A program made the translations under genes and the position numbers. A stretch of DNA of 64,000 bases. Origin: Paludibacteraceae bacterium (GTDB lineage: Bacteria; Bacteroidota; Bacteroidia; Bacteroidales; Paludibacteraceae). The stretch spans positions 41,218-105,217 of the forward strand of contig CAJOKE010000018.1 in NCBI GenBank assembly GCA_905235225.1, given 5' to 3'. Within the stretch, counting starts at the first letter, position 1, and the number at the start of each line of letters is the position of its first letter. This document shows, one piece after another, positions 1 to 64,000 of this stretch. The notes below the pieces were generated by a model. The model saw nothing but the letters and a program-made list of their open reading frames with translations, had not been told where the DNA came from and did not search any database.

Positions 1-471
1 GCAGTCCGCATATGAAGCCAAAGTCTTTGCAAACTCTTTTTGGCTCGCCTTCATTGCTTTCTTGGCTTCCTCATAAGCGGGATCTTCTTTCTCGATACCT
101 ACGGGCTTGCCTTCCTCTTCAGCATAGAAACGGAGGTTCTCAAGCATCAGAACCTCACCGGCCTTCAAGGCATCTGCCTGTGCTTTGGCTTTGGCACAAT
201 CTGGAGCAAACTGTACTTTTACACCCAATGCTGCACTTACTGCATCCACAATCTGGCTCAAACTGTACTTGGCATTCACTTTACCTTTCGGTTTGCCCAT
301 GTGGCTCATGATGATGAGCGCACCACCCTCATTGAGGATGTGTTTAAGGGTCGGAAGAGCACCACGGATACGGGTGTCGTCTGTAATTTGTCCATTCTCA
401 TTCAGTGGTACATTGAAGTCCACGCGCACAATCGCTTTCTTGCCTGCGAATTTGTAGTTGTCAATTGTCAT
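1..471 (-). CDS. pgk: phosphoglycerate kinase, N-terminal part (runs off the window start)
   Basis: Reverse-strand translation [64 protein letters not shown]; characteristic PGK N-terminus. Confidence 0.95.
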
Positions 472-499
472 AATTGTAAATATTTAAGTTTGTTTATTA

Positions 500-1846
500 T
501 TATTCATCCCAGTCTATGGAATTGAGTCGTCCCCGATAAGAGTCTGCAAATGTCTGTTGCTGGTTCTGACCGCCTATAACATACAGGTTGTTGTCCTTTA
601 CCAATACACTTTGCTTCTGCCTTGAACCATATGTGGCGGGTAATACGCACTTGGTGGTATCCGCCAATGTCCATGTATAACCCTCATCCACAGATACCAA
701 TATCTTGTTTCCACGATATACCATATCTTTATCTACACCGCCGAACATCATCAACTGCTTTTTATACCATACTACTGAAATTCCTGTCAGCGTCGAAAAC
801 TCCGGCTGCTCGATAGAGTAGTTCATAATACGGTAAAGCCCCTCTATTGTTGGCGCATATTCTATATTCCAACGACTGTTTACGCACTCCCCGCTACGCG
901 AATAACCGCCGATAATCGAAGCACGCAACCGGCCGCTCATACTTTCAAAGGTCACTGTTGCAAAACCGCTAATCGGAAAATTGTAATCCAACACCATCTC
1001 GGTACGGCGGATTGTGTCTGCGGCAATCTGCCCAAGTAGCAAATCCTCGGTGACTTTGTCTTCCAGAACTAACCATACCGTATCATTGAATGACATTAGC
1101 ATGGTTTCTATTGTAAAGTCCTTGTCGGAATAATCAACTATATCCCAGTTTAACCCGTCCTCGGTAGTAAACAATTTGCCATTCTCTCCGTAATAAAGTT
1201 TCTTCCCGTCGCTCAGTATGCCCTTGACACGGCACACATCCGGCAGTCCGTTAAATTCTGCTTCCGTCCATGTTGCAGCATCGAAAGATGTATAAACCCG
1301 GTTGGAGAAACCGTTGTTACAATACAAATAAAACTTATCACCCAGCAATACAACCTGTTGCTCTTCATCCTCAACGGGATACATATTGGTAGATAATGTC
1401 TTCCATTCATATAAATCAGGATCAACGCTATGCACCGTGGTCTGAATCTCATAGGTCTTGCGCTTGGTCAGATCCGATGATACTATTGTCATATATATAG
1501 GAGTCCGCGTAAAGTCCAGCGTGTCCGAACCGCTGACCGTAATCGTCGTATCGCCCAATTGTATCTTAACCGAACCGGGAGTCGCCTCACAACTGAAACG
1601 AGGAACAACCCGCGTCATCGGAGTCCCGTAACGAATCGAATCAACATTCCGTACAACACCGGTATCCAGACCCTCTTCGATAATGAACTTCGCTTCCTTC
1701 AAACCCTTTATCGAATCATGTCCGGCTAAATAAAAAGTCTTCAGTTTGGCTATATTTGATGTCGCTATCGTCGAGCTTGATTCCCCGCACGATACCATTA
1801 CCACTACCGTAACAAATGGTATTATATATGTTAAAAATCGCCTCAT
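500..1846 (-). CDS. DUF6242-like lipoprotein, kelch/galactose-oxidase-like
   Basis: MRRFLTYIIPFVTVVVMVSCGESSS lipoprotein signal; repeated kelch-like strands (GGVDKDMVYRGNKILVSVDEGYTWTLADT, VIGGQNQQ). Confidence 0.65.
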   Translation of the reverse strand: MRRFLTYIIPFVTVVVMVSCGESSSTIATSNIAKLKTFYLAGHDSIKGLKEAKFIIEEGLDTGVVRNVDSIRYGTPMTRVVPRFSCEATPGSVKIQLGDTTITVSGSDTLDFTRTPIYMTIVSSDLTKRKTYEIQTTVHSVDPDLYEWKTLSTNMYPVEDEEQQVVLLGDKFYLYCNNGFSNRVYTSFDAATWTEAEFNGLPDVCRVKGILSDGKKLYYGENGKLFTTEDGLNWDIVDYSDKDFTIETMLMSFNDTVWLVLEDKVTEDLLLGQIAADTIRRTEMVLDYNFPISGFATVTFESMSGRLRASIIGGYSRSGECVNSRWNIEYAPTIEGLYRIMNYSIEQPEFSTLTGISVVWYKKQLMMFGGVDKDMVYRGNKILVSVDEGYTWTLADTTKCVLPATYGSRQKQSVLVKDNNLYVIGGQNQQQTFADSYRGRLNSIDWDE

Positions 1847-1870
1847 ATTCTTACAAAATATGTCATTTCT

Positions 1871-1901
1871 TTGTATATTTCCGATTTTATTTGTACCTTT
1901 G
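1871..1901 (+). promoter_or_regulatory. Bacteroidetes-type promoter (TTG ... TACCTTTG)
   Basis: TACCTTTG at 1894-1901 with upstream TTG, ahead of the MTHFS gene. Confidence 0.6.
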
Positions 1902-1969
1902 CGCCGTTTTTTAACCGACAATTATCAACCAATATGCTGTTTGAAGCCCAAATCATTGATCTAAAAAAC

Positions 1970-2539
1970 ATGCTGCCATGGGTGCGACTCCGTAAGGAAA
2001 AACAGGCTGTCCGCGCACTTGTGGAGCAAAAGCGTCGTATTTATCCTGCCGAACAGGTCGCTGCCGATTCCCAAGCTATCATTGCCCAATTGGAGCATAT
2101 GCAGTGGTTTCGCGATGCCGAGACTATTATGATTTACTATCCTATTCATAATGAGGTCGATCTGCGTCCACTTCTCAAACGATACGAAGGACAAAAAACC
2201 TTCCTGCTCCCTGTTACTCACCGCAATTCTATTGAGCCGAGACGCTACGACGGCGAAGATATGATGCGGCGTGGCAAGTATCGTGTTCCGGAGCCTCAAA
2301 CTTCCGAATGGCATGGTAAAATTGACCTTATTCTTGTCCCCGGTGTCGTTTTTGACCCGCTTTGCAATCGGATTGGACGCGGTGGCGGTTTTTATGACCG
2401 GTTCCTGAAAAAGCATCGCCATGTTCATCAGGTCGGCGTGGCTTATGACTTCCAAGTCAAAAAGCATGAAATACCGCACGGACAATTTGACCACCCACTG
2501 GACCGCATTGTTACACCTACTCAGACCATTGGATTGTAG
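1970..2539 (+). CDS. 5-formyltetrahydrofolate cyclo-ligase family protein
   Basis: RLRKEKQAVRALVEQKR...LVPGVVFDPLCNRIGRGGGFYDRFL; start could also be 1934. Confidence 0.9.
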   Translation: MLPWVRLRKEKQAVRALVEQKRRIYPAEQVAADSQAIIAQLEHMQWFRDAETIMIYYPIHNEVDLRPLLKRYEGQKTFLLPVTHRNSIEPRRYDGEDMMRRGKYRVPEPQTSEWHGKIDLILVPGVVFDPLCNRIGRGGGFYDRFLKKHRHVHQVGVAYDFQVKKHEIPHGQFDHPLDRIVTPTQTIGL

Positions 2540-3278
2540 GCTGCATCGCTATCTGCCGCTGGATTTCCTTGTCTGTTTCCGGCGACAAATGCTTTTCACC
2601 GCTACGGTAATAATAAATTAAACCATAGTTCTTGCAGCTGCGCAACCGTTGGTACGGCAACTGGTTCTTGTAGTAATCTTCCACTTGGTTCCATATCTTC
2701 AGGATGATCTCATCAGCCTGCTTGCGCAACGCTTCCAAATCACCATATACGCGATCGGTCGTTTTTCTGTGCATCTGCTGGTTGATTTGGTGTTCCCTGA
2801 AAATATCATAATGAACCTTCACCTTCGAAATCGTTGGATTATATATGGCTAAACCGCCCAAACGGATTCGCTCCTGCTCACCGTCTATGATATTCTGACC
2901 CCATACCAGAATATCCTCCTCACTGCTCAAATCCGGCAATATGTGCGACTCGCTGTCTAACTTGTATAATTCCTTGGCTTCCTTCTTTATTTCGCCGCGA
3001 ATAACCGCCAGATTCAAAACCTGGATAAAATGCGATATGTACATTCGCGCATTCTGAACCATGTGACGGTATTGCTTGTTGGCGGATACACGGCTGTTGA
3101 AATTCTCGCGATACTGCGATACTTGGTTCTCAAACTGTAACAGGAATCGCTGTGCCTCCGATAAGGTATGATAATTTAGCACTTGCTCCGTAAAATCAGC
3201 TTCCGAAGCACGCTGAACAGCTGTTTGCAGTGCTTTTAACCGCGCTTGGTCTGTGTTTGGTAATCGTCTGTAAGGCAT
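2517..3278 (-). CDS. conserved hypothetical protein, helical
   Basis: 253-aa ORF with good coding character; overlaps the 3' end of the MTHFS gene by 23 nt. Confidence 0.6.
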   Translation of the reverse strand: MPYRRLPNTDQARLKALQTAVQRASEADFTEQVLNYHTLSEAQRFLLQFENQVSQYRENFNSRVSANKQYRHMVQNARMYISHFIQVLNLAVIRGEIKKEAKELYKLDSESHILPDLSSEEDILVWGQNIIDGEQERIRLGGLAIYNPTISKVKVHYDIFREHQINQQMHRKTTDRVYGDLEALRKQADEIILKIWNQVEDYYKNQLPYQRLRSCKNYGLIYYYRSGEKHLSPETDKEIQRQIAMQPTIQWSE

Positions 3279-3313
3279 AATATCGTGTAATATTTAATCA
3301 GTTTACTATCTCA

Positions 3314-4231
3314 TCATCTGGTTCTTCCCGCCAATTTTGCAGCAAGCCCCCGCAACTCCGCTACCGCTCCATTCTGCGGAACCGTTTCTAATTGCTCCAA
3401 GGCTCTGGCGGTCAGCCGCTGTATTTCTTCCTCGGCGGCTTTCCTGACACCTAATTGCTCATATTCCCTCAACACTTCTGCTAACTCTTTGCCCTGCGTA
3501 CTCCAACCGGCACCTGCCTTGGCGCGTGCCGTCAGCCACATAAATGTCTTCTTCCCTTCCCGTATATCGCCACCGATGGCTTTCCCGAATGTAGCCGGAT
3601 CACCGAAACAATCCAGTAAATCATCTTGTATTTGGAACGCCAAACCGAGATTGATACCATACTCGTACAACGCCCTCTGACCTTCCTCATCCGCACCGGC
3701 GATATATGCCCCGATCTGCAATGCCGTTGCTAACAGCACACTCGTCTTGAGACGGATCATCTCCATATATTCGGCAATACTGACATCCTCACGCTTCTCG
3801 AAGTCCACATCGTACTGCTGACCCTCGCATATCTCTGTCGCCATCTTGTTAAACATCCTCAGCACACCTGCTAATTTGTCTTCCTTGACTTCACTCAGCA
3901 GTTTGTACGCCTCTATTAGCATCTGGTCACCCGACAAAATAGCCGTGTTCTCGTCCCACTTTACATGAACGGTAGGTCTCCCGCGGCGTACAACCGCCTT
4001 GTCCATCACATCATCGTGCAGCAACGTAAAATTATGAAACACTTCCAATGCCAACGCTGCCGGCAGCACCAACTGCTCATCACCCCCAAAAACCTGCGCC
4101 CCCAACAAAGCGAGACGCGGGCGGACACGCTTACCTCCCGCAGAAAGCGCATAACCTATCGGTTCATACAACCCCCTCGGTTCACGCCGGTAATCCAACG
4201 ATTCTATGATTTCATTTATATCTTTCATCAA
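3314..4231 (-). CDS. polyprenyl synthetase (trans-isoprenyl diphosphate synthase)
   Basis: LLHDDVMDKAVVRRGRPTVH and FQIQDDLLD motifs. Confidence 0.93.
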   Translation of the reverse strand: MMKDINEIIESLDYRREPRGLYEPIGYALSAGGKRVRPRLALLGAQVFGGDEQLVLPAALALEVFHNFTLLHDDVMDKAVVRRGRPTVHVKWDENTAILSGDQMLIEAYKLLSEVKEDKLAGVLRMFNKMATEICEGQQYDVDFEKREDVSIAEYMEMIRLKTSVLLATALQIGAYIAGADEEGQRALYEYGINLGLAFQIQDDLLDCFGDPATFGKAIGGDIREGKKTFMWLTARAKAGAGWSTQGKELAEVLREYEQLGVRKAAEEEIQRLTARALEQLETVPQNGAVAELRGLAAKLAGRTR

Positions 4232-4260
4232 TACTCTTTACTATTCTTCCGACACTCCAC

Positions 4261-4315
4261 ATCAGTTTCTAATCAGTTCCTGATCAGTAGCTAATCAGTA
4301 GCTGATCAGTTCCTG
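4261..4315. repeat. 11-bp tandem array, 5 units (atcagtttcta|atcagttcctg|atcagtagcta|atcagtagctg|atcagttcctg)
   Basis: Direct reading; units contiguous with no indels. Confidence 0.97.
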
Positions 4316-4384
4316 AACCTTCCCGATAAGTGACATAAGACTGACCTGAAACTGCTATCAGTATCCAATTATGCAATGCCATTT

Positions 4385-5338
4385 TCACCCTTCTATAATA
4401 TCAGTCAGCACATCCTTGATATCCAATCCGGCGGCACGAACCTGCTGCGGAATGAAACTGGTGGCTGTCATACCCGGAGTCGTGTTAATCTCAAGCAGAT
4501 ATATATCATAACCACCTGCACTTGCACTATTCTCAATCAGTATATAATCCGTCCTGATGATTCCGTGACAGCCAAGAATGTCATATATCTTCAAAGTCAA
4601 TGCCTGTACCCTGTCACGTATTTCATCGGGAATACGCGCAGGCGTAATCTCATCCACCTCACCGTTATACTTGGCGGCATAGTCAAAAAATTCACGGCGT
4701 GTTACAACCTCCGTTATCGGGAATGCCACTGCCTTATGAGCTGTTTTATACACTCCGCAGGTAATCTCAATCCCCTTCATATATGCCTCGCATATGACTT
4801 CAGGTCCTTCTTCAAACGCACGTTCAATCGCGGGCAATATCTGCTCACGGGTTTTAACCTTGGTGCAACCGAAACTGCTGCCGCCGACATTGCTCTTGAT
4901 AAAACAAGGCAGCTTCAACTCTTGCTCCACACGATCCTCGATACCGCTCAAATCGTCTTTTCTTCGCAGTAAAATACTATCGGCGATAGCTACACCGAAA
5001 CCCTTGAGGTAATGATTGCATGCGTATTTGTTAAAGGTCAATGCCGCAGGCAGAACGCCGCAGCATGAATATGGAATGTGCATCATATCAAGATACCCCT
5101 GTAGCAAACCGTTTTCGCCCGGCGTACCGTGAATGGTGATGTAAGCATAGTCATAATGAACCAGTCGGTTGAGCGTCTGCAAATCAGCCCCGTGCAACTC
5201 AACTATTTCGGCATCATATTTCTCTTTGTCAATAAAGGATAAAATTCCGGCAGCACTACGCAGAGACACATCATGCTCTGAACTGTCACCGCCGGCAACT
5301 ATAGCGATTTTCTTTCTTACGTTCGTTGTAGCCATCAC
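4385..5338 (-). CDS. ddl: D-alanine--D-alanine ligase
   Basis: KIAIVAGGDSSEHDVSLRSA...EINTTPGMTATSFIPQQ. Confidence 0.95.
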   Translation of the reverse strand: MMATTNVRKKIAIVAGGDSSEHDVSLRSAAGILSFIDKEKYDAEIVELHGADLQTLNRLVHYDYAYITIHGTPGENGLLQGYLDMMHIPYSCCGVLPAALTFNKYACNHYLKGFGVAIADSILLRRKDDLSGIEDRVEQELKLPCFIKSNVGGSSFGCTKVKTREQILPAIERAFEEGPEVICEAYMKGIEITCGVYKTAHKAVAFPITEVVTRREFFDYAAKYNGEVDEITPARIPDEIRDRVQALTLKIYDILGCHGIIRTDYILIENSASAGGYDIYLLEINTTPGMTATSFIPQQVRAAGLDIKDVLTDIIEG

Positions 5339-5504
5339 AAACTCTTTAACTAAAAACGCGCAAAGGTACGGCTTTTTTGGGAATTATGCAAATAAAAAGT
5401 GCAGTTTCACACACTTTTCCCGTATTTTTACGCGCTGCACTTACAAAACATTTGCACACGTGCCGAAAATACACTACCTTTGCCGTCGAAAAAAACAAAA
5501 ACAT

Positions 5505-6260
5505 ATGATTATCTATTTCACCGGTACAGGCAACAGCTTGGCTATCGCACAACAGATTGCACAGGCAACTAACGACCGGATAATGCCACTGACTGAGGCG
5601 GTACGGAAAGACTTTACGGGGGAAAAACGTATCGGCTTGATTTATCCGTCTTATGACTTTAATGCACCTCCTGCCGTTCGGAACCTCGTTCCTCGGTTGA
5701 AAATCAATCCGCAGGCATACGTTTTCATCATTATACCCTGCGGCGCGCAAGCGGGGAATTCTATTTGGACCATCCGACGGCTGCTACGAAATAAAGGTAT
5801 AGAAGTGGCATACAGCCACAAGATTCGCGTGCCGGATAACAGTGCCATTGTTTTCGGACGGAATCCGAATGACCAGATTTGGAAATTCAGCCGGTTCGCA
5901 AACCGGCTCCAAACCATTATCAATGATATTATAGCCGGAAAGCACGGACATCATTTCGCCGGATGGAGTTTGATTTCATGGATAATGGGAACCGACCGGA
6001 TGCAGGAATGGATGTTACGCACTTTCAGACCTTCAGTAAACGAAAACAAATGTATCGCCTGCGGCATATGCTCCCGGGTCTGCCCGATGCGCAATATCAC
6101 AGTCGATGAAAAAGCCGCCGTCGGTCCGCATTGCACCGCCTGTCTGGCATGCTTGCACGCCTGCCCGCAGCAGGCAATCGAGGTCGGTGCCAAGTCCACC
6201 GTCAAAACCCACCAATACAGACATCCCGGTATAAAAATAAAAGACCTCACATTACGTTAG
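5505..6260 (+). CDS. EFR1-type flavodoxin-like / 2x[4Fe-4S] ferredoxin protein
   Basis: MIIYFTGTGNSLAIAQQIA plus CIACGICSRVCP and CTACLACLHACP; start trimmed from the ORF at 5169. Confidence 0.88.
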   Translation: MIIYFTGTGNSLAIAQQIAQATNDRIMPLTEAVRKDFTGEKRIGLIYPSYDFNAPPAVRNLVPRLKINPQAYVFIIIPCGAQAGNSIWTIRRLLRNKGIEVAYSHKIRVPDNSAIVFGRNPNDQIWKFSRFANRLQTIINDIIAGKHGHHFAGWSLISWIMGTDRMQEWMLRTFRPSVNENKCIACGICSRVCPMRNITVDEKAAVGPHCTACLACLHACPQQAIEVGAKSTVKTHQYRHPGIKIKDLTLR

Positions 6261-6294
6261 GCCTTTTATTCCATCTATTCAACCGGCTACACAA

Positions 6295-7278
6295 TCACAG
6301 GCTAAGCACTTGGAGAGCCTGCCATTTGTCGTCTTTGATGTCCTTTTTCTCCTTGATAGCTTTGGTGAGCGGCACATAGACCACTTCGCCGTTTTGTAAT
6401 CCGACCATAACCGACCGCTGTTCGTCCAGCAATGCCTGAACGGCGGCACAGCCCAAACGCGAAGCCAGAATACGGTCAAATGCCGATGGCGAACCGCCCC
6501 GTTGCAGATGACCGAGAATGGTGACGCGGGTTCCATATTCCGGATGGTTCTGCTCAATCAACTTGGCTACCGCCTGCGCACCACCCGGAATAGCATGTTC
6601 TTGTACGAGGACGATACCGCTGTTCTTATGCTTACGGCGTCCCTGACCGATAGCGGCTTCCAATTGCTCTTCCAATGTTGCGCGCTCGGGAATGATAGCC
6701 GCCTCAGCACCCGCCGCAATAGCGGCATTCAGCGTCAGGAATCCCGCATCGCGACCCATAACCTCGACAAGGAACAGCCTCTCATGACTGGTACCCGTAT
6801 CCCGCAATTTGTCAACACACTCCACTATAGTGTTTAACGCCGTGTCATATCCGATTGTTGAGTCGGTTCCCCATAAATCATTATCAATCGTTCCGGGTAT
6901 ACCGATAACGGGGATATTATACTCCTGCGCCAACAAGCGGGCACCGGTGAATGAACCGTCACCGCCAATCACAATCAGCGCGTCTATCTGCTCGCGCTGC
7001 ATCGTTTCAAAAGCACGCTGGCGACCCTCTGAAGTGGTAAACTCCTCACTACGGGCGGACTTGAGGATAGTTCCGCCGCGCTGAATAATTCCGCTCACAT
7101 CCTGGGTCGTAAACTCTTGTACCTCACCATCCATCAGACCTTTGTATCCGCGAAAAATCGCCTTAACACGGATATTGTTGGCAATAGCCGCACGTGTCAC
7201 CGCGCGCACCGCCGCATTCATTCCCGGAGCATCACCACCTGATGTCAACACTCCGATTGTTTGAATCTTATATTCCAT
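6295..7278 (-). CDS. pfkA: ATP-dependent 6-phosphofructokinase
   Basis: [23 protein letters not shown]...[21 protein letters not shown]. Confidence 0.96.
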
Positions 7279-7400
7279 AATAAAAATATTATTAATTACA
7301 CGCCTAATACCATTTCTTTCAAATCGGCGTGCAAAAGTACAACTAATTTTTCAAGTATGCAAAATTATATAGAAGATTGCACAATGGAAAACACACTATC

Positions 7401-7477
7401 CTCCCGTATGTCTCCCGTAAGCGAGTCGTAACTGAGTCGTAAGTGGCAGGTAAGTGGCAGGTAAGTGGCAGGTAAAA
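7401..7477. repeat. 11-bp tandem array, 7 units in blocks 2+2+3
   Basis: ctcccGTAtgt|ctcccGTAagc|gagtcGTAact|gagtcGTAagt|ggcagGTAagt|ggcagGTAagt|ggcagGTAaaa. Confidence 0.97.
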
Positions 7478-7575
7478 ATAAAGATACACGATTTTTAGAA
7501 TTGAGGGCAAGTCAGAAAGACTCACCCTCTTGTTTGTATATCTCAAGTTATGAAAAGCTTTTCAAGATTGAAGAG

Positions 7576-7649
7576 TAGCGGGGCCCGGGATTGAACCGGG
7601 GACCTCATGATTATGAATCATGCGCTCTAACCAGCTGAGCTACCCCGCC
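7576..7649 (-). tRNA. tRNA-Met (anticodon CAT)
   Basis: Reverse strand GGCGGGGTAGCTCAGCTGGTTAGAGCGCATGATTCATAATCATGAGGTCCCCGGTTCAATCCCGGGCCCCGCTA folds as a cloverleaf. CAT could in principle be the tRNA-Ile2 type. Confidence 0.93.
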
Positions 7650-7802
7650 GCACTTTAAGCCAAAATAACCGATAGCAAACACGGTCTCTTAACCAAAAGC
7701 GGCTGCAAAGGTACTGCTTTAATGTCATATACACAAATTTTTTTTGTATTTTTTTGCAAAAAGCAGTACTTTTAGCATTAAATCTGTCAAAAAATCCTAA
7801 AA

Positions 7803-9875
7803 TCATCCGACTGCAGCACCATCATGCACGGTACGGAAAGTAGTTGTCACTACCAATTTGCCATCCGCGTCCACGGCAGACAAAATCATACCTTGACTCT
7901 CTATTCCCATCATTTTGCGCGGGGGAAAATTAGCAATATAGAGAACTTGCTTGCCAATAAGGACAGACGGATCAGGATAAGATTGCGCAATACCGCTCAA
8001 TATCGTTCTTTCTCCGAATCCATCGGATAAGGTGAACTGTAACAGACGCTCGGATTTCTTCACCGGCTGACAATTCAATACGGTAGCCACCCGTATATCC
8101 ATTTTGTCAAAATCATCGATGGAAACGGGAGTTTTAACAGGTTGCGGTTTCCAATTGGCAAGCTCGGCCTGCTTGGCGGCTTCCTCGTTTTCCTTTTTGA
8201 TACGAGCCAGCCGATCCAATTGTTTTTGGATAGGTTCGTCATCCATCTTCTCAAACAGCAGACTTACCTCGCCTAATTGCGCACCGGCACTTAACAGATT
8301 CAGCGAGCCGAGTGCATCCCAATTAACGGTCTCCATTCCCAGCATTTTGCGCAATTTTTCCGATGAAAACGGCAAAAACGGTTCAAATGCAATAGACAAG
8401 TTGGCAGCAATCTGTAAGGACAAGTTCAAGATAGTAGCAGTACGATCCATATCTGTCTTGGCAAGTTTCCAAGGTTCGGTATCGGCAAGATACTTATTAC
8501 CGATACGCGCAAGGTTCATCGCCTCCTTCAAGGCATCGCGGAAACGGAACTCCTCAAGAAGACTCTCCAATTGCTCTTTGACATTCTTGAATTCATCAAT
8601 AGTTTGTCTGTCATAGTCGGTGAAATCGGAAGAAGTCGGTACTTTTCCACCGAAATATTTATTTGTAAGAACCAATGCACGATTGACAAAGTTACCATAG
8701 ATAGCAACCAATTCATTATTGTTTCGCGCTTGGAAATCCGCCCAAGTAAAGTCATTGTCCTTGGTCTCCGGTGCATTAGCGGTTAAGACATAACGCAGCA
8801 CATCCTGTTTTCCGGGGAAATCATCAAGATACTCATTGAGCCAGACAGCCCAGTTGCGCGATGTGGAAATCTTGTCCCCTTCCAGATTAAGGAATTCATT
8901 GGACGGCACATTATCCGGCAAGATATACGACCCTTCCGCCTTGAGCATAGCAGGGAATACAATACAGTGGAATACGATATTGTCTTTACCTATAAAGTGA
9001 ATAAGACGGGTTGTGTCATCTTTCCACCATGTTTCCCATTTGCCGAAACGCTCGGGTTGTGCATCGCATAACTCCTTGGTATTGGATATATACCCGATGG
9101 GGGCGTCAAACCATACATACAGGACTTTCCCCTCTGCTCCTTCAACAGGAACGGGGATTCCCCAATCCAGATCCCGCGTTACGGCACGGGGACGCAATCC
9201 GCCATCAAGCCATGACTTGCATTGTCCGTACACGTTAGGACGCCATTCTTTGTGGTCTTCAAGAATCCATTTCTCCAGCCATTGCTGATATTGGTCCAAC
9301 GGAAGATACCAGTGCGAGGTCGGTTTTTTGACCAAGGCATTGCCGGTTTCGGCATTGTACGGGTTAATCAACTCTTCCGGAGAAAGTGTAGAACCGCACT
9401 TTTCACACTGGTCGCCATAAGCACCTGCCGCATGACAGTGGGGACATTCGCCACGTATATTGCGGTCAGTGAGGAAATGTCCCGTTTCTGGATCATAAAA
9501 CTGCTCGGTGGTTTGCTCGATAAACTTGCCTTCATCATATAATTTGCGGAAAAAATCGGACGCGAACTTGTGATGAATAGCACTGGTTGTCCGTGAATAG
9601 ACATCAAAAGAGATACCAAAACGCTCAAAACTGGATTTGATCAATTCGTGGTATCTGTCCACGACCTGTTGGGTGGTAATTCCCTCTTTGCGGGCGCGGA
9701 TAGTAACGGGTACACCATGTTCGTCACTGCCGCCGACGAAAAGGACTTCACGACCTTTGAGCCGCAGATAGCGCACATAGATGTCAGCCGGTACATAAAC
9801 GCCTGCCAAATGTCCGATATGAACAGGACCATTGGCATAAGGCAGAGCTGTAGTAACTAAAGTACGTTTGAACAT
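7803..9875 (-). CDS. metG: methionyl-tRNA synthetase
   Basis: [32 protein letters not shown]-terminal tRNA-binding domain ([29 protein letters not shown]). Confidence 0.97.
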
Positions 9876-9876
9876 A

Positions 9877-10704
9877 TTATTTATTGAATTTAATATTCTT
9901 AAGGTTTTTGAGACTCATATTTTTGAATGTCCATGCGTTGGCACTTGATACGGCAAACGCATCGGACAGCACCCTGATAAGTTCATCCCTGTTGACAGTA
10001 CGGATGGCTGCATCATGCGCAATGGCAATTTTGCCGGTTTCTTCGGATACGACAATGGCTATGACATCGGCATTTTTCTCCGACAATCCAAGTGCAGCGC
10101 GGTGTCTTAGTCCATAATTTTGAGGGATATTAGTCTGCTTGGAGACAGGCAGAATACATGCTGCCGAATGGAGTCTGTTCCCGATAATAAACAAAGCCCC
10201 GTCATGCAAAGGTGTATTTTTGAAGAAGATATTCTCAATCACCAGCGAAGAAATAGTCGCATCAATGAATTCGCCGGTATCGGTGTATTCCTTCATTTCG
10301 TTATCGCCGGCAATGACAATTAGTGCGCCTGTTTTGGTCTTTGCCATATGCTCACATGCCATCACAATCTGATCCACATAATGCTCGGATTGCTGAGTGC
10401 GGTGTGTCAGCGGATGCCAGTTACTGAACCTTGCGCCGATTCGATAAAAGAAGCCGCGTAATTCTTCCTGAAATATAACAATAAGCGCAATCGCTCCGAC
10501 ACTGATAATACGGTCAAACAACGCTCCCGTCAATTCCAGTTGGAAGACATAACTAAGCAAATACCATGTCACCACGAATGCCAGTATTCCCCAGAACAGA
10601 TTTGCCGCCCCCGAACGGCGCAATAATCGGAACATCTCATAGAAAATCAGAGCAACCAACAGTATGTCAATGGCATCTTTGATACCGAAAGAAAAGCCTA
10701 TCAT
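9877..10704 (-). CDS. cdaA: diadenylate cyclase
   Basis: DisA_N motifs LHDGALFI and [13 protein letters not shown]-terminal membrane helices. Confidence 0.93.
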
Positions 10705-11516
10705 ATGATTCGTCGGATTATATCAATCGTTGTCTTAGTTGCGGCTACATCGTGTACCCGCAGGATGTTTGCCCCGTTTTTGAGTGCCATGGCATTAGCA
10801 GCAATGGTCGCCGTCAATGCCATATCAGAATCAGGGGTTGTCTGAAGCGGCTTATAAAACATTGACTTGCGCGAGATACCGACCAATATGGGCAGATCAG
10901 CATAACAGAGGTCATTCAGGTACTTCAGCAGTTCGTAGTTCTGCTCCTCACTTTTGTTAAAACCGAAGCCGGGGTCGGCAATCACATCTCTGACACCCAA
11001 GCGGTGAAGCTCATCCGCTTTGCGCACAAGGAACTCTAAAACCTGAACACTGATCGGCTTATCAGATGCCAACGGAGAAGCATATGTCAGTACATAAGGA
11101 ACCGCTAATTCTGCCACAGTAGAAAACATATTAGGGTCGCTGCCCCCGGAAACATCATTGATGATATCCGCATGATAGCGTTCTACCGCTTTACGGGCTA
11201 TATCGGCTCTGAATGTATCAACCGAAAGGACTGCATCAGGATAGGTACGACGTATAGCACGCAATGCAATATCTATCCTACGCCACTCTTCTTCCGCAGT
11301 AACAGGTTGCGCGCCGGGGCGCGTGGAACATCCGCCGACATCAATAATATCCGCCCCCTGTGCAATCGCTTGAGCGGTCATGGATAATATTTCCGCCTCA
11401 CTAATATTCGTACATGAGAAAGCAAAACTGTCAGTAGTTGCATTAACTACCGCCATCACTTTGGGAGTCCCCAAGTCAAAAAGTCTGCCATTTATATTAA
11501 GAGAGTAACTGCGCAT
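10701..11516 (-). CDS. folP: dihydropteroate synthase
   Basis: MAVVNATTDSF, DIIDVGGCSTRPGA, ISRKS; start trimmed to MRSYSLNINGRLF. Confidence 0.95.
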   Translation of the reverse strand: MRSYSLNINGRLFDLGTPKVMAVVNATTDSFAFSCTNISEAEILSMTAQAIAQGADIIDVGGCSTRPGAQPVTAEEEWRRIDIALRAIRRTYPDAVLSVDTFRADIARKAVERYHADIINDVSGGSDPNMFSTVAELAVPYVLTYASPLASDKPISVQVLEFLVRKADELHRLGVRDVIADPGFGFNKSEEQNYELLKYLNDLCYADLPILVGISRKSMFYKPLQTTPDSDMALTATIAANAMALKNGANILRVHDVAATKTTIDIIRRII

Positions 11517-11692
11517 TTGGACGGCAAAGGTACAAAAAATCTTCGGATTTAACGAAAAACATATGATAAATAATGTCAAAAGTAGCATTTTTTGCATAAA
11601 AATACACTTTTTTCAAATATTTTTGCACAAAAGTTGGTATAATTGACAAAAAAATTGTAATTTTGCGGGCTGAAAGTTAGAAACATACCAAA

Positions 11693-13300
11693 ATGTGTAA
11701 TATGAGAAACATATCAAAGTGTGCCATTCTGTTGGCAGCAGTATTATTCGCCGGTTGCCAAACGCGCGAGTTGAACACGAAAGTGTCTAACACTACCGGT
11801 TGGAATTATTATGACCAAAAGACGACGAATTTTGAAGCCCAAGAGGGCGTCGGCAATGTAAACCCTGTCGGTATGGTAGCCATTCAGGGTGGAACATTTA
11901 CAATAGGTGAGAAGGACGAGTTCCTGACCGCTCCCCGTAACAATTACCACCGCACGCTTACTGTTAGTTCATTTTATATGGACAAGTATGAGATTACGAC
12001 GCTAAACTGGAATGAATATCTGCATTGGTTAGAGGTTGTATTCGGCGAGGCTGCTCCCAATCTGGTAAACAGAGCTCGTCCTGACAAAACCGTATGGCGT
12101 GAGGATATGGCATATAATGATCCGTATGTGGAGAACTATTTCGACCATCCCGCTTTCTCATTCTACCCTATTGTCGGTGTAAGTTGGGAACAGGCAATGG
12201 CGTACTGCCAATGGCGTACCGACCGTGTAAACGAAATGGCTCTCATTAATGCCGGTGCTATTCAGATTCCTGACTTTGCTTCACTTCGTCTGACAGATGA
12301 CGAGACATACAAGGAAGAGTGGGAAACCCGGACAGGTTACCAAATGGAGGCCATAGAAATCGATAATCCCGAGGATCCGGGACAAACGGTTACCATGTAC
12401 CGCCCCGGTTACGACTACATCCGTGACCGCTTTGTATTCAATACAGAGAAATACCTTGAAGAGGATTCATATGTACCTGAATATGGTAAGAATCCGCGCA
12501 AGAACTCCTATGGCGAATATCGTAAAGTGAGCCGTGCAGATGGAATTTTCGTTACAGGTTATCGTCTGCCGACCGAGTCAGAATGGGAGTTTGCGGCATA
12601 TGCACCTGTTGCCGGGGAAGACGGTTTGACCATAGAAGGAAAGATATATCCATGGTCAGGTTACCATCCGCGTGACATGAGTAAAGCCAATGCGGGTAAA
12701 ATGCAGGCTAACTTTGTTCGTGGTCGTGGCGACATGATGGGTGTCAGCGGCGCACTTAATGACGGATACGTAATTACTGCTCCTGTGGATGCATTTGCTC
12801 CAAATGACTTTGGTCTGTACAATATGGCAGGTAATGTCAATGAATGGGTATTGGATGTTTATCGTGAAACATCCTATCAGGAGACTTCCGAATATAACTC
12901 CTTCCGCGGTAACATATATATGCATCCGAAGAAAGATCAGGACGGAAAGTTTGTACTTGACTCTGTTGGCTGTTTCGAACTTGAGTTCTCCAGCGATGAT
13001 GACCGCCGAGATTTCAAGGACGGTGACTTCGCTTCCATTATTGATACCGATTATCCATTGGATACCGTTGGTATAACCAACTTGTCAGAGATAAAAGTAG
13101 ATCCGACAGATGTACTTGCCCCGCATATTACGCGCAATACGCGCGTATATAAAGGTGGCTCATGGCGCGATCGAATCTACTGGCTCAATCCATCCACACG
13201 TCGTTACATGGAGCAGGACAAGAGTTCCAGCACGGTTGGTTTCCGTTGCGCGATGTCCACTTTGGGTGATCAGATTCCGAGTGCATTCAGTCCGAAATAA
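11693..13300 (+). CDS. gliding-motility-type lipoprotein, GldJ/GldK-like (FGE-sulfatase fold)
   Basis: CILLAAVLFAGCQ lipobox; GMVAIQGGTFTIGEKDE..FYMDKYEITTLNWNEYLHWL; GYRLPTESEWEFAA; YNMAGNVNEWVLDVYR; VYKGGSWRDR. Confidence 0.8.
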   Translation: MCNMRNISKCAILLAAVLFAGCQTRELNTKVSNTTGWNYYDQKTTNFEAQEGVGNVNPVGMVAIQGGTFTIGEKDEFLTAPRNNYHRTLTVSSFYMDKYEITTLNWNEYLHWLEVVFGEAAPNLVNRARPDKTVWREDMAYNDPYVENYFDHPAFSFYPIVGVSWEQAMAYCQWRTDRVNEMALINAGAIQIPDFASLRLTDDETYKEEWETRTGYQMEAIEIDNPEDPGQTVTMYRPGYDYIRDRFVFNTEKYLEEDSYVPEYGKNPRKNSYGEYRKVSRADGIFVTGYRLPTESEWEFAAYAPVAGEDGLTIEGKIYPWSGYHPRDMSKANAGKMQANFVRGRGDMMGVSGALNDGYVITAPVDAFAPNDFGLYNMAGNVNEWVLDVYRETSYQETSEYNSFRGNIYMHPKKDQDGKFVLDSVGCFELEFSSDDDRRDFKDGDFASIIDTDYPLDTVGITNLSEIKVDPTDVLAPHITRNTRVYKGGSWRDRIYWLNPSTRRYMEQDKSSSTVGFRCAMSTLGDQIPSAFSPK

Positions 13301-13321
13301 CAAACAAAATCATAGAATTAT

Positions 13322-13696
13322 ATGAATTTTCCGAGTAATCTTAAATACACCTCTGAACATGAGTGGATTCGTGTTGAGGGTGATGAGGCGTATGTCGGCA
13401 TTACAGACTACGCACAATCCGAATTAGGCGAAATCGTATTCGTTGATGTGGACACCGTAGGTGACACATTGGCTCAAAGCGCAGTATTCGGTTCTGTAGA
13501 AGCCGTTAAAACCGTTAGTGACCTGAATATGCCGGTAGCAGGTGAGGTGCTGGAGTTCAATGAGACATTGAATGACCAACCCGAGTTGGTAAACAATGAT
13601 CCATATGGTGAAGGTTGGATGATTAAGATTGCCATCAAAGACAAAGCCGAACTGGACAGTCTGATGGACGCAGCTGCTTACGAGGCATCGTTATAA
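13322..13696 (+). CDS. gcvH: glycine cleavage system H protein
   Basis: [36 protein letters not shown]...[13 protein letters not shown]. Confidence 0.97.
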
Positions 13697-13734
13697 TACA
13701 AAACATCTTGGATACGTAATAAGAGTATGTCAGA

Positions 13735-13847
13735 AACCGAATTGTGACATACTGAATGCGAACGAGATGCGAACGAGATGCGAACGTTAGTAGCAAAAAA
13801 GGAGAAAAGAAAGTGTGCCAATTGATTTTGGCACACTCTTTTTTTAG
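13735..13847. repeat. Dispersed repeat family II, copy 1 (11-bp array 13755-13787 plus hairpin)
   Basis: Close match to 29835-29945: accgaattgtgacatactgaatgcgaacgagatgcgaacg...agtgtgccaa..ttggcacact. Confidence 0.9.
13810..13846 (+). terminator. Rho-independent-type terminator after gcvH
   Basis: agtgtgccaa-ttgatt-ttggcacact followed by cttttttt; the upstream A-rich stretch suggests it may be bidirectional. Confidence 0.8.
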
Positions 13848-13870
13848 TATAATATGTGTGTGTATTTGGT

Positions 13871-15274
13871 TTAGAATCCGGAATAAACGACCTCGATATC
13901 CATGGGCTTAAACGGGTTCTTGGCACTATACGTAACCGTTGCAGAAACAGTCTGTTGCTGCTTGATGGAAATAATATACGTAGTGTTATTGTTAGTCGCC
14001 ATCACCACATCAACCGGCACCATTAACATACTCAATGTATCAGGATTATTCGTTGAGCGCAGTTGGTTTGTCAACAGTGCCGACATGTCGTAGGTATAAT
14101 AATACTCAGTACTACCGAGTTTATTAGTCCCTTTTGTCAAATCTGCCAACAGCGCACATGTATCAGAGGGAAGCTCGCGTTTTGTGAAGAAACGGTTCAT
14201 GGCAGATTCCTTAATTAACAACATCTTGGACGCAGGCTGCGACCAATCATTCCGGTTTAGCACTTTGTCATTCACATTAACGACATCGACCTTCACTTTT
14301 CCCATATTGACATAGGGACGCTTGCCATCAATTCTTGAATTGATACGTTTTTGTATTTCCGCCATCGGGAATTGGAGACGGGTATAAATGTTTGCAGGAG
14401 CAACAACGTAGTTAAACAAATCTGTCTTATTTAGCAGGTCGTCAAATATTTCCTTATGATCCTTATACGAAATACAGTTAATTTGTCTCACTTCGGAATT
14501 GGCATAGAACGTCTTTATATCATGAACCACCGTATCCATATCAGCCCCTGCTTTCTTATAAGAAAAAGAATAGTACACCGATATATTGACATCCAGAATA
14601 TTAAGAATTGTACCACTGCCGAACTCAGAAACGATATATACCCCTTTGAATTGTTCATTGAACGCATCTTGTGAAGAGAAATCCCGGATATCAAAGAATC
14701 GCTTGGTAAAGTCATCTGACATTTTGGCACGTATAATCGGATAATAGGTCTGCCTTGCACTTGAGTATAACGAGTCCTTTTTGCGGGATGCAACAACAAT
14801 CTTCTCATTTGCCAAAATCTCGGGGGCATCACTGCTGACATAATCATCAGGGTCTATATTGGTCGGATAAGATCGAGCGTAGTCAAACTTTCCACGGTCA
14901 ATCTCGTAAGCAGTTATCCCCATCGGACTATTACCATCTCCAAACCACGTGCGGTATGCAAGGCACAGACATACCGAATCCACCGTTGCTCCTTCAGGAT
15001 AATGAAATCCAACCGGACAAGCCAACTGGGTCAAAATATCAGCATGCAGTGTGCCATAATCATTTGCCATCTCTCCTAAAAGGAAAGAGTCCGGTAAAGA
15101 CACAATGGAATCGCACATGACCAATGATGAGCCAATCATAAATGTATCAGCTCTAACCAAAATCTCATCGTCTTTCTCTAATATTGATCCGCCGGCAGAG
15201 GACGCATCATCCTTGCAGGCCGTCAAAAAGACCGCAATAAAAAGTATTATTATGCTAATTTTACGCTGTAGCAT
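13871..15274 (-). CDS. DUF4270 domain-containing lipoprotein
   Basis: FIAVFLTACKDDASSAGGSIL lipobox; VDSVCLCLAYRTWFGD..; position next to the glycogen synthase-like/panC genes. Confidence 0.8.
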   Translation of the reverse strand: MLQRKISIIILFIAVFLTACKDDASSAGGSILEKDDEILVRADTFMIGSSLVMCDSIVSLPDSFLLGEMANDYGTLHADILTQLACPVGFHYPEGATVDSVCLCLAYRTWFGDGNSPMGITAYEIDRGKFDYARSYPTNIDPDDYVSSDAPEILANEKIVVASRKKDSLYSSARQTYYPIIRAKMSDDFTKRFFDIRDFSSQDAFNEQFKGVYIVSEFGSGTILNILDVNISVYYSFSYKKAGADMDTVVHDIKTFYANSEVRQINCISYKDHKEIFDDLLNKTDLFNYVVAPANIYTRLQFPMAEIQKRINSRIDGKRPYVNMGKVKVDVVNVNDKVLNRNDWSQPASKMLLIKESAMNRFFTKRELPSDTCALLADLTKGTNKLGSTEYYYTYDMSALLTNQLRSTNNPDTLSMLMVPVDVVMATNNNTTYIISIKQQQTVSATVTYSAKNPFKPMDIEVVYSGF

Positions 15275-16088
15275 TATTATCTAACAAGGTTTCGCAAAAA
15301 TTCCACAAATCGGCTGAATTCTCCCCATTATACGGCATGATCGGCTTACCGCTCGTTTGCGCATAGTTAAGCAAGCGGGGATTAACCTCGGGGGTAGAAA
15401 GCACGATAGCATCCGAATTGTCAATAGCAAGACGCATCAATTCCTCATACCCGACAGAGAAACCGGCAATACTGCGCACATCATTAGCAGTTATGCCTTC
15501 AATGAGCAGTTTATCGGTAAACCGGGAATTAAATGCCGTTTGATATTCCTTGTCATCTAAAGACAAGACAATCTTCGTATGGGAGAAGAACGGTGTGTCG
15601 GCATAGGCTTTCTTAAGATACAAAGGAGCCAACGCGGAAATCCAACCGGAACAATATATTATATTAGGAGTCCAACGGAGTTTTTTAACCGTCTCAATAG
15701 CACCGCGGGCAAAGAAAATACAGCGTTCGTCATTGTCTGCATATTCCTTTCCGTTTTCGTCCACAACACCCTTCCGTCGTCCAAAATAATCATCATTGTC
15801 AATGAAATAAATCTGGATTCGTGCAGATTGAATACTTGTCACCTTAATAAGTAAGGGATGATCTGCATCATCAATTATCAAATTCATACCGGAGAGCCGG
15901 ATCACTTCATGTAACTGGTTGCGCCGTTCGTTAATTTCGCCGAATTTGGGCATAAAAGTCCGAGTTTCATAACCATGTCCCTGAAAATATTCCGGTAATT
16001 GCCGGTTAAGGAGTCGAATAGGTGTTTCTTCCGCCAAAAAAGGATAGATTTCTTGGGCGAGGAATAAAATACGATTAGGCTCTTTCAT
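15261..16088 (-). CDS. glycogen/starch synthase-like (GT5 N-terminal domain) protein
   Basis: RILFLAQEIYPFLAEETPIRLLNRQLPEYFQGHGYETRTFMPKFGEINERRNQLHEVIRL. Confidence 0.85.
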   Translation of the reverse strand: MKEPNRILFLAQEIYPFLAEETPIRLLNRQLPEYFQGHGYETRTFMPKFGEINERRNQLHEVIRLSGMNLIIDDADHPLLIKVTSIQSARIQIYFIDNDDYFGRRKGVVDENGKEYADNDERCIFFARGAIETVKKLRWTPNIIYCSGWISALAPLYLKKAYADTPFFSHTKIVLSLDDKEYQTAFNSRFTDKLLIEGITANDVRSIAGFSVGYEELMRLAIDNSDAIVLSTPEVNPRLLNYAQTSGKPIMPYNGENSADLWNFCETLLDNNATA

Positions 16089-16234
16089 AAGTAGTTGCTT
16101 TAATGAGAAAACAATATCTCACGGCAAAATTACAAAAAAAAATCCGCATTTGCACTATTTTTTACTCTTTTTTTTGTTTTTCCGTATATTTTTTGTAATT
16201 TTGCGCGTTTTTTTGGACATGTTGATATAAAAAT

Positions 16235-17089
16235 ATGCAAATTATTGAAACAAAAGAAGAGTTGCGCCGTCAAGTGGCGGCATGCAAACGCCAAGGTAAA
16301 ACAATTGGTTTAGTACCTACAATGGGAGCACTCCATCAAGGACACGCTTCCTTAGTACGCCGTTCGGTCAGCGAAAACGATGTTTGCTTCGTTTCGGTTT
16401 TTGTCAATCCGACGCAGTTTAACAACAAAGAGGATTTGGCAAAATATCCACGCAATCTGTCACGCGATGCCAAATTATTAGAATCATTAGGTTGCCAGTT
16501 CGTTTTAGCACCCACTCCGGAAGAAATGTATTCCGCAGAAGAAATGAATACAACGTTTGAGTATGATTTCGAGGGTTTGGACAAGATTATGGAAGGCAAA
16601 ATGCGCCCCGGACATTTTAACGGTGTAGTACAAGTAGTCAGCCGCCTGTTCTATCTTGTACAACCGACAAGAGCCTATTTCGGAGAAAAAGACTATCAGC
16701 AATTAGCCATTATTCACCAAATGGTTGAACGATCCAAATTAAAAGACACATTTGGTGACTTACAGATTATTGATTGCCCTATTGTACGGCAAGCAGACGG
16801 TCTTGCCTTATCCAGCCGGAATGAGCGTTTGTCAAGTATTGAAAAAAAGACAGCAACCAATATATATAAGGTACTATCTGAATCGGTGAAATCGGCAAAA
16901 AGTGCAACTGTCGAACAAGTTCAACGTCAAGTAATTGATGCCATAAATGCCATTGACGGTTTAGAAGTCGAATACTTCGAGATTGTAGATCAGACAACAC
17001 TCCTTCCGACAAAAGATTTCTCACATGCAATCGGCTGCATCACTGTATATTGCGGTCCCGTCCGATTGATTGACAACATCAAATATTAG
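16235..17089 (+). CDS. panC: pantothenate synthetase
   Basis: IGLVPTMGALHQGHASLVRRS...FVNPTQFNNKEDLAKYPR. Confidence 0.97.
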   Translation: MQIIETKEELRRQVAACKRQGKTIGLVPTMGALHQGHASLVRRSVSENDVCFVSVFVNPTQFNNKEDLAKYPRNLSRDAKLLESLGCQFVLAPTPEEMYSAEEMNTTFEYDFEGLDKIMEGKMRPGHFNGVVQVVSRLFYLVQPTRAYFGEKDYQQLAIIHQMVERSKLKDTFGDLQIIDCPIVRQADGLALSSRNERLSSIEKKTATNIYKVLSESVKSAKSATVEQVQRQVIDAINAIDGLEVEYFEIVDQTTLLPTKDFSHAIGCITVYCGPVRLIDNIKY

Positions 17090-17100
17090 TATTCCCTGAC

Positions 17101-18045
17101 ATGCGTGTCCTCATCGACGAAAATATTCCTTACTTAAAAGATGCGTTGGAGCAGGTAGCAACGGTAATACCGATGAAACCGGAAGAAATCACACCAACTG
17201 CAGTACATAATGCTGACGCATTGCTTGTCAGGACACGCACAAAAATAAATCGTGATTTATTAGAGGGCAGTTCCGTTCAATTTATTGCAACAGCTACAAT
17301 CGGCTACGATCACATAGACACCCAATATTGTGAAAAAGCAGGAATCCAATGGGTGTCCTGTCCGGGATGCAATGCCCAAGCCGTCTGTGACTATGTTGAA
17401 GAAGTATTGAACCATTTTGAGGCAAAGGGTACATTAGGAGTCATCGGAGTTGGACATATCGGTTCATTAGTGGCAAAAATGGCAGCCGGAAAAGGGATGA
17501 AGGTTTTATTGAATGACCCCCCTAAAGGAATCGGTGTAACCATCGATGAAATCGAAAGAAATTGTGATTTTATTACCTTTCATACTCCATTGACATACTC
17601 CCCGAATCCAAATCGAACCTATCATCTTTGCGATACAGATTTTCTTACGCATTGCAAATCAGAAGCCGTCATAATAAATGCTGCACGCGGCGGTATCGTG
17701 GACGAATATGCCTTACTGAAGAGCGGTCACCGTTGTGCTATTGATTGTTGGGAAAATGAACCGGATGTGAACAAGGAACTATTACTTTCGCCTCGCACCA
17801 TTTTAGCCTCATATCATATTGCAGGATACTCTTTAGAGGGCAAATTAAACGCTTCACAAATGTGTTTGGACGCTTTTTGCAAACATTTTGGGCTACCGGC
17901 TTTGGTAATTGAAAAAAAATTACTACTTTTGCAGGCTGAAACAAAAGGGGATAGTAAAAAGGGATGGTTAAAGCGTATAAGCGACACCTTTAAAGCGAAT
18001 CCGAATTCTTTTGAACAACTACGTAAACAATATAAATTAAGATAA
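17101..18045 (+). CDS. pdxB: 4-phosphoerythronate dehydrogenase-like 2-hydroxyacid dehydrogenase
   Basis: [21 protein letters not shown]...[38 protein letters not shown]. Confidence 0.88.
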
Positions 18046-19535
18046 TGGCAAACTTTCAGAAACTAACCTCTCGTTCAGAGGATTATTCCAAGTGGTACAA
18101 TGAATTAGTAGTTAAAGCCGACTTGGCGGAACAATCTGCAGTCCGCGGATGTATGGTTATTAAACCTTACGGATATGCGATATGGGAAACCATTCAGCAT
18201 GAATTAGATCGCCGATTCAAGGAACAGGGCGTCAAGAACGCATATTTCCCTTTGCTGATTCCCAAATCTTTCCTGAGTCGTGAAGCGGAACACGTAGAAG
18301 GCTTTGCCAAAGAGTGTGCAGTTGTCACCCACCACCGTTTGATGAATGACCCGAATGGCAAAGGTGTTGTCGTTGATCCGAATGCCAAATTGGAAGAGGA
18401 ATTGATTATTCGTCCGACTTCCGAAACAATTATCTGGTCCACCTACAAGAACTGGATTTCATCCTACCGCGACCTGCCCATCCTTTGTAATCAATGGTGC
18501 AATGTGATGCGTTGGGAAATGCGTACACGCCTGTTCTTACGAACCGCCGAATTCCTTTGGCAAGAAGGACATACAGCACACGCGACTAAAGAGGAAGCAG
18601 AAGATTATGCCCGCAAGATGTTAGATGTGTATGCTGATTTTGTCGAAAACGTAATGGCAATTCCTGTTGTAAAAGGAGTTAAATCACCTAACGAGCGTTT
18701 TGCCGGTGCGCTAAACACCTATTGCATTGAAGCCATGATGCAGGACGGAAAAGCATTACAAGCAGGAACATCGCATTTCCTCGGGCAAAACTTTGCCAAA
18801 TCCTTCGATGTCCAGTTCTTGAGCAAAGAGAACAAGTATGAGTATGTTTGGGCTACCTCATGGGGAGTTTCTACTCGTTTGATGGGTGCCTTGATTATGA
18901 CACACTCCGATGACAACGGTCTTGTTCTCCCCCCGCATCTTGCTCCGATTCAGATTGTACTTGTACCGATTTACAAGACAGAAGAACAATTAAATGCCAT
19001 TCTTGATCGCATGAACCCTGTTCTTGACAACCTCAAGAAAGCCGGTGTACGTATCAAAGTGGATACAACGGATAAATATACTCCGGGATACAAGTTTGCC
19101 GATTATGAACTCAAAGGAGTACCTGTTCGTTTAGCTATGGGTGGTAGAGATTTGGAGAACGGAACCATTGAAGTGGCTCGACGTGACACCCTGACAAAAG
19201 AAACCGTCACTCTCGATGGAATCGAAGAAAAACTGCTGTCCCTGCTTGAGGAAATACAAAAGAATTGCTATGACAAAGCACTCCGTTACCGCATTGCCAA
19301 TACCCGTGAGTGCAATAGCTATGAGGAATTCAAAGAGGAGATAAAGAAAGGCGGATTCCTTCTCTGCCATTGGGATGGTACTCCCGAAACGGAAGAACGC
19401 ATAAAGGAAGAAACAAAAGCAACGATTCGCTGTATTCCGTTAGAGGCACTTCCCGGCTACAAAGAAGAACCGGGCGTATGTATGGTTACCGGCAAACCTT
19501 CACCACGCCGCGTTGTATTTGCAATTGCTTATTAA
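18045..19535 (+). CDS. proS: prolyl-tRNA synthetase (short archaeal/eukaryal type)
   Basis: [35 protein letters not shown]...[15 protein letters not shown]. Confidence 0.96.
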
Positions 19536-19565
19536 GGCACAGTTTTTGCATGTAGCAGTCTAACC

Positions 19566-20147
19566 ATGCGCAAACTGCTATCAATCATACTATTAATTAT
19601 GGCAGCGAGCTTTATGCCCGCTGCCGCTGCATTGTCTGATTCCATTCCGATGTTGGTTCAAGGAAATGATACATTCTACCTTGCCTTCTTACGGGATGTA
19701 TATGTTTACCCTCCTTTGAAATTCAACAGCAAGAAACAGGAACGTTTCTATTGGAAAACTGTTCGCGATGTCAAAAAAACGCTCCCGTATGCCAAATCAA
19801 TTACAAAAGACATGGCTTATGCAGATGCAGAATTGGCTAAATTGACTACAGACAAGGAGCGACGCCAATGGTGGCGAAAATATGAGCGTTACCTCTTCAA
19901 AAAATACGAAAAAGACTTCCGAGGCATGTACGCATCTCAAGGCAGAATGCTAATGAAACTAATGGACAGGGAGTCTGATCACACCAGTTATGAGTTAATC
20001 AAACAATACCGCGGTAAGGCTGCTGCTGATTTTTGGCAATTTGTTGCCAAATTGTTCAAGAATGACCTTAAAGAAGGATATGACGGTAATGACAAGGACC
20101 GCATCATCGAGCGGGTCATCACATTGGTGGAAGCCGGACAATTATAG
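19566..20147 (+). CDS. DUF4294 domain-containing protein
   Basis: Signal peptide; RFYWKTVRDVKKTLPYAK..KDFRGMYASQGRMLMKLMDRESDHTSYELIKQYRG. Confidence 0.75.
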   Translation: MRKLLSIILLIMAASFMPAAAALSDSIPMLVQGNDTFYLAFLRDVYVYPPLKFNSKKQERFYWKTVRDVKKTLPYAKSITKDMAYADAELAKLTTDKERRQWWRKYERYLFKKYEKDFRGMYASQGRMLMKLMDRESDHTSYELIKQYRGKAAADFWQFVAKLFKNDLKEGYDGNDKDRIIERVITLVEAGQL

Positions 20148-21488
20148 GATGTCCGCCAATCGGAGATCAATTTGATGCCGCTCTATATCTGCTCTGACCA
20201 CAAGGACTTTTAACTTATCGCCGATAGTAAACGTCTTGCCGCTTTGTTCACCGATAAGCCGATAGTTCTTCTCATCATAAAACATATAATCACCTTTGAC
20301 AAGGTCTGTGATATGAATCAATCCTTCACAGCGGTTTCCCTCTAACTGAACGAACACTCCGAATTCTGTTACACTGACAATCGTCCCGACAAACTCTTCG
20401 CCGAGATGATCATGCATCCAGATGGTCTGCATAACCGAATCACGTTCTTCCATTTGGGCGTTCTGCTCCATCGCAGAACAATGCTCACATGCTTCTTCAA
20501 GGTCACGATGCACATTATTCTGGTAGGATTTGGTACGCTCACCCAATATAACTTGCGCCACTAAACGGTGTACCATCATGTCGGGATACCGGCGGATAGG
20601 TGATGTGAAATGGGTATAATAATCAAAAGCCAACCCGTAATGCCCTATATTTTTTGTGGAATATACAGCTTTGGCCATGGCCCGGATTGTGAGCAACTCT
20701 ATAACTGAAGGTAAAACACGGTCACCCATTTTTCGTTTGAAGGCAGCCAACTTGCCCAGCTTTTCATAGTCAGGTTTATCATGAACACGATAGACAAACT
20801 CATGCCCCCTGCGTCCCATCTCCGTCGCAATAGTTCGGTTGGCAAGCAACATAAACTCCTCTATCAAATGGTGCGCATCATTTGATTGCTCAAAATAAAT
20901 ATCTGTCGGATGACCGTTTTCATCAAGGCGGAAGCGTACTTCATCCTGCTCTAATGCCAATGCTCCGGCATCCATCCTCGCCTGCCGCATTTTCTTTGCC
21001 AAGTCATTCAATGCGAATATTATATCCGATATAGGATGTGCCTGACGGCCGTTCATAATATCCCATACTTCATCATAATTGAACCGATAGTCACTACGGA
21101 TAACGGTGCGGCATACCTTATACTTGAGAACTTGCGCCTCGGAATCCATAGTAAATATCACCGACATACATAATTTGTCTTCATTGGGACGAAGTGAACA
21201 CAAGTCATTACACAACTCCTCCGGTAACATTGGTGCCACATGGTCAACGTAATAAATACTGGTACCACGTTCATAGGCTTCGTTATCAATATCATCGCCA
21301 GGATGAACATAATGTGTCACATCGGCAATATGTACACCGATAAGAAAAGTTCCGTCATCTTGTTTTCTAAAGGACAAGGCATCGTCAAAGTCCTTGGCGT
21401 CTGCCGGATCTATGGTGAACGTCAACTCATCGCGCATATCACGACGACGGACAATTTCATCCTTTAAATTGGCTTCTCGAATGAGCAT
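20142..21488 (-). CDS. rnr: RNase R-type RNB exoribonuclease lacking N-terminal CSD/winged-helix domains
   Basis: FTIDPADAKDFDDALSF.., LRPNEDKLCMS, FTSPIRRYPDMMVHR; C-terminal S1 (GTIVSVTEFGVFVQLEGNRCEGLIHI); start placed at MLIREANLKDEIVRRRDMRDELTF. Confidence 0.85.
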   Translation of the reverse strand: MLIREANLKDEIVRRRDMRDELTFTIDPADAKDFDDALSFRKQDDGTFLIGVHIADVTHYVHPGDDIDNEAYERGTSIYYVDHVAPMLPEELCNDLCSLRPNEDKLCMSVIFTMDSEAQVLKYKVCRTVIRSDYRFNYDEVWDIMNGRQAHPISDIIFALNDLAKKMRQARMDAGALALEQDEVRFRLDENGHPTDIYFEQSNDAHHLIEEFMLLANRTIATEMGRRGHEFVYRVHDKPDYEKLGKLAAFKRKMGDRVLPSVIELLTIRAMAKAVYSTKNIGHYGLAFDYYTHFTSPIRRYPDMMVHRLVAQVILGERTKSYQNNVHRDLEEACEHCSAMEQNAQMEERDSVMQTIWMHDHLGEEFVGTIVSVTEFGVFVQLEGNRCEGLIHITDLVKGDYMFYDEKNYRLIGEQSGKTFTIGDKLKVLVVRADIERHQIDLRLADIL

Positions 21489-21694
21489 AACACTATAATT
21501 TCCAAATTCCGTGCAAAGATAATACATTTTCACCACATACACAAATATGCCCGGACTTTTCCTGCATATTGGCTCCAAATTACAATGTACACGCAAAAAA
21601 AAGATAAAAATGACTACAAAAATGTTTTTTTCAGGCAAAATATTGCATATATCCGAAAAATGTGTTACCTTTGTGCGCTGATTGGTTGACGAAA

Positions 21695-22345
21695 ATGAAA
21701 ACTGTTAAAACATTGGAGAGGCTGATGGCGGAACGCCTGTTAGCTCTCAAGGCGATAAAGTTTCAGCCGACAAGTCCGTTCCTGTGGGGAAATGGATGGG
21801 AATCGCCCATCTATTGCGATGACCGAAAGATTTTGTCATACCCTAAAGAACGAGATTTCCTGAAATTGGAAATGTCACGCGTTTTGGCGGAAACGTTTCC
21901 ATCGGTAGATGTGATTGCCGGTATTGCAACAAATGCGATTGCTGCAGGCGTACTGGTGGCTCACCAGCTTAGTTTACCGTTTATTTACGCATATCCGTTT
22001 CCAAAAGACCATGGATTGGAGAATCAGATTGAAGGAGATCTGCGTCCGCACCAGAATGTCGTGATTATAGAAAACCAAGTGGCTATTGGTGATAATTGCC
22101 AAAAGGTTATTGAAGCTATTCGTAACAACGGCTGTAATGTTTTAGGGGTGGTTACACTTATGGATTATGAATTGGAGTTAGGACACCAGGTACTCGCTGA
22201 CGCTAATGTACCGTTAGTGCCGCTGACTAATTTCTCCACCCTCATGGATACCGCCAAAGAACTTGGTTACATATCCCTCGACACTGCAAAAATCGTTAAT
22301 ACGTGGCATAAAGACCCAGATAAATGGACTAAAAAACATGTCTGA
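21695..22345 (+). CDS. pyrE: orotate phosphoribosyltransferase
   Basis: TSPFLWGNGWESPIYCDDRKILSYP; VVIIENQVAIGDN. Confidence 0.93.
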   Translation: MKTVKTLERLMAERLLALKAIKFQPTSPFLWGNGWESPIYCDDRKILSYPKERDFLKLEMSRVLAETFPSVDVIAGIATNAIAAGVLVAHQLSLPFIYAYPFPKDHGLENQIEGDLRPHQNVVIIENQVAIGDNCQKVIEAIRNNGCNVLGVVTLMDYELELGHQVLADANVPLVPLTNFSTLMDTAKELGYISLDTAKIVNTWHKDPDKWTKKHV

Positions 22346-22769
22346 ACAAAAATACGAAAGCAAAATACAATCTATACCGGCTCCGGTAGCGCAGATTTAC
22401 CCTGTTTTGAGTAATCTTAATAACCTCAACAGGGTCAAAGACATGCTGCCCGCAGATAAAGTGTCCGACTTGGAGATTTCCGAGGATGTAATTAAAATGA
22501 AAGTGGACGGATTGGGACAAAAGGTAGCGATACGAATCGTCGAACGAATTGATAATGACACTATCAAATTCGGGCTTGATAATGTTCCCATGGACGTGCA
22601 TTTCTGGATTCAACTCAAAGAAGTTTCCTCTGCGGATACCCGTGTCAAACTCACAGTCAAAGCGGATATTCCCATGTTCTTCCGCATGATGTTAGAATCA
22701 AAAATACAAAAAGGCTTGGATGACGCAGCCATAATGCTCACACAATTCCCATATTCTCAATGGTCATGA
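22338..22769 (+). CDS. SRPBCC/START-like protein
   Basis: MSEQKYESKIQSIPAPVAQIYPVLSNLNNLNRVKDMLP; lies between pyrE and psd. Confidence 0.7.
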   Translation: MSEQKYESKIQSIPAPVAQIYPVLSNLNNLNRVKDMLPADKVSDLEISEDVIKMKVDGLGQKVAIRIVERIDNDTIKFGLDNVPMDVHFWIQLKEVSSADTRVKLTVKADIPMFFRMMLESKIQKGLDDAAIMLTQFPYSQWS

Positions 22770-23431
22770 AACGATTACATGTACATCGCGAAGGGCGAAA
22801 CATTATTATCGGATTAGTTTTCCTCTTGTTCGCCATCAATGTCCCTGTTTATCTCTATGTTAATCACTGGGTATTTGCTATCACACTCCTATTGACAGCG
22901 GCTTTATTGGTGTTTGTTACTTATTTTTTCCGTAATCCGGTTCGGGTACTCGAGGTGGATGACCCTAATTTTATCATAGCCCCTGCGGATGGAAGGGTTG
23001 TGGTTATTGAACCTACCAAAGAAAATGACTATTTTCATGACGAACGGCTGCAAGTAAGTATTTTCATGTCACCCTTTAACGTACATGCCAACTGGTATCC
23101 CATTGAGGGGGAAATATTGGTTTCGGAACACCAGAAGGGACGGCATAAAGGGGCTTGGTTACCAAAATCCTCTACCGAAAACGAACGTTCTCTCGTTGTT
23201 ATTGAGACACCGTCTAAAGTACGAATTGCCGTTCGCCAAATTGCCGGAGCTATGGCACGCCGTATCGTCACCTATGCCAAAGTCGGCAACAAATCCATGC
23301 GTAACCATCACCTCGGATTTATCAAACTCGGCTCAAGAGTTGATATGTACCTGCCTCTTGATACCGAGATGTTTGTAGAGGTCGGCGATCACGTTCGCGG
23401 AAATGAAACCATTATCGGAAGAATCAATTGA
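22760..23431 (+). CDS. psd: phosphatidylserine decarboxylase-related protein
   Basis: FFRNPVRV..NFIIAPADGRVVVIEP.. FMSPFNVHANWYP.. LGFIKLGSRVDMYLP. Confidence 0.92.
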   Translation: MVMKRLHVHREGRNIIIGLVFLLFAINVPVYLYVNHWVFAITLLLTAALLVFVTYFFRNPVRVLEVDDPNFIIAPADGRVVVIEPTKENDYFHDERLQVSIFMSPFNVHANWYPIEGEILVSEHQKGRHKGAWLPKSSTENERSLVVIETPSKVRIAVRQIAGAMARRIVTYAKVGNKSMRNHHLGFIKLGSRVDMYLPLDTEMFVEVGDHVRGNETIIGRIN

Positions 23432-23466
23432 CAATGACAATATATTAACAACTAAATCTTTATACC

Positions 23467-24348
23467 ATGGACAAATTTCAAGAATTATTCGCGCAATATC
23501 CTTTTGCGCTAACAGACGAACAAGTAAAAGCCAATGTGGCTGACATCCTCGCAAAGCATTTTGACGAGAACAACAACATTGATGTATGGAAAGAGTGTCT
23601 GCATCAAATCGACCTTACTACACTTAGTGCAGATGACACCATCGCCAAAGTAGAAGGTATGGCCAAAGCTGTCAACGACTTGGATAAGAACTATCCCGGC
23701 GTGCCTAATGTGGCTGCTATATGCGTTTATCCGGCTATGGTTGAATACGTTCGCAAAGCACTCAAAGATCCGAATTTCAATATCGCTTGCGTGACCGGAG
23801 TCTTCCCATCTTCCCAAAGTTTCTTGGAAGTCAAGGTGGCTGAAACCGCTCTGGCACTCAAAGCCGGTGCTACGGAAATAGACATCGTTCTTTCTGTTGG
23901 TAAGTTCCTTGAGGGACGCTACCAAGAGTGCTTCGATGAAATTGCAGAACTCAAAGCTGTTTGCGGGAACCACCATCTCAAAGTTATTCTCGAAACAGGT
24001 ATGCTACGTAACTGCGAGAATATTTGGAAAGCCTCTATCCTCGCTATGGCAGCCGGAGCTGATTTCATTAAAACATCTACCGGCAAGATTGCTGTCAATG
24101 CCACTCCCGAAGCTACTTACGTAATGTGTCAGGCTATCAAAGCTTGGAAAGAGAAAACCGGAATAAAGATTTGCTACAAACCTGCCGGTGGCGTAAGTAC
24201 CACAGCCGAGGCTGTACAACACTTCACCCTTGTTAAAGAAATCCTTGGCGAAGAGTGGCTCAACAATGAATCCTTCCGTTTCGGCGCAAGCCGGCTCGCA
24301 AACAATCTGCTAAGCAGTATCGTTGGCAAAGAAGTCAAATACTTCTAA
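23467..24348 (+). CDS. deoC: deoxyribose-phosphate aldolase
   Basis: VAAICVYPAMVEYVRKAL; ADFIKTSTGKIAVNATPEA; FRFGASRLANNLL. Confidence 0.95.
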   Translation: MDKFQELFAQYPFALTDEQVKANVADILAKHFDENNNIDVWKECLHQIDLTTLSADDTIAKVEGMAKAVNDLDKNYPGVPNVAAICVYPAMVEYVRKALKDPNFNIACVTGVFPSSQSFLEVKVAETALALKAGATEIDIVLSVGKFLEGRYQECFDEIAELKAVCGNHHLKVILETGMLRNCENIWKASILAMAAGADFIKTSTGKIAVNATPEATYVMCQAIKAWKEKTGIKICYKPAGGVSTTAEAVQHFTLVKEILGEEWLNNESFRFGASRLANNLLSSIVGKEVKYF

Positions 24349-24375
24349 ATCTGCTCATTTACAGATAATCATTAA

Positions 24376-24412
24376 AGAAAGATGGCATAAAGAGCCATCT
24401 TTCTTTTTATTT
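24376..24412 (+). terminator. Rho-independent terminator after deoC
   Basis: agaaagatggc-ataaaga-gccatctttct followed by ttttattttt-type tail. Confidence 0.9.
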
Positions 24413-24422
24413 TACAAATAAA

Positions 24423-24454
24423 TTTGTAACTCCCGTTTTTTTGTTGTACCTTTG
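24423..24454 (+). promoter_or_regulatory. Bacteroidetes-type promoter
   Basis: TTTG at 24423 and TACCTTTG at 24447-24454. Confidence 0.65.
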
Positions 24455-24482
24455 CGCCATAAATGCGCTAAATACTATTGAT

Positions 24483-26843
24483 ATGAATAAAATTATAAGC
24501 AAACGTTTCTTTTCAGACAATGTAGCGGAATTAGTTGTTGAGGCTCCCCTTATTGCCCGCAGTCGTCGGGCAGGACACTTTGTCATTGTCCGCGTGGACG
24601 AACACTCCGAACGGATGCCGCTTACAATTAGCGATGCGGATATACAGGCCGGTACAATCACATTGGTTGTACAACGTATCGGTGTCTCCACCGCTAAACT
24701 TTGCGCTATGAACGTCGGCGATGAACTCGCTGACCTTGTCGGACCTTTGGGTAAAGCAACGGATATTCGCAAATTCGGAACAGTTGTTTGTGCGTGTGGC
24801 GGTGTCGGTGCTGCACCTATGCTACCGATTGCACAGGCACTCAAAGCTGCCGGGAACCGCGTTATCACGGTTTTAGCCGCACGAAACAAAGACCTTATTA
24901 TTCTTAAAGACCAACTTGCACGTTACTCCGATGAGATTATCGTTATGACCGATGATGGCACTATGGGGCAAAAAGGTGTGGTTACAGTCGGTGTCGAGCA
25001 GGTTATCAATCGGGAAAAAGTGGATAAATGTATCGCTATCGGTCCCGCTATTATGATGAAGTTTGTGTCACTTACTACTGCTAAATACAATATCCCGACC
25101 GAAGCCAGCCTGAACACAATCATGGTGGATGGTACCGGAATGTGTGGAGCATGCCGCGTTACTGTGGGCGGTAAAACCAGATTTGTCTGTGTCGATGGTC
25201 CCGAATTCGATGCACATCAAGTCGATTGGGATGAAATGATGTCCCGACTGCGCTCATACAAATCCGAAGAAATCGAGGCTTACGAACAATTTAACAATGG
25301 CACTGTAGTCACGAAAGATGCCAATAAAGCTGCAACAAGGCTGCAACAAGGCTGCAACGATAACCTTAATTCTGCCTCCAAACCGACAGAGGGCGGTCGC
25401 GATGCCGAGTGGAGAGTTTCTTTGCGGCAGACACTCAAACCTAAAGAGCGTTCCGCAATTGAACGTGTCAAAATGCCCGAACTTGACCCTGCTTATCGTG
25501 CTACCAAACTCCGCGAAGAAGTGAATAAAGGACTAACGCCGGAAATGGCACTGCTGGAATCAAAACGCTGTCTCGATTGCGCCAACCCGGGCTGCGTCAA
25601 AGGGTGTCCCGTCAATATTGATATCCCCGGATTCATAAAACATATTGAAGCCGGCGACATTAACGGTGCATACGAGGTTATTAAACAGAGCAGCAGCCTG
25701 CCCGCTGTTTGCGGACGTGTCTGCCCGCAGGAGAAACAATGTGAAGCACAGTGTATTCATCTCAAAATGAACTCCAAGCCTGTTGCCATCGGATACCTCG
25801 AACGGTTCGTTGCAGACAATGCCGCTCAACCAAACAATATCCAACCTGCAAACGCAAGCAAAACAGCAACGAAAGTCGCAGTCGTCGGTTCAGGTCCTGC
25901 CGGATTGACTTTTGCCGGCGACATGGCTAAATACGGCTATCAAGTAACCGTCTTTGAAGCACTGCATGAAATCGGCGGTGTACTCAAATATGGTATCCCT
26001 GAATTCCGTCTGCCAAACAGTATCGTGGATAAAGAGATTGACGGACTACGCAAAATGGGGGTTGAATTCTGCAAAGATACCATTATCGGCAAAACTATCT
26101 CCATGAACGATCTCAAAGCACAAGGCTACAAGGCAGTATTTGTCGGTTCAGGTGCCGGATTGCCGCGCTTCATGAATATTCCGGGCGAAAACCTTAACGG
26201 TGTAATGTCCTGTAATGAATACCTCACACGTGTCAACCTTATGGACGCTTCCGATAAAACTTCCGATACGCCCTTACTATATGGCAAGAACGTAATTGTT
26301 GTTGGCGGAGGAAACACTGCCATGGACGCTGTACGCACAGCAAAACGGCTCGGTGCCGAACATGCAACTATCGTCTATCGGCGCAGCGAAGATGAAATGC
26401 CCGCCCGAATTGAAGAGATAAAGCACGCCAAAGAAGAAGGTATAGAATTTATGACACTTCATAATCCCGTTGAGTACCATGCGGACGAAAACGGTCGTGT
26501 TAATGAAGCCGTCCTTCAAATCATGGAATTGGGCGAACCCGATGAATCCGGACGCCGCAGTCCTGTTCCTGTTGAGGGAAAGACCATAACCATGCCTGTT
26601 GACTTGGTCATTGTAGCTGTCGGTGTCAGCCCGAATCCCCTTATTCCAAGAGCAGTCCAAGGACTGGAGATTTCCCCAAAAGGTACTATCGTAGTCGGCA
26701 ACGACAATATGCAGTCCAATATACCCGCTATTTTCGCCGGCGGAGATATTGTCCGAGGTGGTGCAACCGTAATTTTGGCAATGTCCGATGGACGAAAAGC
26801 CGCTGCCGCCATGCACAACTATCTTCAAACCCATCAAGACTGA
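24483..26843 (+). CDS. Fused sulfide/dihydroorotate dehydrogenase-like FAD/NAD(P)-binding subunit and NADPH-dependent glutamate synthase small subunit (NfnAB/GltA type)
   Basis: N-terminal FNR-like with MVDGTGMCGACRVTVGG; C-terminal VAVVGSGPAGLTFAGDMAKYGYQVTVFEA, VVGGGNTAMDAVRTAKRLG. Confidence 0.92.
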   Translation: MNKIISKRFFSDNVAELVVEAPLIARSRRAGHFVIVRVDEHSERMPLTISDADIQAGTITLVVQRIGVSTAKLCAMNVGDELADLVGPLGKATDIRKFGTVVCACGGVGAAPMLPIAQALKAAGNRVITVLAARNKDLIILKDQLARYSDEIIVMTDDGTMGQKGVVTVGVEQVINREKVDKCIAIGPAIMMKFVSLTTAKYNIPTEASLNTIMVDGTGMCGACRVTVGGKTRFVCVDGPEFDAHQVDWDEMMSRLRSYKSEEIEAYEQFNNGTVVTKDANKAATRLQQGCNDNLNSASKPTEGGRDAEWRVSLRQTLKPKERSAIERVKMPELDPAYRATKLREEVNKGLTPEMALLESKRCLDCANPGCVKGCPVNIDIPGFIKHIEAGDINGAYEVIKQSSSLPAVCGRVCPQEKQCEAQCIHLKMNSKPVAIGYLERFVADNAAQPNNIQPANASKTATKVAVVGSGPAGLTFAGDMAKYGYQVTVFEALHEIGGVLKYGIPEFRLPNSIVDKEIDGLRKMGVEFCKDTIIGKTISMNDLKAQGYKAVFVGSGAGLPRFMNIPGENLNGVMSCNEYLTRVNLMDASDKTSDTPLLYGKNVIVVGGGNTAMDAVRTAKRLGAEHATIVYRRSEDEMPARIEEIKHAKEEGIEFMTLHNPVEYHADENGRVNEAVLQIMELGEPDESGRRSPVPVEGKTITMPVDLVIVAVGVSPNPLIPRAVQGLEISPKGTIVVGNDNMQSNIPAIFAGGDIVRGGATVILAMSDGRKAAAAMHNYLQTHQD
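25327..25359. repeat. 11-bp tandem array x3 inside CDS (aagctgcaaca|aggctgcaaca|aggctgcaacg)
   Basis: Direct reading; 33 bp so in frame (AATRLQQGCN). Confidence 0.95.
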
Positions 26844-26852
26844 CATTAGCAA

Positions 26853-28280
26853 ATGGACAATTCCGTTTATACTGAAGAAAAAATACAGAAAATCGTTGCT
26901 GCACAACGCCGTTTCTTCCGAACCGGCACAACACTACCTGTCCAATGGCGCATCCGGCAACTCAAACGCCTCAAACAAGCGGTTCTCGATCATGAAGCCG
27001 ACTTTGAAAATGCCTTGGCGCAAGATCTCGGCCGCAGCCAAGTCGAGGCATTTCTATGCGATATTGCTCCCATTGTTACCGAAATCAACGAGATACTTGG
27101 CGGCATACGCAAATGGGCAAGACCGGAAACCCACTTCAGCGGGCTGATGTGTTTCCCAAGTATATTCACCAAGGTCTATAAAATGCCGTATGGCGTTTCT
27201 CTCGTCATTAGTCCTTTTAATTTTCCTATTCTCCTCACTATAGGTGTAGTGGCAGCTGCAATGGCCGGTGGAAATACAGTTGTTATCAAATCCAGCTCCA
27301 AGTCCGCCGCCTGCACGGCTGTGCTAAAACAATTCTTTGCAGAACTATTCCCACCCGAATATATAACACTGATTGACGGCGGACATGATGTCGCTGATAT
27401 GTGTCTGGCACAACGATTTGATAAAATTTTCTATACAGGTTCACCGGCTGTCGGAAAGCATGTGCTGGCGGAAGCGGCTAAAAACCTCACACCCGTTACA
27501 CTGGAATTAGGGGGAGAAACCGGCAACTGGTGCGTCATACGCAAAGATGCTGACCTGAAAGACGCAGCACGAAAAATCGCGTTCTTCAAATTGACAAATG
27601 CCGGACAGATTTGCATCAACATTAACCAAATCGCCGTTGCAAAAGAAGTTGCCGAGCCGTTCTTGCATGAACTGAAAAAAGCCTTTATAGCACAAATCGG
27701 AGAACATGCCGAAACCAATCCCGAATACCCCAAACTGATTACAGAAAGCGCATATGATAAATGTGCCGGAATGGCAGAACAGTACCGTGACCGGATTATT
27801 TTCGGCGGTGTCGGGGAACGGCAGACACGAAAATATGCACCGACCATTATTTACCCTGTTCATTGGGACGAACATATTGTTCAACAGGAACTGTTCTGTC
27901 CGCTATTGCCTGTTGTACCTTTTGAGGATGCACAGGTAGATGCGCTGATGGAAACAATCGCTGACCGCGAACATCCGTTGGCTATGTATCTGTTCACCAA
28001 GAACATGAAATGGGCTAACCATGTCATGCAGACCCAGCAATACGGTGGCGGATGTATCAATGAGGTTTGCATCCACATGATGGTTAAAGGAGTCCCATTC
28101 AATGGGACCGGACACTCCGGAATGGGGGCCTATCATGGTGAATGGGGGTTCAGAGAATTTACTCACCCGCAAACCGTTCTAAAAGGAAGTAACCGTTTTA
28201 ACCTGTCTTTACGTGAACATCCATACGGAGGAGAAACAGGAAAAAAGAAAATGGCACTCCTGCGGCTTTTTGAACGATGA
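26853..28280 (+). CDS. aldehyde dehydrogenase family protein (class 3-like)
   Basis: PYGVSLVISPFNFPILLTIGVVAAAMAGGNTVVIKSS; VTLELGGETGNWCVI; NAGQICININ. Confidence 0.92.
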   Translation: MDNSVYTEEKIQKIVAAQRRFFRTGTTLPVQWRIRQLKRLKQAVLDHEADFENALAQDLGRSQVEAFLCDIAPIVTEINEILGGIRKWARPETHFSGLMCFPSIFTKVYKMPYGVSLVISPFNFPILLTIGVVAAAMAGGNTVVIKSSSKSAACTAVLKQFFAELFPPEYITLIDGGHDVADMCLAQRFDKIFYTGSPAVGKHVLAEAAKNLTPVTLELGGETGNWCVIRKDADLKDAARKIAFFKLTNAGQICININQIAVAKEVAEPFLHELKKAFIAQIGEHAETNPEYPKLITESAYDKCAGMAEQYRDRIIFGGVGERQTRKYAPTIIYPVHWDEHIVQQELFCPLLPVVPFEDAQVDALMETIADREHPLAMYLFTKNMKWANHVMQTQQYGGGCINEVCIHMMVKGVPFNGTGHSGMGAYHGEWGFREFTHPQTVLKGSNRFNLSLREHPYGGETGKKKMALLRLFER

Positions 28281-28307
28281 CTAACAATACTGAATAATAT
28301 ACATTAC

Positions 28308-29615
28308 ATGAAATCATTCTTTATCGAAACATATGGCTGCCAAATGAATGTAGCTGACAGTGAGGTTGTTGCAGCTATTCTGAATACCACCGATGCCCGG
28401 CTCACAGATAACCTTTTGGAAGCGGATATTGTTATCCTCAATACTTGCTCAATTCGTGAAAAAGCAGAGGAAACCGTACAACACCGCTTGCAGGAAATAA
28501 AGGCTCTTCTGGCAAAAAACAAACGTAAACCCGTTATCGGCATTATCGGGTGTATGGCAGAACGTATGGGAAAAGAACTGCTTGCAAACTACGGCGTTGA
28601 GTTTGTTGCAGGACCGGATTCATACTTGGATATTCCGAACTTGCTGGCACAAGCCGAACAAGGTCATAAAGCCATAAATGTGGAATTAAGTACCACGGAA
28701 ACATATCGCGATATTCTACCTGCACGCATTGGAAAAACCATTAGCGGTTTTGTGAGTATCATGCGCGGTTGTAACAACTTCTGTTCATATTGCGTGGTGC
28801 CATATACACGCGGTCGGGAACGCAGCAGGGATGTAGAGAGTATTCTCAATGAAGTGAAAGACTTGCAAGCCAAAGGTTATAAAGAGGTAACCCTACTCGG
28901 ACAGAATGTCAACTCCTATAAACTGGGCGAGATTGACTTCCCTGCACTACTGGCAATTGTCGCTGAAACAGTGCCGGATATGCGTATCCGATTCACTACT
29001 TCTCACCCGAAAGATATGTCCGATAAAACCCTGCAAGTCATTGCCGAACACGATAATATCTGTAAATTCATTCACTTGCCTGTGCAAAGCGGCTCAAATA
29101 AGATTCTCAAATCCATGAACCGCAAATATACACGGGAATGGTATCTGGACCGTATCGCCGCCATCCGCCGAATCTTGCCTGATGCAGCTATCGGAACAGA
29201 TGTCTTCTGCGGTTTCCATGACGAAACCCCGGAAGACCATGCCGAAACGCTCAGCCTCATGCGTGAAGTCGGATTTGATACCGCCTTTATGTTCAAATAC
29301 AGCGAACGACCGGGAACATTCGCCTCCAAACATCTGCCCGACAATATCCCGGAGGAAGAAAAAGTGCGGCGGCTTAATGAAATCATTGCCTTGCAAAACG
29401 AATTGTCACTTGCTTCCAACCAACGTGAAATAGGAAAAGTGCGCGAAGTACTTGTCGAGGGATTTTCAAAACGGAGCAACGAAGAAATGTTCGGACGCAC
29501 CTCTCAGTACAAAACAGTCATTTTTCCACGCGAAGGAAGGCATATCGGAGAATTTGTAAAAGTCAAAATTACATCTGCCTCTGCCGCTACACTCAAAGGG
29601 GAAGTACAACAATAA
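28308..29615 (+). CDS. miaB: tRNA-2-methylthio-N6-dimethylallyladenosine synthase
   Basis: FFIETYGCQMNVADSEVV; IMRGCNNFCSYCVVPYTRGRERSR; C-terminal TRAM. Confidence 0.97.
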   Translation: MKSFFIETYGCQMNVADSEVVAAILNTTDARLTDNLLEADIVILNTCSIREKAEETVQHRLQEIKALLAKNKRKPVIGIIGCMAERMGKELLANYGVEFVAGPDSYLDIPNLLAQAEQGHKAINVELSTTETYRDILPARIGKTISGFVSIMRGCNNFCSYCVVPYTRGRERSRDVESILNEVKDLQAKGYKEVTLLGQNVNSYKLGEIDFPALLAIVAETVPDMRIRFTTSHPKDMSDKTLQVIAEHDNICKFIHLPVQSGSNKILKSMNRKYTREWYLDRIAAIRRILPDAAIGTDVFCGFHDETPEDHAETLSLMREVGFDTAFMFKYSERPGTFASKHLPDNIPEEEKVRRLNEIIALQNELSLASNQREIGKVREVLVEGFSKRSNEEMFGRTSQYKTVIFPREGRHIGEFVKVKITSASAATLKGEVQQ

Positions 29616-29636
29616 TCATCGGTTTTCCTCACAATG

Positions 29637-29767
29637 GAAAATTGACGATTATTAAGATTTTGCTCTCAAAAATCGTACACGACTCGCTTACGACAAACGT
29701 ACTCAACGGTTACGACCGACGTATTGCACCGTTTTTTGACAAAAAAATGTACGAATTTTAAGATTGT
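29637..29767. repeat. Dispersed repeat family I, copy 1 (TAC/TAT motif at 11-nt spacing from 29689)
   Basis: Aligns end to end with 39165-39296 (gaaaattg[a/c]cgattattaagattt...cggttacgaccg[a/g]cgtatt[g/a]caccgttttttgac...tgtacga[a/t]ttttaagatt). Confidence 0.92.
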
Positions 29768-29834
29768 GCAGAACTTGCTATCCTGCCGGCTTTACATCGG
29801 AACAATAGTTGCGTGAAAAATAAGATGGTTCAAA

Positions 29835-29945
29835 AACCGGATTGTGACGTACTGAATGCAAACGAGATGCGAACGTAATGCGAACGGGAGTAGCTAAAAA
29901 GGAAATAAGAAAGTGTGCCAAACAATTTTGACACACTTTCTTATT
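29835..29945. repeat. Dispersed repeat family II, copy 2 (11-bp array 29855-29887 plus hairpin)
   Basis: accggattgtgacgtactgaatgcaaacgagatgcgaacgtaatgcgaacgg...gaaagtgtg..cacactttc. Confidence 0.9.
29909..29944. terminator. Terminator-like hairpin between convergent miaB and lipoprotein gene
   Basis: gaaagtgtgccaaacaattttgacacactttctt. Confidence 0.65.
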
Positions 29946-29963
29946 CATATAAACTTGTTTGGA

Positions 29964-30524
29964 TTATTTATTCAAAGCCGTGCAAGCATCCTCGTCCTTT
30001 GCATCAACGGTTTTGTAAGAAGCATTGACACCGGCAATTTGCTTCTCTGCCATCACCTTTGTCATTTCGAGTTCAATCTCATGCCCCCAAATATACGATG
30101 TTTCACTAAGTGTACCCAGACTCATGGACAGCTCCCAGCACTCGCTCGCATCTTCGTACTCTTTTTCATAAGCCTCAGCTTGCTTTGAACAACTTGTCTC
30201 ATCAGAAGCATCAGTCCATTCGTTATACTTAACGGTAATGTCCATTGTAACACCAACTTCTTTGGCTGTTGCTTCAAGTCCTGCCAACATTTCCTGTGCA
30301 AAAGCTACCGCTTCCTTCTCTGTAGCCCATACAGTGTAATTCATTGAATCATCAACGCCATTTAAGGATGCAGTTGCACCAAGAGCCCAGCATTTTTCGG
30401 TCTTGTCATCCAATTTTGTTACATCTACATCTTTTACATCTTTTCCGGATTTGCTCGGATCTTTTGAGCAGCTTGTCATAGCGATGGCTGCCACGCACAT
30501 CAGTGCTAAAAATACTTTCTTCAT
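29964..30524 (-). CDS. hypothetical lipoprotein
   Basis: MKKVFLALMCVAAIAMTSCSKDPSK lipobox. Confidence 0.75.
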   Translation of the reverse strand: MKKVFLALMCVAAIAMTSCSKDPSKSGKDVKDVDVTKLDDKTEKCWALGATASLNGVDDSMNYTVWATEKEAVAFAQEMLAGLEATAKEVGVTMDITVKYNEWTDASDETSCSKQAEAYEKEYEDASECWELSMSLGTLSETSYIWGHEIELEMTKVMAEKQIAGVNASYKTVDAKDEDACTALNK

Positions 30525-30616
30525 AATAAAATAATTTAGTTAATTAAACAGTTAGACTAAAAAACGCCGCAAAGTTACTACTTTTCAACAAAATATGCAA
30601 GAAAAATAACAAAAAA

Positions 30617-30648
30617 TTTGCATATGTGGCGAAAAATCCGTATCTTTG
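30617..30648 (+). promoter_or_regulatory. gyrB promoter (TTTG ... TATCTTTG)
   Basis: TTTG 30617-30620, TATCTTTG 30641-30648. Confidence 0.65.
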
Positions 30649-30705
30649 CAGCCTAATTCGTATGCGCGTGATATGCGCGCGCGTACAAAATATTATTAGG
30701 AATAA

Positions 30706-32744
<2,039 letters not shown>

Positions 32745-32745
<1 letters not shown>

Positions 32746-33287
32746 TGAATATAGCAGTCTATTGTAGTGCCAAGGATATTATTCCCGAAGAGTATTTGCA
32801 ATTAGGCGATACGCTCGGGAAATGGATTGCCGAAAACGGGCATACTCTGGTGTATGGCGCTGCAACAGGCGGACTAATGTCGCGCGTCAGCAACGCTGCC
32901 AGAAACGCCGGTGGCAAAGTCATTGGCGTTGTACCCCGCCGGATTATAGAAGCAGGCAGGTTAGCCCATAACTGCTCCAAAATATACAAGTTGGTAAATA
33001 TGAGCCGTCGAAAGCAGAAAATGCGCGACCTCGCTGACTGCTTTGTATGCTTGCCGGGGAGTTACGGTACATTGGATGAAATGTTTGATGTCATCGCCAG
33101 CGGTACCGTCAATGAACACCGGAAACCCATATATATCCTCAACTACAAGGGATTTTATGAAGGAATTCGGATACAAACGGTGCATATGAAGGAACTGCAA
33201 TTCCTGCCCGTACAGGAACATTATGTCCCGGTTTTTGTAGAAACAATGGATGAATTAACGCAATTATTAACTGAAAATAAAAACTAA
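32745..33287 (+). CDS. LOG family / TIGR00730 Rossmann-fold protein
   Basis: LVYGAATGGLMSRVSNAARNAGGKVIGVVPR; LPGSYGTLDEMFD. Confidence 0.92.
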
Positions 33288-33292
33288 CCAAT

Positions 33293-34636
33293 ATGAATCT
33301 ATTCACAGCCAGACTGACAGGCAAAATGGTCTCGACAGAGGCTTTTGAAGCCAACATGCATGAGATGCAACAACGTGTAATCCGCTACCGCAAAGTAGAG
33401 AAATCACCAGAATTGAAAGAGTATCTCGAGTTGAAAGCTATCGTGGAATCTTCTGACTTCCAAAGTCATAAAAATGAACTGAAAAACCGTAAATACAAGG
33501 ATACGGAAGAAGGACGCAAAACCGCCCACTACAAAAACCTGTCAGGTGCCTTGAGGATGAAAGGTTACAAGTATGCACTCGGATTGCCTGAATTCCGCGA
33601 ATTCCTTGAATTCCGCGAGTCGGAAGATTTCAGTAAAATTGCATCCCGCAAAGAACGGAGTCAGTCACCCAAACTCCAGACGTTCTACCGTATCTACAAG
33701 TCCATGTTCTACAAGAACTTCCTGCAGGTGCAACAATCCCAGGAACTCAAGCAGCTGACTGCACTCGAAGCGGAGATGGCTACAGAGGATTTCAAACAAC
33801 GCAACGCTTTGTGGGCTGACGAAAAACGCTGGGAACACTCCAAGGAGTTCCAGACAGAGCAACGGTATCTCCAATTAGGGAATTTGGATGACATCAAGTT
33901 CTACTTTGCGCAACGTGCTGAAGAAATAGACTGGGCTGAACTCTTCAGACCCTCATTCGAAGATGACATGTCTTCCGGCAAGAACTGGAAACCCGGGTAT
34001 GGCTACGCAACACAAGCACTTCGGGATGGACACTCGCGTACCAATGAACGGCAGGCATATAATAATGGCAAGAACACCTTCTTTGCCGAAGGGCGAATGG
34101 ACATTGAGACACATGCCGAACCGAAAACGGCTGTTGCTTGGGATGAAAAGAAAGGATTTATCGAACACAAGTTTGAATATACCTCTGATGTCATGAATAC
34201 ACGTGACGCCTTCCAACAAACAGAAGGTATGTTCATGGCGAAAGTGCGCAGCCAAGGTTCAGGACATCATTTCTTCGGACTCTCAACGGGCAAACCCGGA
34301 CAACCCATGCTGGCTCTCTATAACTATAATGGCAAAGTTCACCAGATGGGCATTATAGACGGGAAAAACAGCAAACTCGCTGACTTGACCGGCATGCTCC
34401 GTTCAATGTACTACGTCTACATAATCCGTTGGTCATCCAAAGAGATTATTTGGTACGTTAACAATATGGAAGTGATGCGTATGGAAAACAAACTTCCAAA
34501 AGACCAAATGTTCATGCTCGCACAGTCATTCCTTCCATCTTCCGAACGTGGCGGAGAGGGAAAACTCAAAGTGCAATGGGTTCGGGTATTCAGAAATGCA
34601 GAGGATACTAAAAATCAATTCCCAAGAAAAGAGTAA
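33293..34636 (+). CDS. Protein with N-terminal helical repeats and a C-terminal concanavalin/GH16-like domain
   Basis: Repeated S-x-D/E-F/L...Y/F-K helical units; C-terminal beta-rich YVYIIRWSSKEIIWYVNNMEVMRM..GKLKVQWVRVFRN. Confidence 0.55.
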   Translation: MNLFTARLTGKMVSTEAFEANMHEMQQRVIRYRKVEKSPELKEYLELKAIVESSDFQSHKNELKNRKYKDTEEGRKTAHYKNLSGALRMKGYKYALGLPEFREFLEFRESEDFSKIASRKERSQSPKLQTFYRIYKSMFYKNFLQVQQSQELKQLTALEAEMATEDFKQRNALWADEKRWEHSKEFQTEQRYLQLGNLDDIKFYFAQRAEEIDWAELFRPSFEDDMSSGKNWKPGYGYATQALRDGHSRTNERQAYNNGKNTFFAEGRMDIETHAEPKTAVAWDEKKGFIEHKFEYTSDVMNTRDAFQQTEGMFMAKVRSQGSGHHFFGLSTGKPGQPMLALYNYNGKVHQMGIIDGKNSKLADLTGMLRSMYYVYIIRWSSKEIIWYVNNMEVMRMENKLPKDQMFMLAQSFLPSSERGGEGKLKVQWVRVFRNAEDTKNQFPRKE

Positions 34637-34639
34637 ACT

Positions 34640-35425
34640 ATGTTTCTGATTGCCGGACCATGTGCCATTGAGTGTCGGGAGACCGTCTTGCTCACTGCTG
34701 AAACGCTGAAGCGTGTATGCGAGGATATGGGTATCAAACTATACTTCAAGTCCTCTTATGACAAAGCCAATAGAACTTCCAACAGCGGTAGAGGGGTCGG
34801 CATGGAAACCGGATTACGTATCTTGCAGGAAGTTAAAGAGCAGTTTGCTCTGCCTATCCTTACTGATGTTCATGAGTCTTGGCAGTGCAAACCTGTAGCA
34901 CAAGTGGCTGATGTACTGCAAATTCCTGCTTTCCTTAGCCGGCAGACCGATCTGCTGCAGGCAGCGGCTGAAACCGGGAAAATTGTGAATGTCAAAAAAG
35001 GACAATTCATGGCTCCTTGGGACATGAAAGGCTGCATCGCGAAAATCAAAGCCGTGCGCGGCAACACTGATGGCATATGGTTGACCGAGCGCGGTTCTTC
35101 TTTTGGCTATGGCAGGTTAGTTGTGGACATGACATCCTTGGTCGAAATGCGCAAATTCGGCTGCCCTGTTGTCTTTGACGCTACTCATAGTGTCCAGCAA
35201 CCCAGTTCATCAGAGGGTATCACCGGCGGAAACCGTGACATGGTTCCACATCTCATGCGGGCGGCACTGGCGGTCGGAGTGGACGGCATTTTTCTCGAGG
35301 TACACCCCAAACCCGAAGAAGCGGTATCTGACGCCGCTAACCAAGTGAGACTAAGTGACATAAGAGATATTTTATTACAAGCACAAGAATATGACCTGTT
35401 CGCAAAGAGCAAAACAAATATTTGA
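34640..35425 (+). CDS. kdsA: 3-deoxy-8-phosphooctulonate synthase
   Basis: FLIAGPCAIECRETVL; FKSSYDKANRTSNSGRGVGMETGLRIL; FDATHSVQQPS. Confidence 0.96.
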   Translation: MFLIAGPCAIECRETVLLTAETLKRVCEDMGIKLYFKSSYDKANRTSNSGRGVGMETGLRILQEVKEQFALPILTDVHESWQCKPVAQVADVLQIPAFLSRQTDLLQAAAETGKIVNVKKGQFMAPWDMKGCIAKIKAVRGNTDGIWLTERGSSFGYGRLVVDMTSLVEMRKFGCPVVFDATHSVQQPSSSEGITGGNRDMVPHLMRAALAVGVDGIFLEVHPKPEEAVSDAANQVRLSDIRDILLQAQEYDLFAKSKTNI

Positions 35426-36341
35426 TGAAGAGATTGAAGAATTACGCAAGTTAGGCACAACCATCGGATCCGAATTTGACTGCGCCATCGACAAAATTTT
35501 CACCTGCAAGGGTAAGATTGTCGTTATGGGAATCGGCAAAACCGGCATCATGGGACACAAGATTGCTTCTTCTTTAGCATCTACCGGCACACCCGCTATC
35601 TTCGTAAATGCAGCAGAAGCCGTACACGGCGACCTCGGTATGATTAGCGGCACGGATATTGTTCTGCTTGTTAGCAATAGCGGCGCATCAAACGAGATTC
35701 TCAATGTCATTGATCCGGTACGCAAATTAGGATGCTATATCATTGCAATGACAGGAGACAAATCATCGAAATTGGCAAAAGAATCCGATCTCGTTCTATC
35801 CATTCATGTGGACAAAGAAGCCTGCCCGCTCGGCTTGGCACCTACTACTTCGACAACTGCGACTACATTGATGGGAGATGCGCTAATGGTTTGTTTGATG
35901 GAGAAACGGCAATTCAAAGCTACCGACTTCTCTCTCTATCACCCGGGAGGTGCTTTGGGACGGAAACTGTTAGGTAGAGTCCAGAATTTTATGACTACCG
36001 ATGTGCCGCATGTATCTGTTAAAGCCTCACTCAAAGAGGTTGTGGCTGAAATGTCAGCCAAACATCTCGGTATGACAATGGTGTACGACAACGATATTTG
36101 CAAAGGAATTATCACGGATGGCGACCTGAGACGCGCCATTCAAAAATATGACCACCTCGATATAGAGGCTCAGCAAATCATGACACCCACATACAAACAC
36201 ATTGATAAACAAGCATTGCTGACGGATGCGTTGGCAGTTATGGATCAGTATAATATTACTACGCTTGCCGTCACCGAGAAGCCTACGACGGAGGCGATAA
36301 TAGGAATTATATCTATTCACCACATTATTGATTTTAATTAA
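35391..36341 (+). CDS. kdsD: KpsF/GutQ family D-arabinose-5-phosphate isomerase
   Basis: SIS domain (VVMGIGKTGIMGHKIASSLASTGTPAIFVNAAEAVHGDLGMI) plus CBS pair. Confidence 0.95.
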   Translation: MTCSQRAKQIFDEEIEELRKLGTTIGSEFDCAIDKIFTCKGKIVVMGIGKTGIMGHKIASSLASTGTPAIFVNAAEAVHGDLGMISGTDIVLLVSNSGASNEILNVIDPVRKLGCYIIAMTGDKSSKLAKESDLVLSIHVDKEACPLGLAPTTSTTATTLMGDALMVCLMEKRQFKATDFSLYHPGGALGRKLLGRVQNFMTTDVPHVSVKASLKEVVAEMSAKHLGMTMVYDNDICKGIITDGDLRRAIQKYDHLDIEAQQIMTPTYKHIDKQALLTDALAVMDQYNITTLAVTEKPTTEAIIGIISIHHIIDFN

Positions 36342-36343
36342 GT

Positions 36344-38020
36344 ATGGAGAAGCAAACCGTTGCATTGTATTGCAAAAACAACAAGCAGTTTTATGATGTT
36401 GAACAAGGAAGTGCTATTATTGACTTCTACAAACAAACCGGAGTACAATTGAAATACCCGGTCATTGCAGCCCGAGTCAATTACAAAGTTCAGGACCTGC
36501 GATACATCGTTTATAAACCGAAAGATGTGGAGTTTATTGATGCCAGTTGTTCCGACGGAATGCGCGTCTATGTTCGCACACTTTGCATGGTGATGGCATG
36601 TGCCGTTAACGAATTATACCCCGATTGCTCGCTCCGTATTGAACACCCTATCTCCAAAGGATATTTCTGCACTTTGCGTACACACGACGGAGAAAAAGTC
36701 GAACTGAATAAGGAAATGATTGCCGGCATTCGGGAACGGATGCAGAAAATCATTGACGAAAACAGGACAATCGAAGTGGAATATAAGCAGACCAAAACAG
36801 TTATGCAGCTCTTCCGGGAACGCCCTGACTATGAATCTTCACTGCTGGAAACACTGGGAAATCCATATTGCCGCTTCTTCCGAATGGGGAACTTTATTGA
36901 TTATTATAATGGTGTATTGATGCCATCTACCGGCTATCTTAACATCTTTGACCTGCAACCATACTACAACGATATGTTGCTACGAATCCCATGCAGACAA
37001 GACCCCAACCGGCTGGAAGATATGTGCGAACAGGATAAAATGTTCGATATATTTACGGAATTTGTCGGATGGAACAGATTACTCCATATTAGAAATGTGG
37101 GGGAATTCAATAAAGCCTGCAAAAATAACCGTTCATATGAAATGATTAAATTAAGCGAGGCGCTTCATGAGAAAAAAGTAGCACAAATCGCGGATATGAT
37201 TGCTGCACGGGAACCACGTCCACGGTTTGTCATGATTTCAGGACCGTCTTCTTCCGGAAAAACCACTTTCTCAAAACGTCTCACCATACAACTCATGGTT
37301 AACGGAATAAGACCCGTTTCCATATCACTCGACAATTACTTCGTCAATCGCGAAGATACTCCGCGCGACGAAAACGGAGATTGGGACTTTGAACATATTA
37401 ACGCCCTTGATTTACCACTCCTTCAGGAGCATGTCAAGGCGTTGCTTGATGGACAGGAAGTCAGTCTGCCTACATATAATTTCGAAACCGGTAAACGTGA
37501 ATTCAAAGGCAATACACTCCAACTGGAAAAGGATACCATTGTTATCTTGGAAGGTCTGCATGCTCTTAATCCCGACCTGTTGCCTAATATTCCCAAAGAG
37601 GCTACTTTCCGCATTTTTGTCAGCCCCATGACTACCATCAACCTCGATAACCATAACTGGATCCCGACAACCGATCTCCGCCTTATTCGACGGATTGTAC
37701 GCGACTATCGCTATCGGAACTACTCGGCACGCGAAACAATTGCACGCTGCCCGAGCGTACGCCGTGGCGAGGAAAGATGGATATATCCCTTCCAGGAGAA
37801 TGCAGATGTCATGTTCAATTCCGCATTGTTGTTTGAATTAGCCGTACTCAAACGCCATGCAGAACCGATGTTGGCGGAAGTACCTAAATATTGTGAAGAA
37901 TATGGCGAGGCACACCGCATGTTAACATTCCTAAGTTATTTTGAATCCATTCCAGAACGCGAGATTCCGCCTACTTCATTCCTGCGCGAATTCGTTGGCG
38001 GTAGTTCGTTTAGATATTAG
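36344..38020 (+). CDS. nucleoside (uridine-type) kinase with N-terminal TGS/threonyl-like domain
   Basis: FVMISGPSSSGKTTFSKRLTIQL; DNYFVNREDTPRDENGDWDFEHINALD. Confidence 0.9.
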   Translation: MEKQTVALYCKNNKQFYDVEQGSAIIDFYKQTGVQLKYPVIAARVNYKVQDLRYIVYKPKDVEFIDASCSDGMRVYVRTLCMVMACAVNELYPDCSLRIEHPISKGYFCTLRTHDGEKVELNKEMIAGIRERMQKIIDENRTIEVEYKQTKTVMQLFRERPDYESSLLETLGNPYCRFFRMGNFIDYYNGVLMPSTGYLNIFDLQPYYNDMLLRIPCRQDPNRLEDMCEQDKMFDIFTEFVGWNRLLHIRNVGEFNKACKNNRSYEMIKLSEALHEKKVAQIADMIAAREPRPRFVMISGPSSSGKTTFSKRLTIQLMVNGIRPVSISLDNYFVNREDTPRDENGDWDFEHINALDLPLLQEHVKALLDGQEVSLPTYNFETGKREFKGNTLQLEKDTIVILEGLHALNPDLLPNIPKEATFRIFVSPMTTINLDNHNWIPTTDLRLIRRIVRDYRYRNYSARETIARCPSVRRGEERWIYPFQENADVMFNSALLFELAVLKRHAEPMLAEVPKYCEEYGEAHRMLTFLSYFESIPEREIPPTSFLREFVGGSSFRY

Positions 38021-38021
38021 T

Positions 38022-38549
38022 ATGAATAAACTTTTAATTATCATAGCATTAAGCCTTCCCTTCACCGCCTTGGCGGAGGATACTGTTCCTGATTCGCTTG
38101 CTACTGAAGCGCAAACTGCTGAGTATGTTTCAGATACGATACCCAATGACTCCTTGGCAGATTCAATAGTTGAACCGCTGCATTCCATCTTCGATGTAAT
38201 GACCAATGTCATTATACACCAGGATTCTCTGGTACGGCAATTGATCTTGGATAGGGCATCAGGGCGCGAAAAAGAAAACGTGGAGGTTGCCGGATACCGA
38301 GTCCAGATTTATTCGTCCAACCGGCAGCAGGAAGCAAAAATGGAAGCCATGCGTCTGGAGAAAGAGATGCTGACAAAACTGGATGTCCCCGTTTATGTCA
38401 ACTACGCTCCGCCATTCTGGAAAGTACGTATCGGCGATTTTGCCACATACGAAGAGGCACAGGAATTTAAGAATAGTTTTATCCGTGAGTTCCCCGAACT
38501 TATGGGCGATACTTATGTTGTACGTGACCAAGTTATTTTGAAACAATGA
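38022..38549 (+). CDS. SPOR domain-containing secreted protein
   Basis: [18 protein letters not shown] signal; [40 protein letters not shown]. Confidence 0.85.
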
Positions 38550-39133
38550 ATTTACAAGCATTTACTGAAAACACTGATACCACTAAAGCGATTGCAGAGC
38601 ATATTTCTGCCATCCTGACTATACTTGGCGAAGACGTCCACCGCCAGGGACTTGAACGGACACCTGAACGGGTTGGAAAGGCTTTCCAGTACCTTACAAA
38701 AGGATACAACGAAGACCCGGATGCCATCTTGAAATCTGCACTTTTTGAAAGCAACTACCGGCACATGGTTATCGTTAAAGACATTGATTTCTACTCACTT
38801 TGCGAACATCATATCCTACCCTTTTTCGGCAAAGTGCATATAGCATATATCCCTAATGGAAAGCAAGTTACGGGATTGAGTAAGATTGCGCGTGTCGTGG
38901 ATGTTTATGCACGGCGGCTGCAAATTCAGGAGCGCATGACCACACAGATTAAGGACTGCATACAGCGCACACTTGATCCTTTAGGAGTTATGGTGGTGGT
39001 CGAAGCAGAACATCTCTGCATGAAAATGCGCGGTACCGAGAAACAGAATAGTATCACCACTACATCTGATTTCACCGGCGCATTTACTCGCCCCGAAACA
39101 CGGGAGGAGTTCCTGCGCTTGATTCGCGCATAA
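38546..39133 (+). CDS. folE: GTP cyclohydrolase I
   Basis: [42 protein letters not shown]. Confidence 0.97.
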
Positions 39134-39164
39134 CACACAACTTTTTATCACATTCAGAACTTCA

Positions 39165-39296
39165 GAAAATTGCCGATTATTAAGATTTACCCTCAAAAAC
39201 CGGCTTACGGCTCACTTACGGCAGACATACGGCACGGTTACGACCGGCGTATTACACCGTTTTTTGACCAAAAAATGTACGATTTTTAAGATTTTG
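39165..39296. repeat. Dispersed repeat family I, copy 2 (TAC/TAT at 39206, 39217, 39228, 39239, 39250)
   Basis: Homologous to 29637-29767; TA dinucleotides recur exactly every 11 nt. Confidence 0.92.
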
Positions 39297-39343
39297 AATT
39301 AATCGCCATCTCGCAAATATCTCATTGGAATCATCAATTGAAC

Positions 39344-39373
39344 ACAAAAGGGGGCTACCTAATGGCAGCCCCT
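39344..39373 (-). terminator. rpsT terminator
   Basis: Minus strand ggggctgcc-attag-gtagcccccttttg. Confidence 0.8.
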
Positions 39374-39395
39374 TATTCTATAGGGTCTTACTCAA

Positions 39396-39650
39396 TTACG
39401 CGAGCTTGTTAACGTAAACAGCCAATTTCGATTTCAGATTGGCAGCCTTGTTGCGATGAATAATGTTACGCTTTGCCAGCTTATCCAACATGGAACTTAC
39501 CTTCGGAAGTGCCTCGGCTGCAGCTGCCTTGTCTGTGGTAGCACGCAAGTCACGAACGGCATTGCGGGTAGTTTTTGCATAATAATGATTGTGAGCCTTG
39601 CGTGTTGCAGTTTGGCGGATACGTTTCAAAGATGATTTATGATTTGCCAT
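39396..39650 (-). CDS. rpsT: 30S ribosomal protein S20
   Basis: [37 protein letters not shown]. Confidence 0.97.
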
Positions 39651-39692
39651 CTCGACAGTTTAATTAGTTAAATTAGTTTTTCAGTTTATTCG

Positions 39693-39764
39693 TAGCCTAT
39701 AGCAGAGTCGAACTGCTCTTTACAGAATGAAAATCTGTCGTCCTAGCCGATAGACGAATAGGCC
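39693..39764 (-). tRNA. tRNA-Glu (anticodon TTC)
   Basis: Reverse strand GGCCTATTCGTCTATCGGCTAGGACGACAGATTTTCATTCTGTAAAGAGCAGTTCGACTCTGCTATAGGCTA folds as a cloverleaf. Confidence 0.94.
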
Positions 39765-39903
39765 ATCTACAATGCTTTCTTCCAAAAGCGGGTGCAAAAG
39801 TACTATAAAAGTTTTGAATACACAAATTTTTTTGAAAAAAAAGTGATTTTTTAGCAAATATATTGCTTATATCGCGTTTTTTTTATAATTTTGCAGCCGA
39901 TTT

Positions 39904-40689
39904 ATGACAAAATGTATGAAAAAATTACTATACACCTTAATAATATTATGTACGTGTGCGGGTGCGTATGCACAGAATACAAACACGCAACCGGATTTGC
40001 AAACTACCGATAGCAGGTTCTTTGACCCCACTAAAAAGGACACTAAGCAAAACGACTACACTTTCGGTGTTGATTACCGCTTTGAACTGGGATATATACA
40101 AAACTACCAAAACTCCCTTAGAAAAAATTATCCCGATATGTTCCTGCACGGGGGACGAATCGGAGCCACGTTTGATTTCCTGCTTCCTATCCGTTTTAGT
40201 TTGCAAACAGGTCTGCTGATTGATATTGCATACGGTGTCAATAATCAACATTGGCGTTCACAAGACGCTCCCAGCGTGCAGGTAGAGTACCTGCGGCATA
40301 AAATTCTCGAAGCGGAATTGACTGTTCCTGTGCGGGTTTACTACAACATTCCTTTGTGGAAAAAACTGAATATGTTCTTCTTTACCGGCCCGCAAATCAG
40401 TATCGGTCTCACCGAATATGACTTTATGCAGGAGCATCTGAGTGATGGAACCATGGAGTGGCTCCAGTCACAGGGAATCCATACAAACCCGTATGACAGA
40501 TTGGCGGAAAAAGAATTGCACCGCTTCAATATACAATGGGGACTCGGAGGTGGATTCGAGTGGGACAAATATCGCCTGCAGGCAGGCTATCAATTCGGAT
40601 TGAATAATATGGTACGAAACAAGGTTATTACCAACCAACATATGTGGCAATGGGGATGGTTTGTAACCTTCTGCTATAAAATAAATTAA
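39904..40689 (+). CDS. outer-membrane beta-barrel (PorT-like) protein
   Basis: Signal peptide CTCAGAYAQ; alternating barrel strands; C-terminal WQWGWFVTFCYKIN. Confidence 0.65.
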   Translation: MTKCMKKLLYTLIILCTCAGAYAQNTNTQPDLQTTDSRFFDPTKKDTKQNDYTFGVDYRFELGYIQNYQNSLRKNYPDMFLHGGRIGATFDFLLPIRFSLQTGLLIDIAYGVNNQHWRSQDAPSVQVEYLRHKILEAELTVPVRVYYNIPLWKKLNMFFFTGPQISIGLTEYDFMQEHLSDGTMEWLQSQGIHTNPYDRLAEKELHRFNIQWGLGGGFEWDKYRLQAGYQFGLNNMVRNKVITNQHMWQWGWFVTFCYKIN

Positions 40690-40698
40690 CAAATTCTC

Positions 40699-40775
40699 TC
40701 ATTTTCATTTGGGGTGCCAAAAGGCTGAGATAACACCCATTGAACTTGAGCAGGTAATGCTGCTAAAGAAAATGA
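40699..40775 (+). promoter_or_regulatory. TPP riboswitch (THI element)
   Basis: ggggtgcc...ggctgagataacaccc...tgaacttgagcaggtaatgctg core; P1 TCATTTTC/GAAAATGA. Confidence 0.95.
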
Positions 40776-42973
40776 AAAATCAACTTCCTCTTTTCAACCG
40801 GTCACGGTTGACTTTTATGAGTGCAATTGCACTCGCATGTGTGTCTGCAAATGCGCAGACGAGTAAGGACACCTTATCCGCTGATGATTTGACGCTTCAG
40901 GAGATTGTTGTAAGCGCACCTGTCATGCAGGTCACTAACAACAAACAGGAAATGAAACATGCAGAACTGAATCGCGACAACACAGGACAGAATCTTCCGT
41001 ATTTACTCAATGTAACACCGTCTTTAGTAACAACTTCCGATGACGGTCTTGGGATTGGCTACACCTATTTTCATATCCGGGGGACAGACCAGACACGCAT
41101 TAACATGACTATAAACGAAGTCCCCCTCAATGACGCGGAGAGCCAAGCCGTGTTCTGGGTGAACCTGACTGATATGGCAAGTGGAACAAGCAGTCTCCAA
41201 GTACAACGCGGTATTGGTACAAGTGCCAATGGCGGCAGCAGTTTTGGTGCCAGCGTAAATCTTAGAACATTGGACTCTGCCATTCCGGAAAGCGACCACC
41301 CGGGACCGGTACGTGCAGAATTGGATTTCAATGGAGGTATGTACAACACCTTCCGGGAGATGCTTAAAGCAGATGTTTATCTTGGTGACCGATTTGCCCA
41401 AAAAGGTGCATGGCATATTGGCGGACGGTTTTCAAAAGTGAACTCCGACGGTTACATTGAACGCGCTACATCTGACCTGTTCAGTTATCAGGGTGAAATA
41501 GGATGGCAGAACACCCAAACCGCCGTCACACTGACTGCCTTCGGCGGCAAAGAAAAAACATACATGGCATGGTACGGAGTCGATTATAATACGGCTTGGG
41601 GGATAAACGGTGCCAATCGACGGTACAACCCCGCAGGTGAATATATTGACCAAAACGGTAACATTGCCTATTATGATAACCAGACTGACAACTATCAGCA
41701 ACACCATGCACATCTGCACATCGGGCATCGTTTCAATGTACACTGGTCGCTCTCTGCTACCGCCCATTACACCTATGGCACCGGTTACTATGAAATGCTC
41801 ATGACCGACTGGGAAACATACCACGCGGATAACATCACACAAAAAGGACTCCGTAACCATTTCTATGGCGGTATCCTGACAAGCAAGTATGTACACGAAA
41901 AAGCAGATGTACAGTTCGGATTGGCATTCAACCAATACCGTGGTCTGCAATACGGCAATATCGACACCACCTGTAATGCCGGTACATTCATTCCATATTA
42001 CGAAGGTTTCGGTCAAAAAACGGATGGCAACATCTATGCAAAAGCCAATTGGCGCATATTACACCGCGGACAGGAGAAACTCAGCCTTTACGGCGATTTA
42101 CAATACAGAATGGTGGACTACAAGATATGGGGCGACAACGAGGAAACAAGTATGCTTGATATACCTGTCAATATCAACGTACACAACACATGGCATTTCT
42201 TCAATCCCAAAGCAGGGTTGACCTATGACAATCATGGACACCGCTTGTCTGCAACTTTTGCAATGGCACACCGTGAACCCACTCGAAACAATTTTGTTAC
42301 TGCAGCCGAACCGGTTGATCCGAAGCCGGAGAGACTGTACGACTATGAGTTAGGATACAGTTACGCCTCTGCAGGTGTTCTCAAAAGCGGATACGCAATG
42401 CCCTGGACGATTGGGCTGAACCTCTATTTTATGGACTATGACAACCAACTCATCGCTACTGGCGATGTCAGTTCCGTAGGATATCTGATTACCACTAATG
42501 TCAAAGATTCATACCGCACAGGTGCGGAATTTCAATTCGGTGTAGACTGGACCGGATGGTTTGCATGGAAAGGCAACCTGACATGGAGTCGCAATAAGTG
42601 GAAAGACACTGCGCTATGGCGGACAATTTCCTTCTCGCCGGATTGGACAGCAGCAAACATCTTCTCTTTCCACTATGCAGGATTCAATGCGGACTTGCAA
42701 ACGCTCGTTGTCAGCAAACAGTTTTTAGGCAATGATGAGAACCATGAGGCTATGCTGAAAGCATATACGGTGACGAACTTGATGATGACTTATGCGCTGC
42801 CATTCCATAAATTACACAACGCAAAAAACATACCTGACATAACACTTAAATGCCAGATAAACAATCTGTTCGATACAAATTATGTGAATAACGGCGGCAC
42901 AGACGGCACCTATGTATGGTTCTTCCCGCAGGCGGGTATCAACGTTCACGCAGGCTTTGCCGTACGATGGTAG
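40772..42973 (+). CDS. TonB-dependent receptor, probable thiamin-related uptake
   Basis: Plug domain (LQEIVVSAPVMQ..LPYLLNVTPSLVTTSDDGLGIGYTYFHIRGTDQTRINMTINEVPLND) and terminal barrel strand; directly downstream of the TPP aptamer. Confidence 0.92.
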   Translation: MKNQLPLFNRSRLTFMSAIALACVSANAQTSKDTLSADDLTLQEIVVSAPVMQVTNNKQEMKHAELNRDNTGQNLPYLLNVTPSLVTTSDDGLGIGYTYFHIRGTDQTRINMTINEVPLNDAESQAVFWVNLTDMASGTSSLQVQRGIGTSANGGSSFGASVNLRTLDSAIPESDHPGPVRAELDFNGGMYNTFREMLKADVYLGDRFAQKGAWHIGGRFSKVNSDGYIERATSDLFSYQGEIGWQNTQTAVTLTAFGGKEKTYMAWYGVDYNTAWGINGANRRYNPAGEYIDQNGNIAYYDNQTDNYQQHHAHLHIGHRFNVHWSLSATAHYTYGTGYYEMLMTDWETYHADNITQKGLRNHFYGGILTSKYVHEKADVQFGLAFNQYRGLQYGNIDTTCNAGTFIPYYEGFGQKTDGNIYAKANWRILHRGQEKLSLYGDLQYRMVDYKIWGDNEETSMLDIPVNINVHNTWHFFNPKAGLTYDNHGHRLSATFAMAHREPTRNNFVTAAEPVDPKPERLYDYELGYSYASAGVLKSGYAMPWTIGLNLYFMDYDNQLIATGDVSSVGYLITTNVKDSYRTGAEFQFGVDWTGWFAWKGNLTWSRNKWKDTALWRTISFSPDWTAANIFSFHYAGFNADLQTLVVSKQFLGNDENHEAMLKAYTVTNLMMTYALPFHKLHNAKNIPDITLKCQINNLFDTNYVNNGGTDGTYVWFFPQAGINVHAGFAVRW

Positions 42974-43454
42974 TCGCCGCCCAAGCGGTTATAACTGTCC
43001 CCACAGGAATCCAACCCCACAAATAATCTACACAGAAAAATTGCGCCCAGACAAAATCAATCCAACCCTGCCAAATACATAGTGCGGCATGTAGGGCGAC
43101 CAAACCATAGCCGATGATTGTAGCTAAAATTGAACGCAGATTGAATGCGTTCTGGTAAATCATATAGCCCCAGCACGGCAATGTGAGAAACAATACTGTC
43201 GGAACCCAATATGATGCAACACCAAGTAGCACCGCCATTTGGAAATTCTCTTCCGCAGATGACTCATGCCGGTCTATCCGATATAAGACACGGACAACTA
43301 CCATCACCAAGGCTGCCGCAGCAAATCCCCACCAATAATTGACAGGAACATCCAAACCGAAAACTAACGGAATACCGATTACGCTGCCGGCTGCCAATAG
43401 CCAGAAAACTATCGGCAGACCGCGGCGTAATATGGTTTTAGTGCGGTAATTCAT
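42939..43454 (-). CDS. integral membrane hypothetical protein
   Basis: Multiple hydrophobic helices; 35-nt convergent overlap with the TonB receptor gene. Confidence 0.65.
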   Translation of the reverse strand: MNYRTKTILRRGLPIVFWLLAAGSVIGIPLVFGLDVPVNYWWGFAAAALVMVVVRVLYRIDRHESSAEENFQMAVLLGVASYWVPTVLFLTLPCWGYMIYQNAFNLRSILATIIGYGLVALHAALCIWQGWIDFVWAQFFCVDYLWGWIPVGTVITAWAATTIVRQSLRER

Positions 43455-43463
43455 CTCAGATGC

Positions 43464-45557
43464 TTATAATCCTTTGCGCTCCAACAGATACCTCGGATCT
43501 GCCTCTTTTCCGCGGAACTCGCGGTATAATTCACCGGCATCGCGCGTGCCGCCCTGCTCCAACAGATGACGGAATCGCTTGGCTACTTCGGCATTGAAGA
43601 TGTCACCCGTCTCTTTGAAAGCGGCAAATGCGTCTGCATCCAATACTGCTGCCCATGTATATGAATAATACCCCGCTTCATAACCTGTTGTGAAAATATG
43701 GTTATAGAATGTCGAACGGTAGCGCACGATTATTTCGTCTATCATTTTCATCTTTGCCATCGAAGCGGCTTCAAAAGCGTTGACATCTATCGTGTCACAT
43801 GCAGTCAACTCATGATAATCCATGTCCAATATACTGGCACTCAGCAATTCCGTCGTTACAAAGCCCTGATTGAATTTCTTCGCATTGTTGATTTTCTCAA
43901 TCAATGATTCCGGCATCAACTCACCGGTCTGGTAATGAAAAGCGTAGGTTTTTAACACTTCCGGCTCATAACAGTAGTTCTCCATAAACTGAGACGGCAG
44001 TTCCACAAAGTCACGCGGAGTGTTCGTACCCGCAAGACTCTTATAGTGCGCCTTAGACATCAAACCGTGCAACGCGTGACCAAACTCATGGAACAGAGTC
44101 TCTACATCATCCATTGACAGCAAAGACGGATTACCTTGTGTCGGTTTGTTGAAATTACCCACATTGATAATAACAGGACGATGGTTAACACCAGACGCAT
44201 CCACATATTGCGGCAATATATTATTCATCCATGCCCCGGGACGTTTGCCGGAACGCGGAAAATAATCGGTATAAAGAATACCTACCAACGAACCGTCCGC
44301 ATCCGTCACTTTGAATACTTCCACTTCATCGTTATAAACCGGCATTCCGCTCAGTTGCTCAAAATTCAATCCGTATAGTTTATGCGCTAACCCGAATGCT
44401 CCTTTACGTACATTGCTCAACTCGAGATACGGCTTCACTTCTTCTTCATCAAGGTCATATTTGGCTTTGCGTAGTTTCTCAGCGTAGTACCACCAATCCC
44501 ACGGCTGAAGTTTCTCGCCGGGCAAATCCTGCTCCAACAACTTCTGCAACTCGGCAGCCTCGCGTTTGGCGGCAGCAAAACTCGGTTCCCATACTGACTG
44601 CAGAAAAGCATCCACCGTCTTCGAATCTTTTGCCATACAATCTGACAATATATAGTCTGCCGGACAATCATAGCCAAACAATTTCGCCTTCTCAATGCGA
44701 AGTTTCATTGTCCTGTTTATTACACTTTTATTGTCATTCGCATTGTCATGATTGGCGCGGGTCGTGTAGTCCATCAGCAGTTGTCGGCGCAATTCGCGGT
44801 TCTCGCAATACTGCAATACTGGCGTAAAACTTGTCCGCTTCGGAGTAAACAACCATGCCTCAGGACGACCTTCAGCAGTTGCCGCTTCCTTAGCTGCTGC
44901 CATAGCTGATTCCGGCAGACCGGCTAACTCCGATTTATCGGTTACAAAACGCTTCACGGCATCACTGTTGGTTTCCGCCACCACGTTTTGCCCGAACTGC
45001 AATGACAATAATGCCAATTCTTGGTTGATTGCCTTCAATCGCTCCTTTTGCTCCGGCTCCAAATTGGCTCCGTTGTTAACAAACATTTTGTATGTTTCTG
45101 TCAGCAAACGCATTTCTTCAGCATTAAGACCAAGGCTTTCACGCTGATCATATACCGCTTTAATTCGCTTGAATAATGCCTCGTTCAGCACAATACCGTC
45201 CTGAAATTCCGACATTATCGGTGCAACCTCGTTCGCAATAGCATCCATCTCATCATTGCCGTCCGCTTCCAATACATTGTAAAACACACCGCTTACACGC
45301 TCTAACAGAAGACCACTACGGTCAAGAGCTGCCACCGTATTCTCAAATGTCGGTGCTTCAGGATTATTTACAATGGCATCTATCTCTGCCTGATACTCGG
45401 CTATTGCCGCCTTGAACGCGGGCAAGTAGTCGCTGTTCTTTACTTGGTCAAATGCCGGTACACCATAAGGAGTTTGTTGCTCAACAAGCAACGGATTTTC
45501 TCTTGTGCAAGCCATAAACAATACGCTTACTAAACAAATAATACTAATCTTTTTCAT
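43464..45557 (-). CDS. dcp: M3 family peptidyl-dipeptidase lipoprotein
   Basis: TLFHEFGHALHGLMSKAHYKSLAGTNTPRDFVELPSQFMENYCYEPEVL; lipobox LFMACTREN. Confidence 0.94.
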   Translation of the reverse strand: MKKISIICLVSVLFMACTRENPLLVEQQTPYGVPAFDQVKNSDYLPAFKAAIAEYQAEIDAIVNNPEAPTFENTVAALDRSGLLLERVSGVFYNVLEADGNDEMDAIANEVAPIMSEFQDGIVLNEALFKRIKAVYDQRESLGLNAEEMRLLTETYKMFVNNGANLEPEQKERLKAINQELALLSLQFGQNVVAETNSDAVKRFVTDKSELAGLPESAMAAAKEAATAEGRPEAWLFTPKRTSFTPVLQYCENRELRRQLLMDYTTRANHDNANDNKSVINRTMKLRIEKAKLFGYDCPADYILSDCMAKDSKTVDAFLQSVWEPSFAAAKREAAELQKLLEQDLPGEKLQPWDWWYYAEKLRKAKYDLDEEEVKPYLELSNVRKGAFGLAHKLYGLNFEQLSGMPVYNDEVEVFKVTDADGSLVGILYTDYFPRSGKRPGAWMNNILPQYVDASGVNHRPVIINVGNFNKPTQGNPSLLSMDDVETLFHEFGHALHGLMSKAHYKSLAGTNTPRDFVELPSQFMENYCYEPEVLKTYAFHYQTGELMPESLIEKINNAKKFNQGFVTTELLSASILDMDYHELTACDTIDVNAFEAASMAKMKMIDEIIVRYRSTFYNHIFTTGYEAGYYSYTWAAVLDADAFAAFKETGDIFNAEVAKRFRHLLEQGGTRDAGELYREFRGKEADPRYLLERKGL

Positions 45558-45729
45558 CTTATTTTATCACTCTATTTATTCTCAATGTTCTTTTTCCGCC
45601 GCAAAGTTACAGTTTTTTTTTGACATGTACAAGAATTATTTGCATATTCACGCCTTTTGCTGTATCTTTGCAGGCAAAAATATAACAAAAAAAAAGTATA
45701 AGTCAGCACAACAAAAAACATTTTGAAAC

Positions 45730-46170
45730 ATGAATAAAGAAGATAAATACAAGAAGTTGGCGGCGCAGGTGGCGGCTGTTGTTGCCGGAGAGACAGACGA
45801 GATTGCAAATATGGCGAATGTGGCGGCAGTATTGCATGAGGCGTTTGGCTTCTGGTGGACAGGGTTCTACAGAGTAATCGGACAAGAGTTGGTTTTAGGC
45901 CCGTTTCAGGGACCGTTGGCATGTACGCGCATTCCGTATGGCAAAGGAGTATGTGGAACAGCATGGGCGAAGAGTGAAACGGTTATTGTGGGTAACGTGC
46001 ATGAGTTTGCCGGACACATAGCATGCTCCGATGCATCTAACAGCGAAATTGTTGTGCCGATGTTCAAAAACGGAGATGTTTTTGCCGTGTTGGACATTGA
46101 TAGTAAAGAGTTCAATACCTTCGATGAAATCGACAAAATTTACTTGGAAGAGATTGTTAAAACGCTGTAA
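45730..46170 (+). CDS. GAF domain protein, free-methionine-(R)-sulfoxide reductase type
   Basis: FWWTGFYRVIGQELVLGPFQGPLACTRIPYGKGVCGTAW..VPMFKNGDVFAVLDIDS. Confidence 0.88.
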   Translation: MNKEDKYKKLAAQVAAVVAGETDEIANMANVAAVLHEAFGFWWTGFYRVIGQELVLGPFQGPLACTRIPYGKGVCGTAWAKSETVIVGNVHEFAGHIACSDASNSEIVVPMFKNGDVFAVLDIDSKEFNTFDEIDKIYLEEIVKTL

Positions 46171-47128
46171 AATAATCTGTACTCTAATTGTTTTGGGGGC
46201 AGGTATAACAACTATATCCGCAGAACCGTTGCGGATAGTAAGTTATAATGTGGAGAACCTGTTTCACCCCAAACATGACACAGTAATGGTTGATAGCACC
46301 GTTACGGAGAAAGATGACTGGGCATGGACGCCGAATGGAGAGCGGCGTTGGAGTTATACGCGGTACTACCGCAAAGTGGAATCAATCGCCCGCGTACTAA
46401 CGAATGCAGGCGGATGGAATGGCATAGATATAGCAGGATTGCAGGAAGTTGAGAACGCCGAATGTGTGAAAAGGTTGTGCCACACACTGCGGAAAGGAGA
46501 ATATGGTTTTGTACATTATGAGAGTCCTGACCGCCGCGGAATAGATGTTGCTCTCATCTATAAAAAGGCAAGGATAGACACCCTTGCTACAAAAGCCATC
46601 CCCGTTCCCCAATTAGAGACACGTGATATACTCTATGTCTGCGCCAAAACAGCAAAACAAGACACTCTTCATCTCTTTGTCTGTCATCTTCCTTCACAAC
46701 GCGGCGGTGCGGCGGAAAGTGAATGGAAACGGAAAATAGCAAAACATGTCTTACAATCCGCCGTAGATAGTCTTTACACTCAAGACCCTCAAGCAAAAAT
46801 CATAATAATGGGCGATTTCAACGGCACTCCCAAGGATGATATTACCGGTATGAGAAACCGAATGAATGAACATGGGAGAAAGCTTCAACGGACAATGGGG
46901 ACGCATAAGTACCAAGGACAATGGACCTGCCTTGACCAGTTTTATACCTCGCCTGCCGTGGACACCATCAGCAAGGTGTGGATCTATGATGCGGAATGGC
47001 TTCAAGAAGAAGACGAAAAATATCTCGGATTAAAACCCAAACGTATGTATAACGGCTTTCGATACCAAAAAGACGGCTTCTCAGACCACCTTCCGATAGT
47101 ATTGGAAATAGAAGACAGCACCCGCTAA
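46124..47128 (+). CDS. endonuclease/exonuclease/phosphatase family protein
   Basis: LRIVSYNVENLFHPKHD; IIIMGDFNGTPKDD; FSDHLPIVLEIE; start uncertain. Confidence 0.85.
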   Translation: MKSTKFTWKRLLKRCKIICTLIVLGAGITTISAEPLRIVSYNVENLFHPKHDTVMVDSTVTEKDDWAWTPNGERRWSYTRYYRKVESIARVLTNAGGWNGIDIAGLQEVENAECVKRLCHTLRKGEYGFVHYESPDRRGIDVALIYKKARIDTLATKAIPVPQLETRDILYVCAKTAKQDTLHLFVCHLPSQRGGAAESEWKRKIAKHVLQSAVDSLYTQDPQAKIIIMGDFNGTPKDDITGMRNRMNEHGRKLQRTMGTHKYQGQWTCLDQFYTSPAVDTISKVWIYDAEWLQEEDEKYLGLKPKRMYNGFRYQKDGFSDHLPIVLEIEDSTR

Positions 47129-47274
47129 TTGTACACCGGCATATCAACCGGCTCAGCGACTATTTTGGCACCATCCCATGCGTGAATCATAGCGGTCATC
47201 AGACTCTAAATCCGAACACTGCAAAAGACATTATTGCATTGTGAAGATAGAAAAAACATTTTAACGCATTATTA

Positions 47275-47306
47275 TTTGCACACTCGGATTTTTTATTGTA
47301 CCTTTG
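47275..47306 (+). promoter_or_regulatory. rbr promoter (TTTG ... TACCTTTG)
   Basis: TTTG 47275-47278; TACCTTTG 47299-47306. Confidence 0.65.
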
Positions 47307-47340
47307 CAGGCGAAATATTAACCCTCAAAAACACATGATT

Positions 47341-47883
47341 ATGAAAGATTTGAAAGGAACAAAAACCGAAAAGAACCTCATGGAGGCTTTCGCAGGCGAG
47401 TCAATGGCACGCAACAAGTACACTTTCTTCGCGTCAAAAGCCAAGAAAGACGGATTCGTGCAGATAAGCAAAATCTTCGAAGAGACCGCAGCAAACGAGA
47501 AAGAACACGCGGAGATATGGTACAAATACCTGAACGGCGGCAAGGTTAGCGACACGGCTGCCAACCTGCTGGCTGCGGCTGAAGGCGAGAACGCCGAGTG
47601 GACGGACATGTACGCACGCATGGCTGCCGAAGCACGCGCTGAGGGCTTTGACGAGATAGCCGAGAAATTCGAGATGGTCGGTGCTATCGAGAAACACCAC
47701 GAGGAGCGTTACCGCAAACTGCTGCAGAACATCGAGGACAAGGTGGTCTTCTCGCGCGAGGGCGACTGCATCTGGCAATGCTCCAACTGCGGTCATATCG
47801 TCATCGGCAAGCAGGCACCCGACGAGTGTCCCGTATGCAACCATCCGCAGAGCTATTTCCAACTGCTGGCAGAGAACTACTAA
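47341..47883 (+). CDS. rbr: rubrerythrin
   Basis: [25 protein letters not shown]-terminal rubredoxin-like [29 protein letters not shown]. Confidence 0.96.
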
Positions 47884-47901
47884 CCTTTAAAACAGACACT
47901 T

Positions 47902-48490
47902 ATGTTTACACTCATTTCGTTGCCCTATGCGCCGGAGGCACTGGAGCCTGTCATTAGCCGTGAGACCATCGGCTACCACCACGGCAAGCACCTGCAGACA
48001 TACGTGGATAACCTCAACAAACTGATTGCAGGTACCGGGTTTGAATCCATGCCGCTGGAAGAGATTGTCCGCAAAGCGCAGGGCGGTATCTTCAACAACG
48101 CCGGACAGATACTGAACCACAACCTCTATTTCACGCAGTTTATGCCGATGAAATCGGAAGAAATGGCACTTGACGGACTTGAGATAACAAAAGCCATTGC
48201 CCGTGATTTCGGTTCGTTGGAGACGTTCATGGCGGAGTTTGAGCAGAAGGGCGTGACGCTCTTCGGTTCCGGCTGGGTGTGGCTGTCGGCGGACAAGGAC
48301 GGCAAACTGGTCATCACCCAGGAACCCAATGCCGGCAACCCGCTGACCAAGGGACTGAAACCGCTGCTGACGATGGACGTGTGGGAGCACGCCTATTATA
48401 TTGATTACCGCAACCGCCGTGCCCGCGCATCTGCATGACCTCTGGCAACTCACCAACTGGCAGGAAATCAACCGTCGGTATATAGACTAA
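47902..48490 (+). pseudogene. sodB: Fe/Mn superoxide dismutase with a C-terminal frameshift near 48421-48427 (intact ORF stops at 48438)
   Basis: LPYAPEALEPVISRETIGYHHGKHLQTYVDNLN..DVWEHAYYIDYRNRR; expected tail HLHDLWQLTNWQEINRRYID is in the +1 frame, ending at 48490. Confidence 0.85.
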
Positions 48491-48507
48491 ACCCTCGGTT
48501 TCATCGA

Positions 48508-48540
48508 CAAAAAAACGGCAGCCTTCCGGTTGCCGTTTTC
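48508..48540. terminator. Bidirectional terminator between sodB and hsp20
   Basis: aaaaacggca-gccttccggt-tgccgttttc. Confidence 0.8.
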
Positions 48541-48559
48541 TGATGCTTTCGTCTTTCGA

Positions 48560-48988
48560 CTACTTGATCTCAATCTGTTTCGTCGTCTTGCCTTCTACTT
48601 TCTTTAGTTTCGGCAGTTCGATAGTCAGAATACCGTCTTCTACCTTGGCGTTGATTTCTTCTTCGTTCACATCATCCGGCAGACTGTATTTCTGCTCGTA
48701 GTTGGTGTACGAGAACTCGCGGCGCAGATAGTGCGAGTGTTTGTCTTCCTCTTTGTGCTCGAACTTGTTCTCGATGGCAACGCACAGGTTGTGGTCTTCG
48801 TCGATATGAACGCGGCAGTAGTCTTTCTTTACGCCCGGCGCTGCCAGTTCAACGATATACGCTTTCTCGGTTTCTTTGACGTTAACCGACGGAGCGGTTG
48901 TACTTACGGTGTTCATCAGATCCGAGTTCAGAAACTCATCAAATACTGTTGGGAACCAACTGTTTCTACGATACATTGCAGGTGTCAT
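48560..48988 (-). CDS. Hsp20/alpha-crystallin small heat shock protein
   Basis: VNVKETEKAYIVELAAPGVKKDYCRVHID..EDGILTIELPKLKK. Confidence 0.94.
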   Translation of the reverse strand: MTPAMYRRNSWFPTVFDEFLNSDLMNTVSTTAPSVNVKETEKAYIVELAAPGVKKDYCRVHIDEDHNLCVAIENKFEHKEEDKHSHYLRREFSYTNYEQKYSLPDDVNEEEINAKVEDGILTIELPKLKKVEGKTTKQIEIK

Positions 48989-49156
48989 AATTAAATCTCC
49001 TAAATTTGCGGGCTTCGTCATCTTGTTTGATTCCGAAAACCCAGGTTAAACAATCTTGCGTTGTTTGCGGTCTGTAGGAGTTTTATGCTTTTGCAGGCTC
49101 GCGTTAAAACGTTTTCACCTTGAATATTGCAATCTCCGTGCCAACCCCTCCATCCC

Positions 49157-49216
49157 TGCCAAATTGTCCATTTTCGTGCCATTTTGTCCACCTCTGTGCC
49201 AAAATGTCCATCTTTC
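49157..49216. repeat. 20-bp degenerate tandem repeat x3
   Basis: tgccaaattgtccattttcg|tgccattttgtccacctctg|tgccaaaatgtccatctttc. Confidence 0.85.
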
Positions 49217-49218
49217 TC

Positions 49219-49249
49219 TTGCGTATATCAAAAAATTGTTGTACCTTTG
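49219..49249 (+). promoter_or_regulatory. Bacteroidetes-type promoter upstream of the AlbA_2 gene
   Basis: TTG 49219-49221; TACCTTTG 49242-49249. Confidence 0.65.
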
Positions 49250-49354
49250 CAGGCGTAATTATTATCTTAGGGAAAATGTGCTTGTATGCCTAAAAAGAGA
49301 AACGAAAATATTATTGAGCAAAATATCCCTGCCGGGGAGTTTTAAGCCATAGAT

Positions 49355-50773
49355 ATGGACAAAAAAACGCACAAGCCACTTATGAACACCATGAAAGAAG
49401 ACCAACACATAGAATTCAAACAGTCCTGGCGGGATGAATATCTGCAATATATTTGCGGCTTTGCGAACGCGCAAGGCGGCACATTATATATCGGTATTGA
49501 CAACAAGGGAGAGGTTTGCGGTATTAAGAATGCACATACATTATTGGAAAATCTCCCGAATCAGATTAATCAGACGATGGGATTGTTAGCTCAGGTCGAC
49601 TTGCACGTTGATGAGGAAAAAGAATATATCTCTATTCATGTAGAACCGAGCGACCAAGCCATCTCATATCGTGGCAAGTTTTATTACCGCTCCGGCTCCA
49701 CTTTGCAGGAAATGAACGGAGTAGCCTTGACTGATTTCCTTTTCAGGAAAAACAACACCACATGGGACCAATCTATCGTGGAAGAAGCCACATTGGATGA
49801 ATTGGATGCAGAATCCGTTGATTATTTCCTGCGCAAAGCTGTTGATGCACAACGCTTGGATGCAAGCGTGAGAGAATTGTCTCATATACAACTGCTCCGC
49901 AAACTCAAACTGGTCAATCACGAGGATCAACTGACGATGGCGGCACTACTGTTGTTTGGTAAAGATATTGAGCAATGGAACCTGATGGCATCTTTCCGAA
50001 TCGGACGTTTCCAACAGTCACAGGCGAATCTGCTTTTTCAAGATAATATCGTTTGTCCGCTTATCCACATGCCGGAAAGAGTATTGTGGACATTGCGCTC
50101 CCGTTACCTCGTTGCACCTATCCATTATGAGGGCTTGCAACGTATAGAGCCGCTGGAGATACCAGAAGATGCTTTGCGAGAAATGGTTTGTAATGCTATC
50201 GTGCACAAGAACTATTTGGGTCCGCATATCCAGATGCGGGTTTGGGATGATAAAATTGAATTGTGGAACTTTGGCGAGCTTCCGTATAACTATACAATAG
50301 AGAAACTGCTGCAGACGCATGAGTCTTATCCGCGTAATCCATTGATTGCGCAAATCTTCTATTTGGCTGGTCTTATTGAGCAGTGGGGACGAGGCTATGA
50401 AAAAATCCACGATGCTTTTGTCCGGGAACATCTGATGCAACCTACGTTTGAACAAGCCCGTGGTGGCATCTTGGTCACCATCCCTCGTGAAAAGTTTATT
50501 GCTATACAAACCGGCAAATCAATCGGAGCGGAACTATCTACGACACCAGATGACCAGACTACACAGAAAAGTGTACAGAAAAGTGTACAGAAAAGTGTAC
50601 AGAAAATAGTTGATTTCATTAGCGAGAATCCGAATATAACGACGCAAGAAATGGCTAATTTATTAGGCATAAATAGAAGTGTTGTAGCTCGTCATATTAA
50701 AACCTTAAAAGAAAAAGGAATTATCCGACGTGTCGGCCCTGATAAAGGTGGTCATTGGGAAATTTTGTCGTAA
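49355..50773 (+). CDS. AlbA_2 (schlafen-like) putative DNA-binding / transcriptional regulator with C-terminal winged helix
   Basis: EDQHIEFKQSWRDEYLQYICGFANAQGGTLYIGIDNKGEV; C-terminal NITTQEMANLLGINRSVVARHIKTLKEKGIIRRVG. Confidence 0.9.
   Translation: MDKKTHKPLMNTMKEDQHIEFKQSWRDEYLQYICGFANAQGGTLYIGIDNKGEVCGIKNAHTLLENLPNQINQTMGLLAQVDLHVDEEKEYISIHVEPSDQAISYRGKFYYRSGSTLQEMNGVALTDFLFRKNNTTWDQSIVEEATLDELDAESVDYFLRKAVDAQRLDASVRELSHIQLLRKLKLVNHEDQLTMAALLLFGKDIEQWNLMASFRIGRFQQSQANLLFQDNIVCPLIHMPERVLWTLRSRYLVAPIHYEGLQRIEPLEIPEDALREMVCNAIVHKNYLGPHIQMRVWDDKIELWNFGELPYNYTIEKLLQTHESYPRNPLIAQIFYLAGLIEQWGRGYEKIHDAFVREHLMQPTFEQARGGILVTIPREKFIAIQTGKSIGAELSTTPDDQTTQKSVQKSVQKSVQKIVDFISENPNITTQEMANLLGINRSVVARHIKTLKEKGIIRRVGPDKGGHWEILS
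50567..50602. repeat. 12-bp in-frame tandem repeat x3 (aaaagtgtacag)
   Basis: Encodes KSVQ-KSVQ-KSVQ in the linker before the winged helix. Confidence 0.95.
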
Positions 50774-50801
50774 CAAATGTCACTTTCATAGATAATACGA
50801 T

Positions 50802-50845
50802 GACCGAGCAAAGACCGGGACACGACCGAGAGATGACCGGGAGAA
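50802..50845. repeat. 11-bp tandem array, 4 units
   Basis: gaccgagcaaa|gaccgggacac|gaccgagagat|gaccgggagaa. Confidence 0.96.
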
Positions 50846-50988
50846 AAAATATATTATTAACAACGCCGAAGGATTAAAAGACCATTTCGCAAGGTTGTAA
50901 CCCTCCGAGCAATGACCGAAAATAATAACTGAGAAGAAAAGCAGTTAGCCATAGATATACCTTTACGTAATAAAATTAGTCAATAATT

Positions 50989-53970
50989 ATGTTAGAAAAG
51001 CAAATAGAGGATAATCTCATAGAGGCTCTACAACGTGCAAACTATGTTTTTCGTGATGATATTCATGACCGCAAGTCATTGGAAGAGAATTTTAAGACAA
51101 AATTTGAAAGACTCAACCATTGTCATTTGTTGGACGTGGAATATCGTCGTTTGTTGGATCAGATTATTACGGATGATGTTTTTGAAGCTTCTCGGATGCT
51201 GCGTGAGCGAGAAACTTTCATAAGAGAGGATGGAATACCTTTGCAATATACACTGGTTAATACAAAAGATTGGTGTAAAAATGAATACGAAGTGGTGAGG
51301 CAACTTCGTATAAACACTTTAAATAGTTTTCAACGCTATGATGTCATTCTCCTTATCAATGGTCTTCCTGTTGTACAGATTGAACTCAAAACTTTAGATG
51401 TAAGTCCTCGACGGGCTATTCAACAAATTGTTGATTATAAGAAAGATCCTGGAAACGGCTTCTCGAACTCTCTACTTTGTTTTATTCAATTGTTTGTCGT
51501 TAGCAATCAGAGTAATACTTATTATTTTGCGAATAACAACAATCAGCATTTCAATTTTAATGCAGACGAGCAATTCCTTCCAGTCTATCATTGGGCGGAC
51601 AAAGAAAATCATAAGATATGTGGTTTGGCGGCTTTTACAGATTGTTTTCTGGCTAAATGCAAATTAGGTGAAATGATAAGTCGTTATATGGTACTTGTTG
51701 CCAGTGAACGTAAGTTGCTTATCATGCGTCCCTACCAAATTTATGCTGTTAAAGAGATAATCAATTGTATAGATGAGAATCGTGGCAACGGATATATATG
51801 GCATACCACAGGAAGCGGTAAAACACTTACATCGTTCAAGGCCTCTACATTACTGAAAGAATGTCCTGACATAGAGAAATGTCTTTTTGTTGTAGACCGT
51901 AAGGATTTAGATAGACAAACCCGTGAAGAATTTAATCGTTTTCAAGAAGGATGTGTAGAGGAAAATACGAATACGGAAAATTTAGTAGAACGATTGGAAT
52001 CGGACGATTATGCAGACAAAGTCATTGTCACAACAATTCAGAAATTAGGACTTGCACTGGATCCTCAATTTAAGAAGCAGTATCAAAAGCGTTTGATGCC
52101 TTTGCGGGATAAACGTATAGCAATTATTTTCGATGAATGCCACCGCTCCCAGTTTGGGGATAATCACAAAGCTATTACTGAGTTTTTTCCTAACGCACAA
52201 TTGTTTGGCTTTACAGGCACTCCCATTTTTGATGAAAACGCAACCTATGTGCAGATAAGTGGTGAAGAAAAGACTTTGAAAACGACAGAAGATATTTTCC
52301 AAAAAGAATTGCATGCATATACTATTACACATGCTATAGAGGATAAAAATGTATTACGTTTTCATGTGGATTATTTCAAACCCGAAAATACTAACGCACA
52401 GACAGATGCTTCTTTGCGCAGACAAGCTATTGTGGAAGCAATTCTTGCTAAACATGATATTGCTACGAATGGACGAAAATTTAATGCGCTGTTCGCTACT
52501 GGTTCTATTAATGAAGCTATTGCATACTATGAGTTATTTAAACAGATACAACAGCGATGTGCAGAAGATCGTGAGGATTTTGAGCCATTAAATATTGCAT
52601 GCATCTTCTCCCCTCCTGCTGGAAAGAATAAGGATATTCATCAAATTCAAGAGGATTTGTTGCAGGAAAAAGAAGATAATAAAGAGGAACCCGATGTAAA
52701 GAAGAAACTCTTACAGGGTATTATCAAGGATTACAATCATCAATTTCAAACTAATCATACATTGTCGGAATTTGATGCCTATTATCAGGATATACAGAAG
52801 CGCATTAAAGATCAGCAGTATCCCAATCGTGATTATTCGCATGAGAACAAAATAGACATTACAATTGTGGTGGATATGTTGCTTACAGGCTTTGATTCCA
52901 AATATTTGAATACGCTGTATGTGGATAAAAAATTGAGATACCACCAACTTATACAAGCTTTTTCGCGCACAAATCGTATTCTAAATGATAGTAAACCTTA
53001 TGGAAATATCCTTGATTTTCGTGGACAGCAAGAAGCGGTAGATTTAGCAATCGCCCTTTTTTCCGGAGAGAAAAAGGATGAAGCACGTAGGATATGGCTT
53101 GTCGAGCCGGCTAATAAGATTATAGAGAAATACAAAGAAGCAGTAATGGCATTGTCCGATTTTATGCGGGCACAGTATTTAGAATGTACAGCGGAAGATG
53201 TCTATAACTTGCAAGGAGATGAGGCTCGTATGGCGTTTATTAGTTGTTTTAAAGAGGTTCAGCGGTACAAAACACAATTGGACCAATATACAGATATTAA
53301 CCAAGAAGAGCAACAAGTTATTGAGTCTCTCTTACCGACGGAAGAATTACAAAGTTTCCGTGGCGCATATTTGGAAACAGCACAGCAACTAAGGGCCAAA
53401 AGCAGCAAAGAGGAGAGCAATCCGGAGATAAAAGAGCAGATTGATAATATCGATTTTGAGTTTGTCTTATTTGCTTCCGCGTTGATAGATTATGACTATA
53501 TAATGGAACTCATATCTCGGTATGCTGGTGTGGGAGCGAAAAAACTAAAAATGACAAAAGAGCAACTGATTGCTTTAATTCAATCTAGCGCAAACTTGAT
53601 GGACGAGCGTGATGACATTATTGCATATATTGATTCCTTAGATTCGGATGACGCTGTTAATGGCAAAACGGAACAGGAAATCAAAGAGGGATATGAAGTG
53701 TTTAAAACGACTAAATATGCTAACGAAGTAATAGATATTGCACATCGCCATCAATTAAGTCCTAAGGTGCTGGAGAACTTTATTAATGAAATTGTTTCAC
53801 GTAAGATTTTTGATGGTGATAAACTTACTGACCTTCTTGCTCCTCTCAATTTGGGATGGAAGTCGCGCTCTAAAGAAGAAAATTTACTAATGGAAGAAAT
53901 TATCCCTATCCTCCGTCGTTTGTCAAACGGACAGGATATATCTGGTTTGTCCGCGTATGAAAACAAATAA
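50989..53970 (+). CDS. hsdR: type I restriction endonuclease subunit R
   Basis: NGYIWHTTGSGKTLTSFKA; IIFDECHRSQFG; LFGFTGTPIFDENA; N-terminal nuclease domain (INGLPVVQIELKT). Confidence 0.96.
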   Translation: MLEKQIEDNLIEALQRANYVFRDDIHDRKSLEENFKTKFERLNHCHLLDVEYRRLLDQIITDDVFEASRMLRERETFIREDGIPLQYTLVNTKDWCKNEYEVVRQLRINTLNSFQRYDVILLINGLPVVQIELKTLDVSPRRAIQQIVDYKKDPGNGFSNSLLCFIQLFVVSNQSNTYYFANNNNQHFNFNADEQFLPVYHWADKENHKICGLAAFTDCFLAKCKLGEMISRYMVLVASERKLLIMRPYQIYAVKEIINCIDENRGNGYIWHTTGSGKTLTSFKASTLLKECPDIEKCLFVVDRKDLDRQTREEFNRFQEGCVEENTNTENLVERLESDDYADKVIVTTIQKLGLALDPQFKKQYQKRLMPLRDKRIAIIFDECHRSQFGDNHKAITEFFPNAQLFGFTGTPIFDENATYVQISGEEKTLKTTEDIFQKELHAYTITHAIEDKNVLRFHVDYFKPENTNAQTDASLRRQAIVEAILAKHDIATNGRKFNALFATGSINEAIAYYELFKQIQQRCAEDREDFEPLNIACIFSPPAGKNKDIHQIQEDLLQEKEDNKEEPDVKKKLLQGIIKDYNHQFQTNHTLSEFDAYYQDIQKRIKDQQYPNRDYSHENKIDITIVVDMLLTGFDSKYLNTLYVDKKLRYHQLIQAFSRTNRILNDSKPYGNILDFRGQQEAVDLAIALFSGEKKDEARRIWLVEPANKIIEKYKEAVMALSDFMRAQYLECTAEDVYNLQGDEARMAFISCFKEVQRYKTQLDQYTDINQEEQQVIESLLPTEELQSFRGAYLETAQQLRAKSSKEESNPEIKEQIDNIDFEFVLFASALIDYDYIMELISRYAGVGAKKLKMTKEQLIALIQSSANLMDERDDIIAYIDSLDSDDAVNGKTEQEIKEGYEVFKTTKYANEVIDIAHRHQLSPKVLENFINEIVSRKIFDGDKLTDLLAPLNLGWKSRSKEENLLMEEIIPILRRLSNGQDISGLSAYENK

Positions 53971-55184
53971 TACATTCTATAGATTCTCTGACTTTGTGAG
54001 GTGTCCTAAATGGAAAGGACACCCATTAAGTCATTTCCTCAAAGAACGGAAAGAAAAAAGTGATGGTATTGCCACTGTACATTCAGTGTCCTTGCAATAT
54101 GGCTTAGTGAATCAGGTGGATTATTTAGGACGAAATTATGCAGCGGAAGATACATCAAATTATAAATTGGTTTATCCTAATGATGTAGTATATACAAAAA
54201 GTCCAACAGTTCCCATATGGCATAATTAAGCAAAACAGAAACCCTTATAAAGTGATAGTATCTCCTCTTTATGGAGTTTTCAAACCTATCAATAAATACA
54301 TAGGATATATTATACAATCTTATTTTGAAGTTCCTAATAGGTTGAATAAATATTTAAGTCCGATTATTCAAAAAGGAGCAAAGAATACGATAAATATATC
54401 AAATAGCACTTTTATTTCAAGAGAAGTGGTTTTGCCTGAAAATGAGCAAGAGCAAAAAAAGATAGCACAATGCCTGGCATCAATAAATACCCAAATCAGA
54501 CAACAACAGAAACAAATTGATGTCCTCATACAGCACAAAAAAGCTTTATTGCAACAATTATTTCCCCAGAGAGGACAATCAACACCTTTATTGCGTTATT
54601 TCATAGGATCAAAAAAGAAGTGGCATTATGTTGAGATGCGAAAAGTGGCGATATTGAGAACAAAACGTAATGTTAATAATAGTAAAAAAGTAATGACTAA
54701 TTCCGCTAATTATGGAATTATTATGCAGCAAGATTACTTTGAAAGGAATATTGTTGATAATGATCATTTACAAAAATACTATATAGTAGAAAACGGGGAT
54801 TTTGTATATAATTCTCGTATATCGGTTACGGCTCCGGTTGGTCCTATATCAAAGAATTATTTAGCAACAGGAGTTATTTCACCATTGTATATGGTGTTCA
54901 GATTTAATATCGACAAAGATGACTTTTATGTATATTATTTTCAATCTGAACATTGGCAAGTACAACTGAAAAGAATAGCTAACAATGGAGCGCGATTTGA
55001 TAGAATGAGTATTAGTCCTTCTGATTTTTTTAATATTAAAGTTCCTGTCCCTTCTGCCGAAGAGAGGGAATATATATCTAAATTGTTTATATCCATTGAT
55101 AACTTAATAAATAATATGCAGCAAAAAGTAGATTTGCTTATGCTACAGAAGAAGGGACTTTTACAGAAATTATTTCCGAATTAA
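53957..55184 (+). pseudogene. hsdS: type I restriction-modification specificity subunit, split by a frameshift near 54206-54213
   Basis: Two ORFs (53957-54229 and 54252-55184). The expected ..YTKSPT / FPYGIIKQNRNPYKVIVSPLYGVF continuation changes frame. Two TRDs and conserved QQQKQIDVLIQHKKALLQQLFPQ helices. Confidence 0.88.
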
Positions 55185-55195
55185 AACAAAATAGA

Positions 55196-56287
55196 ATGAA
55201 TACAATAGCGCAACAATTATTGGAATTAGATAAACATATCGTGCTCGTATATGCCTTTAATGGAACAGGAAAAACACGATTGTCCGTTGCTTATAAAGAT
55301 GTAACGAAACAAGCAAATGGTAATAAACATGCTGGTGTTTATTACAATGCTTACAGCGAGGATTTGTTTGTTTGGGAGAATGACGAAGAACATCATGGAG
55401 CAAATATAAAACTAGAAATAAAGTCAAGTAGTCTAAATCAATATCTTCAATATATAACGGAGGAAAAATTAGATGAGCATTTAAAGGACTATAAGCCTCG
55501 TTTTGATTATCGTTTCCATAATTATGTTGATGCATCTGATGGTATTGAATACATTCAGTTTTATGTTAAAAAGGATCAACCTGAAAATCAAGAGGAGGAT
55601 GTGCACAAAGATGATACACCAATCAAGCTATCAAGAGGTGAACAGCAATTCTTTATCTGGTGTTTTTTTCTGACGTTATTTGATATCGAAGAATTTACCG
55701 GACAAGACAAGCAATCACATCATTTTTTCATTGACGACCCTGTTTCAAGTTTCGACGATCATAATATTTTTATAACTGTCGCTTCATTGATGAATTTAAT
55801 AGAAAAACACTATGCAAATAGAAAAATAGTGATAACTACTCATCATATTGGATTATTTGCTATTTTATATAATTGGTTGAGTAAATCAGAAAAAAGTGGC
55901 TCGTATAAAAAACAACTTAAAACTTATATCCTCAAACGCTATGGAGATACGGTTACTTTACAAAGTGATGATAAAGAAGTATTATTATATCACCTTGAGT
56001 TGTTGCAAATTATTAAAAATGCAATAAATGAGGATAAGTTATATGCATACCATTTTACTTTACTTCGGCAAGTCCTAGAAAATATTTCTTCATTTTTAGG
56101 GGCAGGAGCTTTTTCTTATGCCTTGGAACAAATAGGTATTGATAAAAATGATGCAAATATTGTAAATGCCTTGTCTCATAAAAATATATTTCGATATGAA
56201 TCGGTTGAATTAGTTCCTGATAACAAGGAACGATTAATTTATATTTTCGAAGCATTGATGAAAAAGTATAAGTTTATTTTACACTAA
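55196..56287 (+). CDS. PrrC-like AAA ATPase / candidate anticodon nuclease within the hsd locus
   Basis: Walker A FNGTGKTRLS; signature LSRGEQQFFIW; Walker B HHFFIDDPVSSFDDHN; H-loop ITTHH; C-terminal LLRQVLEN...ALSHKN (R-x3-E ... H). Confidence 0.7.
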   Translation: MNTIAQQLLELDKHIVLVYAFNGTGKTRLSVAYKDVTKQANGNKHAGVYYNAYSEDLFVWENDEEHHGANIKLEIKSSSLNQYLQYITEEKLDEHLKDYKPRFDYRFHNYVDASDGIEYIQFYVKKDQPENQEEDVHKDDTPIKLSRGEQQFFIWCFFLTLFDIEEFTGQDKQSHHFFIDDPVSSFDDHNIFITVASLMNLIEKHYANRKIVITTHHIGLFAILYNWLSKSEKSGSYKKQLKTYILKRYGDTVTLQSDDKEVLLYHLELLQIIKNAINEDKLYAYHFTLLRQVLENISSFLGAGAFSYALEQIGIDKNDANIVNALSHKNIFRYESVELVPDNKERLIYIFEALMKKYKFILH

Positions 56288-56301
56288 TAAAAGAATTAAT
56301 T

Positions 56302-57930
56302 ATGAGCGCAACAGACAATAATAAATTAGGAAAACTTTTGTGGGCAATCGCCAATCAATTGCGTGGAGCAATGAATGCTGATGATTTTAGAGATTATATG
56401 CTTTCATTCCTCTTTTTGCGTTATTTGTCAGATAATTATATTGCAGCTGTCAAAAAAGAATTAGGAAGAGAATATCCTGATGAATTGAATCCAAATGTAA
56501 AGCGAAAATTGAAAGGTACTACGCCCTTACAATTGTGGTATGATGAAAATAAGGAAGATATTATAGAGTTTGAACGTGTAATGCGTAGACGTATCCATTA
56601 TGTTATCAAACCGGAATATTTATGGCAGAATATCTTTGTTCTTTCTCTAAAACAGGATGAGGACCTGCTTAATACACTGGAAGATGGTTTTAGATATATT
56701 GAGAACGAATCATTTGAAAGCACATTTCAAGGCTTGTTCTCTGAAATAAACCTTAATTCCGAGAAATTAGGACGTAACTACAAAGAAAGGAATTTGCAGT
56801 TATGTAAGATAATTGTAACAATTAATGACGGCATTGACCAATTCCCTCAAGATAGAGATTCTTTAGGTGATGCTTATGAATATTTGATTGGACAATTTGC
56901 TGCGGGATCTGGGAAGAAGGCTGGTGAATTTTATACACCGCAAAAGGTCTCGACTATTCTTTCGCGTATAGTAACGCTTGATTGTCAATCGCCGGAAACA
57001 GGTAAACGCGACCACATCAATCAAGTGCTTGATATGACATGTGGTTCAGGTTCGTTACTGCTGAACGTTCGCAAAGAGTGTGGCAAACAGGTAGGAAAGA
57101 TATATGGGCAGGAAAAAAACATCACTACATATAACCTTGCACGCATGAATATGATTCTGCATGGAGTGAAAGATACAGAATTTTCTATTCATCATGGTGA
57201 TACGTTGATGAATGATTGGGATATTCTAAAGGAAATGAATCCTGCAAAGAAGATACATTTTGACGCTGTCGTGGCAAATCCTCCGTTTTCTTTGCGCTGG
57301 GATCCTTCGGAAGAATTGCTACAAGATTTCAGGTTCTCACGTTATGGAATAGCTCCACGTATAGCAGCCGATTTCGCGTTTCTATTGCATGGATTCCACT
57401 ATTTGAGTGATGATGGTACGATGGCAATCATTCTTCCTCATGGTGTATTGTTCCGTGGAGGTAAAGAAGAAGCTATTCGTAAAAAACTGATAGTTGAAGG
57501 CTGTATAGATACGATTATCGGATTACCACAGGGCTTGTTCTATTCGACAGGCATTCCTGTTTGCATTATTGTGTTGAAGAAATGCCGCAAAAGCGATGAT
57601 ATATTGTTTATTAATGCGAGTGGCAAAGAACATTATGAACGAGGGCGCAAACAAAATGCACTACGGGATGAAGATGTTAATAAGATAGTGGACACATACC
57701 AGCATCGTATAGAAGAAATACGTTATTCTCGCCGTGTTTCTTTAAAAGAAATTCATGATAATGATTATAATTTGAATATTACTCGTTATGTGGATCTTAC
57801 AACAGATGAAGAGCCGATAGATATTAATGCTGTTCATGAACAGTTAGTAGAAATTGAAAACAGCATCCAGTCCGCTAAAGCTGAGCACAACAAATACCTC
57901 GCCGAATTAGGTTTGCCATTATTGCCATAA
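56302..57930 (+). CDS. hsdM: type I restriction-modification methyltransferase subunit M
   Basis: GEFYTPQKVSTILSRIV; LDMTCGSGSLLLNVRKE; FDAVVANPPFSLRW (NPPF). Confidence 0.97.
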   Translation: MSATDNNKLGKLLWAIANQLRGAMNADDFRDYMLSFLFLRYLSDNYIAAVKKELGREYPDELNPNVKRKLKGTTPLQLWYDENKEDIIEFERVMRRRIHYVIKPEYLWQNIFVLSLKQDEDLLNTLEDGFRYIENESFESTFQGLFSEINLNSEKLGRNYKERNLQLCKIIVTINDGIDQFPQDRDSLGDAYEYLIGQFAAGSGKKAGEFYTPQKVSTILSRIVTLDCQSPETGKRDHINQVLDMTCGSGSLLLNVRKECGKQVGKIYGQEKNITTYNLARMNMILHGVKDTEFSIHHGDTLMNDWDILKEMNPAKKIHFDAVVANPPFSLRWDPSEELLQDFRFSRYGIAPRIAADFAFLLHGFHYLSDDGTMAIILPHGVLFRGGKEEAIRKKLIVEGCIDTIIGLPQGLFYSTGIPVCIIVLKKCRKSDDILFINASGKEHYERGRKQNALRDEDVNKIVDTYQHRIEEIRYSRRVSLKEIHDNDYNLNITRYVDLTTDEEPIDINAVHEQLVEIENSIQSAKAEHNKYLAELGLPLLP

Positions 57931-58190
57931 TATTTACATTGTGAATACATTCATTTTTAATAAGTAATAATCAATACATCTGTCCAAGCCCCTCGAAAGC
58001 GATAGAATAAATATCCAAGTAGCAAACGACAAAATAACAAAACGCAAAAAAATGCAAAAAAGTTGCTTTTAAGGTGATAGATTTCTTATCCCCAAGGGAA
58101 CGATCACTACGTGTGCAGGTCTTTTTTGACTTATATATGGAGGGGTAAAAAAAACACAAATCCTTCAACGCTAGACACAACGAATAATAT

Positions 58191-58493
58191 ATGGCTAAGA
58201 AAAAATCATCAAGAGAAATAACCATTCGCAGTTCGGCTGCTGAATATCTGACTTTTGTTAGTGCCATCGGCGACCAACCGCAAAGCGTAGAATTGCGCTA
58301 TGAAGACGAAAACATCTGGCTAACGCAACGCCTGATGGCGGAATTATATGGTGTGGATGTGCGCACAATAAATGACCATATTCAAAAGGTATATAACGAC
58401 CATGAATTGGAAGAGGGGGCAACTATCCGTAATTTTCGGATAGTTCAAACTGAAGGCACCCGACAAGTGATTAAACCGTTTCCTCAAAATTAA
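58191..58493 (+). pseudogene. RhuM-like protein, C-terminally truncated
   Basis: VELRYEDENIWLTQRLMAELYGVDVRTINDHIQKVYNDHELEEGATIRNFRIVQTEGTRQV, then an unrelated stop. Confidence 0.75.
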
Positions 58494-58564
58494 CCTATCT
58501 GCCCACATAATTAACGCAACAAAATCGAATACAATATGACTAAACGCAAAAGATTGATGCGAAC

Positions 58565-59347
58565 ATGAAACAGTATGTTATTATTCCACTTATCGTATCG
58601 GCATTAGCCTTGTGCAGTTGCAGCCGTCCGGCAGAGTCAGTTCGTGCCGGCAGCGTGGTGCGAGACACATTGGCCGGAGTGCCTTGCTGCGTGTATCTGC
58701 CTGCCGGTTATAGCCAAGTAGCCGGGGCAAAGAAATTTCCGGTGCTGTACCTGCAGCACGGGATGTACGGAAAGGAAGATGACTGGACTGCCAAAGGACG
58801 GTTGGTCGAGATAATGGACTCGCTGCTGCAAGCCGGAGAGGTGAAAGAGATGGTGGTAATCATGCCGGATAACTGTCCGTCTTATCCCACGCCGGAAGAG
58901 GAGCGTACCCATGCGATGAACGGTGAATGGATAGCACGTTTTGCGGATTTCATGGCGGCCTCAGAAGCCCGGTACGCCATCAGCAGTGCGCCCTCGCAAC
59001 GCGCCATCGCGGGACTCTCCATGGGCGGGTTTCATACGATGCATGTCAGTCATCATCTCGCCGGACAGTTTGCGTATGTAGGACTCTTCTCCGCGGCTAT
59101 ACGACCGGTTGAACCCAATCCGGTATATGACAATTGGGAACAGGAAGTGCGCGAACAGATGCAGTCCACGCGCCTCTACTGGATAGGTATCGGACGAGAG
59201 GATTTTCTGTATGACTTCAATACCGACTACCGCCGCTGGCTGGAGCAAAACAACATCGAATATACCTACTACGAAAGCCCGGGCGGACACACATGGGACA
59301 ACTGGCAGGAGTATCTATGCCGGTTCCTGAAGAAAGTAACATTTTAA
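58565..59347 (+). CDS. esterase-D-like secreted alpha/beta hydrolase (lipoprotein)
   Basis: LALCSCSRPA lipobox; FPVLYLQHGMYGKEDDW; AIAGLSMGGFHTMHV; ESPGGHTWDNWQEYLCRFL. Confidence 0.9.
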   Translation: MKQYVIIPLIVSALALCSCSRPAESVRAGSVVRDTLAGVPCCVYLPAGYSQVAGAKKFPVLYLQHGMYGKEDDWTAKGRLVEIMDSLLQAGEVKEMVVIMPDNCPSYPTPEEERTHAMNGEWIARFADFMAASEARYAISSAPSQRAIAGLSMGGFHTMHVSHHLAGQFAYVGLFSAAIRPVEPNPVYDNWEQEVREQMQSTRLYWIGIGREDFLYDFNTDYRRWLEQNNIEYTYYESPGGHTWDNWQEYLCRFLKKVTF

Positions 59348-59418
59348 GCTTGCTAAAACTTGTGTGCGCGGGTCCTAAAAACACAAATAATATATCAAAA
59401 CAGCCAATTACAAAACCT

Positions 59419-59997
59419 ATGACCATCAAAGAGATATTCGAGTTGCGAAAGGAAGGTAAGACTGAAGAAGCCTATCAAGCCGTGCTACCGATGTACAAAG
59501 TTCATCACGGGCATTATACCACAATCTGTATGTTCTGGTGTGCAGTCGATATGGCGCAACTTCATATCAATCAGGGACAAAGAGCCGAAGCAGTGCGGAT
59601 ACTAAAAAGTCTATGCCGATTATATCCGTCATTAGACGATAGTACCGGCGCAGGACGTCACACGCTGATGAGTCTTGCGATACAAGTTGCAAAATATAAT
59701 GACTACAAATACACTACCGAAAAGGATATACAAGTTGAAAATACTTTCTCCTTCATAGATTTTGCTATGTGGTGGGATTTGTCGCACCTGACAGAAAAAG
59801 ATTGGTGGAGTGGGCAAGAAAACGAGCAAAAGCGGTCTTCGCGCGGACAGGAGATAGCCATGCTAATATTTCAAGAAGCAAAAGACAGCAAAGACAAGGA
59901 CAAACGAAATCAAGCACTTCGCTTCATAAAGACAGCATTGGAACAGTATCCAAACGATACAACGCTGCAAACAGCCCTATTAGAATTATCTGCATAA
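59419..59997 (+). CDS. TPR-like hypothetical protein
   Basis: MTIKEIFELRKEGKTEEAYQAVLPMYKVHHGHYTTICMFWCAVDMAQLHINQGQRAEAVRILKSL. Confidence 0.7.
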   Translation: MTIKEIFELRKEGKTEEAYQAVLPMYKVHHGHYTTICMFWCAVDMAQLHINQGQRAEAVRILKSLCRLYPSLDDSTGAGRHTLMSLAIQVAKYNDYKYTTEKDIQVENTFSFIDFAMWWDLSHLTEKDWWSGQENEQKRSSRGQEIAMLIFQEAKDSKDKDKRNQALRFIKTALEQYPNDTTLQTALLELSA

Positions 59998-60000
59998 AAA

Positions 60001-61125
60001 CTATTCAGGCACGTTGGGCGGGATATGTGCTATTTGTTTTAGAAAATCAGAAAGATACATGCGCCAATTGCGCCAAGTATGACCACCTGTTGTTTCATGA
60101 TAACAATGGGCGGTTTTGTTTTTCTCCAACTGTTTCATGAAGCGTTTGGCATTGGGGTGGAACATATCTCGCCTGCCGGTATAGACAAATACCATTGTGC
60201 TGTCTTTAGGTAACTGATTTTTGTGTACCACGGGAGAAAACATACCCATTGCCTCGAAATATCCCGGTAATAAATTGACGGTATTAGCTGCTAAACGTGC
60301 GCCATCAGACAGTCCGGCAATATAATGTTTGTCCGAAACAGGATAAGTACTATCTATCTTCTGAATCAGTTCCACTATTGCTTTCTCAATATCATGGTCA
60401 TGGCACAAACGCGGATAATTGAAAATATTATTCCATAACGTACGATGGCTTGGGCGGTCCTCATGCACCCCTTCATTGACATCCGGCATAACAATAATCA
60501 TCGGAGCGCAGAGTCCTTTCGCGACCATGTTTTCCAAGATGTGAATAGCCCGCCCGCGCTCTATCCATGAGCCTTCATAACCGTTAATACCATGAATAAG
60601 ATAAAGCACCGGATACCTGATATTTTTCGTAGTGTCATATCCGGCAGGCAAGTAGATATTCATGCGTCGGTGGAGTTTCTCATTAGTACTATACCACGAT
60701 GTGCGGATCAAGTATCCCGTCTGCTTGGGTGTGCGATAGACATCCGCCTGCGGTGTTCCCCCTACATGCACATGCACCACATTCCATTTATACATCCTCT
60801 GCCATGCCGTGTCGCTATTAAGCGGGTCTGGTTTGCGTTTACCGTTCACGCGGAAACAATAGGTGTACATCTCCGGACTTACTTTGCTGGTTGTTAGCCA
60901 GAAACATCCGTCGCTGTCACGACGCATCCGAATCCGATGCGTCAGGTCTGTATAATGCGCCGTTTCTTCATCGGCATACAGCAAATCGCTCTGCACACTG
61001 ACTCTTTTTGCCTCGCCGCAGTAACAAAAACTGACAGTACTATCCTGATGTACAAACACTTGCGCCGGACTATAAAGAGGAAAAACCGACAACACAAGCA
61101 GTAGCCAACGACAATCATTCATCAT
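60001..61125 (-). CDS. esterase-D-like (CE1-type) secreted hydrolase with N-terminal CBM48/E-set-like domain
   Basis: YPVLYLIHGINGYEGSWIERGRA; YIAGLSDGARLAANTV; ETTGGHTWRNWRMYLSDFL. Confidence 0.88.
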   Translation of the reverse strand: MMNDCRWLLLVLSVFPLYSPAQVFVHQDSTVSFCYCGEAKRVSVQSDLLYADEETAHYTDLTHRIRMRRDSDGCFWLTTSKVSPEMYTYCFRVNGKRKPDPLNSDTAWQRMYKWNVVHVHVGGTPQADVYRTPKQTGYLIRTSWYSTNEKLHRRMNIYLPAGYDTTKNIRYPVLYLIHGINGYEGSWIERGRAIHILENMVAKGLCAPMIIVMPDVNEGVHEDRPSHRTLWNNIFNYPRLCHDHDIEKAIVELIQKIDSTYPVSDKHYIAGLSDGARLAANTVNLLPGYFEAMGMFSPVVHKNQLPKDSTMVFVYTGRRDMFHPNAKRFMKQLEKNKTAHCYHETTGGHTWRNWRMYLSDFLKQIAHIPPNVPE

Positions 61126-62026
61126 ACGCCAATCGGATATTATCACACCATACCACATTACCCGGGCAGCCCGTGAAAGGAGGCATTGAGCCTGCAACTA
61201 TCTGAATGATAAGGTGGGTAGGCGGGACATTCTCACAGAAGTCCACCTCCTCTATATACACCATTTTTCCATCCCCGTTATATGTCTTGTAGCTGTCTGA
61301 CAACAGTTGTTTGGACTCCTTTCCCGCCTGACCGTACAGAATAGGTATCCGATAGTCATTCTGCCAATCTGTAGTATGATTAAGCAAATGAACGGCTGTC
61401 CCGACCCTATATGCATAGACATGACCATCTTTCTCCCAGCGGTGTTGCAGTAGAACTGTGATGCGTCCCACATCATGCCCGCTGACCTCTTTCACTGAAG
61501 TCGTTGCAGCTGCATAGACCGCAGCCTTGTCCTGGATTAAAGCCTTGTAGTCCAAAATCAGCGCACTCGGTCTGCCACTGAACGGCGTACCCATGTCTAT
61601 TGCCGAGTTCGGATCGGAACTATGCTTCAGACCAACTATGTCTAATAACTTGCCGGTGTAGATAGCACCTGTCGCGAGTGCCTTGAAATCTATGCCGATG
61701 GCTTTGTCAATCTCTAATATGTTCTCCATACGGCAGCAATATCCGTCGCCGCGTTTCTCCGGCGTGACCGAGACTGACACTTTGTCCACACCCAATGCCC
61801 GTGCATGCGCATTGCTGCTACTCCACGGACCACCAATCTTGTATAGCGTCTTCATCTGACCGCCGATGAGCACTGACTCCTTAATCTGCTGCTCCGACCA
61901 GTACTCGAAATCGCCAAAGGGTACTGGTTCTATCCTCTCCTGACCACGTACACTCAAAACTGCAAACAACTGGGTGAATACCAAACCGAAGACGGCTGAT
62001 CCAACTAAAAATCTGTTTGTATTCAT
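61115..62026 (-). CDS. PCMD (putative carbohydrate metabolism domain) secreted protein
   Basis: Signal peptide; PVPFGDFEYW..GGPWSSSNAHA; C-terminal FTGCPGNVVWCDNIRLAYDE. Confidence 0.7.
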   Translation of the reverse strand: MNTNRFLVGSAVFGLVFTQLFAVLSVRGQERIEPVPFGDFEYWSEQQIKESVLIGGQMKTLYKIGGPWSSSNAHARALGVDKVSVSVTPEKRGDGYCCRMENILEIDKAIGIDFKALATGAIYTGKLLDIVGLKHSSDPNSAIDMGTPFSGRPSALILDYKALIQDKAAVYAAATTSVKEVSGHDVGRITVLLQHRWEKDGHVYAYRVGTAVHLLNHTTDWQNDYRIPILYGQAGKESKQLLSDSYKTYNGDGKMVYIEEVDFCENVPPTHLIIQIVAGSMPPFTGCPGNVVWCDNIRLAYDE

Positions 62027-62030
62027 AATC

Positions 62031-62363
62031 TTAAAAGTATGTTCTGAAAGTAATCATGATTGCCGAACTGCTCTTCGGCACTGTATATAATTCACCATAA
62101 GGGCAGGCTGTAGGGCTGAACATCGCAAACCACCGCGGAGCCATACCTACCACACCATGCATCTGTGACATACTCATGCCTACATCTATCAGCAGGTTGG
62201 GAGTAATAGGCGGCAGGTTGATGTCGAAATACATTCTTCCCTTTCCTACTGGACCGCCGAATAGCCCTTTGTCGGTCTTACCAAATTGCGGCAACACGAC
62301 GTATTCTGCGGCTGCAACGCTCATGGCGATGAGGAGCGACAGGCATACAAGCAACTTCTTCAT
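62031..62363 (-). CDS. small secreted hypothetical protein
   Basis: MKKLLVCLSLLIAMSVAAAEYV signal peptide. Confidence 0.6.
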   Translation of the reverse strand: MKKLLVCLSLLIAMSVAAAEYVVLPQFGKTDKGLFGGPVGKGRMYFDINLPPITPNLLIDVGMSMSQMHGVVGMAPRWFAMFSPTACPYGELYTVPKSSSAIMITFRTYF

Positions 62364-63546
62364 TATCTTGAATCTCTTCGTTTAACATCTCTTCGAACGC
62401 CGTTACGGATGCAGCCAAACTGTATTTGCGCCCTGCCAGACGGTATTGCTCCTCCATGTGGCTGCGCTCTTCCGGATGGTCCAGCCAGTAGTCTATCGCG
62501 CGGGCCAAATCTTTCGGGTTGCCTGGCATGAACAGACTGCGCCCGTCCAACGCGAACTGCGGTGTAGCACTCACTTCGCTGTTCGCAATCACAGGTACCA
62601 AGCCCGTTGCAAACGCTTCAATACAACTGATGGCCTCGCTCTCCATGTCGGAGGCGTGAACGTAGAGGTCTGTCGTCAGCAATTCCTCTATCAGTTCGTC
62701 ACGCCCTACATAGATAAACTGCGGTTGGTGTTTCAGATTCTTGCCGAGCTCCACGTATTTGTCGTACTCAGGTCCGCGGCCGGCAAAAACCAACTGAATC
62801 CTGTCAGCGTACTTGCTGTATTTGACCGCATTGATGATTACGTCCTGCCGTTTCTCCTGACTCAACCGCCCGATCATCATAATTTTGAAGACCTCTTTTC
62901 CGTCTCCTTTGAGGGAAGAAGCTCCCTCGCCTTGGGAGAGGGTTTGAGTGAGATGTTTCCTCTCTCCTGCTTTCATAAACTCGTCCTGAATGCCATTGGA
63001 GATGACATGGATTTTTGCCGTATAACCGCGGTCCGCAATCATCCTGCCCATAAATAAAGAAGGTACGTGTACGTGACGCACGCGATTATACACATTACGG
63101 CGGAAAGAACGATAAAACATCTCGTTAAACCACTCCACTTTTCCCATGCTGACCGATGAAGTCATATTCTCCGGTTGAATATGAAAGGCCGCAGTCACGG
63201 GCTTACCGATGCGATGGCAATAATTAATTGCTTCCATCTCTATACCAAATGGAACAAAAACATGCACGATATCCGCCCAATCGCACGCATCGTGAACTAT
63301 GGTCTTTGCATTGAGGGCAAAACTGAAATCATGCTTATCCATCAGCGGCTGAAAAACCGGCATATAGAATTTTGGGGTAGTAAAATCGCCGTCTGTCATT
63401 TTGTTCTCAATGTACTCCGGAGTATCCCAACAAAGCACCCTTACTTCATGTCCGCGTTTCCGTAACTCGCCTGCAAACCGTTGCGCAGAGATCGACGTCC
63501 CGTTGTTCGTCGTATAGAAACTGTCAATTACGAATAAAATCTTCAT
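62278..63546 (-). CDS. GT4-family glycosyltransferase
   Basis: MKILFVIDSFYTTNNGTSISAQRFAGELRKRGHEVRVL; FKIMMIGRLSQEKRQDVII; SEAISCIEAFATGLVPVIAN. Confidence 0.92.
   Translation of the reverse strand: MKILFVIDSFYTTNNGTSISAQRFAGELRKRGHEVRVLCWDTPEYIENKMTDGDFTTPKFYMPVFQPLMDKHDFSFALNAKTIVHDACDWADIVHVFVPFGIEMEAINYCHRIGKPVTAAFHIQPENMTSSVSMGKVEWFNEMFYRSFRRNVYNRVRHVHVPSLFMGRMIADRGYTAKIHVISNGIQDEFMKAGERKHLTQTLSQGEGASSLKGDGKEVFKIMMIGRLSQEKRQDVIINAVKYSKYADRIQLVFAGRGPEYDKYVELGKNLKHQPQFIYVGRDELIEELLTTDLYVHASDMESEAISCIEAFATGLVPVIANSEVSATPQFALDGRSLFMPGNPKDLARAIDYWLDHPEERSHMEEQYRLAGRKYSLAASVTAFEEMLNEEIQDNEEVACMPVAPHRHERCSRRIRRVAAIW
62905..62962. repeat. REP-like palindromic insertion within the glycosyltransferase CDS
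   Basis: gaggga-agaagc-tccctc hairpin and tccctcgccttgggagaggg; translated in frame as HLTQTLSQGEGASSLKGDG. Confidence 0.6.
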
Positions 63547-63600
63547 ATCTTCCTTTTGTTTTAATCAGTTTGTTTTTGAATATCTTTCCTTTATCCATAT

Positions 63601-63644
63601 TAGGTTATTATTAGGCTATTATTAGGTTATTATTAGGTTATTCC
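63601..63644. repeat. 11-bp tandem array, 4 units
   Basis: taggttattat|taggctattat|taggttattat|taggttattcc. Confidence 0.97.
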
Positions 63645-63788
63645 AGATACGCTACTATGCTGAAGTATTGATTATAGAATACTCGAGAATTTTATATCCG
63701 TAACGTAAACGCTGACAAAAGTACTGCTTTATAAGCAATTAGCACTCTTCTAATCCGTGCGAAGATTGTTCTAAATCTACTATTATGC

Positions 63789-63819
63789 TTGCACATGTCA
63801 AAAAATTGTTGTACCTTTG
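63789..63819 (+). promoter_or_regulatory. Bacteroidetes-type promoter
   Basis: TTG 63789-63791; TACCTTTG 63812-63819. Confidence 0.65.
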
Positions 63820-63894
63820 CATCCAAATTGTTCTAATTCGCGCATAGCGCACGAAACGATTATTACTAATCCGTATATTCAAATCCGTACAATC

Positions 63895-64000
63895 ATGACC
63901 AAAACAACCTTTGACCAGAACGATATAATGACCGATTACTCCGGTTTCAAGTGGATGAGTTTTATTCCGGGCAAGCACGCTTTGGACGATATTGCCGTCA
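63895..64000 (+). CDS. N-terminus of an unidentified protein (runs off the window end)
   Basis: MTKTTFDQNDIMTDYSGFKWMSFIPGKHALDDIAV downstream of a promoter-like sequence. Confidence 0.55.
   Translation, partial: MTKTTFDQNDIMTDYSGFKWMSFIPGKHALDDIAV

Follow-up and report, generated by a model that had tools for sequence, protein, structure and literature searches.

An 11-bp tandem array between tRNA-Met and pfkA is a recent, fused member of a clade-specific system of phased intergenic repeats in Paludibacteraceae

A short array of seven 11-mers, at positions 7401-7477 of the 64,000-nucleotide stretch of Paludibacteraceae DNA analyzed here (the window), is a recent, fused member of a real, clade-specific system of intergenic repeats that share a strict 11-bp period. 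As the best reading, to which we give a probability of about 0.45, we propose that such arrays are upstream rows of helix-phased protein-binding sites, homogenized within each species.

A preliminary description, made from the letters of the window alone, had reported seven units in blocks of two, two and three, with GTA at a constant position, lying between tRNA-Met and pfkA. All of this was recovered exactly where it had been placed: GTA stands at one fixed position in all seven units as read from the sequence. The array and its setting are as follows.

7401-7411, plus strand: unit 1, ctcccGTAtgt (sequence)
7412-7422, plus strand: unit 2, ctcccGTAagc (sequence)
7423-7433, plus strand: unit 3, gagtcGTAact (sequence)
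7434-7444, plus strand: unit 4, gagtcGTAagt (sequence)
7445-7455 and 7456-7466, plus strand: units 5 and 6, ggcagGTAagt each (sequence)
7467-7477, plus strand: unit 7, ggcagGTAaaa (sequence)
7401..7444, plus strand: blocks 1 and 2, four units of the GTAAGCGAGTC family, recurring in this order at ~20 other genome loci
7445..7477, plus strand: block 3, three units of the GGTAAGTGGCA family, joined in phase (sequence; six other loci in the stretches read)
6295..7278, minus strand: pfkA (6-phosphofructokinase), the gene downstream of the array on the minus strand (ORF)
7332..7363, minus strand: pfkA promoter-like site, a perfect match to TTTG(N20)TAnnTTTG (pattern match)
7575..7649, minus strand: tRNA-Met(CAT), on the other side of the array (ARAGORN; Rfam RF00005, 70 bits)

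The Bacteroidota promoter consensus is TTTG-TAnnTTTG, and the sites that we call promoter-like are so by pattern alone. The array lies ~70-145 bp upstream of the pfkA -7 box, its near edge ~70 bp from the end of the box. The pfkA protein is 73-95% identical to those of relatives in Paludibacteraceae, and its nearest named relatives come from rumen and hindgut MAGs labeled Paludibacteraceae or Bacteroidales.

Both unit types of the array are dispersed in this genome. The GTAAGCGAGTC family occupies ~20-25 loci, of which ~14 match tcccGTAwnnntcccGTAAGCGAGTCGTAA exactly and several more near-exactly, and the outer flanks of its copies fall into a few recurring types. In four relatives, the pattern of this family gave no more matches than a control pattern. 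The GGTAAGTGGCA family was found at ~7 loci in the window's genome, its tandem form was absent from 40 congeners, and viral contigs contained no exact match to either family. By inspection, the neighbors of both families are housekeeping genes, with no obvious common function among the protein starts read. Since the switch from ccc-GTA to gagtc-GTA stands ready-made at ~20 other loci, and since ggcag-GTA is a second dispersed family, the blocks represent a fusion of families that already existed. The ccc-to-gagtc switch is older than the 7401-7477 array, to which the ggcag block was joined, and the array is an in-phase fusion of two dispersed families private to the species.

The stepwise duplication and diversification proposed in the preliminary description therefore need revision: the fixed phase and a turnover of units with constraint on some positions stand, but diversification in place does not, because the block switch pre-exists elsewhere and the last block belongs to another family. 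The related motif that had been seen at 29.7 and 39.2 kb is real and corresponds to two further copies of the GTAAGCGAGTC family, both found by family search.

29677..29691, minus strand: GTAAGCGAGTC family copy, core, with conserved outer flanks
39205..39235 (family match at 39205-39219), minus strand: GTAAGCGAGTC family copy, GTAAGTGAGCCGTAA variant, with outer flanks as at 29677..29691

GTA proved to be the core of the GTAAGCGAGTC and GGTAAGTGGCA families only; it holds within the two families of the array but not across all array families, as a formal test of 50 distinct units gave no convincing trinucleotide common to all. A universal GGTnA core, suggested by eye, was likewise rejected, with GGT reaching only z 1.9 over the 50 units.

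Across 1.18 Mb of the window's genome, 70 period-11 arrays were intergenic vs. 2 coding, labels that are approximate because the gene calls came from a simple script, while for nearly all periods other than 11 and its multiples the intergenic count was only 0-5. In 112.7 kb of intergenic DNA, we counted 68 period-11 arrays, compared to 0 in each of 8 dinucleotide shuffles. Within the window, among periods 4-40, only 11 and its multiples stand out, plus one 12-mer. The dominance of period 11 in the window and its absence from shuffled intergenic DNA place the 7401-7477 array far beyond chance. Scaling up from 1.18 Mb suggests ~130 period-11 arrays in the whole genome. Sister arrays of other families in the window include the following.

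4261..4316, plus strand: ATCAGTnnCTr x5, with further 11-mers flanking in phase
13756..13786, plus strand: ATGCGAACGnn x3, in a dispersed element with a terminator hairpin
29855..29887, plus strand: ATGCGAACGnn x3, second window copy of this element
63598..63642, plus strand: TATTAGGTTAT x4, member of the [CCTAATAATAn] family

The congener G011 carries 39 intergenic and 0 coding period-11 arrays, along with some of periods 7 and 8. Period-11 arrays occur at many Paludibacteraceae loci and only once in outgroup phyla, and they were not found in the sampled Parabacteroides, Paludibacter and other Bacteroidales families. The window's genome is 83% complete, and absences from it are provisional. 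Period-7 arrays provide a useful comparison. The window's genome has 3 of them in 1.18 Mb; in relatives, 33 were intergenic and 21 coding (21/54 coding), against 33 and 1 for period 11 (1/34 coding). Because period-7 arrays enter genes freely and period-11 arrays do not, a common slippage origin is a poor fit for the 11-mers.

Several other repeats were observed along the way. One of the two coding period-11 arrays is GCTGCAACAAG x2.7 at window positions 25322-25358, within an 800-residue reading frame, and a perfect 12-bp tandem repeat, ACAGAAAAGTGT x3.7 at 50563-50606, lies within a long ORF, where it would encode a four-residue repeat. Related species have heptamer tandem repeats within coding sequence (L066:9853-9882; L112:3501-3530; and L073 upstream of pfkA, ~2300-2600); one heptamer occupies several stretches of the gene next to pfkA, which we take to be ispH from the way it reads. 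In two congeners, arrays built on CTAGG advance in steps of 9 bp, with a spacer that varies between units (L254:3655-3756, L255:4333-4399). The window also contains a TPP riboswitch (40700-40787, plus strand; above the Rfam gathering score).

We then compared orthologous loci between species. In the three nearest congeners, tRNA-Met adjoins metG (80-81% identical), and neither the array nor pfkA is found beside it, which indicates that the 7401-7477 array is recent. The pfkA-tRNA-Met gene order is not kept in relatives, whose pfkA has other neighbors and, in some, unrelated 11-mer arrays upstream. The preliminary description had held that orthologues lacking a conserved phase or a GTA core would speak against it; this is largely what was seen at tRNA-Met in the three nearest relatives, whereas at loci other than tRNA-Met/pfkA, orthologous arrays keep position and phase while their units change. 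Some of these arrays are older than the one at 7401-7477. In the cvpA-folK gap (cvpA and folK, like alaS below, are presumably these genes, the names having been assigned by reading the sequence), TTATTAGGnTA units stand in the window's genome and ATTATTGGACT units in G098, different but related, with place, phase and step equal. Two arrays that are orthologous between G174 and G176, one lying upstream of alaS, are ~92-95% identical by manual count, while the gaps flanking them are far more diverged, with many indels. Read from sequence, these cases point to units that change in concert with place and phase retained. Elsewhere, arrays have been gained: four relatives have none in the gap that corresponds to the one at 13.7 kb, and the array at 4.2 kb (4261..4316) is missing from the short gap that is its orthologue in G173. 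Empty-site alignment showed a replaced gap and no clear target-site duplication.

In G174 and G176, tRNA-Met adjoins DNA that ends at pckA in the window's genome, where a second GTAAGCGAGTC copy lies 204 bp past pckA, oriented as expected if two copies had recombined. The two copies, L035:4556-4801 and window 7401-7575, stand in matching orientation at both ends of the pckA/tRNA-Met rearrangement relative to G174 and G176. This is suggestive of recombination between them but does not prove it.

Variation within units is uneven. Over 45 AACCGAAnGAT units, one position varies (C/G/T) and the other ten are invariant; eight positions never vary over 60 AATAnCCTAAT units; and nearly all variation in 61 ATGCGAACGnn units falls in the last two bases. 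New alleles recurred on the same positions with P 0.04 to 0.005, depending on the assumed transition bias. The evidence for constraint inside units is nevertheless modest, because homogenization between arrays also thins variation.

Placement relative to promoter-like TTTG-TAnnTTTG sites is also uneven. Arrays lay upstream in 42/47 cases, compared to 32.7 expected had they been placed at random within their gaps (P 0.0004). Among these array/promoter pairs, 32/47 fell 45-220 bp upstream of the -7 box against 16.1 expected, with 0/5000 trials as high, in a bin picked after the distances were seen; in G011, the enrichment in this bin was not significant (9 vs. 7.4 expected). Counting both sides, 42 arrays were upstream and 4 downstream of promoter-like sites here, and 22 and 2 in G011. 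The ATGCGAACG and TTGTATGG families prefer the 3' ends of genes.

Two elements that carry arrays have features of their own. In the ATGCGAACGnn element (window 13700-13850 and ~25 other genome loci), the outer arm GGTGTRTCAAAA is able to base-pair with the 3' arm of the element's terminator hairpin, TTTTGACACAC; dispersed and bearing both a terminator and an internal array, the element resembles an attenuator or a small mobile element. A GC-rich hairpin element, GGAGTGCGTTCCGTCGCACTCC, was found at L037 (minus strand), L180, L208, L218 and L369 and at L071:9700-9810; it is common to this genome and another species, and the 11-mer arrays attached to it differ in their units.

One turn of the DNA helix is about 11 bp. 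The 11-bp step, the strict phase, the near-exclusion from genes, the uneven variation and the upstream position together favor rows of sites at which proteins bind one face of the DNA. The 7401-7477 array belongs to a class of intergenic arrays that is found across the genus and keeps strictly to an 11-bp period, and it stands upstream of the putative pfkA core promoter; accepting this reading, it would offer a row of binding sites, one per helix turn, on one DNA face. A sequence-specific DNA-binding protein would load side by side on the units and, once bound, might influence the neighboring promoter or local DNA shape. New arrays would come from array elements already present, through insertion into intergenic DNA or recombination with it, and units would be homogenized within each species. 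Protein binding, an action on transcription and the way in which copies move are what we infer. Array sequence changes between species with the step and sometimes the place kept, probably as proteins bind side by side. Against this reading stand the 3'-end preference of two families, an alaS array downstream of a promoter-like site, the promoter-distance bin that was picked post hoc and is not borne out in G011, and the lack of an evident common function among neighboring genes, as well as the fact that concerted evolution alone could thin out unit variation and that no binder was found: the 83%-complete genome has no RHH_1 protein, although diverged ParR proteins could be missed, and only one MerR_1 match, in a 119-residue open frame.

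That the arrays are instead non-functional dispersed minisatellites, arising from replication slippage or unequal exchange, carried to new loci by ectopic recombination or small mobile elements, homogenized, and surviving where they are harmless, at intergenic sites distant from promoters, is quite possible, though we doubt it. In favor of this, the families are private to a species, have multiple copies and show conserved outer flanks, no array stands in the orthologue of the 13.7 kb gap in relatives or, in G173, in that of the 4.2 kb gap, and the GTAAGCGAGTC copies at both ends of the pckA/tRNA-Met rearrangement are as expected of recombining repeats; simple tolerance would also fit the avoidance of core promoters and coding DNA. 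What slippage leaves without explanation is why period 11 alone prevails over many unrelated units. Moreover, two species retain arrays of the same period at an orthologous site, conservation is higher in arrays than in their flanks, and the period-7 arrays of the same clade, likelier slippage products, do enter genes.

Action at the RNA level seems unlikely to us. Here, transcribed arrays would serve as repeated, single-stranded sites recognized by an RNA-binding protein, or as parts of leaders or terminators, which agrees with the ATGCGAACG family lying directly before terminator hairpins at many loci, with sister-species arrays at alaS ~100 bp downstream of a promoter-like site, and with the single orientation of the ACTGGGTGAT family of G011 relative to co-directional genes. 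However, most arrays lie upstream, not downstream, of promoter-like sites, base composition shows no significant strand bias (P 0.06 and 0.5), and the 7401-7477 array has no folding above shuffles (z -0.15 and -0.62) and no Rfam match even at E up to 1. A related idea, that pyrimidine-C dinucleotides every 11 nt capture Rho downstream of tRNA-Met on the minus strand (rut sites), was prompted by the minus strand of the array, which follows a tRNA gene and is periodic and rich in C; we reject it as highly improbable, since the sense strand of arrays between co-directional genes is C-poor and G-rich relative to the rest of their own gaps (C 0.154 vs. 0.197, G 0.223 vs. 0.197), the opposite of rut.

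If the arrays are bound by protein, as we favor, they would amount to a large uncharacterized layer of DNA organization or regulation in abundant uncultured rumen bacteria and a clean case of site sequence changing genome-wide with spacing frozen. A bolder version, which we regard as rather improbable, is a clade-wide regulatory or chromosome-organizing system in which 11-bp arrays of fixed geometry at many promoters are read by rapidly changing DNA-binding proteins, the sites turning over genome-wide while the architecture stays constant; if true, it would be the bacterial counterpart of co-evolving satellite or hotspot systems. Even if the arrays are neutral, the multiplication of so many unrelated units at a single exact period calls for a mechanism that measures 11 bases, which is more than ordinary slippage can offer. 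In practice, assemblies are likely to break, and recombination to occur, at such arrays.

Among known systems, long simple sequence repeats of 6-11 bp are over-represented in the intergenic DNA of a few prokaryotes, and the accessible part of that survey describes no single-period, multi-family, phased system and does not mention the present clade (PMC4060949). A literature search found no paper linking Paludibacteraceae with tandem repeats, and the top matches of a search on 11-bp repeats and Bacteroidales did not describe such arrays. REP/REPIN elements with their RAYTs, and MITEs, are short, dispersed, species-specific and intergenic like the arrays here, and complementary outer ends were seen by inspection in the ATGCGAACG element and one GGTAAGTGGCA copy. 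In contrast to REP/REPINs, tandem 11-mers stand at the center, the 7401-7477 array has no palindromic unit, and Y1_Tnp, the RAYT-type transposase, had no match in the 83%-complete genome.

Two systems share the 11-bp step. ParR of plasmid R1 binds the 11-bp direct-repeat arrays of parC next to a promoter (PMC9426499), whereas the arrays here stand at over a hundred estimated chromosomal sites, with no parM/parR neighbors at the loci inspected. CarH operators are head-to-tail tandem 11-bp repeats near promoters, bound on one DNA face (PMC9304148), and so set a precedent for the binding proposed here. The period is the same here, but TnnACA (motif nnnnTnnACAn) is absent from GTAAGCGAGTC and GGTAAGTGGCA units and their complements, and CarH operators are single loci that overlap the promoter, in contrast to arrays at many loci; the sole MerR_1 match in the 83%-complete genome is too short to hold the B12-binding domain that CarH joins to its MerR domain. 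The arrays belong to neither the CarH operators nor the parC/ParR system.

Heptamer STRRs of cyanobacteria, Xanthomonas (GGGAATC) and Beggiatoaceae/Bacteroidetes (TAACTGA) are genome-wide, mainly intergenic and of fixed period, and in related species some occupy the space between the same genes, though with varying length and sequence (PMC4692102, PMC4679880). The arrays here resemble them in occupying many loci, mainly intergenic ones, with a fixed unit length, and differ from them in the 11-bp unit, the many unrelated families per genome, the species-private units and the near-exclusion from coding DNA; by inspection, they are not G-quadruplex formers. Heptamer STRRs are the closest genomic parallel to the arrays described here, and CarH operators are the closest biochemical one.

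Follow-up and report, generated by a model that had tools for sequence, protein, structure and literature searches.

A divergent Bacteroidales homologue of the anticodon nuclease PrrC in a type IC-like restriction-modification operon

Three described systems provide the closest comparisons for the gene considered here. EcoPrrC is encoded in the EcoprrI locus (prrABCD), where prrC directly follows hsdS in the order hsdM-hsdS-prrC-hsdR, and its tRNA-recognition peptide has been placed at positions 284–294, a stretch that only some PrrC homologues conserve and that thus does not define the family (PMC3014915). PrrC170 of Klebsiella quasipneumoniae combines an ABC head with an anticodon nuclease (ACNase) domain, is encoded in the order HsdR-HsdS-PrrC-HsdM, causes growth arrest, targets tRNA-Lys and defends against T1 and T7 (PMC11555353). 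RloC also fuses a Rad50-like ABC ATPase to an R-x3-E...H ACNase domain, carries a coiled-coil zinc hook, has the spacing R-x3-E-x36-52-H and shows linkage to type I loci only rarely (PMC2610378).

The window, a 64,000-nucleotide stretch of a Paludibacteraceae contig, contains an intact ORF of 363 aa with an ATG start at 55196–56287 on the + strand, as do all the operon genes described below. The first-pass annotation had placed this candidate between hsdS and hsdM in the order hsdR-hsdS-ATPase-hsdM, and searches with Pfam, PADLOC and NCBIfam bear that out. Upstream lies hsdR (50989–53970, 993 aa), whose EcoR124-type C-terminus (EcoR124_C domain) gives the locus its type IC setting, and downstream lies hsdM (56302–57930, 542 aa). 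The position claimed for hsdS is right but the gene is not intact, since it is spread over two ORFs in different frames: a 5' part of 90 aa (53957–54229) that holds the start of the first specificity domain and ends in a frameshift, and a 3' ORF of 310 aa (54252–55184) with the remainder of that domain, the conserved regions and the second specificity domain. The GC content is 0.31–0.39 across 50–58 kb compared with ~0.45 in the surroundings, a sequence signal that suggests horizontal gain. Within the genus, two of 178 genomes have a homologue, and among the genomes searched from the family 10 gave PADLOC PrrC matches at ~1e-80 or better. When the downstream esterase gene was used to look for an empty insertion site, its relatives turned out not to share the tested flanking genes; an Rfam scan matched nothing, and promoter and terminator scans performed no better than chance level. 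The gene upstream of the operon (49355–50773) encodes Schlafen AlbA_2, HATPase_c_4 and winged-helix domains and has within its coding sequence, at 50563–50606, 3.7 copies of the 12-nt tandem repeat ACAGAAAAGTGT. Downstream of hsdM, a 100-aa ORF (58191–58493) looks by eye like the start of a RhuM protein, gave no family match above the cut-off and is probably a truncated RhuM-like remnant.

Several lines of evidence support identification of the 55196–56287 product as a PrrC homologue and predicted anticodon nuclease. The motifs initially reported, GTGKTRLS, LSRGEQQ, FFIDDPVSSFDDHN, ITTHH, LLRQVLEN and ALSHKN, are all found in the ORF. Walker A (FNGTGKTRLS, residues 21–30, 55256–55285) is strongly conserved in the alignment, as is a 15-residue stretch, YYNAYSEDLFVWEND (residues 49–63, 55340–55384), that is probably the published N-terminal 15-residue 'PrrC box'. 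The catalytic triad claimed from the sequence is also present, R291-x3-E295 at 56066–56080 and H328, 33 residues past the Glu, at 56177–56179. Every full-length homologue in a 62-sequence alignment has the Arg, Glu and His at these columns, so the arrangement is not due to chance. A profile search gave a near full-length match to the PADLOC PrrC model PDLC02360 (322 bits, E 1.2e-96, model positions 22–347 of 372), with the runner-up model at 41 bits (2e-11). Together with a triad that can be aligned with that of EcoPrrC, this makes the assignment firmer than the 'PrrC-like' first proposed. Two other members of the clade to which the window protein belongs scored 2.4e-101 and 1.5e-107 with the same model.

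The letters KYGDSNKSFSY, which we take to be the tRNA-recognition peptide of EcoPrrC, stand at residues 284–294 of our EcoPrrC-type control, a 396-aa E. coli plasmid protein (L044) that scores 490 bits (7.7e-148) with PDLC02360. In this control R320, E324, H356 and D222 lie at their published positions, and its length, triad, D222 and gene order (hsdM-hsdS-prrC-hsdR, or M-S-C-R, that of EcoprrI) match the description of EcoPrrC (PMC3014915). With L044 as reference, the window protein is 33% identical over 334 aligned residues, shares all ABC motifs and has R291, E295 and H328 in place of R320, E324 and H356. It differs in its length (363 as opposed to 396 aa), in the order of its operon (hsdR-hsdS-prrC-hsdM, R-S-C-M) and in retaining neither KYGDSNKSFSY nor Arg349. 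The letters KRYGD in the window protein had been considered as a recognition peptide and were rejected; the alignment places the peptide at residues 257–265, and the region aligned to EcoPrrC residues 285–295 has diverged to DDKEVLLYH (residues 258–266, 55967–55993).

Structure prediction agrees with the ABC-type ATPase head recognised at the outset. An AlphaFold2 model built from 33 sequences (mean pLDDT 83.7) contains a Rad50-like ABC head at residues ~1–265 followed by a C-terminal ACNase/HEPN-like domain at ~265–360, and Rad50 heads are the best structural matches of residues 1–265 (Z 12.8, rmsd 3.5, 214 residues aligned). Because ABC domains dominated the fold search with the whole model, the C-terminal 106 residues were folded separately (pLDDT 86.4). 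The top five structural entries for this isolated domain are all HEPN proteins, with 100–104 of 106 residues aligned at Z 7.0–7.8, although each match is weak and helical bundles can reach such scores by chance; Foldseek matches to HEPN proteins had E above 1. On the predicted model, the C-terminal bundle is likely a HEPN fold. A Pfam scan of the isolated domain matched no HEPN model, an absence that is no argument against the fold, and with the window protein a single-sequence PDB search gave no match and profile PDB searches gave weak ABC or unrelated matches and nothing else. As to the proposed HEPN-type architecture, a helical bundle with HEPN proteins as its best matches is predicted, but these matches are individually weak and the R-x4-6-H motif, taken as the HEPN active-site motif by Anantharaman et al. 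2013 (PMC3710099), is absent: the Arg of R-x6-H is replaced by Asn321. The window protein does have the R-x3-E...H triad, on which the mutational data for EcoPrrC and RloC bear (PMC3014915, PMC2610378).

To place the protein in its family we collected more than 60 homologues from plasmids, E. coli genomes, species genomes and viral contigs, and built a careful tree of 57 rows and a quick one of 62. Most PrrC family members are 357–440 aa long, and their gene orders, as far as visible per locus, are either R-S-C-M or M-S-C-R. The length and order of the window gene had been reported correctly, but as unusual features they do not stand, both being normal for the family. At nearly all loci with readable flanks prrC comes directly after hsdS, the exceptions being contig ends and two loci without a recognised hsdS (L072 and L097). 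Gene order divides the PrrC lineages cleanly: a single branch, that is one change, splits the two orders in 100% of 200 bootstrap trees. Three lineages are seen: the EcoPrrC type with the order M-S-C-R, a lineage of R-S-C-M order in which E. coli and Klebsiella proteins occur, and the window clade. Their relative placement is unsure, as the tree program warned that long branches meet. PrrC170 presumably belongs to the R-S-C-M lineage with the E. coli and Klebsiella proteins; those of its gene order, which serve here as stand-ins for PrrC170 itself, are ~33% identical to the window protein. The window protein shares the gene order and domain composition of PrrC170 and falls in a separate, Bacteroidales-centred clade of nine members on a long branch (support 100/100), all from Bacteroidota save one viral contig of unknown host. 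Records of a phage collection held no relative of the window protein. The window gene is a further member of the PrrC family, ordinary apart from its divergent Bacteroidales clade and its frameshifted hsdS neighbour.

The tRNA-Lys recognition peptide (EcoPrrC 284–294) is replaced throughout the window clade, with the columns that match EcoPrrC 287–293 changed from D-S/T-(NK)-S/P-F-S/F to forms like KE-VLL or ND-VFL, and at the equivalent of EcoPrrC K325 most members have N, while two have S or T. The position of Arg349, which precedes the catalytic His by seven residues, holds Arg in 26 of 27 proteins of one of the other two lineages and in 29 of 29 of the second; in the window clade it is N, Q, T, D or R, with the Arg of R-x6-H retained in two members (L032 and L049). 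Tentatively, the clade could be regarded as a distinct third, Bacteroidales PrrC lineage with its own tRNA-recognition surface, possibly another tRNA target and an R-x3-E...H centre without the HEPN Arg, and it offers a natural test of the residues that set tRNA choice.

By homology with EcoPrrC and PrrC170, the window gene is expected to work as a guard, and in our analysis it very probably encodes a PrrC-family anticodon nuclease that guards the type I R-M enzyme of its own operon. PrrC would be co-produced with the Hsd subunits and presumably kept inactive in the R-M complex until a phage product inhibits or perturbs that complex. The Rad50-like ABC head, by binding and hydrolysing nucleotide, would then free the C-terminal HEPN-like domain, allowing R291, E295 and H328 to cut the anticodon loop of a tRNA, most likely tRNA-Lys, and so stop translation. 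Family membership, the intact ORF, the conserved triad, the predicted domain architecture and the operon position are established directly. PrrC170, which has the same gene order and is experimentally toxic, tRNA-Lys-specific and anti-phage (PMC11555353), favours a guard function, and PrrC guard systems with experimental grounding would be extended into a Bacteroidales lineage. Against it count the lost recognition peptide and the Arg-to-Asn change in R-x6-H, the low scores of the HEPN matches (Foldseek E above 1, Z below 8), the frameshifted hsdS, which could mean a decaying locus, and a source genome in 82 contigs with an estimated completeness of 83%. The present wiring of the guard to a working restriction enzyme may depend on that hsdS.

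Other readings of the gene differ in how much of this evidence they can accommodate. Pfam AAA_13 matches the window protein and RloC has the same ABC motifs and triad (PMC2610378), which would suit RloC or another AAA_13 ABC ATPase, yet we consider this highly improbable: the protein has a single Cys and no CxxC zinc hook, its 363 aa are too few for a long coiled-coil insert and none appears in the model, the Glu-to-His spacing of 33 lies outside the x36-52 range of RloC, the PrrC model outscores the next by 322 to 41 bits, and a type I locus is a rare setting for RloC (PMC2610378). Within the PrrC family, a nuclease acting on another tRNA or RNA in place of tRNA-Lys is conceivable but doubtful. 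The replaced peptide, the variable R-x6-H Arg that is nearly invariant elsewhere and the long, fully supported branch would fit such a change, and substrates may vary with the recognition-peptide region according to a review (PMC3014915). However, PrrC170 still targets tRNA-Lys despite only 35% identity to EcoPrrC (PMC11555353) and proteins in its gene-order group likewise depart from EcoPrrC in the peptide, so peptide divergence is no proof of a new substrate.

The state of hsdS raises a different alternative, that the operon is decaying, with the working R-M enzyme lost through the frameshift and prrC, though still open, left behind as a remnant that is inactive or poorly expressed. One homologous HsdS (L035) can be aligned across both window frames, residues 14–89 and then 92–415 with the junction near 54209, and the window hsdS reads as frameshifted near 54209–54229 in the first specificity domain, the shift being either genuine or an assembly error. 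At the four clade loci read (L008, L011, L032 and L033) hsdS is in one frame. The genome (82 contigs, estimated 83% complete) yielded no second hsdS, and no inverted repeats were found near hsdS, so there is no sign of a phase-variable switch. The missing second copy and the probably truncated RhuM-like ORF would fit decay, as would the finding that PrrC without Hsd partners acts as an anticodon nuclease in E. coli (PMC3014915), since loss of HsdS might then select for loss of PrrC. With hsdS frameshifted, the set of subunits by which PrrC is normally kept silent may be disrupted. We nonetheless judge decay unlikely, with prrC, hsdR and hsdM all open, every PrrC motif retained and an assembly error able to account for the frameshift. 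In addition, the 310-aa ORF resembles the N-terminally truncated type IC HsdS of EcoDXXI, which can work as a homodimer (PMC3874165), and by analogy it might support a complex. EcoPrrC is active as a nuclease when the other prr genes are missing, so an intact prrC beside an hsdS that is really dead would call for an explanation, and the pairing found here constitutes a natural test of whether PrrC silencing needs an intact specificity subunit.

Some homologous loci have features of their own. Many IMG/VR contigs classed as viral (within L049–L084) carry prrC R-M operons, in both gene orders. Just downstream of the EcoPrrC-type operon of L044 lies an annotated 3'-phosphatase (10468–10974), and the plasmid also has a terminase gene. 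Two enteric plasmids (L034, 1880–5664; L048, 901–4688) have extra genes between hsdR and hsdS in the prrC operon, among them one annotated as a TrlF-family AAA-like ATPase and one annotated as a transcriptional regulator or RNA-binding domain protein.
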